Below are positions 1 through 64,000 of a stretch of DNA of 64,000 nt, piece by piece. The first letter of the stretch is position 1, and each line of letters opens with the position of its first letter. Origin of the DNA: Tachypleus tridentatus (lineage: Eukaryota; Arthropoda; Merostomata; Xiphosura; Limulidae); the NCBI RefSeq assembly GCF_004210375.1, contig NC_134834.1, positions 12,199,857-12,263,856 on the forward strand, in the 5' to 3' direction. The position numbers and the translations under genes were made by a program. Under the pieces are notes generated by a model. The model did no database searches, was not told the origin of the DNA, and was given only the letters and a program-made list of their open reading frames with translations.

Positions 1-2396
1 CCGTCGCTGTCCAGTAAACCCAGAACTCTAATATTTCTACTCCGTCGCTGTCCGGTAAACCCAGAACTCTAATATTTCAACTCCGTCGCTGTCCAGTAAA
101 CCCAGAACTCTAATATTTCAACTCCGTCGCTGTCCGGTAAACCCAGAACTCTAATATTTCAACTCCGTCGCTGCCCGGTAAACCCAGAACTCTAATATTT
201 CAACTCCGTCGCTGTCCAGTAAACCCAGAACTCTAATATTTCTACTCCGTCGCTGTCCGGTAAACCCAGAACTCTAATATTTCAACTCCGTCGCTGTCCA
301 GTAAACCCAGAACTCTAATATTTCTACCCGTCGCTGCCCAGTAACACAGAGCTCTAATATTTCAACTCCGTCGCTGCCCGGTAAACCCAGAACTCTAATA
401 TTTCAACTCCGTCGCTGTCCAGTAAACCCAGAACTCTAATATTTCTACTCCGTCGCTGCCCAGTAAACCCAGAACTCCAATATTTCAACTACGTCGCTGT
501 CCGGTAAACCCAGAACTCTAATATTTCAACTCCGTCGCTGTCCAGTAAACCCAGAACTCTAATATTTCTACTCCGTCGTTGCCCAGTAAATCCAGACTCT
601 AATATTTCTACTCCGTCGCTGTCCGGTAAACCCAGAACTCTAATATTTCTACTCCGTCGCTGTCCGGTAAACCCAGAACTCTAATATTTCAACTCCGTCG
701 CTGTCCAGTAAACCCAGAACTCTAATATTTCAACTCCGTCGCTGCCCGGTAAACCCAGAACTCTAATATTTCAACTCCGTCGCTGTCCAGTAAACCCAGA
801 ACTCTAATATTTCTACTCCGTCGCTGTCCGGTAAACCCAGAACTCTAATATTTCAACTCCGTCGCTGTCCAGTAAACCCAGAACTCTAATATTTCTACTC
901 CGTCGCTGCCCAGTAACACAGAGCTCTAATATTTCAACTCCGTCGCTGCCCGGTAAACCCAGAACTCTAATATTTCAACTCCGTCGCTGTCCAGTAAACC
1001 CAGAACTCTAATATTTCTACTCCGTCGCTGCCCAGTAAACCCAGAACTCCAATATTTCAACTACGTCGCTGTCCGGTAAACCCAGAACTCTAATATTTCA
1101 ACTCCGTCGCTGTCCAGTAAACCCAGAACTCTAATATTTCTACTCCGTCGTTGCCCAGTAAATCCAGACTCTAATATTTCTACTCCGTCGCTGTCCGGTA
1201 AACCCAGAACTCTAATATTTCTACTCCGTCGCTGTCCGGTAAACCCAGAACTCTAATATTTCAACTCCGTCGCTGTCCAGTAAACCCAGAACTCTAATAT
1301 TTCAACTCCGTCGCTGTCCAGTAAATCCAGACTCTAATATTTCTACTCCGTCGCTGCCCAGTAAACCCAGAACTCTAATATTTCAACTCCGTCGCTGCCC
1401 AGTAAACCCAGAACTCTAATATTTCAACTCCGTCGCTGTCCGGTAAACCCAGAACTCTAATATTTCTACTCCGTCGCTGTCCGGTAAACCCAAAACTCTA
1501 ATATTTCTACTCCGTCGCTGTCCGGTAAACCCAGAACTCTAATATTTCAACTCCGTCGCTGCCCAGTAAACCCAGAACTCTAATATTTCTACTCCGTCGC
1601 TGCCCAGTAAATCCAGACTCTAATATTTCTACTCCGTCGCTGTCCGGTAAACCCAGAACACTAATATTTCAACTCCGTCGCTGTCCGGTAAACCCAGACT
1701 CTAATATTTCTACTCCGTCGCTGTCCAGTAAACCCAGAACTCTAATATTTCTACTCCGTCGCTGTCCGGCAAACCCAGAACTCTAATATTTCTACTCCGT
1801 CGCTGTCCGGTAAACCCAGAACTCTAATATTTCAACTCCGTCGCTGCCCAGTAAACCCAAAACTCTAATATTTCTACTCCGTCGCTGTCCGGTAAACCCA
1901 GAACTCTAATATTTCAACTCCGTCGCTGCCCAGTAAACCCAGAACTCTAATATTTCTACTCCGTCGCTGCCCAGTAAATCCAGACTCTAATATTTCTACT
2001 CCGTCGCTGTCCGGTAAACCCAGAACACTAATATTTCAACTCCGTCGCTGTCCGGTAAACCCAGACTCTAATATTTCTACTCCGTCGCTGTCCAGTAAAC
2101 CCAGAACTCTAATATTTCTACTCCGTCGCTGTCCGGCAAACCCAGAACTCTAATATTTCTACTCCGTCGCTGTCCGGTAAACCCAGAACTCTAATATTTC
2201 AACTCCGTCGCTGCCCAGTAAACCCAGAACTCTAATATTTCTACTCCGTCGCTGTCCAGTAAACCCAGAACTCTAATATTTCTACTCCGTCGCTGTCCGG
2301 TAAACCCAGAACTCTAATATTTCTACTCCGTCGCTGTCCGGTAAACCCAGAACTCTAATATTTCAACTCCGTCGCTGCCCAGTAAACCCAGAACTC
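1..2396. repeat. 41-bp minisatellite array A (continues off left edge)
   Basis: About 58 head-to-tail copies of a 41-bp unit built from CTCCGTCGCTGTCC(A/G)GTAA, then ACCCAGAACTCTAATATTTC plus a short linker. Variants recur at fixed spacing. The set with CAGTAACACAGAGCTC, ACTACGTCGCTG and AATCCAGACTC repeats about 572 bp later (near 339/910, 488/1060 and 591/1163), a 14-unit higher-order repeat. The AGAACACTAATA variant repeats about 368 bp later (near 1656/2024), a 9-unit block. No coding potential is visible. The array ends at 2396 directly against a SINE interior. Confidence 0.97.
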
Positions 2397-2562
2397 ATCG
2401 CCAACTCTTGGGCTACTCTTTTACCAACGAATAGTGCGATTGACCGTCACATTATAACGCCCCCACGGCTGAAATGGAGAGCATTTTTGGTGCGACCGGG
2501 ATTCGAACCCGCGACCCTCAGATTACGAGTCGAGTACATTAATCACCTGGCCATGCCGGGCC
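2397..2562 (-). mobile_element. SINE family A, 5' (tRNA-like) half
   Basis: Reverse-complement copy of the tRNA-derived SINE that recurs through the window. It includes the box-B-like GGTTCGAATCCC and the GGCCCGGCATGGCC start at its right end. It stops at the interior GAGTTGGCG motif, where array A begins. The missing 3' half of the SINE lies at 2663-2765 in the opposite orientation. Confidence 0.9.
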
Positions 2563-2566
2563 GGAA

Positions 2567-2662
2567 AGAGACAGCGACAGAGTTGAAATATTAGAGTTCT
2601 GGATTTACTGGACAGCGACGGAGTTGAAATATTAGAGTTCTGGGTTTACTGGACAGCGACGG
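2567..2662 (+). repeat. Two inverted units of array A
   Basis: Two copies of the array A unit (CAGCGACGGAGTTGAAATAT and so on) in the opposite orientation to positions 1-2396. They lie between the inverted 5' half of the SINE and its forward 3' half. Confidence 0.92.
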
Positions 2663-2765
2663 ATGGTGATGACTAGCTGCCTTCCCTCTAGTCTTATACT
2701 GCTAAATTAGAGACGGCTAGTGCAGATAGCCCTCGAGTAGCTTTGCGCGAAATTCAAAACCAAAC
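2663..2765 (+). mobile_element. SINE family A, 3' half
   Basis: Forward SINE tail starting at GGTGATGACTAGCTGCC, through CTGCTAAATTAGAGACGGC and the CTCGAGTAGCTTTGCGCGAA motif, to a CAAAACCAAACAAAAC tail. Its upstream partner was separated from it by array A plus an inversion. Confidence 0.9.
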
Positions 2766-3192
2766 AAAACAGAAATTGTCTCTGTCCAGTAAACTCAAAA
2801 CTCTTAATTTTTATACGCTGTGTAAAATATTGTTGAGACAAATTTCTGCTAGCTTTTATTAAAGTACATTTCTAATCACTAGTTATTATCTAAGTTCACG
2901 ATGTCCAGAATCAAGTCTAAAGAAATCTGAACAAAAGTTGTTTTTTTTTGTTCTAATTTCCAGACACCCTGTATAGTTGTTTTTTTATATAACACGTCAC
3001 ACGAACGGATGGTGTATCACTGAGTGGCTAACAGGTTATGCTAGTAGACTTATCTTGAAATGTTTTGCTTGTTCCATGCGAGTTTTTAAAAAGTTAGAAA
3101 AAAATGACTTCGACAATTCTACATTTAAAAAAATGACCATTGCACTGCCATGTTTGCTTTTTGTTGTACAACGGTCTAAGTAAGCACTTCAT
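2766..3192. other. Non-coding spacer
   Basis: AT-rich sequence with no recognisable gene. ACACCCTGTATA near 2966 resembles the tip of a mariner-type inverted repeat, but no matching end is seen nearby. Confidence 0.5.
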
Positions 3193-3290
3193 TGTTTGTT
3201 TCTAATTAAGCACAGAGCTACACATTGAGTTACTGGTGTTCTGCTCACCACGGGTATAAACGCGGTTTCTAACGCGTTTTAAGTCCGCAG
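3193..3290 (-). mobile_element. SINE family B copy
   Basis: Reverse complement of a second tRNA-derived SINE: the tail side (AAGCACAGAGCTACACATTG) is followed by CTCACCACGGGTATAAACGC and AAGTCCGCAG. It shares this order with copies near 34.0, 34.3, 38.6, 45.3, 46.2 and 47.8 kb. Confidence 0.75.
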
Positions 3291-3293
3291 AAA

Positions 3294-3448
3294 ATGCCAC
3301 TGGGCGGTGACGACTTGACGCAGACATGCCACTGGGCGGTGACCACTTAACGCAGACATGCCACTGGGCGGTGACGACTTGACGCAGACATACCACTGGG
3401 CGGTGACTACTTAACGCAGACATGTCACTGGGCAGTGACCACTTTATG
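3294..3448. repeat. 32-bp minisatellite, five units
   Basis: Five tandem copies starting at 3294, 3326, 3358, 3390 and 3422 of a unit beginning ATGCCACTGGGCGGTGAC. They alternate between GACGACTTGACG and GACCACTTAACG subtypes; the last copy is partial. Confidence 0.93.
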
Positions 3449-3657
3449 TCTTTACGTTATTGTTTTTTTAAAGTTGTTGGTCAAATTGGGGGTGAATGTA
3501 TTTTTATTATGACCTTGACCTTTAGTTATAACAACATTAAACTTTGATATATGGCGGTGAAATTTAACCTCGCGGTTAATACTGCCATACGTCTCCCATC
3601 GTGTTCACAATAATACAGTGCTAACGATGTTACAGGTGCGAGATCTTAATGGATCAG

Positions 3658-3909
3658 TACTTGACCAGTCTGTAAGTTCGTCAGTATAGCTTCTCTACTG
3701 TTTGGTATAAATTGACCAGTCTGTAAGTCCGTCAGTATAGACTCTCTACTGTTTGGTAAAAATTGACCAGTCTCTAAGTCCGTCAGTATAGACTCTCTAC
3801 TGTTTGGTATAAATTGACCAGTCTGTAAGTCCGTCAGTATAGACTCTTTACTGTTTGGTATAAACTGACCAGTCTGTAAATCCCTCAGTATCTACTGTTT
3901 GGTATAAAT
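3658..3909. repeat. ~51-bp minisatellite, five units
   Basis: Tandem copies of TTGACCAGTCTGTAAGTCCG followed by TCAGTATAGACTCTCTACTG and TTTGGTATAAA. The last unit is shortened. Confidence 0.93.
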
Positions 3910-3977
3910 TCAGTTTCTTGTTATCATTGTTATTCTTACTGCTTTGTTTTGTTACTTTGTTATCGCGTCTGGTATAA

Positions 3978-6842
3978 ACTCTCGATTACTTTGTTGTTGT
4001 TGTTCGGTATTAATTATCTGTTACTTTGTTGTTGTTGTTCGGTATTAATTATCTGTTTCATTGTTGTTGTTCGGTATTAATTATCTGTTTCATTGTTGTT
4101 GTTCGGTATTAATTATCTGTTTCATTGTTGTTGTTCGGTATTAATTATCTGTTTCATTGTTGTTGTTCGGTATTGATTATCTGTTTCTTTGTTGTTGTTG
4201 TTCGGTATTAATTATCTGTTTCATTGTTGTTGTTTGGTATTGATTATCTGTTTCATTGTTGTTGTTCGGTATTAATTATCTGTTTCATTGTTGTTGTTTG
4301 GTATTGATTATCTGTTTCATTGTTGTTGTTCGGTATTAATTATCTGTTTCATTGTTGTTGTTCGGTATTAATTATCTGTTTCATTGTTGTTGTTCGGTAT
4401 TAATTATCTGTTTCATTGTTGTTGTTCGGTATTAATTATCTGTTTCATTGTTGTTGTTTGGTATTGATTATCTGTTTCATTGTTGTTGTTGTTCGGTATT
4501 AATTATCTGTTTCATTGTTGTTGTTTGGTATTGATTATCTGTTTCATTGTTGTTGTTCGGTATTAATTATCTGTTTCATTGTTGTTGTTCGGTATTAATT
4601 ATCTGTTTCATTGTTGTTGTTCGGTATTAATTATCTGTTTCATTGTTGTTGTTTGGTATTGATTATCTGTTTCTTTGTTGTTGTTGTTCGGTATTAATTA
4701 TCTGTTTCATTGTTGTTGTTTGGTATTGATTATCTGTTTCATTGTTGTTGTTCGGTATTAATTATCTGTTTCATTGTTGTTGTTCGGTATTAATTATCTG
4801 TTACTTTGTTGTTGTTGTTCGGTATTAATTATCTGTTTCATTGTTGTTGTTTGGTATTAATTATCTGTTACTTTGTTGTTGTTGTTCGGTATTAATTATC
4901 TGTTTCATTGTTGTTGTTTGGTATTGATTATCTGTTTCATTGTTGTTGTTCGGTATTAATTATCTGTTTCATTGTTGTTGTTCGGTATTAATTATCTGTT
5001 TCATTGTTGTTGTTCGGTATTAATTATCTGTTTCATTGTTGTTGTTCGGTATTAATTATCTGTTTCATTGTTGTTGTTTGGTATTGATTATCTGTTTCAT
5101 TGTTGTTGTTCGGTATTGATTATCTGTTTCATTGTTGTTGTTCGGTATTGATTATCTGTTTCATTGTTGTTGTTCGGTATTGATTATCTGTTTCATTGTT
5201 GTTGTTCGGTATTAATTATCTGTTACTTTGTTGTTGTTCGGTATTAATTATCTGTTTCATTGTTGTTGTTCGGTATTAATTATCTGTTTCATTGTTGTTG
5301 TTCGGTATTAATTATCTGTTTCATTGTTGTTGTTCGGTATTAATTATCTGTTTCTTTGTTGTTGTTCGGTATTGATTATCTGTTTCATTGTTGTTGTTCG
5401 GTATTGATTATCTGTTTCATTGTTGTTGTTCGGTATTGATTATCTGTTTCTTTGTTGTTGTTCGGTATTAATTATCTGTTTCATTGTTGTTGTTCGGTAT
5501 TAATTATCTGTTACTTTGTTGTTGTTCGGTATTAATTATCTGTTTCATTGTTGTTGTTCGGTATTAATTATCTGTTTCATTGTTGTTGTTCGGTATTAAT
5601 TATCTGTTACTTTGTTGTTGTTCGGTATTAATTATCTGTTTCATTGTTGTTGTTCGGTATTGATTATCTGTTTCATTGTTGTTGTTCGGTATTAATTATC
5701 TGTTTCATTGTTGTTGTTCGGTATTAATTATCTGTTTCATTGTTGTTGTCTGGTATTAATTATCTGTTTCTTTGTTGTTGTTTGGTATTAATTATCTGTT
5801 TCTTTGTTGTTGTTCGGTATTAATTATCTGTTTCTTTGTTGTTGTTCGGTATTAATTATCTGTTTCATTGTTGTTGTTCGGTATTAATTATCTGTTTCAT
5901 TGTTGTTGTTCGGTATTAATTATCTGTTTCTTTGTTGTTGTTCGGTATTGATTATCTGTTTCATTGTTGTTGTTCGGTATTGATTATCTGTTTCTTTGTT
6001 GTTGTTCGGTATTGATTATCTGTTTCATTGTTGTTGTTCGGTATTGATTATCTGTTTCATTGTTGTTGTTCGGTATTAATTATCTGTTTCATTGTTGTTG
6101 TTCGGTATTGATTATCTGTTTCTTTGTTGTTGTTCGGTATTGATTATCTGTTTCTTTGTTGTTGTTCGGTATTAATTATCTGTTTCATTGTTGTTGTTCG
6201 GTATTAATTATCTGTTTCATTGTTGTTGTTCGGTATTAATTATCTGTTACTTTGTTGTTGTTCGGTATTAATTATCTGTTTCATTGTTGTTGTTCGGTAT
6301 TAATTATCTGTTTCATTGTTGTTGTTCGGTATTAATTATCTGTTTCTTTGTTGTTGTTCGGTATTGATTATCTGTTTCATTGTTGTTGTTCGGTATTGAT
6401 TATCTGTTTCTTTGTTGTTGTTGTTCGGTATTGATTATCTGTTTCTTTGTTGTTGTTCGGTATTAATTATCTGTTACTTTGTTGTTGTTCGGTATTAATT
6501 ATCTGTTTCATTGTTGTTGTTCGGTATTAATTATCTGTTTCATTGTTGTTGTTCGGTATTAATTATCTGTTTCTTTGTTGTTGTTCGGTATTGATTATCT
6601 GTTTCATTGTTGTTGTTCGGTATTGATTATCTGTTTCTTTGTTGTTGTTGTTCGGTATTGATTATCTGTTTCTTTGTTGTTGTTCGGTATTAATTATCTG
6701 TTACTTTGTTGTTGTTCGGTATTAATTATCTGTTTCATTGTTGTTGTTCGGTATTAATTATCTGTTTCATTGTTGTTGTTTGGTATTAATTATCTGTTTC
6801 ATTGTTGTTGTCTGGTATTAATTATCTGTTTCTTTGTTGTTT
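3978..6842. repeat. 32-bp minisatellite array D (~90 copies)
   Basis: Long array of a unit CGGTATTAATTATCTGTTTC plus ATTGTTGTTGTT. Variable positions are TTAATT/TTGATT, TTTCATTG/TTACTTTG/TTTCTTTG and the number of GTT triplets. A seven-unit block (about 227 bp) is repeated near 6411 and 6637, so local higher-order duplication has occurred. Nothing coding is visible. Confidence 0.97.
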
Positions 6843-6879
6843 TTCTTTAATTTTATTTTCGCTATAATCCATCTGCTTT

Positions 6880-6950
6880 CTCTACCCATACCAGCCGCTT
6901 TTTACATATATAATTTTCCCTACAAGTGGGTTTTCTCGTCATCACGGATT
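6880..6950 (+). repeat. Dispersed repeat fragment
   Basis: Contains CCATACCAGCCG, TTTTTACATATATAATTTTC and CTACAAGTGGGTTTTCTCGTC. The same block forms the right flank of the palindromic element at 38198-38405, and a shorter version lies at 15425-15484, so this is a shared mobile-element end. Confidence 0.65.
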
Positions 6951-7004
6951 ATCTGCTTCTTTGTTCAAGGTTTGTCTGGTTAAAATCTCCATTTCTTTGT
7001 TGTT

Positions 7005-7066
7005 GCAGGGCTTATAGCTCTAAAAATTGGGTTTCGATTTCCGCAGAAGACAGAGCCCACGTATAA
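7005..7066 (+). mobile_element. SINE family B fragment
   Basis: GGCTTATAGCTCTAAAAATT then GGGTTTCGATTTCCGCAGAAG and CAGAGCCCACG. It matches the box-B region of SINE-B; the ends are degraded. Confidence 0.5.
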
Positions 7067-7224
7067 GAGTACAAGTTCAGGGTTTCCACCAGAACGTTGG
7101 GTTCGTCACGTTGGCAACCACTTCCTTCTAACTGGTCAGTAATATTCTGTTTCAACTGTGGAACAGTGTATGTCTATCTGTACTCCTTGTCTATTGTTAC
7201 ACAGTTACTTATCCGTTCTTGCCA

Positions 7225-7340
7225 AGGGTATGTCCGTACTACCTGTCTGTATTGAAACTTTACAGGGATATGTCCGTACTGTCTGTCCGTATTGAAACTT
7301 TACAGGGTATGTCCGTACTGTCTGTCCGTATTGAAACTAT
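7225..7340. repeat. ~40-bp minisatellite, three units
   Basis: Three imperfect copies of TATGTCCGTACTGTCTGTCC plus GTATTGAAACTTTACAGGG. A run of codons stays open across it only because of the periodicity. Confidence 0.85.
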
Positions 7341-7614
7341 ACTGAATATTTCTATACTATACGTCTGTATCAACACTTCACAGCGTATCACCGTAGAGAC
7401 TAATGATGTGATGTTGAGATATTCCATTCTTACAGACTAATAATGTGAAGTTTGAGATTCCTGGTACATAATAGATCCTGTAACTTATTCAGATGAACTC
7501 CACCAATAGGTGTCGCCATCTTAGTTCCAGACAACAGGTTTAACATCGTATTTCTTCACTCTGAAATCGAGAACAGCCAAAACAAAACAAAAACTAGTTT
7601 TGGTTTCGTTTTCT

Positions 7615-8669
7615 GTTTATTAGTTGTGTGTATCACAACTTACAAATTATTAGTTGTGTGTATCACAACTTGCAATATTAGTTGTGTGTATCACAACTTA
7701 CAAATTATTAGTTGTGTGTATCACAACTTACAAATTATTAGTTGTGTGTATCACAACTTACAATATTAGTTGTGTGTATCACAACTTACAAATTATTAGT
7801 TGTGTGTATCACAACTTACAAATTATTAGTTGTGTGTATCACAACTTCCAATATTAGTTGTGTGTATCACAACTTACAAATTATTAGTTGTGTGTATCAC
7901 AACTTACAAATTATTAGTTGTGTGTATCACAACTTACAATATTAGTTGTGTGTATCACAACTTACAAATTATTAGTTGTGTGTATCACAACTTACAAATT
8001 ATTAGTTGTGTGTATCACAACTTCCAATATTAGTTGTGTGTATCACAACTTACAAATTATTAGTTGTGTGTATCACAACTTCCAATATTAGTTGTGTGTA
8101 TCACAACTTACAAATTATTAGTTGTGTGTATCACAACTTCCAATATTAGTTGTGTGTATCACAACTTACAATATTAGTTGTGTGTATCACAACTTACAAA
8201 TTATTAGTTGTGTGTATCACAACTTACAAATTATTAGTTGTGTGTATCACAACTTACAAATTATTAGTTGTGTGTATCACAACTTCCAATATTAGTTGTG
8301 TGTATCACAACTTACAAATTATTAGTTGTGTGTATCACAACTTACAATATTAGTTGTGTGTATCACAACTTACAAATTATTAGTTGTGTGTATCACAACT
8401 TACAAATTATTAGTTGTGTGTATCACAACTTACAAATTATTAGTTGTGTGTATCACAACTTCCAATATTAGTTGTGTGTATCACAACTTACAAATTATTA
8501 GTTGTGTGTATCACAACTTACAATATTAGTTGTGTGTATCACAACTTACAAATTATTAGTTGTGTGTATCACAACTTACAATATTAGTTGTGTGTATCAC
8601 AACTTACAATATTAGTTGTGTGTATCACAACTTACAAATTATTAGTTGTGTGTATCACAACTTACAAAC
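7615..8669. repeat. 30/28-bp hairpin minisatellite array F (~36 copies)
   Basis: Units of 30 or 28 bp each contain AGTTGTGTGTATCACAACT, a perfect inverted repeat (AGTTGTG/CACAACT, 5-base loop), separated by ACAAATTATT or ACAATATT. The 30+30+28 order gives an 88-bp higher-order period, which is why the same short open frame recurs every 88 bp. No unique spacers are present. Confidence 0.97.
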
Positions 8670-8762
8670 ACGAAAACTTCGGTTCCTCATTTGTAAGACG
8701 AACGAAATCATAATTAGATTTTTTATATAGTTTTCGACTCCTGGTGGGACAACATTAAATTT

Positions 8763-8850
8763 ACAACGGTAAAATCTCTGGTTCGATTCTCCGAAGTGAG
8801 CACATCAGATATCCCAGTGCGACTTTACTCTAAAAACAAATACAAAGCCA
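8763..8850 (+). mobile_element. SINE family C copy, degraded
   Basis: CAACGGTAAAATCTCTGGTTCGATTCTCCG followed by GAGCACATCAGATATCCCAG and a CTTTACTC tail. The order matches the third tRNA-derived SINE family (box-B GGTTCGATTC, then CAGCAGATAGCCC and GGCTTTG). Confidence 0.6.
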
Positions 8851-9795
8851 ACAAAAATAAAAGTTCAGTTTTTGAGCGTGGCCAATAATTATCGTGCCCG
8901 GACTGTGAATCTAAGAATTCAGAACTCGACTCCAACTGCTGCAAGAACACGTTTCACACTAGGAGTAGAGGTTGAAGTCAAAGACAAACATAGTCCAGTT
9001 TGCCATGTTGGGTGTGGATGCTGTTGATTAAAGCCCCATCCAGTCAAACTTTCAGAAAGTAAAAGTCTGGTATGAACAAACAGTTCTTGCATCTTTTTTG
9101 CGAAAATTGTGCGTGTTCGCGAATTAATCTGCGACGGTGCAAATACTTTATACGTTGCTTTGACTCGTTGTTCCGGCAGACTAGAAACTAAAGAAGGAAC
9201 TGATAGCACAATTAACTTTCGCTGTATTTGGAAGTTGTTATTTCAACCATGACTCCGTAATACCCACACGAGTTGACCTCTTCAATACTTTGTTCCGGTC
9301 CCACCGAGTCAAAATCTACCGATAAGACATAAACCACGTGGACTATTTATCTAATTACAAGTATAATTTGATGTGCTATTATTGTTGTTCGAGCTAGACC
9401 TGAGAGGTGACGTTTTAAAGTGCAATATGGCCTTGGTTACTTGTATTTTAAATTAACAACCGTCACCAGCACGTTGTTCCTTAACTGGCTGGAGAATAGA
9501 TGTTGTAGCACATTTAACTACAACATGTACGTTTCTTGTGTTCAAACGTACACTATAGTTTCGTAATTTAACCTTCTATTTTTACCAAAGTACGGAGAGT
9601 TTTTTTTTCTTTTACGGCAACGGGTCGCGAGCCATGAATTTCTATCTACTAAGCCTCGCCCGGCTGCTTCTTACATTGTGATATTTTGTTACGTGTTTAG
9701 CAGTTAACCGCATGTCGGATGTTAAAATGTATTTTTTTAGTGTTCGTTTCTGTAATTAAAATTAACTTCCTATCTAGGATTGATTTCAAAATAAT
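8851..9795. other. Intergenic, nothing recognised
   Basis: No repeat array, no supported gene and no RNA gene. A 96-codon minus-strand open frame (8919-9209) has no family resemblance and no splice context. Confidence 0.5.
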
Positions 9796-10072
9796 GACCC
9801 GGCATGATCAGATGGTTAGGGCACACGACTCGCAATATGAAGGTCGCGGGCTAGAATTCCCGTCACACCAAGCATGCTCGCCCTTTCAGCCGTGAGGGCT
9901 TTATAATGTACTGTCAGTCCCACTATTCGTTGGTAAAAGAGTAGCTCAAGAGTTGGCGGTGGGTGGTGATGACTAGCTGCCTTCCCTCTTGTCTTACGCT
10001 GCTAAATTAGGGAAGGCTAGCGCAGATAGCCCTCGAGTAACTTAGCGCGAAATTCAAAAACAAACAAAAAGA
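9796..10072 (+). mobile_element. SINE family A, near full length
   Basis: The diverged tRNA-like head (GACCCGGCATGATCAGATGG) is followed by the conserved body (CCCACTATTCGTTGGTAAAA), GGTGATGACTAGCTGCC and a CAAAAACAAACAAAAA tail. Confidence 0.93.
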
Positions 10073-10207
10073 TTTCAAAATAGATAATTGTTAGAAATTC
10101 ACAAAGATGTGTTTGCGTAACCAAGGGAAGTTCCTCGAAATAAACCTGAGCCATTCTGTGCATCAAATTTGTTATTTAAAAAAAACCCTATTAAAGTTTA
10201 CAAACAG

Positions 10208-10247
10208 AAGCGCCCTCGTGTAGCTCTACGCGAAATTAAACCAAACC
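10208..10247 (+). mobile_element. SINE family A tail fragment
   Basis: AGCGCCCTCGTGTAGCTCTA and CGCGAAATTAAACCAAACC match the last ~40 bp of SINE-A only. Confidence 0.6.
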
Positions 10248-10377
10248 AATCAGTTCCTAGTGGGAATTATATGAAGGGATAAAGGACCTGAATGTATTAG
10301 GTTATGACACAAGTACTATTTAAACACGCTAGGGTAACTTATTCTTACCGTTGGGGTGTGTTTTTCTTATAGTCGGG

Positions 10378-10462
10378 CTATCTGCTGTGTCTGCGAAGGA
10401 GAATCGAACTCCTGGTTTTAGCGTTGGAAATCCGAAGACTTTCCGCTGTTCCAGCGGGGGAC
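10378..10462 (-). mobile_element. SINE family C, tRNA-like head
   Basis: Reverse complement reads CCCCGCTGGAACAGCGGAAA, a TCTTCGGATTTCC core, ACGCTAAAACCAGGAGTTCG and CTGTGTCAGC-like sequence. It has the arrangement of a tRNA head with box B but is not a functional tRNA. Confidence 0.7.
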
Positions 10463-10650
10463 TCACCGCTAGGATTTCTGTTTCAGTAGTATAACAAAAA
10501 GGGTAATAGTTGTTTTCAAAGCTCCACTTGAAAATAAAAGTTCACCAGCTAATGGCTAGTTTTAATACATACCATCAGGTGTCGCCCAAATAAACTTACT
10601 GTGGCTTATCGTAAATAACACACAGGATCTGAATTCTTGTCATTACATGG

Positions 10651-10942
10651 TATTGACTGTTGAAGCAACAGAAACACTGCACAAACAAAAATAAAATCTA
10701 CACCTTCACTGTTGAAGCAATACGAACATTGCACAAACAAAAATAAAATCTACACCTTCACTGTTGAAGTAATACAAACATTGCACAAACGAAAATAAAA
10801 TACACCTTTACTGCTGAAGCAACACAAACAAAAATAAAATCTACACCTGAAGCAACACAACATTGCACAAATAAAAAATAAAATGCACCTTTACTGTTGA
10901 AGCAATATGAACATTGCACAAACAAAAATAAAGTTACACTTT
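10651..10942. repeat. ~55-bp minisatellite G, five to six degenerate units
   Basis: Repeats of ACTGTTGAAGCAATACGAAC, ATTGCACAAACAAAAATAAA and TCTACACCTTC, with internal deletions in the middle copies. Confidence 0.88.
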
Positions 10943-11911
10943 CATAGCTATGAGGTTTTTTCTTTCTTTAATTAAATACACGAATTACATCAAAGATATG
11001 ATGATATCTTTAGAGGGTGAAGGAAAAATGATTGTACATTAAGATGACGTCAGAGAAGTAATGCATTGTCTTAAATGAGACAAGATATAATCTTATGTTT
11101 AGGTTGATCTTTCTATCCTTTCATTCTTTCTTTTTAATCCGGGAAAACAAGAATAATGATACGTCACCGAACGGTGTTTACAAACCTTGTCTCCAATTAA
11201 CGACAATTTCAAACGTATTAAAAAAACCTTTTAAAGGATGGTGATTATATACTTGAAGAGTCTTATAAAAATAATACGTTAATTAATAGCTTCAAGTGAA
11301 ACAAAGTGTATTCATATTGTTTGACTGGCCTTCATTCATGTTCTGAAAGGAAGACGAGGTCATGCCATCTAGTGGTATTAAAAAAAAAACGATTGTTATT
11401 AACGACGACCTTAAACGTGTGCACACAACATTTCGTGTAAATGCTTGGGGACGACTTAGGTTCTTTAAAAACAGAATTTAGGATCACTTACAAGAAGTAT
11501 AGAAAATAAAGGTTTTATACACTTAAACTATAAGTGAGATAACTGATCCATCTTAGCGCTTAAAGCTACAAGCTTAACAAATTTAGTCAAATATTGAATA
11601 GCTACCATAAACAGCTCGAGACTGAGGTCACCGATAAGCTTATGCATATAAACAGCTTCACTAATTCACGCACAATCTATTCGTGGTATGTACCATATCT
11701 GTTTCCTAATTCAACTACAGTCACGTGTATGTTCATTCACCAGTAGGTGGCGGTAAAGGCGTACGAAACAGGAAATAGCTCTATGATTGAAATATGTCAG
11801 ACAAAAAGAAGGAAAAAAAACAGTAAACTGAGTAAGAGGAAGTGAATAGCAGATGAAAGAAACGTTAATTAAAAATAAAACAAGCTTTAACTCAATATAA
11901 CACGCTATAGA
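10943..11911. other. Intergenic, nothing recognised
   Basis: AT-rich, with no array, SINE or supported exon on either strand. Confidence 0.5.
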
Positions 11912-13840
11912 GTATACAACAATGAAACTGAGTTATGTACTCAATATTACACCACGTACAGTATACAACAATGAAACTGAGTTGTGTACTCAATATTACA
12001 CCATGTAGAGTATACAACAATGAAACTGAGCTATGTACTCAATATTACACCGTGTAGAGTATACAACAATGAAACTGAGTTATGTACTCACTATTACACC
12101 ACGTACAGTATACAACAATGAAACTGAGCTGTGTACTCAATATTACACCGTATAGAGTATACAACAATAAAACTGAGTTGTGTACTCAATATTACACCAT
12201 GTAAAGTATACAAGAATGAAACTGAGTTATGTACTCACTATTACACCGTGTAAAGTATACAAGAATGAAACTGAGTTATGTACTCACTATTACACAACGT
12301 ACAGTATACAACAATGAAACTGAGCTGTGTACTCAATATTACACCGTGTAGAGTATACAACAATAAAACTGAGTTATGTACTCAATATTACACCGTGTAG
12401 AGTATACAATAATAAAACTGAGTTATGTACTCACTATTACACCATGTAGAGTACACAACAATGAAACTGAGTTATATACTCAATATTACACCACGTACAG
12501 TATACAACAATGAAACTGAGTTGTGTACTCAATATTACACCATGTAAAGTATACAAGAATGAAACTGAGTTATGTACTCAATATTACACCACGTACAGTA
12601 TACAACAATGAAACTGAGTTGTGTACTCACTATTACACCACGTACTGTATACAACAATGAAACTGAGCTGTGTACTCAATATTACACCGTGTAGAGTATA
12701 CAACAATAAAACTGAGTTATGTACTCAATATTACACCGTGTAGAGTATACAACAATAAAACTGAGTTATGTACTCACTATTACACCATGTAGAGTATACA
12801 ACAATGAAACTGAGTTATATACTCAATATTACACCACGTACAGTATACAACAATGAAACTGAGTTGTGTACTCAATATTACACCATGTAAAGTATACAAG
12901 AATGAAACTGAGTTATGTACTCAATATTACACCACGTACAGTATACAACAATGAAACTGAGTTGTGTACTCACTATTACACCACGTACAGTATACAACAA
13001 TGAAACTGAGCTGTGTACTCAATATTACACCGTGTAGAGTATACAACAATAAAACTGAGTTATGTACTCAATATTACACCGTGTAGAGTATACAACAATA
13101 AAACTGAGTTATGTACTCACTATTACACCATGTAGAGTACACAACAATGAAACTGAGTTATATACTCAATATTACACCACGTACAGTATACAACAATTAA
13201 ACTGAGTTGTGTACTCAATATTACACCATATAAAGTATACAAGAATGAAACTGAGTTATGTACTCAATATTACACCACGTACAGTATACAACAATGAAAC
13301 TGAGTTGTGTACTCAATATTACACCATGTAGAGTATACAACAATGAAACTGAGTTATGTACTCAATATTACACCGTGTAGAGTATACAACAATGAAACTG
13401 AGTTATGTACTCAATATTACACCATGTAGAGTATACAACAATGAAACTGAGTTATGTACTCAATATTACACCGTGTAGAATATACAACAATAAAATTCGG
13501 TTATGCACTCAAATAACGCCATGTACAGTATACAACAATGAAACTGAGCTACGTACTCAGTAATACGTCATATAGAATATATACAACAATGAAACTGAGT
13601 TATGTACTCACTATTACACCACGTACAGTATACAACAATGAAACTGAGTTGTGTACTCACTATAACACCACGTACAGTATACAACAATGAAACTGAGTTA
13701 TGTACTCAATATTACACCACGTACAGTATACAACAATGAAACTGAGTTATGCACTCAATATAACGCCATGTACAGTATACAACAATGAAACTGAGCTACG
13801 TACTCAGTAATACGTCATATAGAATATATACAACAATGAA
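11912..13840. repeat. 49-bp minisatellite array H (~39 copies)
   Basis: The unit is GTATACAACAATGAAACTGA then GTTATGTACTCAATATTACA and CC(G/A)(T/C)GTAGA. Each unit contains TGAGT-N5-ACTCA, a 5-bp inverted repeat, and GTATAC. Units with GAGCTGTGTAC recur near 12321, 12664 and 13008, a 343-bp period or seven units, so blocks were duplicated as higher-order units. Right-end copies are more diverged. Confidence 0.96.
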
Positions 13841-14064
13841 AATGTACTGTGTATTCCATATTCTATCATACAAGCCTCAACTCTCCAAACTGAAAACTTG
13901 CAAAGTCCAAACAGAACTGTGTTTATTAGATAATCGACTGAACCTGATTCAACTGCGAACTCATTTTAAACACTGTAGTAGCGAAAATCTTCCAATTGTT
14001 TTAAGTCACTGCATTATTTGACCCTGGTCTTTCTACAGTGGTTCAAAAGTTCTCCAAAGTGATT

Positions 14065-14332
14065 GTTTGTTTGTTTTCGGATTTCGCGCAAAGCTACTCG
14101 AGGGCTATCTGCGCTATCCGTCCCTAATTTAACAGTGTAAGACTAGAGGGAGGGCAGCTAGTCATCATCAACTCTTGGACTACTCTTTTACCAACGAATA
14201 GTGGGATTGACCGTCACATTATAACGGCCCCACGGCTGAAAGGGCGAGCATGGTTGGTGCGACCAGGATTTGAACCCGCAATCTTCAGTTTACGAGTCGA
14301 ACGTCTTAACTCACCTGGCCAGGCCGGGCCTT
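14065..14332 (-). mobile_element. SINE family A, near full length
   Basis: Starts with the GTTTGTTTGTTTTCGGATTT tail side and ends with CTGGCCAGGCCGGGCC at the tRNA-like head. It has a short internal deletion in the CCACCCACCGCCAAC region. Confidence 0.94.
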
Positions 14333-15037
14333 CAAAGTGGACTTAATGTTCTAAGTTAAAATTGTCACCTTTTTCACAAAACGTAATATATTCAAGTCTC
14401 AAAATGTAACAGGAACACTTAAAGAAAGCTAGGCATCGGGGATTGTTCGCCATCAAGGGAATATACCTTCTAGAAAGATCTGGGGAGGACAAAAGGACTC
14501 TGAAAGCTAGGTGAGGAAGAGTGTAGCATATTGTTTTACTTAGTTCGCAATTATGACTCTAGATGGAGCTTACACGAATCATTGAACGAAAGATCGATTG
14601 GTATATATTTTTTCACCTTTCACGCAAACGAACACAGACGGCTATCTGAACATATAGGATGTGAGGAAAGCAAGAAGATAGAGAACAGCACCCACTATCT
14701 AACTCTAGGTAAGGGAAAGTTGGGGTCACCATTTAGGAAAATGTTTTTCGTGTTGTCATTAATTACTAAAGTTCACAGTGACCAGCAAAGAAAGACTTTT
14801 AACAGTTTGTTCAGTAATCTTAACAGCTATCATTTGATTAGATCTCACCGTCTACAAAACTATATTTATATATTGGGGATATACATCAAAGGTCTTTAAA
14901 TTGTAAATGAGGTGGTATAGATGTACCATTCTCACTACTAAAGATTCAATGAACGTATTCCACCCGGCCTACTTCATGGTGGGCACAGATACGTAGCCAA
15001 CGTATAGCTGTGGGCTTAACAACAGAAACAAAGTTGG
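14333..15037. other. Intergenic, unrecognised 122-codon frame only
   Basis: A plus-strand frame at 14531-14899 encodes 122 residues with no motif, family resemblance or splice context that I recognise. I treat it as a chance open frame. Nothing else is seen. Confidence 0.4.
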
Positions 15038-15321
15038 GCCCAACATGGCCAAGCGTGTTAAGGAGTGCGACTCGTAATCTGAGGGTCTCGGGTTTGCGTC
15101 CCGGTCGCGCCAAACATGCTCGCCCTTTCAGCCGTGGGGACGTTATAATGTTACGGTCAATCCCACTATTCGTTGGTAAAAGAGTAGCCCAAGAGTTGGC
15201 GGTGGGTGGTGATGACTAGCTGCCTTCCCTCTTGTCTTACAGTGCTAAATTAGGGACGGCTAGCACAGATAACCCTCGAGTAGCTTTGTGCGAAATTTTA
15301 AAAAACAAACAAACAAACAGA
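15038..15321 (+). mobile_element. SINE family A, near full length
   Basis: GCCCAACATGGCCAAGCGTG head, TCGTAATCTGAGGGTC anticodon-arm region (CGT in the anticodon position), conserved body and a CAAACAAACAAACAG tail. Confidence 0.95.
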
Positions 15322-15339
15322 AACAAAGTTTCTCAGTGA

Positions 15340-15640
15340 TAAGTTAAAGGTTTATAACGCTAAAATACCAAATTTTGTATCTCAGGACAATTAACATTAT
15401 TGTATTAACAATAGAAGTGTTAATACCCATACCAGCCGTTCTGAGATACATTTTTATTTCAAGTTGGGTTTCTCGTCATCAAGGGAAACCAGGTTTTGAT
15501 ACCTGTTCAGGGCACAGCACATATTAGTCTATCGTGTAGATTTGTACTTAACAAAATACAACCTTTATCAACGGTAAGTCTGAAGGTTTATAACGCTAAA
15601 AACGGGGTTTGGATACCCGTAGTAGGGACACAAACTTTGG
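15340..15640 (+). mobile_element. SINE family B fragments and a dispersed-repeat fragment
   Basis: Two SINE-B-like pieces: GTTATAACGCTAAAA-type sequence near 15347, and GGTAAGTCTGAAGGTTTATA with AACGGGGTTTGGATACCCG at 15567-15636. Between them, 15425-15484 carries CCCATACCAGCCG and GGGTTTCTCGTCATCAAGGG, shared with 6880-6950 and 38341-38405. Confidence 0.5.
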
Positions 15641-16136
15641 GTGAAATCACTTACTAATTAAAATACATAAAGTACTCACTTGTCTTATTGATTATACGTC
15701 TGGTTACCATTTTTGCGCGAGACTTCTCTGTTTATAGAGTCATAGACTCAAAAGTAATTTGTTGTGTAAATTGTTTGGACTGTTTCTTGTTAAACGTAGA
15801 GTCATGCAGTTTAGATAAACATGTTTAAAAAATCCCTCCGATAATCCTATAGCTAACTCTAAACGATTTCTAATCTCGTCTAATTTAACTTTTCCATCTG
15901 TATATTTCGAGCTCACCACTTGACTGAAAGTAAAATCCGAGAGAATGTGTACACGTCAGGTCAACCTTTATACGAGTTCATTCAAAGTCACCCACACACG
16001 TACTTCCGGTGCACGAGAGTCACGTAATCGAGATGTCGCAGTTCTGTTTATTAAAGGATGACAAAAGTCATTCGATCCTACAAAATTATTTATTTCGACC
16101 AAGTGATACCGTCTCTCAGACGGTCAACAATAAATG

Positions 16137-16345
16137 TCTTTGTTGAATTTTAGCGCAAAGCTATTCAACGGCCGGCCACGATAGTCACCTCCAATTTGAA
16201 AGCGACAAACTAAAGGGAAGACAGTCAAGTCAATACCCAAGCCCCCCCTCGCCCCCAGCTTACTCTGAGGCTAGTCTATATAATCAGTGGCGGGATTCCA
16301 ACCAACGACCCACAGATTGCAAGACGAGTGCCATAGAAACCCAAC
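16137..16345 (-). mobile_element. Old, diverged SINE (family A-like)
   Basis: The sequence GAATTTTAGCGCAAAGCTAT, a degraded body (CTAAAGGGAAGACAG) and GGCGGGATTCCAACC keep the SINE-A order, but with many substitutions. Confidence 0.55.
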
Positions 16346-16602
16346 CATCAAGAACAGTATTTGTACTTACAGCATCAATATCCGTGATTCGATTTCTCCT
16401 GATGGACCTAACACAGATAGATCATTTTGTAGCTTTGTGATATATATACATACACACACATATACAACTATATAGCACTCGAAGATGGTGATTTAAAAAT
16501 ACGGAAACATGTAGTCATTTTAGGGATGGTCTCTATTTTTAATAAATTATTAATTGTGTAATCAAATTAATGTTTCACTTCTCTTTATTGTGTGTATTTA
16601 TA

Positions 16603-16831
16603 TACAGGGTGACCCCTAAGTCCATACCCATCCATATATCTTATGTATCCAGTGTCACCAGTATTCTTGTGCTCATGTACCCACGTACTTGTCACAATAC
16701 GCTCTTCAAGTGTAACAGTGCTCACATCGGCCATATTTCTCTGACAAAAAAGAAACCAATTTATAATACATGCGTAATTGAATATAACATAATAACATAT
16801 GGATGGGTAGGGACTTACGAGCCACCCTGTA
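16603..16831. mobile_element. MITE with ~35-bp terminal inverted repeats
   Basis: The left end reads TACAGGGTGACCCCTAAGTC, then CATACCCATCCATAT. The right end, reverse complemented, reads TACAGGGTGGCTCGTAAGTC, then CCTACCCATCCATAT. The element is about 229 bp with no transposase frame. TACAGGGTG tips flanked by TA resemble Tc1/mariner-type ends (established for that superfamily), so it is probably a non-autonomous derivative. Confidence 0.8.
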
Positions 16832-17162
16832 TTTAGTACAAGTGTCGTTTTCTAAATTATTTACAATTGATATTATTCACTGTTTATTTTCTAGAATTTT
16901 TTACCCTACAGTTAATAAAAAAACATCCATTAACAAGCTGCCATTTACCAAACCAACACTATTCTACAGCTAAGCCTGCATTCTATACCAGTTACTCTCT
17001 ATGTCTTGAAAGGTGAACGGTATTTATATTTATGGTAAAGCTGTTAAGGTTATCTTCCACCATCCATTAGTTTGAACTATTGACCAAGAAAGACAGTCTG
17101 CATCGCCGTATCATCCGTTCTAAGAGACTGGCTGTCACTGTATAACGCACTCACAGCTTTGT
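16832..17162. other. Intergenic, nothing recognised
   Basis: AT-rich with no supported gene or repeat. Confidence 0.5.
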
Positions 17163-17242
17163 TTTGTGGCATTGTATGGATTCGAACTGCACTCTTCGGA
17201 TCCGAATTTCGAAGCTCTACCACAGGACCAGCACGCCCCATA
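17163..17242 (-). mobile_element. tRNA-like SINE fragment
   Basis: GGATTCGAACTGCACTCTTCG followed by GAAGCTCTACCACAGGACCAG is a reverse-complement box B plus box A arrangement. No body can be assigned. It could be a decayed tRNA pseudogene. Confidence 0.4.
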
Positions 17243-18968
17243 AAAGTAAAGGTAACAACGCTGAAGATCAGACATCTTCATTTGCTAATTTAAATACTCA
17301 AATATATTGCCCATCTATTTTAAAGCACTAACATCGCTTAATATAGAGACGCATCGATATTTGCACGTGCAAAAGTAATGTTTATTATTAGTATTAACAG
17401 TCCCTATAGACGTTATTAACGCGTTATTCCAACTGGACTGTGTCCTTCCACACCTGAACCTAAGCGACCCCAACACACTTGATGAAACATCACCCAGCCA
17501 GTGATGTGGGCTGGAAGGCCCAAGCAGCTGACACACGCGTTCTCTGGACATCATGATTATGGATTATATTTGTATGAGGCGCTATAAAGGACATTATTTA
17601 AGTTAGTAAGGTCTCGAATGATGATGAATTGTATCAATGTATCCACGAAATCTTCAAATATTACTCCACTGGTTACATGTTGCCCGTTTTGCTCGTAATT
17701 GGTGGTGTGCATATTGAAGTACGTGGCGAAAGTACGCCCTTAAAAAAAATTAAATATTATTTTTGCACGCACATTAAACTTTGTGTTTCTTTGTGAAACA
17801 ACTTGTATTATTTTATAAGAGTGTTTTCTTCTTTTTTTTGGAAATCCAGTGTCATTTTTAGATTTTCATCTGTCTCTTCCTCGGCGGCCAGGCTCAAAGG
17901 ACTCAAAACACTAACATGGGACTAGCTAGCTTTAGGCGGGCTCTGTTTTATTATTTAGTAAAAAATGATGGCAAGTTCATGTAATTATAACGAATTTATC
18001 TATTTTTTTCTTTTACTGTATTGCTTGTAAGTATAATACTCAACACGCAACCTTTTCAATATAAACTAAACGAAAGCAAGCCTAATTCGCTCATATAATT
18101 CCATAGCTACAATCTGTCCACAAACTGATAGAATACACGCAAGTTAACATAGATTATTTATCCGACACTAAATTAGCTGATTATCAGTGGATTGAATCAC
18201 TCATTGAGCACTCAGTTACTAACTGATTCACTTCACTCTTATTTATACTGCACTCGTCTCTTACTCACTTCGCGATCATGACATCTCTCGCCTTCCAGCA
18301 AAAACCCAAATTATACACTAAAAACGTATGACGCAGGGAAGACAGCACTCCCTCACTGTGGAGTTAACAACAAGTAAACAAACCATCTGTCCGTATGATG
18401 TATTAAAGTTATAAAGACAGAAAGAATGGGTTGTATGTAAAAGTTTGTTCAAACTGTTCCGAAAGGTAAGCATATTCAACCTGTGTAATAACTAGGACTT
18501 GGGGCTTTTGCACCCATCTGAAATGATCAGAAGTACTCGTTTCTTTCTCCACATTCCAGTGAGGGGGGAAACCTTACACTCGATAACATAAACAGAACAC
18601 GACTTAAAGGAAATAATACGCTAACCAGATAACTCTGGACAGACTTATCCACCCACACTGTTACGGTGGGCAAATAATTCTGCAAGGCCTACAGGGCAGG
18701 GCAAATTTTATCTCATGGCTTGGTGACTGATCGGGTCGGTGTAGACCACTCACTTCCTGTGTGTTAGAAAATAAAATAAACATAATCCATGCTGTGAGCG
18801 AGTCACAAGAGACGGTTCCATCCTCCTCCATAATTAACTGTTATTAACATCTACTCGCTCAATCCGTTACAAACAGTACGGGAAACCAGGAACATTGGCG
18901 TTTTTATTTTACGCGAATAAACGTCTTTGGATTTTACGAATTTGCGTATGTAATAGTTAAGCTATTTT
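17243..18968. other. Intergenic, nothing recognised
   Basis: About 1.7 kb without array, clear SINE, or exon-like open frame bounded by splice sites. Confidence 0.5.
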
Positions 18969-19000
18969 ACACACACACACATATATATAGAGAGAGAGAC
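18969..19000. repeat. Compound microsatellite (AC)n(AT)n(AG)n
   Basis: Consecutive ACACACACAC, ATATATAT and AGAGAGAGAG tracts. Confidence 0.95.
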
Positions 19001-19313
19001 CTTAACAATAAATAATCAAACCACTAAAGTGTTTCTTATTTATAAACGTAAGGTGCGTACAGATAAATAGTTCGACAGGATATATACACAATGTTTGTGT
19101 TCCTTGTCTTTTAACTTGTTTTACAAATAATTAAGTTTTAAGAGAAGAATCAACTGGTTATTCTGTTAACCACAACCTGTTCAGATATCAAGGAACCCAC
19201 CACTTCGCTGGATGACAGCTCACAAAAAAAAAAAAAAAACTTTCGCAAGTCGCTGAATAATGAGGAAATCAAGACATACAAGTCAATAAATCTGTCAGTA
19301 TTAAAATACAATA

Positions 19314-19763
19314 TGAATACAGAGAGATACTGTGGAAGTCATGGTACTGAACACAAAATGATTAAAGATGTATCTGAATACAGAGAGATACTGTGGAAGT
19401 TATGGTACTGAACACAAAATGATTAAAGATGTATCTGAATACAGAGAGGTACTGTTGAAGTCATGGTACTGAACACAAACTGATCAAAGATGTATCTTAA
19501 TACAGAGAGGTACTGTTGAAGTCATGGACAAACTGGTGAAAGATGTATCTGAATACAGAGAGATACTGTGGAAGTCATGGTACTTAAGACAAACTGGTGA
19601 AAGATGTACCTGAATACACAGAGATGCTGTGGAAGTCATGGTACTGAACACAAACTGGTCAAAGATGTATCTGAATACACAGATACTGTGGAAGTCATGG
19701 TACTGAACACAAACTGATCAAAGATGTATCTTAATACAGAGAGGTACTGTGGAAGTCATGGTA
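19314..19763. repeat. ~61-bp minisatellite J, seven to eight units
   Basis: Units begin GAATACAGAGAGATACTGTG, then GAAGTCATGGTACTGAACAC and AAACTGATCAAAGATGTATCT. Several copies have internal deletions. Confidence 0.93.
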
Positions 19764-20064
19764 TGATAATGTGCGTCCCCCTGAAATTTTGTTGTCCCAC
19801 CTCTTGAGACAACGGCGCCAATTAATCTAATTTTAGACTTATTGCACATTTGGCCTCGTTATATGTCATCTTACTTTCCCTTTAGCACTGGATGTGGTAG
19901 ATGTAGGGTATTGATATATTTTATTACTTCTTAGTTTTGACTCATAAGTTTTCGATATTATGTATCTGATGTCTGGTGTTTTATACGTTAGTTTTTTTAT
20001 TATCTTTCCTTTCACGCTATCTGGGTCCCCCGGTGTTAGAACGATATGGTTATAGTTTTATAAT

Positions 20065-20130
20065 GCTAAAAATCCTGGGGTGGATTCCTTGCTGTGAAGA
20101 AGAAAGACGACCCAATGTGGCTTTGTTCTA
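20065..20130 (+). mobile_element. SINE family C fragment
   Basis: AATGCTAAAAATCCTGGGGT, GGATTCCTTGCTGTGAAG and CCCAATGTGGCTTTGTTCTA match the box-B and 3' body of SINE-C. Confidence 0.6.
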
Positions 20131-20136
20131 CATATC

Positions 20137-20272
20137 GAATAGTGGGAGTGACTGTCACATTATAACGCCCCCACGGCTGAAAGGGCGAGCGTATTTGGCG
20201 CGACGGGGATGTGAACCCGCTACCCTCAGATTACGAGTTGCACGCCTTAACACGCTTGGCCATGCCGGTCCG
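20137..20272 (-). mobile_element. SINE family A, 5' half
   Basis: Truncated copy from CGAATAGTGGGAGTGACTGTC to the CTTGGCCATGCCGGTCC head. It abuts a SINE-C fragment at its left. An open frame over both strands here is SINE-derived. Confidence 0.88.
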
Positions 20273-22094
20273 ATAAAAAGAGACATGGCGTCTTTTGTAA
20301 ACCATATCTTAAGATGGCAAAAATAGATAGAGTATATGAACATGTCCACGTAGTGGCATACATCATTACATTTTATTAAACAAAACATTAAAATAAATAG
20401 GTTTTAAAAATTTTATTTGTAAAAGTTAACTTTTTTAAAGAACGAGGAACAAGGGGGCGTTAGTTTCCAAACAGATATAAAGTTGTTTGTTTCTCTCGCC
20501 TTTGTTGTATGTATGGAAATGGTGAAAATCAGTTAACTTACAGACAGTACCTAACATATCCGAACAAAAGTAAAGTCATTACTTTGTAGCTAATGAAAGA
20601 AAATCCGATGATGTAATTACTGTCCACTAGAGAACGCAGAATCTTTGATTATATTTACATTTAACTTGCAGTGCATTAAATCAACAAAAACAAAATATGC
20701 AAATAACACAACAAAGATTTCTTCAGAGTGATGCTGTCCACATCCACGTGTGACATATAAAACGGGTAGGTCTACAACAAAAACAAAATCCACAAGTAAC
20801 ATGACAATCCTTTCTTCACAAGTTTCTTGACCAGTGTAACACTACAAGCGTTCAAAATGTCCTGAACTGTTCACAACGCACGAGTGACATAAATGTCCTT
20901 GTACAAACAATAAGTGTTGCATAAACTACAACAGAATCTACATTCCTCTTGGAAAGGAGTTCACTGGCCAGTCCTTAATGCTGTCCTTCACAGTGGTTTT
21001 ATGTCAACTTGTTTAAATTTGCAGTCTTAATAATTTTGTTTTACCCAAAATTTAATAAAATATTCCCGAGATAAAATGTCAAATAAGTCGCAAAGAAACA
21101 ACATATATAACGGAGGTAGTCAGTTGGACGCCCTGTTCGATTCTACATGAACAGCCATGCATACAATTGTCCAGGTTTCATTTCATGTAAATAGTTGGAT
21201 AACGAAGAACCTTCAGCTGATACACGAAAGTAAATAAAATAAAAACAGACTGAATCTTAACTGAAATTCTTAAATATAAAGTGAGTTAATTTCTTGAGCA
21301 CAGAGAAAACCTGAAACGCAGAACGTGAAGGCCACGTAATTGAAGAAACGCGTTTACCGACATAGAATGCCGTTGTAGCAGATCGCCTCGAGTTTCTAAC
21401 GTACATGATTACCAGAACTTGAGTAGCAGCTAGGTACCTACCTTATCGATTACACAGCTTCCGGTTCTGAACGTGTATTCCTTGTGCAAAAGTGAATGTT
21501 GTTCGAGGAAACCATTAAACAAGGTGGCAAAGAAACAAACTTGGCTCTAAATGTACTTAAAACGATGAGGCTAGCTTTACAGAACGTTATTTCAAAAGTA
21601 CAGTTGTTGTTGTTTTCAGAAATACGATTTTAGTAAGACGGGTGAGAAATTATAAAAAAATAGTTCTGATAGATTAGTTAATTTATTATATAATGTTTGT
21701 ACAAGCTACGTCCACTTTGCCCCTGATTGGAGCCCGCACAAACAATGTATCAACATTAACTCTAAACCTAAATGTAGGCCTAAACTCAAGCACAACGTTC
21801 ATGCATAAACTGTAAAACCTATGCCTAACTTGACTAGTTTTGTTATGTGATCAAACGCGTAACTCACCATGTACCCGAATTACAGACCAGAAGCGATGGC
21901 TTTCACTCATTACTCAATCACTTCTGATTAAATACTTCACTCTGATATTCAATACTCTTTCACTATTCGTATTACTGACTGTCACTCTACGGACTGCACG
22001 CGTATAACTAATTCATCCATCTTGATCTTAGCCAAATTTGCTAGGCTCATGCGCCCTCTATCTAACATCTAAATTAAATCACTGAAATATAGTT

Positions 22095-22100
<6 letters not shown>
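20273..22100. other. Intergenic, nothing recognised
   Basis: About 1.8 kb of unique-looking AT-rich DNA. Short open frames lack splice context or family features. Confidence 0.5.

Positions 22101-22136
<36 letters not shown>
22101..22136. repeat. (AT)18 microsatellite
   Basis: Thirty-six uninterrupted bases of alternating AT. Confidence 0.98.
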
Positions 22137-22139
<3 letters not shown>

Positions 22140-22730
22140 TTTTGTAAAGTCGCACGAACAGTCCAATGAAGTAACAGTAATTACTCAATCTGTCAGATCA
22201 GAGGATTGGGTTTGTGATGTATTTGTCTAGGCCTTAAGTTCTAGTAGCTACTTGTTTAATTGGTTAGCACACTGCATGTATCCTTGACATTTAAAGTACT
22301 TAAATTTATTTGAGATTCTTGGCCATGAACGAAAAGCACGGTCGATCTCTCTCCATCCCGTTGCTATGGAAACTCTTGATCACGAGCCAAAGCATGCAGA
22401 AAAGTTGTTTTCTCAGACGCTTCTCAGACACTGATGAAATTAAGTAAGAAACCGCAACGTAAGTATTGGAGAACCATTTACAACAATAAAGACAGAAATG
22501 TCTTGTTCCGAAAACTGTTATTTTTGTAAAAAACGTTTTACTTGTAACGGGGATATTAATGAACAAAGTAAAAGTTTACTGCCAGTTCTGGCTAATGAAA
22601 GTCATAATCTACACTCTGATGGCAAACTGTTTCAGTTAAAAGCCACGTGACCTGTACTGGTTAATCTGATGAAACCACAACATAATTCAGTTTCTCTCGA
22701 ATGCGTGTTTTACTCGCAAACGGTCTGAAT
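22137..22730. other. Intergenic, nothing recognised
   Basis: An 86-codon minus-strand frame (22306-22566) has no recognisable features. Confidence 0.45.
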
Positions 22731-23003
22731 TGTTTATTTGTTTCTTAAATTTCGCGCAAAGCTACACGAGACCTATCTGCGCTAGCTGTCCCTAATTTAG
22801 CAGTGTAAGACTAGAGGGAAGGCAGCTAGTCATCACCACCCACCGCCAACTCTTGGGCTACTCTTTTTACCAACGAATAGTGGGATTGATCGTCACAATA
22901 TAACGCCCCACGGCTTAAAGGGCGAGCATGTTTGGTGCCACGGGGATTCGAACCCGCGACCCTCAGATTACGAACGTCTTAACGTACCTGGCCATGCCGA
23001 GCC
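22731..23003 (-). mobile_element. SINE family A, near full length
   Basis: TTTATTTGTTTCTTAAATTT tail side, full conserved body, GGGATTCGAACCCGCGACC box B (reverse) and GGCCATGCCGAGCC head. Confidence 0.95.
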
Positions 23004-24223
23004 AACCCTAAAAAGGACTTGCTTCACTCAAGCTAGATCTCTCTCAGTCGTCAAGGGAGACAGCTTATTTATAACTGTTAATTACACTCGCTAACGTTTT
23101 GAACAAGCTTGTCGTAACTGAAAGCGTTTGTGAAAATATATTAAACACTCGACCATAAAAAAATCTAACCCTTCATCCTTATTTTCGATTAAATTATTTT
23201 ACTGTTTTATTATTTTTATGTAATCTAGTGGTGAGATGAAAATCTATATTTTTGTATTTACATGTGATACAACGTATTTTTTCACACGTCTAAGGATGGC
23301 GTTGAAACGTACAGGGTTGATCAATTTTTAAATACAACCTTTAATTATGTATCTCAACAACGTTGATGTCTTGAGTATCTTTACACAAGTTTCTTGAATT
23401 TTAACCTAGGTGACGCTTCACATAAAGATTAATCCAACACCAAAAATGACCAGAACGGCTGGGTAATGGTGTGTCGTATTACGCCTACACTGCACAGCTA
23501 ATCATGGTTTATAAATCCGTCGCTTGGACGATATTAGATTATAATGCATCTGGTTATTTTTTTATCACATCTTTATTGACCGTATTCATTACATGTTATA
23601 CGCTGCTTTTGACGATATATTCTTTCTTTTTGTTTTTCTATTAGAACCCGTCAGGTCGATAGACGTTCGTTATAGATCGTCAAGAGATAGAGAGAGAAAA
23701 AAAATGAATATCGTCAAGAGAAACGGTACTCAGTTGACAGAAAAATATATTTTGGTTTTTATAAGAATGTAAATAGTCAGTTACCCGGCGTATCTTTGTT
23801 TTCACTCCACGTACGTGGTAGCTTGTTCCGACCGGAAGTGAAAATTGACTTATGATAGATTATGACGTGATTTAACAGACTGAAACATACACAGAAATGT
23901 CTTCTATTGTGATACTAATTAAAAGTACGAACCTGGAATAAACGGAGTTTTACTTTGAATGGGCTGCTCCTGCCCATATCTGAAGTGGGATGTTGTTTTT
24001 TTTAACTTCAATACTGAGACCTTCGACTGGAAGACCAGAGATAAAGAGGGAGCGTTAATATATCTAACAAAAAGAATAATGTGTCAGTGAATCACGAAGA
24101 TTGCAATTTAAATACAGATCTTGGGTTGTCGACATCCGTACTTAATTCGTTAAATTATGCGAAACAGTAAAATAATAAAACGGAGAATTAGTTGCAGCAT
24201 GTACGTTTTTTTTTTTTTTCATA
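23004..24223. other. Intergenic, nothing recognised
   Basis: No array, SINE or gene is recognised. An AGATAGAGAGAGAAAAAAAATG purine-rich stretch lies near 23690. Confidence 0.5.
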
Positions 24224-24612
24224 GCAGAGCCACAGAGGGTTACCTGCTGTGTTCACTGAGAATAATCTATTGTTTGTTTGTTGTTAATTTCGCACAAAGC
24301 TACTCGAGGGCTATCTGCGCTAGCCGTCCCTAATTTAGCAATGTAAGACAAGAGGGAAGGCAGCTAGTCATCACCACCCACCGGCAATTCTTGAGCTACT
24401 CTTTTACCAACGAATAGTGGGATTGGTTGTAACTTGGCAACGTCCCCACGGCTGAAGGGACGAGCATTTTTGGTGTGACGGTGATTCGAACCCGCGACCC
24501 TAAGATTAGGAGTCAAGCGCTCTAACCAGCTAGCTAGACCGGGCTAAGAGAAGAATCGAACGCCCTGATTTTAGTGTTGTGAATCCGAACACCTTCTACT
24601 GTCCCATCAGGG
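24224..24612 (-). mobile_element. SINE family C split by an inserted SINE-A
   Basis: The 3' part (AGAGCCACAGAGGGTTACCT and GCTGTGTTCACTGAG) ends near 24265. The 5' part resumes at 24547 with AGAGAAGAATCGAACGCCCTG through CCCATCAGGGG. Together they restore the order of SINE-C seen intact at 10378-10462. Confidence 0.75.
24271..24546 (-). mobile_element. SINE family A, inserted in SINE-C
   Basis: Full-length copy with a TTGTTTGTTTGTTGTTAATT tail side and a TAGCTAGACCGGGCTA head. It sits inside a SINE-C copy and is therefore younger than it. Confidence 0.93.
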
Positions 24613-24671
24613 GTCAGCACGTAACAAGTTGATTAACACGTATTGACAAGATATTTCTTAATTAAATTGTG

Positions 24672-24819
24672 AACGTAACTGTAAAGAGGTTGTGACGTGC
24701 GACCCATCCTTATCCAGAACGTGACCGTAAAGAGGTGGTGACGTGCGACCCATCCTTATCCAGAACGTGACCGTAAAGAGGTGGTGACGTGCGACCTTTA
24801 ACCCATCCTTATTCAGAAG
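24672..24819. repeat. 46-bp minisatellite L, three units
   Basis: Three copies of AACGTGACCGTAAAGAGGTG, GTGACGTGCGACCCATCCTT and ATCCAG. The last copy has a small insertion. Confidence 0.92.
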
Positions 24820-25049
24820 GTTACAGCCCATATCTTTACTATGTCTTCACTGCCTAAAATAATCTAAAAGGTGAAAGACATCTTTCATGTTGTTTTCCCC
24901 ACAATGCCGATCTCACAAGTCAGTATCTTACATTCCAGTAAAATAGATTTCAAAGATACACGCACGTACATCCACAATTTGTTTTAATTAGTAAGTGTTT
25001 TATGTAGAGCTTCGTAAGACATGATAATTCACTGATAAACATCTTAACT

Positions 25050-26600
25050 GAAGAGGTTTAACTTCAGAACAGGTCCAACGTAAGATGAAGTGTCGAAGAG
25101 GTTTTAACTTCACAGCAGGTCCAACGTAAGATGAAGTGTCGAAGAGGTTTTAACTTCACAGCAGGTCCAACGTAAGATGAAGTGTCGAAGAGGTTTTAAC
25201 TTCACAGCAGGTCCAACGTAAGATGAAGTGTCGAAGAGGTTTTAACTTCACAGCAGGTCCAACGTAAGATGAAGTGTCGAAGAGGTTTTAACTTCACAGC
25301 AGGTCCAACGTAAGATGAAGTGTCGAAGAGGTTTTAACTTCACAGCAGGTCCAACGTAAGATGAAGTGTCGAAGAGGTTTTAACTTCACAGCAGGTCCAA
25401 CGTAAGATGAAGTGTCGAAGAGGTTTTAACTTCACAGCAGGTCCAACGTAAGATGAAGTGTCGAAGAGGTTTTAACTTCACAGCAGGTCCAACGTAAGAT
25501 GAAGTGTCGAAGAGGTTTTAACTTCACAGCAGGTCCAACGTAAGATGAAGTGTCGAAGAGGTTTTAACTTCACAGCAGGTCCAACGTAAGATGAAGTGTC
25601 GAAGAGGTTTTAACTTCACAGCAGGTCCAACGTAAGATGAAGTGTCGAAGAGGTTTTAACTTCACAGCAGGTCCAACGTAAGATGAAGTGTCGAAGAGGT
25701 TTTAACTTCACAGCAGGTCCAACGTAAGATGAAGTGTCGAAGAGGTTTTAACTTCACAGCAGGTCCAACGTAAGATGAAGTGTCGAAGAGGTTTTAACTT
25801 CACAGCAGGTCCAACGTAAGATGAAGTGTCGAAGAGGTTTTAACTTCACAGCAGGTCCAACGTAAGATGAAGTGTCGAAGAGGTTTTAACTTCACAGCAG
25901 GTCCAACGTAAGATGAAGTGTCGAAGAGGTTTTAACTTCACAGCAGGTCCAACGTAAGATGAAGTGTCGAAGAGGTTTTAACTTCACAGCAGGTCCAACG
26001 TAAGATGAAGTGTCGAAGAGGTTTTAACTTCACAGCAGGTCCAACGTAAGATGAAGTGTCGAAGAGGTTTTAACTTCACAGCAGGTCCAACGTAAGATGA
26101 AGTGTCGAAGAGGTTTTAACTTCACAGCAGGTCCAACGTAAGATGAAGTGTCGAAGAGGTTTTAACTTCACAGCAGGTCCAACGTAAGATGAAGTGTCGA
26201 AGAGGTTTTAACTTCACAGCAGGTCCAACGTAAGATGAAGTGTCGAAGAGGTTTTAACTTCACAGCAGGTCCAACGTAAGATGAAGTGTCGAAGAGGTTT
26301 AACTACACAGCAGGTCCAACGTAAGATGAAGTGTCGAAGAGGTTTTAACTTCACAGCAGGTCCAACGTAAGATGAAGTGTCGAAGAGGTTTTAACTTCAC
26401 AGCAGGTCCAACGTAAGATGAAGTGTCGAAGAGGTTTTAACTTCACAGCAGGTCCAACGTAAGATGAAGTGTCGAAGAGGTTTTAACTTCACAGCAGGTC
26501 CAACGTAAGATGAAGTGTCGAAGAGGTTTAACTTCACAGCAGGTCCAACATAAGATGAAGTGTCGAAGAGGTTTAACTTCACAGCAGGTCCAACGTAAGA
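25050..26600. repeat. 46-bp minisatellite array M (~34 near-identical copies)
   Basis: The unit is GAAGAGGTTTTAACTTCACA, GCAGGTCCAACGTAAGATGA, AGTGTC. Almost every unit is identical; the few changes (a lost T in the TTTT run, one ACTACACAG, one CAACATAAG) cluster at the ends. The unit contains ACTTCA and its complement TGAAGT. Minus-strand open frames over the right end are by-products. Confidence 0.97.
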
Positions 26601-28220
26601 TATTTAACGTGGATATTAAGCCTAAGAGTATAAACTACAATGAATTTAGAATGTTCTTGTGCCGTTTTACAACTGTGAGTTAGCACTGTTTCGCAGTTCT
26701 GGTTTGATTCCGGAAGCTGAAACTTCTGGTTGTTGCCAGCCTTGGCTGTCTTCTTACAGTTGCAGTGATGAGCTGTGATAATAACTGCCCGTGGGAGGTG
26801 AACGACCCGCAATCCTCGTGGGAGGACAGATGCTATCCGAACAGTCACGTGAGCAGACAGATTTCTTGAGTCCATGTGACTGCCAAGCTATCTCAATAAC
26901 TACGTGGGAAAACAGATATTACACGACATTTTAGTTGCAAGGTATCAGACATCAACATTCCTTTACTATTACGTTGACAAACAGCGATTTACAATCGCAA
27001 TACAAGTTGTTTTATGTACACAACGTGCGTCTAAACAGCAATGTTCTTAGCATTGTAATTCCATAAGCTTAACGCTGTCCCACCAGAAGGCAAAAAAACA
27101 AAACAAAAGCATATATAATTCTGATACTGCTTCCTTATAAATTAGGAGGTTTAGGACCTGAAGATGACGGAAAAAAAAGGTTCTGTTGAAATGTATAGCA
27201 TGTTTACTAGATAATATAATTTTTAACATGTTTATAAATCGCTATTTATCAGTTTATTACTGAACTAAACACAATGCGTGCCTTCGTACACGAGTAATCT
27301 TGTTTTCACCGTATGCTTCTAGTTCCGTTTTCTCCCTAAAGGTTATCTGGAGGACTTGTAAAGACCGTTTTTGTCCATTGTGAAACATAAGACCTCACGT
27401 GTCACACACAGAATTTTTCAAAGCTGCTATTTCGCTTTCAGGCCACGTGTGTAATAATTACTCTGCAAACTTGGAACTGTACACATCACGTAATGCTAGG
27501 CCTAATTATAAAACATAAAAGATATATAATTGGTTTCTATAGTATTTGCATAACATTTCCTCTACTTCTCAGAAAGCCTAACAATAGGTTTAACAGTCAA
27601 TTAATTCAAACTTCAATAAAGTATTTACAAATACTTTAAAATTCAAATTAGTGCAGTAATTTGAAATTACGACAATAAATAGTCCTAACTTCGTTTTGTT
27701 TTTTTTTCAAAATTCAAAAATGTTAGCCTCGAAATAACAGAATTGAAAATATTATGGACTAGTGAAAGTTTTGCGACAATAGGCGCCCTCTCATCTCCTT
27801 ATTTGAAGTTTCGAGTTTGGTGGACTGATTTCGCACACACAATCTACTTTCTCTGGCCGTCCCTAATTCTGAAATTATGGATTATAGGGAAGTCAATTCT
27901 TGTTGGATTTCAGTCATTATTATAATCCAACAAAAGCTTCTGTTTACGGGCATGTTTTTTTCCTTATGATAACTAGACGCGAACTTTGGAGTCAAGAGTT
28001 CTATAGACTGGCATGTTTACCACTGGGAGGCGCTCGACAACCGGAGTTACCAGTTCTTATTGCTCATTATACAATTTGGTGATTACGAAGCTACACGACC
28101 AGACTTAACAACAAAGTCATCAGTTTCACCAAAACCATCAACAACTTTTGTCAGTATCTGTCAGTAAACTCGTGGCCTTAACTTTGGAGATTGATCAGAG
28201 GTCTGGCATCATTGTCATGG
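26601..28220. other. Intergenic, nothing recognised
   Basis: No supported gene. Short open frames at 26579-26875, 27047-27229 and 27743-28082 lack motifs or splice context. Confidence 0.45.
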
Positions 28221-28405
28221 TCAGTAAATCCGTGGTTAATAACTATACCTACACCCTCATCAGATCTGAAAGTCTCCGATGGTAGTAAATCCGTGGATGA
28301 TTACTATACCTACACCCTCATCAGATCTGAAAGTCTCCGATGACAATAAATCCGTGGTTCATAACTATACCTACACCCTCATCAGATCTGAAAGTCTCCG
28401 ATGGC
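28221..28405. repeat. 60-bp minisatellite N, three units
   Basis: Three copies of AGTAAATCCGTGGTTAATAA, CTATACCTACACCCTCATCA, GATCTGAAAGTCTCCGATGG. Confidence 0.94.
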
Positions 28406-29985
28406 AATAAATCTTGGCCGAAGTTACAAATGTTTGTAGTTTCAAATTCTACATTTATGATGTATAGTATAAATCTAGACCGATACACAATGTTTAAAAT
28501 CTACCTATGCTGTAGTGGGTCCCCCTTTTAACACAAATGTTCCAATACTTAGCGTACACAACGGGAAATGTAAAAAAGGAACTCGTATTTTTCGTAGCTT
28601 GATGTCAACCAAATTGTGGATTTCACTTGTTTCTTCGTCTTTGTTTTTAAATTTATAATAAAAGTATAAACATCAAGAAGATATGCTGGAGAGGGGTAGA
28701 CCCCACCTTCGTGTAAGCTACAAGTGTACGAAACTACGGTTAAAACCTAACGTTCCTATTCCAACATTAGAAAATAAATACACCAATAAAATAAAAAGTC
28801 CAGACTGTTAGGCCTAACATCTGGTATGGGCAAACAAAACTCAACCTCAACACAGATGAATCAGTCTGTGAGAAATGTAACTCCGTTGAAGTTCAATGCC
28901 CTATGTTCTTTGTCTGAGTAACATAGAACTGCGGGAAAGCGGTTCCATTTGGGTTAACCGCATCATTCCGAAACCGGTTAGGGATACGAATCTTAGTAGA
29001 AAAATACAGTTCTGCGCCATTTCCACGACTTTAATGTTCGTGAACGTATTCAGACGTTATGGGTGAGGCGCAAACAATGTTTTTCAAATTACTGAGACCA
29101 GTGTACGAGTCAGGTTGGTCTTTAAGCATTAATAGCAATAGATGATGTTTATTTCTCGTATTCAATTTTTCCGACAGGTTTACCTCCATTTTGACACCAG
29201 GTTAACAAATCCTTATAAATAAATTCCAGTAATATATAGTATTGAAGAAATTATATCAAACTGTAAAAATATTTGTTGAAAAAAATAAAATCAGTAAATT
29301 GTTGAAAAACCGGACACTGCAGAGCTCGAAAGGTGGTCAACATCAGTACAACAGAAAGCAACCTCCCATACGTTTCGACAACAGTCAAGTATCTTACCCA
29401 GTGATTACAAATGATGAACGTAGCTTCACGTGATTAAACAAGTGGTGTTCTGCTGTATGGTTGTACCAGTTTTTATAACAACGTGATTTTGTTGTACACA
29501 AAAAAAATGTATCATTTTTCGGTTGTAATTACGATTTTAGAATGATTCATCTTTTATATTGGAGGTGAAAAACGCTGTCACTGACCTCGCACTAGTTCAA
29601 GCACGACTGAAAACAAAGGCCGATGTTTATAGAAAGTGTTATACCGCCCTCTCCCCCGTCTGAAAGAAGATAACTTTGGTTAGATATAAAGAAACACCAA
29701 AAATACATTTTACAATCAACAGTTTAATGACAAATACTGCAGGCTACAAAGTAAGCCTATGTGGTACATTTATATAATAAGAATATATCAATGCAATCAG
29801 GGAACACGGAGTCGTTTTACAAAAACCACAGGACAAAATACCGGCGTAAAAAGACGTCTTAAAAGAACGAATTCGCTATAAAACGAAAACGTATGTTACA
29901 CGTTGTATAAGAGATGCTAAAATACACGATTTCTCAACGTCCAGACAAAACCATCGATGGTTAAATCCGAAATTTAAAATGGAAG

Positions 29986-29990
<5 letters not shown>
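28406..29990. other. Intergenic downstream of fax, nothing recognised
   Basis: No gene or array seen. The distal part could hold a long fax 3' UTR: a minus-strand AATAAA occurs at 29148-29153. Confidence 0.4.

Positions 29991-30026
<36 letters not shown>
29991..30026. repeat. (GT)18 microsatellite
   Basis: Thirty-six bases of alternating GT, about 540 bp downstream of the fax stop codon and possibly inside its 3' UTR. Confidence 0.98.
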
Positions 30027-30028
<2 letters not shown>

Positions 30029-30286
30029 ACAACCTACAAGTAAAAAAAAGTATTAGCCACTTTTACAAGTATACATACAAATTGTACCCAGAAATTTCAA
30101 TGTGCGAATATGTAATAAAGAGGATATATTGGAGTCCCTCTAGGTAAGATAAAACACGATGAGCACCTTGGTGCAACACAATAAGCTGAGCATTTTGTGA
30201 AACATTGAGCAAACACACGTTAAACAATCAACACAGCTGCCACTTAAAAAGGTGTCCTTACAAGCTACACGTGTAAGAGAAGCTAC

Positions 30287-30292
30287 TTTAAT
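30287..30292 (-). promoter_or_regulatory. Candidate fax poly(A) signal ATTAAA
   Basis: ATTAAA on the minus strand about 275 bp after the fax stop codon. It is the second commonest animal poly(A) hexamer. No AATAAA occurs closer; the next is at 29148-29153. Position alone supports it. Confidence 0.25.
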
Positions 30293-30564
30293 TCATATTC
30301 AAACGGGAAGGGCAGGGATCGGACATGCATACAAACAGCAATTAATACTGACCCGACATTTTGGAATGAAAACGAAATCCAGATAATGCCTACATATCTT
30401 TCCACGTGAACAAGTGACCCAGCGTATAAAGGAGAGGGTGGGGGCCACAAGCAACATCAAAACAATTCGATATCAAAGTCACTCTAGAGTCGGTATTTGT
30501 GACCTCACTATGAGTACTTATTTAAGTCTGTCCTGATCACAAAAAACGACCAATAATTTCGAGT

Positions 30565-30897
30565 CTATTCTTTCTTCTCACTTTCGTCTTTGGTCTTCTC
30601 TTCGGAGATCTCACCCTTGTCATCTTTCAGTTTCTCGTCTTCTTTCCCTTCCAAATCCTTCTTTCCTTCCTTCTCTTCTGAAGCAACTTCTTTGTTTCCC
30701 TTTTCGTCTTCCTTCTTCGGGAGATGAGTGTTTAGATCCAAAGACTTCGACATCTCTTCCCAGTCTTGCCAATAACGGTCCTTCATCCTCTCTAGGAAAT
30801 TGACCAAATTGGTACAGTTGGTGTCCATATATTCCTTTATGTCCCCAAAGCTTACGTAGTAAAACTGGCACAAGTGAGAGAAAGCCACGCAGTCCAG
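30565..30897 (-). CDS. fax: fax exon 5 (terminal)
   Basis: Acceptor TTACAATTAG|CTGGAC. Codons 242-351 and stop. LDCVAFSHLCQF continues the GST-C-like domain; from about residue 302 the sequence becomes a highly charged Lys/Glu tail. Confidence 0.93.
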   Translation of the reverse strand: MDCVAFSHLCQFYYVSFGDIKEYMDTNCTNLVNFLERMKDRYWQDWEEMSKSLDLNTHLPKKEDEKGNKEVASEEKEGKKDLEGKEDEKLKDDKGEISEEKTKDESEKKE

Positions 30898-33800
30898 CTA
30901 ATTGTAAATAAGTATTCCACCATTAAACTGACAGTTCAAGTAAAAGGCATGCGTTACGTAGCATTTCACAATTTAAAAAACAACAACAAAAACTATATAT
31001 GCATTTCAAATGCATACATTTTTTAAAAAATAATCAACTTATAAAGATGGCAAATGATTCCACAAATATATATACATTTTTTATTATTATTAGTTTTTTT
31101 TTAAAGGAGTCAACTTACAAGATGAGGTTCATCTCCAAAGAAAAATAGTTTGTTCTGCAAGTATTCTGACAAAGCCTTCAAATCATCTTTACCAAACTGC
31201 AAAATTTCTTCGTTACTATGACGTCCCAGACCGTGTCCAATGGCCTTTTTGACGTTCTGCGTATATAAATTTAAAAATGATACTATTTCCCTGGAAACTT
31301 AATACAAAGAATTTGTGAAAGTCATTTAACTCGATCCAAAATTTTAGCATCTAGTTTCAATGAAGAACAGGACTTACACTTCTGAAACTCATCTTGAAAA
31401 AAAACTGAAGAATTCCTTTAGGAAGCTTAGAGTTTAGTGCTCGTTTCACATCCAGTTGGGCAACTTTTAAAAACTGGGCTGGGTGATTGTAGCGCCACCA
31501 ACGCATCACCCTGAAAGTAAAAATAATATTAAAAAAAAGGTTTACAAATTAAAGTATTTATTTGATATCCATCTTTCAGAAGCAGTAATGAAATATAAAA
31601 AACAGACGACAATCCATCATGAAGACGGATATCACGTCATGGAATTATTTAAAGTTTTTAAAACAATCACACAAAAACAGTCGCTAAGCACGATCCATAC
31701 AAGTAACATCTGCAATATTATACATATAACACTACAATACAATGTTACTCAGAGCCACTAAACACATTCCAACGATATATACATATAAAACACGATGATA
31801 ACTTAGAGGACTAGGCCTAAGTGGTGACTCCTTCCCCAGTCATTACATGTAGAAACGATGCACAGAGAAGACAGCGGTTCTCAAGCTAGAGGGGTTTAGA
31901 TCCTCACAATGACCTCTCCACTTATGTCACTCCCCAGGAGGTTCAAAGATTTACTGACACTCAGTCCAGAGGTTCGCCAGTTATAAATAGGCACACAAGT
32001 GTCAAGTAATGGTTTGGATATATGGAGGGTATTCAAAATTCTGTAAACGCCCATATAGGACACGTGCCAACTAACAGCCAATCGCGAGTGATCTTTAAAC
32101 GAAAAACTAATTTATGTATGAGGATACACACACAAATTAAGTGTAACAAAACCAATTTAAGAGAGGGCTGAAACAAAAACTCACCCCATGTACGTCTTAT
32201 TAATTCTACTGCAATATGAAATTCTTCTTTTAGGCTTAGCTTTAAATGTCGTCTGCCTAAAATGTTCACCCAAAATGGCAACGTAAAAATATATTATTAA
32301 TAATCCATTTAATTTTTTTTATAACAAAATGTAATATTTTACAATTACTGTAAAACACATAAAACATTACCTCGAAGAAGTCAGAAAAATAATACAACCA
32401 AACAATGTGTTCCTAACGCCACTGTAGTTAACAGTGTCAAACCTTGGTGTCAGTGTTAAAATTAGTTTAATTACTAGTAGAAGTTGGGATCACGTCTCCC
32501 CCTCACACAACAAATGGAAGTTTCCCAAGAGTTGCTTACGCCCATCAGAAATATCGATTGTGTCTGTTGGCACGTACCAGACTGTTACGGATGATTTGTC
32601 TGTTAGCAATACGTAAATACTGAGAGTTCGTTTACAAAATTTCTGCCGTATCCTTAAACTTTAGACTACAGACGGGCCCATAAAAAGAGGGGGAGGTAAC
32701 ACTATACTTCTCCCTTACAAAATACCTTGAGTTCTTAAGTGAAGTAACATAAATAAAAATTAATTGGAAATATTAGCTGTACTGTATGCACATAAGGAAC
32801 TCATTACCTTTGTACGAGGGTATTGGTTAGGCTTTAAAATACCACAGATACGTAGCGTTGTTCGAAATTCTCTCCCATTTATAGGGAGATATGAAGAGGG
32901 TTTGAATTTCGCACAAAGCTAGACGAGGGCTATCTGTGCTAACAGTCCCTAATTTAGCAGTATAAAACTAGATGGAAGGCAACTAGTTATCACCACCTAC
33001 CGCCAACTCTTGGGCTACTCTTTTATCAACGAATAATAATAATGGGATTGATCGATTATTATAACGCCCTCATGGCTGAAAGGACGAGCATGTTTGGTGT
33101 GACGGGGGATTCGAACCCGCGACCCTCAGATTACGAGTCGAGTATGAGAGGGAGATAGGGAACGGTTGTATTAAGAATGTTAAATAATGATGAAAACTGG
33201 AACAAAAGTTCGGCTTCATCGCATCATGTTTTCTCGAGCACTATACACCTGTTGGATACAACATACCCAGAGTTCCATGTTAAGCACTTTGCGTTAAGCG
33301 TTGAAAACATCAAAATAACAATTATCAATAAACTTTCGTTTTCTTCTTCTTACAGGTCACGCAAACATTTCCAGTAAACTAGCGAACCCCAAACGAACTT
33401 ATTTTGGTGCATGCTCGAATCCCGATACAACTCACGAGATCCGACGACCTTAAAAAGTATCTGATCTAACTATTTTAAGGCTTACCAAGATGTGTGGTTG
33501 TTGAGCATCGAATTGAAAGCATGACTAACGTTTTTCTGATCGACAGAGAGATCAACATCGAGATCTTTATCGAACTTCTTGCTCAGTTCACTAATAATGA
33601 TGTCTGAATCTGCTATTTCAGTTCCATTCAGCTCCACAAACGGTAACTGGCCTTTCTTTGACTTGTACTTCAGTCGGTGATCCACATTCTGAGGAGAAAA
33701 GTACAGTAATTTGTAAATAGAGATGTTTATAACTTACACTATTGGAACAACTAAAACAGTCAATAAGTACATCAAATAGGAACATTCTAGCCTAGTTAAT

Positions 33801-36800
33801 CTTTCTAGGCTTGTCTGTGCCACTCTGCTTTTAAGTTACCATCAAAATACCTGAAACTAAAACGAGAAGCATTTTAGTGAAATATAAAGTCTACAAATCG
33901 TGTGAATGGAACCACAGTAAACGTTTAACAACAGAGTGAAGGTTTGTTTGATTGACTGTTTGCTGCTAAGCACAGCGTTACACAATGCCCACCGTGATTA
34001 TCAGAGACCCTGTTTCGAGCGTTATAAGCCTTCAGACTTGCGGTCGCAGGGGAAGTAAAGACGGTCTATTTGAGAAGGTCCTTACGAGAAAGGACGGAGT
34101 AGTTTAAATTTTACAATAAGATCTATCTTACGTCGAAACTTCGAAAACTCAAGGGCATCACACGGTGTTTAGACACAAAAAACCTGGTTAGCAAACAAGT
34201 GAAAAATAAAATACGCCAATACGGAATACTGTTAAATCCACGTTAATGTTATTATTTGTAGTTACGTACACAGCTACACTGTAGGCTGTGCTCTGCTCAC
34301 CACGGGTATCGAAACCCGTCTTTTCTTAAGTTAGTGTCAGAATAATGTTTTGACACGTACGTAAGAAACTTTTTTTTAAAAACAAAGACGATGCTTCTCA
34401 CGTGACTTACCTGAATGAAGTATAACAAGATGATTCACCACGTGCTGACTCCCTCTGTATGTGACGTGATCACTTCCATTTTCAGATTTTGCCTAAAATC
34501 GAGGACAGTTTCGAAAATGATTTCCTTCTCCGACATCGGGAAGGTCGCGAGTACGAATCTCCGTCACAAACATACTCGCCCCTTTCAGTAGTTATAATGT
34601 TATGATCAATCTCATCATTCGTTGGTAAAATAGTCGCCCAGGGCTGTCGGTGGGTGGCGATGACTAAACGTCTTCCCTCTAGCCTTACACTGCTAAATTA
34701 GGGACGAATGGCGCAGATAGCCCTCGTGTAGTTTTGTGCGAAATATAAAAAACAGAAAAACAAAAACGAGCCGCGAGAAAATGAGCGCCATCTAATGTTT
34801 TTTTAAATTATTATCAACGTTACCGAAACTAAAATAAAATACTTGCAAAACAACCCCACATATTAAACTCCGACAAACTTTCTGACTAATTTATAAACTA
34901 AAGCATCCCCACATAATCACTCAACCGATTTTTTTCCCTTCAAACCCCCCCCCTTACTACAACACTAAAAAAGTTGTCCTTTAAACCCAGAAGGTCGTGT
35001 TCCTCGCTCAAGGAACGCGACTGATTTTAGCTATAAATATATAACGTGTTTACATGGTTTAGCTCAATCGCCCTTCGTTACAGATAAAAAGTATTTATGG
35101 TCATGAAACAATACAACGATAGTTTACATTTTTGTGAAACTGTTTTTCAAATTTTTTTTTAGTACCGGTTGTTTCTGTCCACTGTCAAAAATCGTGTTTT
35201 TTATTGATACACCATTGTGCTGAACCCGAACGTGAGGGCGCTGTTAACATTTAAGTCGGAGTTTTTGCATACGTCTTTCTAGTCGTCTTTTTTAATTTGC
35301 TAACGCTAATCGCTTGAACGAGTTGCACGTGACATACTCCACGTCACTTTAGAACTACGTGGTTCGGCATCACATACGATAACGAATGCAGTCTCCGAGG
35401 TTTTATTCTTACCAAACACACGTGAACTTCTACGAGCAGTTCACTTTTAAAACTAATTTAAAAAAAAAAAATGACAAATTTATCTATTTTCAAGTCCCAG
35501 TTTCATCGCAAGCTTCTCCTGGAATTAAAATTAGCAAAGCACTATAAATTACACAATTAAATATACAATCTAACTAACCATTTGAGCTACAATGATTGGT
35601 GCAAGGTTTCTTTACAATAAAACTGAAAATAACTTGTGACGTGAAGGTCTAATGGTATCATAAATAGTTAAAGAAAAATAAAAATACAACAAATATTTGA
35701 GCCACAGCTCAAATTGAATCAAATAGATTTAAAGGCTCACCGAACCGTTACAAATCTTTGTATACGAGTACAATAAATAACGTAACGCGCGAGTACAACA
35801 GTATTTGTGGCGCCGACACAGACAGCTCACTTTAGCATGCTATAATATAAACAAGAGTACGGAAACTATAAAAAACAAACAGGCATCCATGTGAAACGCC
35901 ACACACAACCAATTCCTCGATTTTCTCAAAGCAACCACGCGCTGTGTCCCCCCCCCCATCTCTGCAGCGTCTGTATTTACCCCCTCATTGTTAGTAGACT
36001 ACAGGGTTAATGACAACTGGATCAAAACTTTCACACTCTCACAAGAGAGAATCTACATGCCCAATAAACATTCCAATCATAATCACATGGCTTGAGAATA
36101 ACATCACCATAAGACACTTAACAGCTTATTTACGACACTCGTAGAAACAACAGTGCGATTAGGAAGGACCTAAAACCACTTCGCTTTCTATATTAAGCCT
36201 AAACTTGCAAGTACTAACTTCATAACCAAAAGATATTTAGAATATAATAATAATAACATTTGCAGCAAGGGGTGAGGACAGAAGTGTTTAAATCCTACGT
36301 ATACGAATCTGTGGTTTCGATTGGTTGGTTGGTTGCTGTGAAAACACCAGATTTCATTACACTTTAACCATATTAACGTTTCTTCTCGCGAGATTTTGTA
36401 AGACCAAACGATTCGACGACGAAGATTCATCTTGTCTTGGCCGAAGTTCTTATAGTCCACCAAATAATAATACATTTCTTTCTATCATGGATTTAAGGCG
36501 TGGGATGACGGCTGGTCTGACTAATAGCAACCTATCTTGAAACCGATACCCTAGAGTCATCAAGTAAGTTTTCAGTCGGTAAAATAACCATGCCCCTACT
36601 AACCCAGTCTTCATTTTTATTGTAGTCTCCTTTAAGGCATAAGCAAGAGATCCTGTGATAAAATATCGATGTTCGCAGGTTTCTGATAAACAGATCTCCG
36701 AGACAAAAACAAAAAAAATTCCCAATTTTGTGAAACTGAAGCACGTGCGGGTTAGTCAGCCCTCGTCGCTACTTTAGTTCAAAGTACAAAGTTGACAAAT

Positions 36801-37726
36801 ATCCGGTCACCCACAAGATCAGTAACTAGCTTCTAGACCTCATTATCACATTAACGGAATTGCACGTGCCCAACTGTTGCATTCGGACGGTTCGAAACAA
36901 GGTTTCTAAAAGGTAAACACGAGGTACTGGATGAATGATACATTAACTTTTCGTCAAGTTTTAACAGCTAAATTAAAACAAGGTATGCTATATAAATATT
37001 TCACTTTACTGACAAAGTCATATTTAAATCGGTCTTAGCTGTATACTTCGATAATTAATTAGTCAATTTATTTAGATTTTGGGAATTTATACGAGTTAAC
37101 ACTTTAAAAAGATATCTTTCTTTCCTCACGTAACTTCATATCTCTCCCATCTAACCTTATGATGTAAACACCTGCTAGGTTTTAATTTTGTACTATGTTC
37201 GTACACACTAATATAGACACACGCTACGAAAGACCATCTATTCTGGTGTACAAAGTGGCAAGTTTCAATATTTTCATGTAGCTTTCTTAATCGTAAGAGG
37301 GCGTTATTACTGGCCGTTCTCACTTTAACTTTTAATTTTACTTGTAAAAAGTTTACATCGAGTCTAAGATTACAGACGAATCTTAGTTCCAATACTAACT
37401 ATAAGAGGTGGAATTTTAAGTAGTTAAAACAATATTTAAAAAAATTAAATAAGCAATAACTGGTCAACTACACTAACCTCATATTTCACACCCGTCATTC
37501 GCAGCCAAGTTTCAACTTTCAGACAAAACGGAGACGGTGAAGGAACCACGGGACACCGCACAAACTGATACAAATAAACCGTGTCATTCTCGTAATCGGT
37601 TTTGTGAACAGAAGGCCTGGTTCTTGCTGGCTGTGTGGGGGCTTTATTCTCCGCTTTAGATTCCGTTGGAGTAGCACTATTTTTTGATGCCTCCGTATTT
37701 TCCGCGGCGGATTCGGCGTTTGTCAT
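30565..37726 (-). CDS. fax: Failed axon connections homologue (complete, five exons)
   Basis: Gene span; the exons are 37478-37726, 33486-33688, 31378-31510, 31119-31256 and 30565-30897. All junctions are GT-AG and the phases (0, 2, 0, 0) join to 351 codons plus stop. Residues 1-45 are a low-complexity Ala/Thr/Lys leader. Residues 48 to about 125 form the thioredoxin-like, GST-N/metaxin-like fold, with PSPSPFCLKVETWLRMTG at 62-79, KSKKGQLPFVELNG at 92-105 and IADSDIII at 108-115. The GST-C-like helical part runs to about residue 290. A Lys/Glu-rich tail (about 302-351) ends the protein, so it is probably cytosolic, with no signal peptide or membrane segment. In Drosophila, fax was found as a dosage-sensitive enhancer of Abl mutants and is neuronal; vertebrate FAXC is similar but slightly longer. 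Enzymatic activity is not established. The start ATG has G at -3. Confidence 0.93.
31119..31256 (-). CDS. fax: fax exon 4
   Basis: Acceptor TACGCAG|AACGTC, donor CTT|GTAAGT. 138 bp, codons 196-241. It contains GHGLGRHSNEEI and LFFFGDEPHL, typical of the GST-C-like part of this family. Confidence 0.92.
31378..31510 (-). CDS. fax: fax exon 3
   Basis: Acceptor ACTTTCAG|G completes Trp151. The exon is 133 bp, codons 152-195, beginning VMRWWRYNHP and ending KMSFRS at donor AGT|GTAAGT. Confidence 0.92.
31511..33485 (-). other. fax: fax intron 2
   Basis: 1,975-bp intron with a SINE-A copy (32901-33143). Small open frames inside it on both strands have no features. Introns 3 (31257-31377) and 4 (30898-31118) are short and repeat-free. 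Confidence 0.85.
32901..33143 (-). mobile_element. SINE family A in fax intron 2
   Basis: Body and box B are intact (GGGATTCGAACCCGCGACC), but the head is cut after TACGAGTCGAG. An ATAATAATAATG triplet expansion interrupts the CGAATAGTGGG motif. Confidence 0.92.
33486..33688 (-). CDS. fax: fax exon 2
   Basis: Acceptor TCCTCAG|AATGTGGATC, donor TCTTG|GTAAG. Codons 84-150 plus two bases of Trp151. It encodes the KSKKGQLPFVELNG and IADSDIII core, the most family-diagnostic segment. Confidence 0.93.
33957..34045 (-). mobile_element. SINE family B copy
   Basis: GCTAAGCACAGCGTTACACA, ATGCCCACCGTGATTATCAG and GCGTTATAAGCCTTCAGAC keep SINE-B order (reverse). Box B is degraded. Confidence 0.65.
34245..34325 (-). 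mobile_element. SINE family B copy
   Basis: TACACAGCTACACTGTAGGC followed by GCTCTGCTCACCACGGGTAT and CGAAACCCG (reverse box B). Confidence 0.7.
34538..34756 (+). mobile_element. SINE family A, 5'-truncated and diverged
   Basis: Begins at GAAGGTCGCGAGTACGAATC, continues through CATTCGTTGGTAAAATAG and GCTAAATTAGGGACGAATG, and ends with an AAAACAG tail. Confidence 0.88.
37478..37726 (-). CDS. fax: fax exon 1 (coding part)
   Basis: Codons 1-83, ending after Tyr-Glu at donor GAG|GTTAGT. It holds the disordered leader and the first strand and helix of the GST-N-like domain. Stop codons in frame just upstream are not obvious, but the ATG is the first good start of the conserved frame. Confidence 0.92.
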
Positions 37727-38010
37727 ATCGTGAGCGATATATGGACTAAACTTTCTTCAAAATGGCGTGCGGGAATCTAAAACAACAGCGGTAATACGGA
37801 TCTCAGGCGTTCTCACTACCCTATCTGCTTCTTGTCGATATTGTATCTGTCGGCGTGAGTTAGTAGGCGCGCATGTAGTTCTTTATTCTCATAGGCTGAA
37901 AGCGTCACGATACCTTTAGTGCGCATGTGTCAAAAATATGATGCTCCGAATGAAATGTCACCTACCGTGGATTTAAATGTAGACAGTGAGGACGGAATGC
38001 GCCTGTCACG
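37727..38010 (-). promoter_or_regulatory. Candidate fax promoter / 5' UTR
   Basis: The 280 bp before the fax start is richer in CpG than its surroundings (GGCGTGCGGG, TGTCGGCGTGAG, AGGCGCGCATG). No TATA box is at an obvious position. The call rests on location and composition; a further upstream non-coding exon cannot be excluded. Confidence 0.35.
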
Positions 38011-38197
38011 GTACAGCTGAATATTTACACCATCTGACATGAGTCACATGTTTTGTGCTCGTAACATGAAATAATGTAATAATTTAAACAGCTTTTCTAA
38101 ACACTAGTGCTCGTGAAAAAAGTAAAATAAATGTATCACTGACACACGAAGATTCAACTGAATACCGTATACCACATGTTGATAACGCCTTCCGATT

Positions 38198-38370
38198 ATA
38201 TATATGTAAAAACAGCGAGTGTTGGTAGAGAAAGCGTTATGTAGAAGAGCGAACAACGTTTCGAACTTCGATCATAGCGAACCTGACGATGACCGTAGAA
38301 GGTCGAAACGTTGTTCGCTCTTCTACACCGTGTTTTCTCTATCCATACCAGCCATTTTTACATATATATA
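38198..38370. mobile_element. Palindromic (fold-back) element
   Basis: The left arm (38198-38269) and right arm (38298-38370) are inverted copies sharing TATATATGTAAAAA, GTAGAAGAGCGAACAACGTT and TCGA(A/C)CTTC. The apex holds CTGACGATGACC and GGTCGAAACG. The right flank to 38405 (CTACAAGTGGGTTTTCTTGTC) also occurs at 6880-6950, so the element is dispersed. No protein frame. Confidence 0.8.
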
Positions 38371-38579
38371 ATTTTCTCTACAAGTGGGTTTTCTTGTCAT
38401 CACGAATTATAACGCCTTCAAATATTGCGAGGTGAAACGAATTGTTCAGAACTGAAGGGTTTTTGTTTTTATTATTATAAAGGCCTCTACTTAGTGGGAC
38501 TGGGTTTCATTATTGGGTCTATGAAACAGGGATAATAAATATTTTCAACAAATTGATCAAAATATTTACTGCGCTAAAC
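38371..38579. other. Spacer with shared dispersed-repeat flank
   Basis: The first 35 bp belong to the dispersed repeat; the rest shows nothing recognised. Confidence 0.5.
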
Positions 38580-38700
38580 GTATTTGTTTGTAAATAAATA
38601 CAAGGCTACACAATGGGCCATCTGTGCTCTGCCCATCACGGGTATCAAACCTGGTTTCTGGCATATTAAGTCCAAAGAAATACCGTTGTGTCAGTGATGA
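38580..38700 (-). mobile_element. SINE family B, best-preserved copy
   Basis: TTTGTTTGTAAATAAATACA, AGGCTACACAATGGGCCATC, TGCTCTGCCCATCACGGGTA and TCAAACCTGG, then AAGTCCAAAG and GTGTCAGTGATG at the head. Confidence 0.8.
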
Positions 38701-38983
38701 CTAACGTGTTTGTACTCTGTTATCTAGTATACTTAAAGTTTGCACAGTGAGTTTGTTTTAAGGTTCTTTATAGATGCTATTACATTTTAATTATAAAAAT
38801 ATTCAATCTCCTATTAGAAATATGTTATTAGATTTGTTTTTTTAAAGATTGCACGTCTTTTTTCTTATCTTTAAAAACTAAACTTTATTCAGTCAGTGGT
38901 TTTTGTGCTCAGCTTAGAAAGTCTTTAAAAGTTTGACTTTTAAAGGATTTAACTATGGTGTACATGAACTCTGAAACATTGTC

Positions 38984-41900
38984 GTTCAAAGTTACTCAAT
39001 ACAGTGGGCATTTAGTACACAGTACCTTGTCATGCAGTTCACACACAAAGTTACTCAATACAGTGGGCATTTAGTACACAGTACCTTGTCATAAAGTTCA
39101 CACATACAAAGTTACTCAATACAGGGGGCATTTAGTATACAGTACCTTGTCATGCAGTTCACATACAAAGTTACTCAATACAGGGGCATTTAGTATACAG
39201 TACCTTGTCATACAGTTCACACACAAAGTTACTCAATACAGGGGGCATTTAGTATACAGTACCTTGTCATACAGTTCACACACAAAGTTACTCAATATAG
39301 GGGCATTTAGTATACAGTACCTTGTCATACAGTTCACACACAAAGTTACTCAATACAGGGGGCATTTAGTATACAGTACCTTGTCATACAGTTCACATAC
39401 AAAGTTACTCAATACAGGGGCATTTAGTATACAGTACCTTGTCATACAGTTCACACACAAAGTTACTCAATACAGGGGGCATTTAGTATACAGTACCTTG
39501 TCATACAGTTCACACACAAAGTTACTCAATATAGGGGCATTTAGTATACAGTACCTTGTCATACAGTTCACACACAAAGTTACTCAATACAGGGGGCATT
39601 TAGTACACAGTACCTTGTCATACAGTTCACACACAAAGTTACTCAATACAGGGGCATTTAGTATACAGTTCACACACAAAGTTACTCAATACAGGGGGCA
39701 TTTAGTACACAGTACCTTGTCATACAGTTTACACACAAAGTTACTCAATACAGGGGCATTTAGTACACAGTACCTTGTCATACAGTTCACACACAAAGTT
39801 ACTCAATACAGGGGGCATTTAGTACACAGTACCTTGTCATACAGTTCACACACAAAGTTACTCAATACAGGGGCATTTAGTACACAGTACCTTGTCATAC
39901 AGTTCACACACAAAGTTACTCAATACAGGGGCATTTAGTACACAGTACCTTGTCATGCAGTTCACACACAAAGTTACTCAATACAGGGGGCATTTAGTAC
40001 ACAGTACCTTGTCATGCAGTTCACACACAAAGTTACTCAATACAGGGGGCATTTAGTACACAGTACCTTGTCATGCAGTTCACACACAAAGTTACTCAAT
40101 ACAGGGGGTATTTAGTACACAGTACCTTGTTATACAGTTCACACACAAAGTTACTCAATACAGGGGGCATTTAGTACACAGTACCTTGTCATACAGTTCA
40201 CACACAGAGTTACTCAATACAGGGGGCATTTAGTATACAGTACCTTGTCATACAGTTCACACACAAAGTTACTCAATACAGGGGCATTTAGTACACAGTA
40301 CCTTGTCATACAGTTCACACACAAAGTTACTCAATACAGGGGCATTTAGTATACAGTACCTTGTCATACAGTTCACACACAAAGTTACTCAATACAGGGG
40401 GCATTTAGTACACAGTACCTTGTCATACAGTTCACACACAAAGTTACTCAATACAGGGGACATTTAGTACACAGTACCTTGTCATACAGTTCACACACAA
40501 AGTTACTCAATACAAGGGACATTTAGTACACAGTACCTTGTCATAACGTTCACACACAAAGTTATTCAATACAGGGGCATTTAGTATACAGTACCTTGTC
40601 ATACAGTTCACACACAAAGTTACTCAATACAGGGGCATTTAGTACACAGTACCTTGTCATGCAGTTCACACACAAAGTTACTCAATACAGGGGCATTTAG
40701 TACACAGTACCTTGTCATACAGTTCACACACATAGTTACTCAATACAGGGGGCATTTAGTATACAGTACCTTGTCATACAGTTCACACACAAAGTTACTC
40801 AATACAGGGGGCATTTAGTACACAGTACCTTGTCATACAGTTCACACACAAAGTTACTCAATACAGGGGCATTTAGTATACAGTACCTTGTCATACAGTT
40901 CACACACAAAGTTACTCAATACAGTGGGCATTTAGTACACAGTACCTTGTCATACAGTTCACACACAAAGTTACTCAATACAGTGGGCATTTAGTACACA
41001 GTACCTTGTCATACAGTTCACACACAAAGTTACTCAATACAGTGGGCATTTAGTACACAGTACCTTGTCATACAGTTCACACACAAAGTTACTCAATACA
41101 GGGGCATTTAGTAGACAGTACCTTGTCATACAGTTCACACACAAAGTTACTCAATACAGGGGGCATTTAGTACACAGTACCTTGTCATACAGTTCACACA
41201 CAAAGTTACTCAATACAGGGGCATTTAGTACACAGTACCTTGTCATACAGTTCACACACAAAGTTACTCAATACAGGGGGCATTTAGTACACAGTACCTT
41301 GTCATACAGTTCACACACAAAGTTACTCAATACAGGGGCATTTAGTACACAGTACCTTGTCATACAGTTCACACACAAAGTTACTCAATACAGGGGGCAT
41401 TTAGTATACAGTACCTTGTCATACAGTTCACACACAAAGTTACTCAATACAGGGGGCATTTAGTATACAGTACCTTGTCATAGTGTTCACACACAAAGTT
41501 ACTCAATACAGGGGCATTCAGTACACAGTACCTTGTCATACAGTTCACACACAAAGTTACTCAATACAGGGGGCATTTAGTATACAGTACCTTGTCATAC
41601 AGTTCACACACAGAGTTACTCAATACAGGGGGCATTCAATACATAGTACCTTGTCATACAGTTCACACACAAAGTTACTCAATACAGGGGGCATTTAGTA
41701 TACAGTACCTTGTCATAGTGTTCACACACAAAGTTACTCAATACAGGGGCATTCAGTACACAGTACCTTGTCATACAGTTCACACACAAAGTTACTCAAT
41801 ACAGGGGGCATTTAGTATACAGTACCTTGTCATACAGTTCACACACAAAGTTATTCAATACAGGGGCATTTAGTACACAGTACCTTGTCATACAGTTCAC

Positions 41901-42004
41901 ACACAAAGTTACTCAATACAGGGGGCATTTAGTATACAGTACCTTGTCATACAGTTCACACACAAAGTTACTCAATACAGGGGGCATTCAATACATAGTA
42001 CCTT
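38984..42004. repeat. 57-59-bp minisatellite array P (~51 copies)
   Basis: The unit is CAGTTCACACACAAAGTTAC, TCAATACAGGGGGCATTTAG, TACACAGTACCTTGTCATA. Units differ mainly in the G-run (GGGG, GGGGG, GTGGG) and in TACACAG/TATACAG. Alternating 58- and 59-bp units make a 117-bp (39-codon) dimer, which keeps frames of up to 263 codons open by arithmetic. It lies about 1.3 kb upstream of the fax start codon. Confidence 0.97.
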
Positions 42005-42301
42005 GACTTACAATTCCTATGCATAGTTACTCAGTAACTGTAAGTGACTGTTTATATATTTACGTTATGTTGCCCCGGTTACAATTATTCTGGTGGAAAC
42101 ACTTGTAGATTTTTCACATCGTATCATCATTTACTTTTAAAATGTAATATAGATTGTATGATATTGGCAGGCGCTATGTGAAACATTATAAACGACCGAA
42201 AAAGACATTAGGCTTAGCTATATTATTAAAAGCAAAACGTTCTTTATTTCAAACGTTAGAAACTAAAATTCATCTTATTTTACCGTAACTCTAGTTTAAC
42301 A

Positions 42302-42494
42302 GTGATTAATAGTCAAAACAACATACGTCAGCGTTCAAAATCTCTATAAAATGGCGTCAGAAAGCTCAGGGAAAAATATTTTCTGACTCAAAACGAACGT
42401 TTATTTTGGCTCAGAAAATATTTTTCCCTAAGCATTCTGACGCCATTTTAAAGAGATTTTGAACGCTGACGTATGTTGCTTTATTATTAATCAC
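42302..42494. mobile_element. Near-perfect ~85-bp palindrome (fold-back element)
   Basis: Arms 42302-42386 and 42411-42494 are inverted copies differing at few positions. Both contain ACATACGTCAGCGTTCAAAA, ATGGCGTCAGAA and GGGAAAAATATTTTCTGA. The loop is about 24 bases (42387-42410). No open frame. It fits a fold-back MITE. It is longer than a usual miRNA precursor. Confidence 0.85.
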
Positions 42495-42927
42495 ATGTTT
42501 ATATGTATATATATAAACATGAACTTCTTAACGAGATAAGAAAACACAACATACATTCGACCATGATTTATTTTCTCGATTGATAATACGTCAAGAAAAT
42601 TGAACAGGTTTTGATTGTCAATAATGCTTATTTATGTTTCTCATATTCTTGAAACGTGTTAGTTATCTGTTTTATCCGACTTTAACGCTGTTATGTTTTG
42701 ACATAAAACGAGGGGGTCTGTAGTTTGTTTTAGTAAAAAATAAAATCATCCAGCCTTCCGTCAAATCCAGGAAAACGTTTTCAGTACATGAAACCCAGTT
42801 TTTATTTGAACAAACGTTAATTCATCAAAAAATGAACGTTGAAGTTTTAGAACCTCAGTTGGTTAAGTTAGTTTCGCTTACGAAATTGGACGATGGTATA
42901 GAGGGCGTTACTGTTAAGAGTTATGTG
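42495..42927. other. Intergenic, nothing recognised
   Basis: AT-rich sequence without supported features. Confidence 0.5.
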
Positions 42928-43002
42928 TTGTTTGTTTGTTTTTGAATTTCGCGCAAAGCTGCACCGTCCCTAATTTAGCAGCGTAAGACTAAAGGTTTGT
43001 TT
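42928..43002 (-). mobile_element. SINE family A, internally deleted copy
   Basis: TTTGAATTTCGCGCAAAGCT joins directly to GCACCGTCCCTAATTTAGCA and GCGTAAGACTAAAGG, then breaks where the next SINE-A begins. Confidence 0.85.
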
Positions 43003-43261
43003 GTTTGTTTGTTTTGGAATTTCGCACAAAGCTACTCGAGGGCTATCTGTGCTAGCCGTCCCTAATTTAGCAGTCTAAGACTAGAGGGAAGGCAGCTAGT
43101 CATCACCACCCTCCGCCAACTCTTTTACCAACGAATAGTGGAATTGACCGTCACATTATAACGCCCCCACGGCTGAAAGAGCGAGCAGGTTTGATGCGAC
43201 TGGGATTCGAACCCGCAACCCTCAGATTACGAGTCGAACGCCTTAACCCACTTGGCCATGT
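43003..43261 (-). mobile_element. SINE family A, full copy
   Basis: Full-length element from its TTTGTTTGTTTGTTTTGGAA tail side to the CACTTGGCCATG head. It is inserted into or recombined with the preceding truncated copy. Confidence 0.95.
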
Positions 43262-43798
43262 ATGTACATAATGTAAACATAAACAAAGTATAACGCCACC
43301 TCACGACAGTATGGAACTTTGTAAAAGTTCTTTAAATTATCAGTAAAAAAATAAATTAATAAAATAAACAGGTTTTGAATTTGTGTTAACTTTTTTTAGT
43401 CGTCCTTGTAATGAGTTTAACGTTTACTGAGAGCAGTTTCGAATTATTTTCTCTGTTCTTTTATCCTTCGTCACACTAATTATGGCTCAGTTAAGCGAGA
43501 ATTTATTTTAAAGCAAAGATTAGTGTAGTGTCATGTTTGTTTATACATCAGTCTTGTCGGTTTTTCATTTCGATGGTTGACGCTATCCAGATTTCCAGCT
43601 GATCTAACACCCAGATTTTCATGGCCGATATTTTATTTTCTCTTTTATCAATTGTTAGGTTGGCATTCTTTGGAAGAACTTGTATAAATGTGAGGTGGGA
43701 AAACTTTCATAAATTTATGTCACGTGTTCAGTTTTTCACCATAAGAAATGCTGTTCACCATTAACACACACACACAAAACACCTCAAACACAGGCAAA
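43262..43798. other. Intergenic, nothing recognised
   Basis: No supported feature. Confidence 0.5.
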
Positions 43799-44079
43799 CT
43801 ATTTGTTTGTTTGCTTTGAATTCCGCGCAAAGTTACTCGAGGGCTATCTGCGCTAGCCGTCCATAATTTAGCATTGTGAGACTAGAGGGAAGGCAGCTAG
43901 TCATCACCACCCACCGCCAACTTTTGGGCTACTCTTTTACCAACGAATAGTGGGATTGACCGTCACATTATAACGCCCCCACGGCTGAATGGGCGAGCAT
44001 GTTTGGTTCGACCGGGATACGAACCCGCGACCCTCGGATTACGAGTCGAACGCCTTAACACACTTGGCCATGCCGGGCC
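43799..44079 (-). mobile_element. SINE family A, full copy
   Basis: TATTTGTTTGTTTGCTTTGA tail side to the CTTGGCCATGCCGGGCC head. The plus-strand 102-codon frame starting at 43989 begins inside it and is not a gene. Confidence 0.96.
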
Positions 44080-44435
44080 CCATGCAGACTAAAACATTTC
44101 GTTATGACGTCACTAATGGAAAATGTCTGGAAATAATTTACAGATCAGTCCGCCTAGATCTGGAACCTGTTTTCCTTGAAGACTCGAAGTATGTTTCACA
44201 TTTTTCAAGTCGCTACCGACAAGTGGATTACTTTCGCAAAGAAAGAAACGTGAAAGTGAAAGTCTGTGTACATTACAAAAGATTGGGACAAAAGTAACCC
44301 TGAATTCAATTCTCAGTAATCCTCCACAATTTGATGTTTGTTTCAGGAGTTTTTTATGCATTCTGGTTTAGACATTTTGACAATGAAGTTAACATGGATA
44401 CAAAAACAACAACAACAACAACAAAACTTTTATTA

Positions 44436-44697
44436 TTTAGATAACAATAAAAATCTTAATTTCAACCAACGTTTCGCCGTTGCATCATCGCCAGTACAAG
44501 AATTCGGGAAAGTCAAAATGGAGAAGTTCCTCGGTGGGTCAGTGGGAAGTTTACGACGATAATCCGTGGTTCGATCTCTCACAGTGAACACAGCAGACAG
44601 CCCAATGTGGCTTTGTTTTAAAAAACAAACGAACGAATGAGCAATGGCGAAACATTGGCTGAAATAGAAAGGTTTTATCATTATCTATTATTTTATG
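44436..44697. mobile_element. Diverged fold-back element enclosing a SINE-C
   Basis: TTAGATAACAATAAAAATCT and TTTCAACCAACGTTTCGCCG at the left are inverted relative to GGCGAAACATTGGCTGAAAT and TTTTATCATTATCTATTATT at the right. The left arm on the minus strand reads CTGGCGATGATGC then GGCGAAACGTTGG, like the apex at 38.28 kb. A SINE-C copy occupies 44545-44640. Confidence 0.6.
44545..44640 (+). mobile_element. SINE family C copy
   Basis: CCGTGGTTCGATCTCTCACA, GTGAACACAGCAGACAGCCC and AATGTGGCTTTGTTTTAAAA, followed by a CAAACGAACGAA tail. Confidence 0.75.
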
Positions 44698-44967
44698 AAA
44701 TCATAGTTCCCTGCATTGTTAGTATTTTTATTTACACATAACACTTCTGATAAAGAGTGTTATACATTGGTTGGAGCAAGAAATAATTATTGACTTTATT
44801 GTTGTTAGAATAACATCAAATTTAGGTCAGCTCACTGTGTTATTGTGTTCATTGTTGTTGCAAAAGATCGACACAGAAATTAATACATAACACAAACCAA
44901 CGAGTAAAAGTATCGCGGTCGGTGCTGATTTAATTGGATGAACAAGCACCAGGTGACAACGGTACTT

Positions 44968-45241
44968 TTGTTTGTTTTGAATTTTGTGCAAAGCTACTCG
45001 AGTGCTATCTGCACTAGCCGTCCCTAATTTAGCAGTGTAAGTCTAGAGGGAAGGCAGCTAGTCATTATTACCCACCGTCAACTCTTGGGCTACTATTTTA
45101 CCAACGAATAGTGGGATTAACGGTAGCATTATAACGTTCCCACAGCTGAAAGGGCGAGCGTGTTTGGTGCGACAGGGATTCGAACCCGCAGCCCTCGGAT
45201 TACGAGTCGAACGCCTTAACCCACCTGACCATACTGGGCCC
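44968..45241 (-). mobile_element. SINE family A, full copy
   Basis: TTTGTTTGTTTTGAATTTTG tail side to the CTGACCATACTGGGCCC head, with scattered substitutions. Confidence 0.95.
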
Positions 45242-45242
45242 T

Positions 45243-45325
45243 TTTGTTAGTTATTACGCACGAAGATACACTATGGGCTGTCTGTATCGAAACCCGATCT
45301 TTACCGTTATAAGTCCACAGTTTTA
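45243..45325 (-). mobile_element. SINE family B fragment
   Basis: GAAGATACACTATGGGCTGT, CTGTATCGAAACCCG and TATAAGTCCACAG. It directly abuts the SINE-A head. Confidence 0.65.
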
Positions 45326-46131
45326 CTTTTGCTCTGCACCCATATCATGATAACGAAGCTCAGAAAACGCATCACTTTCAGGTAATGCGTGGCACGTTTG
45401 AAATACCAGAATTGCGTTTGTTTTACCAAGCATTAATGGGCTTAGCAGTTTTGTCTTTTTTTATTTTATTATATGTTTAATTGAAGATTAAAGGATTTTC
45501 TTGTTGTTATATAGGTTCATTAAATTTATCACGTCTCAACTGAACTAACACTGGACAAAATATTTTTCATGATAATATCGAACCCGTTGTTGTTTGTTTG
45601 TTTGTTTTTTTTTCCTCGGTCGTCGTCGCCTAAGACTAATCTCGTGTTCGTCTGCTGATGACAGTCAAACCAACTCTCGATTTTTCGTTTGAAAATCTGA
45701 ACGATAAATGTGTTTACACATTTCTTATTATAAATTACCGAATCACATTTTTATCCAATAACTAACTGGAATAGGTCGTAAACTGTGGCATTGTCGTAAC
45801 AACAACAACAAATTTATTGCATTTAATAAACTTTGTGCCAGATGAATAACTGACATCACTGTAGAACCAAAGCCTCGGACGAGTGCAGTGAATGATGTAA
45901 CCAGAAACACAAGATTGGTTATGTGATTTTAATACCAAGAAATGTTGTTTCGTTTCATTACATTTGGACAGAATGAACAAATAAAGGAAACTGACACGAT
46001 GAATAGTTATGAATTTGTTAATTGTACATAAAATCACTCAAGATCGAGGAACTTCTTAATCGAGAAGATAAAACATGAAGAAATCTTAAAGAAGTTTCAA
46101 GAAATTTCCTTTTATTGACGTATAGTTTTTT
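45326..46131. other. Intergenic, nothing recognised
   Basis: No array, SINE or supported exon. Confidence 0.5.
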
Positions 46132-46250
46132 TTTTATTGGTTGATTGTTTAGAATTAAGTACAAAGCGACACAATGGGGGCTGTCTGTGCTCTGCCCACT
46201 AGAAGTATCGAAACCCGGTTACTATTGGTGTAAGTCAGCAGACCAACCAC
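46132..46250 (-). mobile_element. SINE family B copy
   Basis: AGTACAAAGCGACACAATGG, GCTGTCTGTGCTCTGCCCAC and GTATCGAAACCCGG, then a G-run (46260-46268) just beyond. Confidence 0.72.
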
Positions 46251-46316
46251 AACTACTGGGGGGGGGGGCTTGTGTATAGGAGTTATCATGATACTGACGA
46301 AGAGTTATGAATTTGT

Positions 46317-46451
46317 ATTGTTTTGAATTTCGCGCAAAGCTACACGAGGGCTATCTGCGCTAGCCGTCCCTAATTTAGCAGTGTAAGACTAGAGGGAAGG
46401 TAGCTAGTCAGCACCACCTAACACCAACTCATGGGCTACTCTTTTAACAAC
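46317..46451 (-). mobile_element. SINE family A, 3' half only
   Basis: TTTTGAATTTCGCGCAAAGC through CTCATGGGCTACTCTTTTAA. The head half is missing. Confidence 0.9.
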
Positions 46452-47744
46452 AAAGATTAACGAAATTCTGTGAATTCTTATCAAGACAGCGGGTTTCAAG
46501 TATAATTTGTCAATATTCGTTTTCTCGTTGTAGGTAAGGTAAACCTCTAGAATTTTTTGGTTCATTTTAAGTCGAAAATCACAATTCTTTTCCCTGTTGT
46601 TATTCCTCCAGAATATTCTTTCTGGTTTCTTCATGCCGAAAGTGCAAACGGAGTTTTTAACCTTTTCTTCAATAAGACAACAGTAAATGAAAAAAAAAAA
46701 AGTTATTCATGCCAATAATTTACTAACAAAGTAGAATCGTGTGTGATCGAACATCGAACCCTCCGTATTAATTGCTGTATTTTTAGTGACACGATTCCGT
46801 GGATAACAAGCAATTTAAGGTTCATTCCTTTGCCGTATTTGGGATTTGGGAAACTCAAACGTGTGCAACTGTACTGGACCCATTCCGACCAACAAACGTC
46901 ACACCCACGTCTGTAACTGTACTAGACCCCATTTCAGGTGGGGCCGGGATCGACATAAAAAGTGTTGTTTTTTTCTCAATAGAAACATTCGTATAGTAGT
47001 TCAGTTTTCAAAATTTAAAGGTTGGTGTTACTTAAACTCGGACAATAATCAGAAGAATGGAAAGCTAACGTTTGTCTAAAGTTACTTCACAAATGAATTG
47101 TAAAACTTGTTTATTGTTGGATATATAGAATATAGTATATGTGGTCAAAACGTTTCACTGGGTTAACCAGGCACAACAACATTTTGAAACTTTATAACCG
47201 TTGATATTACCAGCCGCAACGTCATGGTTCATAATGTGACTCCGAGTCTTTCGAATACAAACTTTCATCTTGTAGACCCGCCATCTCTTAACCGATTTGA
47301 TGTATGAATACAGTTTTGGACTTAGGAGGTCAAACCCTTTAGTATGATGTATTTCATCACGCCCAAGGTCTAATAGATTAATTTACCTTAATCTTGCCTT
47401 AAAGAATTTCAATTTGAGGTTAGACTAGTAGAGATAGTGATGAATGATGAAATCGAATCGTATAGGCGCGTGCCCCACGCTTGGTACTGTTGGCGCACAA
47501 AAATATAGCCAATAGAAAAAATGAAAAAGTTCTCATAAATTAATTTACTCTAATTAATCTCTTAAAATAATTGCAAGTGTCGCAACTATTGAGGATCCCT
47601 CTTTTGTATTATATTCATCCAACAAGAAGTAAATTTTAAGTTTTACATAATATGGTACTTTCTGTAATGATTTAAAGTGAATTTTAAGTTTCTTTGTTAT
47701 TGCTGTATTTTATTAAGCATAAAGTTAAAAAAAAAAGGTACGTT
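46452..47744. other. Intergenic, nothing recognised
   Basis: Overlapping plus-strand frames at 46799-47079 include a short internal duplication (CACCCACGTCTGTAACTGTA, similar to GTGTGCAACTGTACTGGACC). They have no recognised product. Confidence 0.4.
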
Positions 47745-47825
47745 TGTGATATGCCCACCAAAGGTATTCAAACTCGATTTCTAGCACTATAAGTCCGCAG
47801 ATACACCGCTGTGTCGGTAAGGGGC
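47745..47825 (-). mobile_element. SINE family B fragment
   Basis: ATGCCCACCAAAGGTATTCA, AACTCGATTTCTAGCACTAT and AAGTCCGCAGATACACCG, in SINE-B reverse order. Confidence 0.65.
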
Positions 47826-47988
47826 GTCTCTTTGTTACCGAAATTCTAGTAACAAGAGATTTTACTTGAACGTTGGGGCCTTTCAAATCACCTGGTGTTC
47901 ATAACAGCAAAATTAAGGTTAAAATAGGCATAATTAATATTTAAAATACGAAGTTGCTAAACTTAATTAACTACTGACATTTTTTCAT

Positions 47989-48238
47989 TGTTTGAATTTC
48001 GCGAAGAGATACACGAGGGCTATCTTCGCTACCCGGCCCTAATTTAGCAGTGGAAGACTGGAGGGAAAGAAGCTTGTCACATCACCCGCTGCCAACTCTT
48101 GGGCTACCCTTTTACCAACGAATAGTTGAATTGACCGTGACCTTATTACGCCATCACGATTGAAAGAGCAGGCGTGTTTAGTATGATGAGGTTTCGAACC
48201 CGCGACCCTCGGGATTACGAGCCGAATGTCACCTAGCC
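47989..48238 (-). mobile_element. SINE family A, older copy
   Basis: Same order as other copies but with many substitutions and small indels (GAATTTCGCGAAGAGATACA, CTACCCGGCCCTAATTTAGC). Confidence 0.88.
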
Positions 48239-48330
48239 AATAAAATGAAAAATAAAGGCGTAATTTAAATATTAAATATCAAATCTGCTAATGGTTTTTT
48301 TTTAAATAACATGTAAAAGTAAGCAAGTTT

Positions 48331-48577
48331 GTGGCCCGGCATGGCCAAGTGTGTTAAGGCGTTCGACTCGTAATCCGAGGGTCGCGGGTTCGAATCCCGG
48401 TCGAACCAAACATGCTCGCCCATTCAGCCGTGGGGGCGTTATAATGTGACGTTCAATCCCACTATTCGTTGGTAAAAGAGTAGCCCAAGAGTTGGCGGTG
48501 GGTGGTGATGACTAGCTGCCTTCCCTCTAGTCTTACACTGCTAAATTAGGGACGGCTAGCGCAGATAGCCCTCGCTA
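48331..48577 (+). mobile_element. SINE family A, least-diverged head
   Basis: GGCCCGGCATGGCCAAGTGT, GTTAAGGCGTTCGACTCGTA and GGGTTCGAATCCCGG show box A, a CGT anticodon position and box B clearly. This head looks derived from tRNA-Thr(CGT). The 3' end is cut at GATAGCCCTCG, before the usual CAAA tail. Confidence 0.96.
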
Positions 48578-48637
48578 ATTATGTCGGTGCTGTAACTAGT
48601 TAAACCCATATTTTATTTGTTATCCTTCAAGGTTTGG

Positions 48638-48752
48638 TCAGATAATACAAAGCTACACACTGGTCTATTTGCAGTGAGTTCGTCCAAAAGAGTTTATTAT
48701 CGGATTTTAGCTTCTTAAGTCTATAAACTCATCGCTGACCCACCAGGGGACA
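48638..48752 (-). mobile_element. Degraded SINE (family B/C-like)
   Basis: ATACAAAGCTACACACTGGT, then AAGTCTATAAACTCATCGCT and GACCCACCAGGGG. The order fits a reverse tRNA-derived SINE but box B is lost. Confidence 0.45.
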
Positions 48753-51700
48753 AGATTTATAACTGACAATATTGCTATAGCGAGAGTGTCTACCTGATTA
48801 AGCATTTCACCGTAGTGTTTAAAAGTAAGAACAATATATTACTGACATATACTTTATATCTGATCTCTTTAGGTGGACTGCTTTGATCAGAAGCCAATAT
48901 TAATCAAATATAAAGCATGGTTTTCGCTTCTAGGATGTGTGAAAAATCTTCAATATGATACCGACGTTTAATATTTTAATCTACTTGGTTTGCTTAATGA
49001 GTTTTATAGATAGTTACATACCCGATCTTATTCAAAATTAGTCGGGTAGAGAAACAATACATTTTAGGTAAATCTCTTTTTCCGCAAAGCTAACCTTAAA
49101 TAATTTTGAATAAAAATTACTATTATAATAACTAATTATCTAATCTATGTTTTTTGAATGAATTTTTTTCACATGATTCTTTGAGAGCTTGAAACTTGAT
49201 ATGAAATATTTTTTTAAAACTGCATTAAATACCGAGCAACAAATCGTCTGGTTGTCAAGGCTGTTGCTACAAGTGCTACCGTCGCAAAAGAAAACAATCT
49301 GTTTCGCTTAGGCCTAAATACAAATAACTTACTCAAACCTCTACAACAGAAGTGAAAAGATTTAGTTTACTTACAGATGACGAGGTTCAGAATTTTGAAG
49401 ATTTTTTTTTTTTCTTTCTCAACATAATGAAAACACTTCGATTCATTTCGAAACGATATAGGAGTTCCTGTCAGTGTTCTAGACAAATTTTATGCTGGAG
49501 TTAAACAGGTGCGTACGTTATACATTTTAATGTATGAGTTTATGATGATTGGGCAATTATATTTTGAAAGTTACACAATTTATAAATCTTACTGCTTTCC
49601 TATTTACTATTAAAATAATGTCTAAATCTTCAATGAAGTGTTACACTTTTGAGATTTACATACATGCCCGGGGATATCAGTATTCTGTGTGACAGCTAAT
49701 TAATCAGATTTTAGTAAAAGTGAAAATTGAAGAAGTGGATGCAAGAGTAAAACAGTTATTGACTGAAAATTTCGAACAACAAATAATCTGGTGCTCTCAG
49801 AATTAGTTAATTTTTCAGTGTAACAAAGTTAACCATAAGTAAATTAGAGACACATAAATAACACTAACAGAAGCGTTACTCCATACGGAAGGCCTACTAT
49901 ATGTTTTTATCATTTAATTAACTTGTTTGTTTAACGCATTTCTCATCCTGAGGTAAGTTTAGTAACACTAACAGAAGCGCTATCGTATGTTGAAAGCCTA
50001 CTATATGTTGTTAATCATTTAATTAACTTGTTTGTTTTAATTGTAACGCATTTCACTTCCTGTATGTAAGTGTGACAACCATAAGACTTAAACAGAAAAC
50101 GTGTTTGTGCTGGTCCACACATATGGTTGGTAATATTATTTCAGTTATACGTCCATATAAACGCCATTTTCAGTGGTATAAACAAGGCCTTTGGCACTTG
50201 TCACAGAAAATAATATACTGACCTGTGATTAAAGAATTTTTATAAGAAATTTCGCATAAAAAACCAACAAACACACATGTAAGTACTTTACATATAATTA
50301 TTAACAGACATCTTTAAACCGATGTTTTCTTTTATGTGTGTTTCACAAGGCATAGTTTTGGGAGTTATGAAGAACTGTGTTTATTTTTAAAAGTTAATTC
50401 TTTTCTACAAGTATGAACAAAAAATTATAAACTGCTCTTGGCCATGATGTGTATACCAGACAAAAGCAACTCACACCATACTGATGAGATATACGATTTT
50501 TAATACGTGATAAATGGCCATTTTCTATGGCATTACGTTCAACTACATTTGTTTATATTCGAAGGACAATTTAAAGCTAAACATGCTGTAATATATATAA
50601 GTCAACTTAAAAGTTAAATAATAGCACAGACTTATTTACACTTACTAAGTTTGATGTATGGAGTCTATATATATATATATTTACACACATTTTACTAAGT
50701 TTCAAACTATTTCCTAAGGCTATACTATTTCATTGTAAACATCTATTTTATTCAAGTTTTGGGGGGAGAAGGTAAAAAAACAGACTTTACCAGTCCTCAC
50801 TAGGCCACATAAATAATAAACTTTCTAACTGATTTGATGCTAAAGAATGAATAGGGTCTCAATTTTTGTCACAAACATGTTGAAGTGTAATAAACTGAAT
50901 ACATCAATGTTGACTTTCACTTCATACCACTGATCAACATTGTTACTCCAAGGACAGTGGGTAATAGAGTATGAACAGACTTAAGCCATTAAAATCATTC
51001 TTCAAGAAGGAGTTAGTTTAGAAGAAGAGAGGTCAACTAATCATGAATAACAAGTTAATAAGTAGACAGAGATCTGGTATGAAGAACTGAACTGTTAAAA
51101 TCAATAAAGCATTAAGGAACAGATCATTACGACCACTAGAACTAAGTTAAGTCAACTTGAGGTTATTTTATGAAAATGTAAGGTATAATAAAAATATGAG
51201 GTTATGGTAAGTTTGGTACAGCATATGGATAATACATGTTTACAGGCCTTGTGCTACTGGACAATATTTTCAGCAACTTGTAGAAACCTCTCCATTGAAC
51301 TTAAATATCAAGTTAAGATAATAATGTAAGACCTCATTAAATCACATTTTGATAAAACTACAAAATAAACAATTATTTAACTGTTGTAATAATTTGATTT
51401 TTAAATACAACTTAGCCAAGGAAAAGGTGTCAGTATAAGATTAGGTAAAGATTAGTCCAATCTTTTATTATTATTAGAGCTACTCACTGTTAAATTTTTT
51501 CTTAGCTTTATTTGTTTTATTACATATTTTTTTAATGGTACCAAGAGCTATAAATTCCAGTCAGTTTTAGTGGAATGTGAGCCATTTTACATGGACATCA
51601 CAAGACAAATATATTTTTGTTCCGAAGCTGATGTATTCCAAGGCACAATATAGATTATGAATAGTTAACAGCAGTTTGTGACTTCTGATTCAACCGACCC

Positions 51701-54231
51701 TATCACAGAGAAGACATATCTCATAACGTTACTTCTAGCCAGCTTAAAACAAAACTTAACCCTCATGACAAAACACTTAAAGTCAACTTTTATGACATCA
51801 ATTTGGATATCGTGGTAATAACACAAGATACCATAATGATCGACTCGATAAAAACTTTCTGTACTGCATAAAAGAAAACTACATCAACTTGTAAATGCAT
51901 TTGACACAACTATGAAACCACTTCCTTTGTTTTAGTTCTGATCTATTAATGAACAAAAGCTGGAGGCTATTTGATATCAAGTCAGTAGCAAAGAGAGCTG
52001 CTCAAAAAAAAGGTAAACATATTGAATACACATTTGACTGCAAACAAAACAGTTGTAAATCCAATTTTATTTTTGAAACCGGCAGTGTTTCATCACTGTA
52101 TGTTCGTCTTGAATACCCTATGTAACTCATCTCAATGTTCAAGAGAATAGCATCTAACTCAGTGGCATAACTTTGATTTCAAGGGAGAGGGCAGCTTCTC
52201 TAACTGGGATACAGGGCAAATTTAGTTCAGAGGGCAACTTGTTCACTAGTCATCTTGTTGACTGCACTGCCATCTTACATGCCACATTTAAAGGTTGCTC
52301 TCTGAAGTCAAAGGTATCTACGTACTGTACTCGAAGACATTAGGGTCACCATAAACATTAAGAAGACATGAAAGTTCATGTTTAATGATTAAATGGTACA
52401 CCATAAAAATTAAGCAAAACACACAGATTCTACCATTTGATCTAAAATAATAATAAAAAAATTCAAAGTGGTGAAGGACATGCATATTTACACACTTGAC
52501 TTTTAACAAAAGACGTCTTAATGAAAATTATTCTAAAAAAAACAACAAATAAATAATGTTTTTAAACTGTAAGAGACAACACACTTCTGTTGCATGTAAA
52601 CTATAACCTAACCTATATTAAAGCCAGTGTTTGTCTCCTTAGGTCATGCTTGATTTCTCATAATAGTAGGAGTAACAAAAGTATGTCAGAATGCATTTAT
52701 CAAGATAGAATAGTTTGATTACTGACTGCACATTACAATGTCATTGACAGGGGGTGTCATGAAACCTTATAAGTGTAGTGAGTGTTTGTACAATAAGCCT
52801 AACGACAGTGTGAGATCACCTAGCCTAGAACCAAGTGCATAAAATTTATTAGGAAAGTGAACATACAGTTTGATATTAAACTTAAATCCCTTCTTAATTA
52901 CGCTATTTTCTGTTATATCACCAGCATTTTAAATAAAATACAAATATATTCAATCAAATAAGACTCCTAAGTTAAGAAATCAACAAATATTTTAGCAGTT
53001 TTGTTGTATACACATTTCATTTTATATTATCAGTACACAGAAAGACTAACAACATAATGTAAAAAGACGTTGTTGGAACATAATATTATTAAAACATACT
53101 AGTGTTTCTGCATATCATAAGCTGTTAATCTAACTGATTGTTACTCATAAGTATTCTATGAACATGGTCCAAATTCATTTACAAATCATCTTAGTTCGAT
53201 TGGTTCACAAAGGAATTCACCAACTATCTCAACTGTACTTTTCTGCTTCTTTGTTAGTCAAGCTTGATCATGAAAAATTTATTTATTCCACAGGTATGAA
53301 ATGCGAGGATACGGTACACTATGGGGTGGGGATGGTAGCATTTGCCTTGCCATTTTTGATGGACTATATGCTAGTTACCATATTAAAGAAGGTTGTTTTT
53401 GTCCTGCCCATCCTAAATATTAAGGGTGTAAACTGATTAATATATTACATTCTTGGTTCATATCACCAGCAAAAGGCACTTGTAACCATGAACATTTGTA
53501 CTGAAGTTATGTGAAAACTGTATGTTACTTACATTTTCCTTCTCCACAAAGATATGTTAAATACTAAGTTAGAAGAAGTTGTACACCTAACTTACACAAG
53601 AAGACTGTTTTGACCACTAGTTTCCATTTTTCTGGCAGACACACATAATATCTAACATTATTTCATACAGTAAATGACTAGTAGTTCAACAGGATATTTT
53701 ACACTGTCACAACCAGAACAAATCAAAGTTAACCCTACAAGTCTCATTGAGAGAAAGGGCACCAGAGAAATTTGTATTTTATAAGCACTTTCTAACATGT
53801 TTCCTAATTTTATCCCTGAAGTATTTTGATAGCTCTGATAAAATAAATAACCTTTACGCTTAATTAAATACCGATGTAACATTGCTCTATTTTAACCAGT
53901 ATTTTACACGTGTAATCACTATTACTTTCCAAATTTCAAGTTTAAAATCATAGTTATGTCCCTTTCATAACATTTCAACAGAAAAACGACTGTTGAACTA
54001 AATCACCGAGAAACTTGGATAAAAGTAAGAAAGTCAAAATATGATTATTTTTGAAACAATATACAGAGTATTCCAGCTTATGTAATACACATGAATTAAA
54101 CCTTACATAAAGTACACATCTCTGGCGTTAAGATCTACTTTATACTGTCAATAACCCTTTGGGCACTAATTACAGCCTAGTGCATCACTCCATTTGTGTA
54201 TAACATATGTTGTTATATATTCACTCTGCTG
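48753..54231. other. 5.5 kb SINE-poor AT-rich region downstream of the RasGAP gene
   Basis: No SINE-A and no minisatellite array, unlike the rest of the window. A ~104-bp tandem duplication lies at 49861-50074. Minus-strand AATAAA hexamers are frequent. Part may be a long RasGAP 3' UTR. Short open frames (52318-52509, 53158-53436, 53658-53882) have no recognisable features. Confidence 0.45.
49861..50074. repeat. ~104-bp tandem duplication
   Basis: Two copies, starting at 49861 and 49965, share ACACTAACAGAAGCG, CCTACTATATGTT, ATCATTTAATTAACTTGTTT and AACGCATTTC. Confidence 0.85.
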
Positions 54232-54237
54232 TTTATT
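54232..54237 (-). promoter_or_regulatory. Candidate RasGAP poly(A) signal AATAAA
   Basis: First AATAAA on the minus strand after the RasGAP stop codon, about 205 bp downstream. Others occur further on, so alternative 3' ends are possible. Confidence 0.35.
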
Positions 54238-54441
54238 ACACAGAATTTTCTGTAGGAAAAAACTATGGCAACAGAAGATCTGAGACACAACTGTTTCTCC
54301 AACATTTATAATTCTATGAGAAACAAAATGCTTCTTTGAGTTCCTTCAATGAGCGTGTTAGACTGACATCCAACAGTTACAAGAGCAACATGTCCAACTG
54401 TCTTTAACAGAAAACTCAGTAGAAAATCTGTCACACTCCCA

Positions 54442-54679
54442 TTAACAAGAGCTACTTCTAAAACTCAACTTTGTATTTTCCGTTAACAGATCTTCACAAG
54501 AATGAGGACTCCAGATGTTCTGCTTCTGTAGATGTTCCAAGGCAGATGTCAGTTCTAGATTGGCAGCATCTAGAAGCTGAATCCTACGTTCTTGGGCATC
54601 TATTACTTTCTGTCTGTTAGCAATGATTCCTTGCATTTCTTGGTATTCCTGACGCAGTTCTTCCTCCACCTTCATTAAT
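54442..54679 (-). CDS. RasGAP terminal exon
   Basis: Acceptor TTTCCACAG|A completes an Arg codon; 78 codons plus stop. It holds the strongest family match (KVEEELRQEYQEMQ, VIDAQERRIQLLDAANLEL) and ends LTENTKLSFRSSSC. Confidence 0.9.
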
Positions 54680-57600
54680 CTGTGGAAATAACTCGACTAT
54701 TAATCATTTGACTGCAATTCCTTTTTTCTTTCCTTGCTAATGCCTGCCCTCTATGTGTTTCTTAAAGATCTAATTTAGATTAGGTTTTAATGCAAAATAT
54801 ATTGTTATTTTTCCCTCCATACAAAATTTGACACAATAAACATATCAAAAGCGTGACAAAATTTCTTTTATGTAGTATCCAAATTAAGATACTTATGATA
54901 TTATAAACCATGAAGATTTAAACTTATATGTGCCACACAAAAAATAGTAGAACTCATGGCTGCACGAGGACTGTTCCTTAGTTAGCTGGTCTGTAAGCCA
55001 TGCAAGACTCGCTACTTAAAATAAAGTGCGAATGAAACAACTAAATACATAAACTAATTTTTGCCTTTGACCTGGAACAAATATTACCATAAAAACTGAG
55101 TTTTTCTGTTTCGTTATTTCAAACTATGCTGAAACGTACTTAATGTTTCTGACAGAAACTACAACCTGTAAAAAAGTTTTACTTTGGTAGCCACTGGTTT
55201 ATGAGTGGTTTAAGAATGACAAATAATAGTGAATTACAAAATGAGTTAATACATGAAATAGATGTTTAGGAATAACAATATATGTGAAGAAAGTCATGAA
55301 TAGCTATAACTGTGATTTTAAACTGTATCAGAGGTTTATTATGCCTACAAGTTTCTAAAGATGGAGTTATAAAATTATGTTATTTCGTGAAGTCATAAAA
55401 TTTCAAAAGGACAAATTGGAGCTTATTAGCCAATCAAGGATGTCCCTTCCAGCTCCCAGCTATAACCATTCTTTACTATTCATTTATATCCACCCAGTCT
55501 ATTCTTGAACTCAGTTAAATTTTCTGTCTCTACAACCAATGAATGCAGTTCATTCCAGAAGCCAACCACCCTGTTTGAAAACTAATACAATCTAAACTGT
55601 AAGACAACTCCTATGTTGCCAAAACTTAAAGTTGTTCTATATTTTCCACTGCTGAACACAGAAACTTTAAGATTCATTCTAACTATTTCTTGCTACTTGT
55701 GTCCTGTATAAAGATACACTGTCATTCTCTTCCTAATGTGGGAACCAAGGTGGGCTCTTTAAAAGAATTGTAGGGGATACACCCCACATTTTGTGGGCAT
55801 GCATACTGTATTACTTAGGAAGCAAGCAGTCTTTAATAGTAAGAATTGTTTTAGGGTAGGTGAGGGGCACATTTTGGGGTTGCTTTAGCCACAACAAGTC
55901 ACCCCATACCACTGCACCTGTTTATATAAATAATAAAACTAATCTTTATGAACATTTAACTCTTTGTAATATATATATATATATATATATATATAAGTGA
56001 ATAAAATGTAAATATTCCTACCTAGTGATAATACTTTGAAACCTTTCATCTTTATGTCTCTGTTGATTGATCTGTTGCATTTTCACTTCACTCAGTCTTG
56101 TCTGTCTAGATATCGGGTTTCTGTTAGCACGGGTATCTGGTTTTGAAAGTTTGTTTTCTGCCTCTGTTAGCTTTCTTTGTAGATCTGTCATCAGTTCCTT
56201 TAGTGATTCTACTTCAACATGATACTGTTACAGGGAAAAGTACAGGAATTCATATCCACAGGACAGACTTGATGCATTGTTGTACATAAGCCAACAAGAC
56301 AAGTGGTATTTCAAAGTAGTCAATTCAAATTTCCAAAGTTCGCAAGGTCAGGAACCCAAAACTAGATGTTATTAATTTCTAGGTACGAACATGCAGATAT
56401 TAAACGTCTTGATTGAACAGGCTGAGTGGAATTTGTGTATCTCGTTGCATTTTAAAATAATTTTTCAAGTGCTTGAAGTCTCATGCACGGGTAAAATTAA
56501 TGACCAGGTGCCAAAACATTCAGAATAAATTGTGAAGGTGCATTTATCATCAAAGGTTTAACTTATCAACTCATAAGCATGTCATATACATAATCACAGT
56601 GTAGCAAGTGTCACTGGAGTACAGCCATTAGAGTGAGATCTGAATACGTTGAATCTATTCTTCATACTAACACTAGATAGGTTATTATTACAATAACTTC
56701 AAATTAAAAAAAGAGAGTTTTATATACTAATGGACAATTAACACATTCCAGAGTATACAGAACATACAGTTTTTCTGCAAAACCGACACATAAAAGTCTT
56801 TAATTTTCAGTTGTCAAACTGAAACAGTGAGGCAACTGACATGTACATTCCTGGTGATGGCACAGGTTATCGTGATTGGTCAAAAAGGTGTGTATTTATT
56901 GGAAAAGAAACATGCAGATGGGTATTACTGTAGAAATAAGATTATGGTAGTCAGAAAAGATAATAGTCATAACACCACTGAAGAAACCTCACAAACTTGG
57001 GCTGAGATGGTCACAAAGACATTGGCACAAGCCATGCAGACACTTGGATATTACTGATACAGACTTAGATATAATAACTCAGACCTTGTAAACATTGCTG
57101 TATATGTGAATATCTAAACATTATTAAACACGAGCCTTAGTAATTATTATACATACCACTGAACTAGTGAATACAAAATCAGTTACGGAATTTTAGCTTT
57201 TAAGAAATTATAACAACAAACTCGGACAAGACAGGTAAAAAACGCAAACACTAAAATATTTTCAATATTAATTCCTCACAAAAGAATAAAACAACAGTAC
57301 TTATTACAAACCAATTAAAATATATGGATATTTTCCTCAAAAGAGCAACACACTCTAGATGTATTATATACTTTAATTATAACGATGTTTAAAGAAAATA
57401 TAACTTCTCTCTTCCTGGCAAAGGTTTTCATTTTACTGGGTCTACAGAACAAACACATACTGTTAAACACTGTTTATTACATAACAGTGTGGAATAACCA
57501 AAGATAATTATATGAGTTACTGGTAGCTAACTGTATTCATTTTTATATTTTCCCAACACTTAACACTGAAACTGAAATAGAGATTTGTTGTAGATTAATT

Positions 57601-60600
57601 AAATTTCCAGTCATTACTATAACAGTAAATATTTACAATAATACACCAGATTCTTAATAAAGTAAAGTAATACAGTTGTAATTAATTTCTTTATAATGAA
57701 ATAATTGGAAGAAAAACTCGTGTAGTAAAAAGTTTAAATCTGAAGTGTTACATTTGAATATTTTTATGACTCATCAAACAAAGATATGGAAAAGAGGTTG
57801 GGAAAACCCTCGTAACATGAAATTAAAACATGCAACAGATGTGACTATAGATACAATGTCCTATAGCAAACAATAAACAGAAAACAAGCAAACAGAACAA
57901 CACACGTTCCCACATTTATAACAACACTTACCTCTTCTAGTGTTCTGTATCTTTTAGTTTCAAAAGAACTTGAATTGTGAAGTGGATTACACACTTGTAC
58001 ACCTTCTCTATGGAAGTCAGTTATATCTTATTAGGATTTCATTTTAAACTATCAAATAGCAGATTTAGAGTCTTTTAAAAATAAGAGGTTCTAATTGTAT
58101 AACAAAATCAGTTATTGTTTCATTACAAACATAGTTTATTTTATGTGATTGATTTTATTAATATTACAAGTTTCAAAACTAAGCACTTTTTCAGGTTTTC
58201 TATTTAAAAATAGAAAGAAACTTGCATGTGTTTCAGAGATTGTTTATTTTGTATTATTTTAATTGAAATTAACATTAACTCAGTTAGTGTCTTATAATAA
58301 TTATTTACCAACAAGAGAATGTAACAATAATTTTTTTAAATATATCAATGCTTTTAATATTTTATTTATCGAATAACTGATTTAACTCACGTCCAATAAA
58401 AGGAGAGTTATGAGAGACATTTAACCAATGAAATATAAAGTTAATCTTTGAATATATTCAAATCTTTGTTTGGATATTTGTGCAAAGCTACTTACACAAG
58501 GGCTATATGCACTAACCACCTCTAATTTTGAACTGTTAAACTAAAGGGAAGACAATTATTCCTCCACCAACTCATTGGACACTCTTCTTTTACCTAACAA
58601 TGAGATTTGACCATTACCCTGATAATGCTTGCAAGGGCCCAAAGCCCAGCAAATGTTTCATGCAATAGAAAATGAACTGTAAACCTTTGGATTCACAGAC
58701 TGGGAAAGTTTAATTCATTCACTACATGTATTTTTATTGTTTAATATCTAAGTCAATAAACTATAAAAGTAATATACGAACATTTTCAAATATTTGCTTG
58801 GATGTTTGTACTGTATAAGGACTATGTGTACTAATTTTGATCTGGCAAAACTAGATGGCATGCAGCTGACCAAAAGTACACACCATCAACACTTGAGTTA
58901 TTGTAATGAAACAGTGGAATTTGACCATAACTCTTATAATACACCCATGGCTCAGCACATGGTAACCACAAACCCTCACTTTCATTCCAACACACGAGTC
59001 ACTAGGCTGCATGACCCAATTTATTAAATATATCTAACATATAAGTCACTAGTCTGCATGACCCAATTTATTAAATATATCTAACACATAAGTCACTAGG
59101 CTGCATGACCCAATTTATTAAATATATCTAACACACAAGTTACTAGGCTGCATGACCCAATTTATTAAATATATCTAACACATAAGTCACTAGGCTGCAT
59201 GACCCAATTTATTAAATATATCTAACACATAAGTCACTAGTCTGCATGACCCAATTTATTAAATATATCTAACACATAAGTCACTAGGCTGCATGACCCA
59301 ATTTATTAAATATATCTAACACATAAGTCACTAGGCTGCATGACCCAATTTATTAAATATATCTAACACACAAGTTACTAGGCTGCATGACCCAATTTAT
59401 TAAATACATCTAACACATAAGTCACTTTACTACTTACCATTTTAGTACACGTGTTCGTTACTACTTACTGTTTTGGTAAACGTGTACGTTACTACTCATT
59501 GTTTTGGTAAACGTGAACGTTACTACTTACTGTTTTGGTAAACGTGTACGTTACTACTCACTGTTTTGGTACATGTGTACGTTACTACTCACTGTTTTGG
59601 TACATGTGTATGTTACTACTTACTGTTTTGGTACATGTGTATGTTACTACTTACTGTTTTGGTACATGTGTACGTTACTACTCACTGTTTTGGTACATGT
59701 GTATGTTACTACTCACTGTTTTGGTACATGTGTACGTTACTACTCACTGTTTTGGTACATGTGTATGTTACTACTTACTGTTTTGGTACATGTAATGCTA
59801 CTTACTCACTGTTTTGGTACATGTGTATGTTACTACTCACTGTTTTGGTACATGTGCATTAAGCATACTACTCACTGTTTTGGTACATGTGTATGTTACT
59901 ACTTACTGTTTTTGGTACGTGTAATGCGTTACTACTCACTGTTTTGGTACATGTGTAATGCGTTACTACTCACTGTTTTGGTACATGTGTATGTTACTAC
60001 TCACTGTTTTGGTACATGTGTATGTTACTACTCACTGTTTTGGTGCATGCGTACGTTACTACTTACTGTTTTGGTAAACATGTACGTTACTACTCACTGT
60101 TTTGGTAAACATGTGTATGTTACTACTCATTGTTTTGGTAAACATGTACGTTACTACTCACTGTTTTGGTAAACATGTACGTTACTACTCACTGTTTTGG
60201 TAAACATGTACGTTACTACTCACTGTTTTGGTAAACATGTAATGCTACTACTCATTGTTTTGGTAAACATGTACGTTACTACTCACTGTTTTGGTAAACA
60301 TGTACGTTACTACTCACTGTTTTGGTACATGTGTACATTACTACTCACTGTTTTGGTAAACATGTACGTTACTACTTACTGTTTTGGTAAACATGTACCT
60401 TACTACTCACTGTTTTGGTAAACATGTACGTTACTACTCACTGTTTTGGTAAACATGTACATTACTACTCATTGTTTTGGTAAACATGTACGTTACTACT
60501 CATTGTTTTGGTAAACATGTACGTTACTACTCACTGTTTTGGTACATGTGTACATTACTACTCACTGTTTTGGTAAACATGTACGTTACTACTCACTGTT

Positions 60601-62275
60601 TTGGTACATGTGTACATTACTACTCACTGTTTTGGTAAACATGTACGTTACTACTTACTGTTTTGGTAAACATGTACGCTACTACTCACTGTTTTGGTAA
60701 ACATGTAATGCTTACTACTCACTGTTTTGGTAAACGGTAATGCGTTACTACTCACTGTTTTGGTAAACGTGTACGTTACTACTCACTGTTTTGGTACACG
60801 TGTACGTTACTACTCACTGTTTTGGTAAACATGTACGTTACTACTCACTGTTTTGGTAAACATGTACGTTACTACTCACTGTTTTGGTAAACATGTACGT
60901 TACTACTTACTGTTTTGGTAAACATGTACGTTACTACTTACTGTTTTGGTAAACATGTACGTTACTACTCACTGTTTTGGTAAACATGTTCGTTACTACT
61001 CACTGTTTTGGTAAACATGAACGTTACTACTTACTGTTTTGGTACATGTGTACGTTACTACTCACTGTTTTGGTAAACATGTTCGTTACTACTCACTGTT
61101 TTGGTAAACATGAACGTTACTACTTACTGTTTTGGTACATGTGTACGTTACTACTCACTGTTTTGGTAAACATGAACGTTACTACTTACTGTTTTGGTAC
61201 ATGTGTACGTTACTACTCACTGTTTTGGTAAACATGTTCGTTACTACTCACTGTTTTGGTAAACATGAACGTTACTACTTACTGTTTTGGTACATGTGTA
61301 CGTTACTACTCACTGTTTTGGTAAACATGTACGTTACTACTTACTGTTTTGGTACATGTGTACGTTACTACTCACTGTTTTGGTAAACATGTACGTTACT
61401 ACTCACTGTTTTGGTAAACATGAACGTTACTACTTACTGTTTTGGTAAACATGTACGTTACTACTCACTGTTTTGGTAAACATGTAATGCTACTACTCAC
61501 TGTTTTGGTAAACATGAACGTTACTACTTACTGTTTTGGTAAACATGTACGTTACTACTCACTGTTTTGGTAAACATGTAATGTTACTACTCACTGTTTT
61601 GGTAAACATGTACGTTACTACTCACTGTTTTGGTAAACATGTACGTTACTACTCACTGTTTTGGTAAACATGTAATGCTTACTACTTACTGTTTTGGTAA
61701 ACATGTACGTTACTACTTACTGTTTTGGTAAACATGTACGTTACTACTCACTGTTTTGGTAAACATGTACGTTACTACTTACTGTTTTGGTAAACATGTA
61801 CGTTACTACTTACTGTTTTGGTAAACATGTACGTTACTACTCACTGTTTTGGTAAACATGTACGTTACTACTCACTGTTTTGGTAAACATGTACGTTACT
61901 ACTCACTGTTTTGGTAAACATGTACGTTACTACTCACTGTTTTGGTAAACATGTTCGTTACTACTCACTGTTTTGGTAAACATGAACGTTACTACTTACT
62001 GTTTTGGTACATGTGTACGTTACTACTCACTGTTTTGGTAAACATGTACGTTACTACTCACTGTTTTGGACTCCGTGAAAGTTGGTCTGCTGATCCTCGT
62101 CTTTCAAGCCTGTGAATTTTCCATAGCTGAGGATAACTATGAAAATACGATAACTGAGGAAGTCTTGATGGGGACCCTGATAGAAATGACTGTATTTGTG
62201 ATGTGGCTGTATCATTTTCAGACGATGGCGATGAAGGACAAACATTTCTGTCACATAGTTTCATGTTGCTGGTTT
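54442..62275 (-). CDS. SynGAP/DAB2IP/RASAL2-type RasGAP, C-terminal part (partial)
   Basis: Four exons (62062-62275, 57932-58007, 56022-56224, 54442-54679) join with compatible phases (2, 0, 2) into about 242 C-terminal codons. The first exon here is Ser/Pro-rich (SFLSGSPSRLPQLSYF, LERRGSADQLSRSPK). The next three give a coiled coil: YRTLEE|YHVEVESLKELM, then FQSIITR|LMKVEEELRQEYQE, VIDAQERRIQLLDAANLELT and SALEHLQK. The RLM-VEEEL and QERRI-LLDAAN-(R/E)L--AL pattern is characteristic of the DAB2IP C-terminal domain shared by SynGAP, DAB2IP, RASAL2 and Drosophila raskol. These proteins switch off Ras/Rap through a GAP domain and scaffold partners through the C-terminal coiled coil. Their PH, C2 and GAP domains would lie beyond 64000. 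Which vertebrate paralogue it matches best cannot be told here. Confidence 0.85.
55430..55740. mobile_element. Possible CR1-like LINE 3' fragment
   Basis: GTCTCTACAACCAATGAATG, CAGTTCATTCCAGAAGCCAA and CCACCCTGTTTGAAAACTAA resemble the non-coding ends of CR1/L2-type elements as I recall them. No reverse-transcriptase frame is present. Confidence 0.25.
55969..55995. repeat. (AT)n microsatellite
   Basis: About 27 bases of alternating AT, 27 bp from the donor of the coiled-coil exon. Confidence 0.95.
56022..56224 (-). CDS. RasGAP coiled-coil exon
   Basis: Acceptor CCTGTAACAG|TATCATG, donor ACTAG|GTAGGA. 67 codons plus two bases, beginning YHVEVESLKELMTDLQRKL and ending RHKDERFQSIITR. Heptad-like hydrophobic spacing. 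Confidence 0.9.
56225..57931 (-). other. RasGAP intron
   Basis: 1,707 bp without SINE-A or array. A plus-strand 76-codon frame (56827-57057) has no recognised product. Confidence 0.7.
57932..58007 (-). CDS. RasGAP 76-bp exon
   Basis: Acceptor ACTTCCATAG|A, donor GAAGAG|GTAAGT. One base completes Gln, then 25 codons (EGVQVCNPLHNSSSF and ETKRYRTLEE). The phase fits both neighbours. A rival acceptor giving a start at 58026 would break the phase with the upstream exon. Confidence 0.75.
58465..58965 (-). mobile_element. Two very old SINE-A relics
   Basis: 58465-58660 keeps ATATTTGTGCAAAGCTACTT, AAACTAAAGGGAAGACAAT and ACTCTTCTTTTACC. 58790-58965 keeps AAACTAGATGGCATGCAGCT and CACCCATGGCT in the same order. 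Both lie in a RasGAP intron. Confidence 0.55.
58991..59424 (-). repeat. 47-bp intronic minisatellite Q with AATAAA in each unit
   Basis: Nine copies of TAACACATAAGTCACTAGGC, TGCATGACCCAATTTATTAA, ATATATC (plus strand). On the transcribed strand every unit carries AATAAA (complement of TTTATT). Confidence 0.95.
59430..62061 (-). repeat. 31-bp intronic minisatellite R: tandem 5' splice-site copies (~85)
   Basis: Read on the gene's strand, each unit is CCAAAACA|GTGAGTAGTA, then ACGTACATGTTTA. The final 8 exon bases (62062-62069) and the donor of the RasGAP exon are identical to it, so the array is a run of exon-intron junction copies abutting the real junction. By eye about 23 units have GTAAGT, about 5 have ATGAGT and the rest have GTGAGT. 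Plus-strand open frames of up to 222 codons are artefacts of the period. Confidence 0.96.
62062..62275 (-). CDS. RasGAP Ser/Pro-rich exon, flanked by two minisatellites
   Basis: Acceptor with a T-rich tract, CTGAAACAG|AAACC; donor CCAAAACA|GTGAGT. 214 bp, 70 full codons, phase 2 at each end. The exon stops where array R begins, and array S starts about 60 bp beyond its acceptor. An alternative acceptor 7 bp inside (ACCAG|CAAC) would shift the phase. Confidence 0.72.
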
Positions 62276-62332
62276 CTGTTTCAGTGTGGAGAAAAAAAAG
62301 TCAATTTTAAGTTATATTGTTTCTCACATACT

Positions 62333-64000
62333 GATTGATAAGTTGTATTGTTTGTCAGATGTTGAATGATAAGTTGTGTTGTTTGTCAGATGTTGAATGA
62401 TAAGTTGTGTTGTTTGTCAGATGTTGAATGATAAGTTGTGTTGTTTGTCAGATGTTGAATGATAAGTTGTGTTGTTTGTCAGATGTTGAATGATAAGTTG
62501 TGTTGTTTGTCAGATATTGAATGATAAGTTGTGTTGTTTGTCAGATGTTGAATGATAAGTTGTATTGTTTGTCAGATGTTGAATGATAAGTTGTGTTGTT
62601 TGTCAGATGTTGAATGATAAGTTGTGTTGTTTGTCAGATGTTGAATGATAAGTTGTGTTGTTTGTCAGATGTTGAATGATAAGTTGTGTTGTTTGTCAGA
62701 TGTTGAATGATAAGTTGTATTGTTTGTCAGATGTTGAATGATAAGTTGTATTGTTTGTCAGATGTTGAATGATAAGTTGTATTGTTTGTCAGATATTGAA
62801 TAATAAGTTGTATTGTTTGTCAGATGTTGAATGATAAGTTGTATTGTTTGTCAGATATTGAATAATAAGTTGTATTGTTTGTCAGATGTTGAATGATAAG
62901 TTGTATTGTTTGTCAGATGTTAAATGATAAGTTGTGTTGTTTGTCACATACTGATTGATAAGTTGTGTTGTTTGTCAGATGTTGATTGATAAGTTGTGTT
63001 ATTTGTCAGATATTGAATGATAAGTTGTATTGTTTGTCAGATGTTGAATGATAAGTTGTATTGTTTGTCAGATGTTAAATGATAAGTTGTGTTGTTTGTC
63101 AGATGTTGAATGATAAGTTGTATTGTTTGTCAGATGTTAAATGATAAGTTGTGTTGTTTGTCAGATGTTAAATGATAAGTTGTGTTGTTTGTCAGATATT
63201 GAATGATAAGTTGTGTTGTTTGTCACATATTGATTGATAAGTTGTGTTGTTTGTCAGATATTGAATGATAAGTTGTATTGTTTGTCAGATATTGAATGAT
63301 AAGTTGTGTTGTTTGTCAGATGTTGAATGATAAGTTGTGTTGTTTGTCAGATATTGAATGATAAGTTGTGTTGTTTGTCACATACTGATTGATAAGTTGT
63401 GTTGTTTGTCAGATATTGAATGATAAGTTGTATTGTTTGTCAGATATTGAATGATAAGTTGTGTTGTTTGTCAGATGTTAAATGATAAGTTGTGTTGTTT
63501 GTCAGATGTTGAATGATAAGTTGTATTGTTTGTCAGATGTTGAATGATAAGTTGTATTGTTTGTCAGATGTTGAATAATAAGTTGTATTGTTTGTCAGAT
63601 GTTGAATGATAAGTTGTGTTGTTTGTCAGATATTTAATGATAAGTTGTATTGTTTGTCAGATATTGAATGATAAGTTGTGTTGTTTGTCAGATGTTGAAT
63701 GATAAGTTGTATTGTTTGTCAGATATTGAATAATAAGTTGTATTGTTTGTCAGATGTTGAATAATAAGTTGTATTGTTTGTCAGATGTTGAATGATAAGT
63801 TGTATTGTTTGTCAGATGTTGAATAATAAGTTGTATTGTTTGTCAGATGTTGAATGATAAGTTGTGTTGTTTGTCAGATATTTAATGATAAGTTGTATTG
63901 TTTGTCAGATATTGAATGATAAGTTGTGTTGTTTGTCAGATATTGAATGATAAGTTGTGTTGTTTGTCAGATGTTGAATGATAAGTTGTGTTGTTTGTCA
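62333..64000 (-). repeat. 31-bp minisatellite S (~54 copies, runs off right edge)
   Basis: Plus-strand unit GATAAGTTGTGTTGTTTGTC, AGATGTTGAAT. It lies just upstream of the acceptor of the 62062-62275 exon. On the transcribed strand most units contain CTGAC (branch-point-like) and no AG. Variants are GTGTTG/GTATTG, ATGTTG/ATATTG and occasional CACATACTGATT units, which do contain AG. Confidence 0.96.

Follow-up and report, generated by a model that had tools for sequence, protein, structure and literature searches.

The 64,000-nucleotide window of the Tachypleus tridentatus genome analyzed here raises the question of why an intron should begin with dozens of tandem copies of its own 5' splice site, and whether any copy but the first is used. 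Judged by sequence, the host is a minus-strand SynGAP/DAB2IP-type RasGAP gene. The relevant features of the window are as follows (slashes mark splice junctions).

62308..64000, minus strand: upstream 31-bp array with a different unit, which stops 32 bp before the predicted acceptor of exon A and continues to C10:12268487 (204 copies)
62062..62275, minus strand: exon A of the RasGAP gene, 214 bp, ending in ..SPK-CA, phase 2, frame-consistent with exons B, C, and D
59427..62069, minus strand: donor array, 31-bp unit, 85 units (TRF, unit list, and unit statistics)
58989..59426, minus strand: 47-bp array, directly bordering the donor array on its downstream side (TRF)
57932..58007, minus strand: exon B, 76 bp, donor GAG/GTAAGT (frame joining)
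56022..56224, minus strand: exon C of the same gene, inside the DAB2P_C match (frame joining)
54442..54679, minus strand: exon D, the last coding exon, with the stop codon TAA (frame joining and DAB2P_C profile match of the joined protein)

The end of exon A at 62062, proposed in an earlier note made from the letters alone, is borne out by the reading frame, which runs from exon A into exon B (58007-57932; ...SPK-CA / A-GAA...) and then through two further exons. The start of exon A is put at 62275, the base following ..AAACAG. The Pfam domain DAB2P_C matches the joined protein over residues 89-216 (E 2.1e-26), a part that does not include exon A. The assembly contains a second copy of the locus, in which exon A differs at a single position in 214 bp. 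In the stretches examined of three paralogous loci, exon A was not found, and only exons C and D were present.

TRF reports a period of 31 and 84.6 copies for positions 59427-62069, and splitting at the unit core gives 85 units, in agreement with the estimate in the earlier note of about 85 copies over some 2.6 kb. The first copy starts 8 bp inside exon A, at 62069, and comprises the last 8 bp of the exon and the donor GTGAGT. The unit has the form CCAAAACA/GTRAGTAGTAA plus a variable 12 bp and, as it includes the 8 bp of exon sequence and the donor, spans the exon-intron boundary. Among 84 units (the degenerate last unit is left out), the donor hexamer is GTGAGT in 56, GTAAGT in 23, and ATGAGT in 5, so that GTRAGT is intact in 79; the same note had put nearly all units in the first two classes and "about five" in the third, a figure that proves to be exact.

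Exact matches to the 19-bp unit core, CCAAAACAGTRAGTAGTAA, number 109 in the 2.17-Gb genome (its reversed control has none), and all of them fall within the donor array in one or the other copy of the locus. This rules out chance and a dispersed satellite and indicates that the unit was made locally. A second donor-spanning array is found at another exon of the same gene.

C10:12281779-12283151: donor-spanning array at exon E5, with the exon tail ..PLNRYKAFRQ/GTTAGT in both copies of the locus

Each of its units holds a piece of a conserved RasGAP exon, about 30 bp long, along with the donor, which means that the direction there was from exon to array. The locus-unique unit and this sister array together uphold the earlier suggestion that the donor array was seeded at the exon edge. 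The donor array is very probably a minisatellite of the type known as "mirages," seeded at the exon edge; most likely, it is neutral or carries a small cost. A 31-bp stretch, with 8 bp from the end of exon A and 23 bp from the start of its intron, would have been duplicated in tandem, after which the array would have lengthened and shortened via unequal exchange or slippage. The repeated part of the exon is only 8 bp in the donor array, where growth of an array into the exon is a possible direction.

The surroundings are rich in such repeats, with 67 minisatellite arrays making up 47% of the 297 kb read. Two of the 9 arrays in the gene span cross an exon boundary, with 0.59 expected, a tentative excess at most (P = 0.115; P = 0.034 for donors alone); these uncorrected values come from simple random placement, with unit length capped at 60 and exon edges placed by eye. 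A comparison of the best donor scores of 39 arrays with those of shuffled units showed no general surplus of donor motifs (mean p 0.44 on the plus strand and 0.38 on the minus strand). Genome-wide, triple AGGTRAGT has 4769 matches versus 2357 for the reversed motif, and since a few big arrays dominate these counts, we claim no enrichment; among the matches listed, by 6.6 Mb of C1, each motif is represented by 3 loci.

The two copies of the locus differ strongly in array length. The second one begins at a scaffold gap (500 N) and, in view of this gap, is probably the other haplotype. The donor array has 85 units in one copy and 41 in the other, the 47-bp array has 9.3 and 28.3 copies, and the upstream 31-bp array has 204 and 115. 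The donor units belong to 31 and 24 types, of which 6 are shared, and the longest common run is 3. The first unit carries the same GTGAGT donor in both copies, and the degenerate last unit on the intron side differs by 1 letter; the inner units are reshuffled. The donor array is a hypervariable VNTR.

Two other accounts of its origin carry less weight. An ordinary intronic minisatellite might have come first and then captured the end of the exon, so that its own donor took the place of the original one; the short exon part of the unit, the abundance of arrays in the region, and the stronger donor of the last unit (ATG/GTAAGT, -10.7) speak for this sequence of events. However, the exon-to-array direction at exon E5, with its stretch of conserved coding sequence, and the identity of the first-unit donor between the locus copies make it unlikely. 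That the array owes its position to chance neighborhood or to an assembly artifact is hardly credible: long arrays are error-prone in assembly and the locus is present twice, beside the 500-N gap, but in both assembly copies the array sits at this exon edge, and the order of its units differs between them.

Are the donors within the units maintained? Column counts were made on 124 units (84 and 40, with both degenerate last units left out). Non-modal letters occupy 54 of 744 positions in the GTRAGT columns and 192 of 3100 in the other 25 columns (plus 50 inserted bases). These shares are about equal, the outcome that the earlier note, for the case that junction reads were also absent, took as pointing towards a neutral array; GTRAGT is not steadier than the rest of the unit. 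Position +3 is a harmless site, as both letters splice. Without it, the hexamer has 10 non-modal letters in 620, versus 187 in 1488 for the variable 12 bp and 5 in 1612 for the other 13 steady columns. All ten changes are +1 G to A, so that the donor is destroyed in those units. With the losses all at the +1 G and the other steady columns steadier still, the steady columns form a block of 19 bp that is wider than the donor and not centered on its essential bases. Selection on the donor hexamer is therefore unsupported by the column counts, although the lower variability of the hexamer without +3 relative to the variable half may reflect weak selection.

There are 8 types of the steady 19 bp and 33 of the variable 12 bp (binomial p 4e-8, with types treated as independent events). 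This contrast goes beyond plain drift and is ascribed, on a partial test, to a mutability of the 12 bp that stems from quasi-palindromes and CpG; the quasi-palindrome score of the variable-half types, 3.24 versus 2.38 in shuffles, is suggestive only. The idea that such a contrast is unique to the donor array was rejected, as other arrays reach similar ratios. For a selection of 21 array rows out of the 67, the variable/steady ratio was 7.3 and 4.5 in the two donor-array copies and ranged from 1.6 to 4.5 in 17 others; two arrays of low variation gave 8.1 and 11.8.

In both copies of the locus, read-through past exon A or use of a later unit leads to an immediate stop after ..SPKQ. Of the 81 donors counted (the first included), 26 would extend the exon by a number of bases divisible by three, and the later ones of these still include the stop. 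Since any such product would meet a stop at once and lose the C-terminal coiled coil, exon A would normally be cut at the first unit. Most later donors are presumably silent, either because exon definition favors the first one or because nonsense-mediated decay removes the products.

It is possible, if doubtful, that the array is instead an active splice-donor VNTR, in which several units serve as alternative donors and yield length-dependent truncated RasGAP products or decay targets. Such a precedent exists in human IFI6 (6-16, G1P3), whose minisatellite provides multiple splice donor sites, two downstream repeat units being used (PMC4526556, citing Turri 1995). The largely intact GTRAGT motifs favor this possibility, as do the nearly equal U1 5'-end pairing energies of the GTGAGT and GTAAGT units (-7.3 and -7.2), which lie within the range of eight other predicted donors of the gene (-5.7 to -12.7). 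Against it stand the stop in any later-unit product, that of in-frame-length donors included, the want of clear evidence that the core is under selection, and the amphioxus mirages, which reportedly leave splicing undisturbed (PMC3087553). A different role is suggested by the neighboring 47-bp array, which contains about one sense AATAAA per unit (9 in 441 bp, and 27 in 1331 bp of the second copy). U1 is established as a suppressor of early polyadenylation, and the donors might recruit it as a landing pad that silences the downstream AATAAA array in the same intron, or might titrate it. With about 80 U1 sites in sense orientation immediately ahead of 9 sense AATAAA motifs, the arrangement would fit this role. 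Of 47 arrays, only 2, the 47-bp array being one of them, carry minus-strand AATAAA in half or more of their units. However, the count is 6 of 47 when either strand is considered, so the AATAAA-rich neighbor may be there by chance. In the second copy, donors are fewer (41) but AATAAA motifs more numerous (27), meaning that the two numbers do not rise together, and the hexamer is not kept above the rest of the unit. Such a shield is very improbable. Very improbable, too, is a natural U1 platform in which the lengths of the donor array and the AATAAA array, both strongly different between the locus copies, set the output of truncated RasGAP lacking the coiled coil, via intronic polyadenylation or alternative donors; were it real, splice-edge arrays would be a common and fast-changing layer of gene control in this genome.

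The preferred reading, a mirage seeded at the exon edge, is in line with what is described in amphioxus. There, mirages have been found in Adh3, the globins BflGb6 and BflGb9, TnC, and PGBD5; they vary in length between haplotypes, and splicing is reported to be regular (PMC3087553, PMC3902484). The donor array looks like a large member of this known class of unstable repeats: its unit spans the exon-intron boundary, its length is unstable (if the second copy, in view of the gap, is taken as an allele), and it is homogenized inside while leaving out the boundary unit, as the degenerate last unit and the reshuffled inner ones indicate. It is longer than the BflGb6 mirage, which has 6 and 3 units (PMC3087553), and, unlike in amphioxus, one gene here has two donor-side cases. 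The 2.17-Gb genome is too large for an amphioxus; its size and a tRNA-derived SINE are in keeping with a horseshoe crab. As in IFI6, the end of an exon carries repeat units whose donor motifs are intact, but the later units would give an immediate stop, whereas two downstream ones are used in the IFI6 account cited above. Unit size, copy-number change, and the mosaic of unit types are those of ordinary intronic VNTR minisatellites, from which the donor array differs by taking in the exon edge and its donor. The locus can be regarded as a very large natural competition experiment, with about 80 near-identical donors per transcript, only the first of which is predicted to yield the full protein, and with two lengths in one assembly. 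These data suggest that boundary-spanning minisatellites, described in amphioxus, exist in another animal genome and can number more than one per gene.

Joined, exons A to D of the SynGAP/DAB2IP-type RasGAP gene form one reading frame on the minus strand. The resulting protein matches the Pfam domain DAB2P_C (residues 89-216, encoded by exons B to D; E 2.1e-26), and 11 more upstream exons of this gene match a SynGAP sequence. The features are as follows.

Window 62275-62062, minus strand: exon A, ending in ..AGTCCAAAACA, then GTGAGTAGTAA
Window 62069 to 59427, minus strand: donor array, 31-bp unit, 84.6 copies (TRF)
Window 58007-57932, minus strand: exon B, joining in frame with A
Window 56224-56022, minus strand: exon C, in frame with A, B, and D
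Window 54679-54442, minus strand: exon D, in frame with A, B, and C
C10:12281779-12283151, outside the window: second donor-spanning array, 49-bp unit, 28 copies, 32-bp overlap with the upstream exon E5
C10:12452544-12452985: the same array in the other locus copy, 442 bp, about 9 copies

The TRF figure agrees with the earlier note, which had claimed about 85 copies of a 31-bp exon tail plus donor; the exon edge itself is the first copy. Splitting at the core gives 85 units, or 84 without the degenerate last one, among which GTGAGT (56/84), GTAAGT (23/84), and ATGAGT (5/84) bear out its statement that nearly all units keep the first two hexamers and about five carry the third. Exon A is thereby flanked by arrays on both sides, a small island with 32 bp of nonrepeat intron (window 62276-62307) between it and an upstream array.

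By all testable features of its sequence, the donor array appears to be a mirage, the published name for a minisatellite whose unit spans an exon-intron boundary. Such tandem repeats are described in amphioxus, where haplotypes differ and splicing is apparently regular (PMC3087553, PMC3902484), and in human IFI6 repeat units act as alternative donors (PMC4526556). In contrast to the amphioxus mirages, the donor array shares its gene with a second such array; it is also longer than that of BflGb6, the single case compared by copy number. Among the literature matches listed for tandem repeats in horseshoe crabs, no title of this kind was found.

Conservation of the hexamer was assessed in 124 units (84 and 40 from the two locus copies, excluding the degenerate last unit of each). 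Nonmodal letters make up 54/744 in GTRAGT versus 192/3100 in the other 25 columns, plus 50 inserted bases; variability is thus about equal, the outcome that the earlier note, together with a lack of junction reads, had tied to a neutral array. Of the 54, 44 fall at +3, a position at which either letter allows splicing, and the remaining 10 at +1, at which A does not. There is a steady block, with 8 types in the first 19 bp versus 33 in the last 12 bp (binomial p 4e-8, taking unit types as independent), yet it is wider than the donor: nonmodal letters number 10/620 in the hexamer without +3, 5/1612 in the other 13 steady-half columns, and 187/1488 in the variable half. The only common loss within this block is that of the essential +1 G. 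Steady and variable columns are mixed in other arrays too (21 of the 67 were examined), and the CpG and quasi-palindromes within the variable half may make it mutable.

Donor strength was expressed as duplex energy with the U1 5' end: -7.3 for GTGAGT, -7.2 for GTAAGT, -4.2 for ATGAGT, and -10.7 for the last unit. The range for eight further donors predicted in this gene is -5.7 to -12.7, so the later donors are competent by this measure. The end of exon A (..PK-CA) lies in phase 2, the missing base being supplied by the start of exon B. Read-through past the donor of exon A gives CAG TGA and a protein ending in ..SRSPKQ in both locus copies; this stop is contained in the extension to any later donor, even where its length is divisible by three, as it is for 26 of the 81 donors counted, among them the first.

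Seeding at the exon edge, as the earlier note proposed, is supported. All 109 exact genome-wide matches of the 19-bp core (R at +3; 2.17 Gb, 205 contigs searched) lie within the two copies of the donor array, and therefore the unit arose locally. The second donor-spanning array repeats ..CCACTTAACC(A/G)GTATAAAGCTTTCAGACAG at the boundary with GTTAGT.., with exon sequence accounting for about 30 of its 49 bp. Because the coding portion of this repeat can be aligned with human SynGAP (..ILPLNRYKAF.. versus ..ILPMELYKEF..), the exon was the source of this array. By analogy, the edge of exon A was likely the source of the donor array, where just 8 bp overlap.

Arrays overlap two donors and no acceptors among 15 placed exons, whose edges were set by eye. 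With 9 arrays placed at random in the gene span, 0.59 boundary overlaps are expected and the probability of two or more is 0.115 (0.034 for donors alone), so the excess is not firm. Arrays with a period of at least 10 and a length of at least 150 bp (units mostly 25 to 60 bp) number 67 and cover 47% of the 297 kb at C10:12199857-12496999, both locus copies included, so that an occasional overlap with an exon edge is expected. Among roughly the first 100 matches listed for donor-motif triples, every one of them on C1, AGGTRAGT is repeated at array spacing at about 20 loci, none between 10.2 and 105 Mb; arrays of this sort seem unevenly distributed over the chromosome.

A second exon A match lies 173 kb away (1 difference in 214 bp). 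The duplicated stretch starts directly past a 500-N gap (C10:12412478-12412977), repeats C10:12238639 onwards with 98.7% identity over a 20-kb block, and includes matches to the 11 upstream exons. On the simplest reading of this arrangement, it is probably an unpurged second haplotype, the alternative being a true recent duplication. The first and second locus copies have 85 versus 41 donor units, 9.3 versus 28.3 copies of the 47-bp unit directly downstream, and 204 versus 115 copies in the upstream 31-bp array. They contain 31 versus 24 donor-unit types, with 6 in common and a longest common run of 3; this is fast minisatellite turnover. The terminal donor unit differs by one letter, and across C10:12199857-12496999 the copy numbers of several arrays differ between the locus copies.

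The 47-bp array abutting the donor array (window 58989-59426) carries about one sense AATAAA per unit (9 in 441 bp here, and 27 in 1331 bp at the second locus copy), and it is conceivable that the donor array acts as a U1 shield over it. Of 47 arrays, only this one and one other have minus-strand AATAAA in at least half of their units, but 6 have it on either strand, and the lengths of the two arrays do not increase together between locus copies. A limited literature search found no report of a minisatellite as a U1 decoy.

Three paralogues of the RasGAP C terminus (C1 ~153.90 Mb, C2 ~123.87 Mb, and C2 ~49.08 Mb) may reflect whole-genome duplications; in the sequence examined there, a 6.7-kb stretch of C1 plus two shorter ones, TRF detected only a 25-bp AG run. 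The minus-strand gene at window 30568-37756, where TRF reports only one 43-bp repeat (31697-31739), has exons that match GST_N_4 and GST_C_6, with one of the four matches below the Pfam cutoff, and is presumably failed-axon-connections/metaxin-like.
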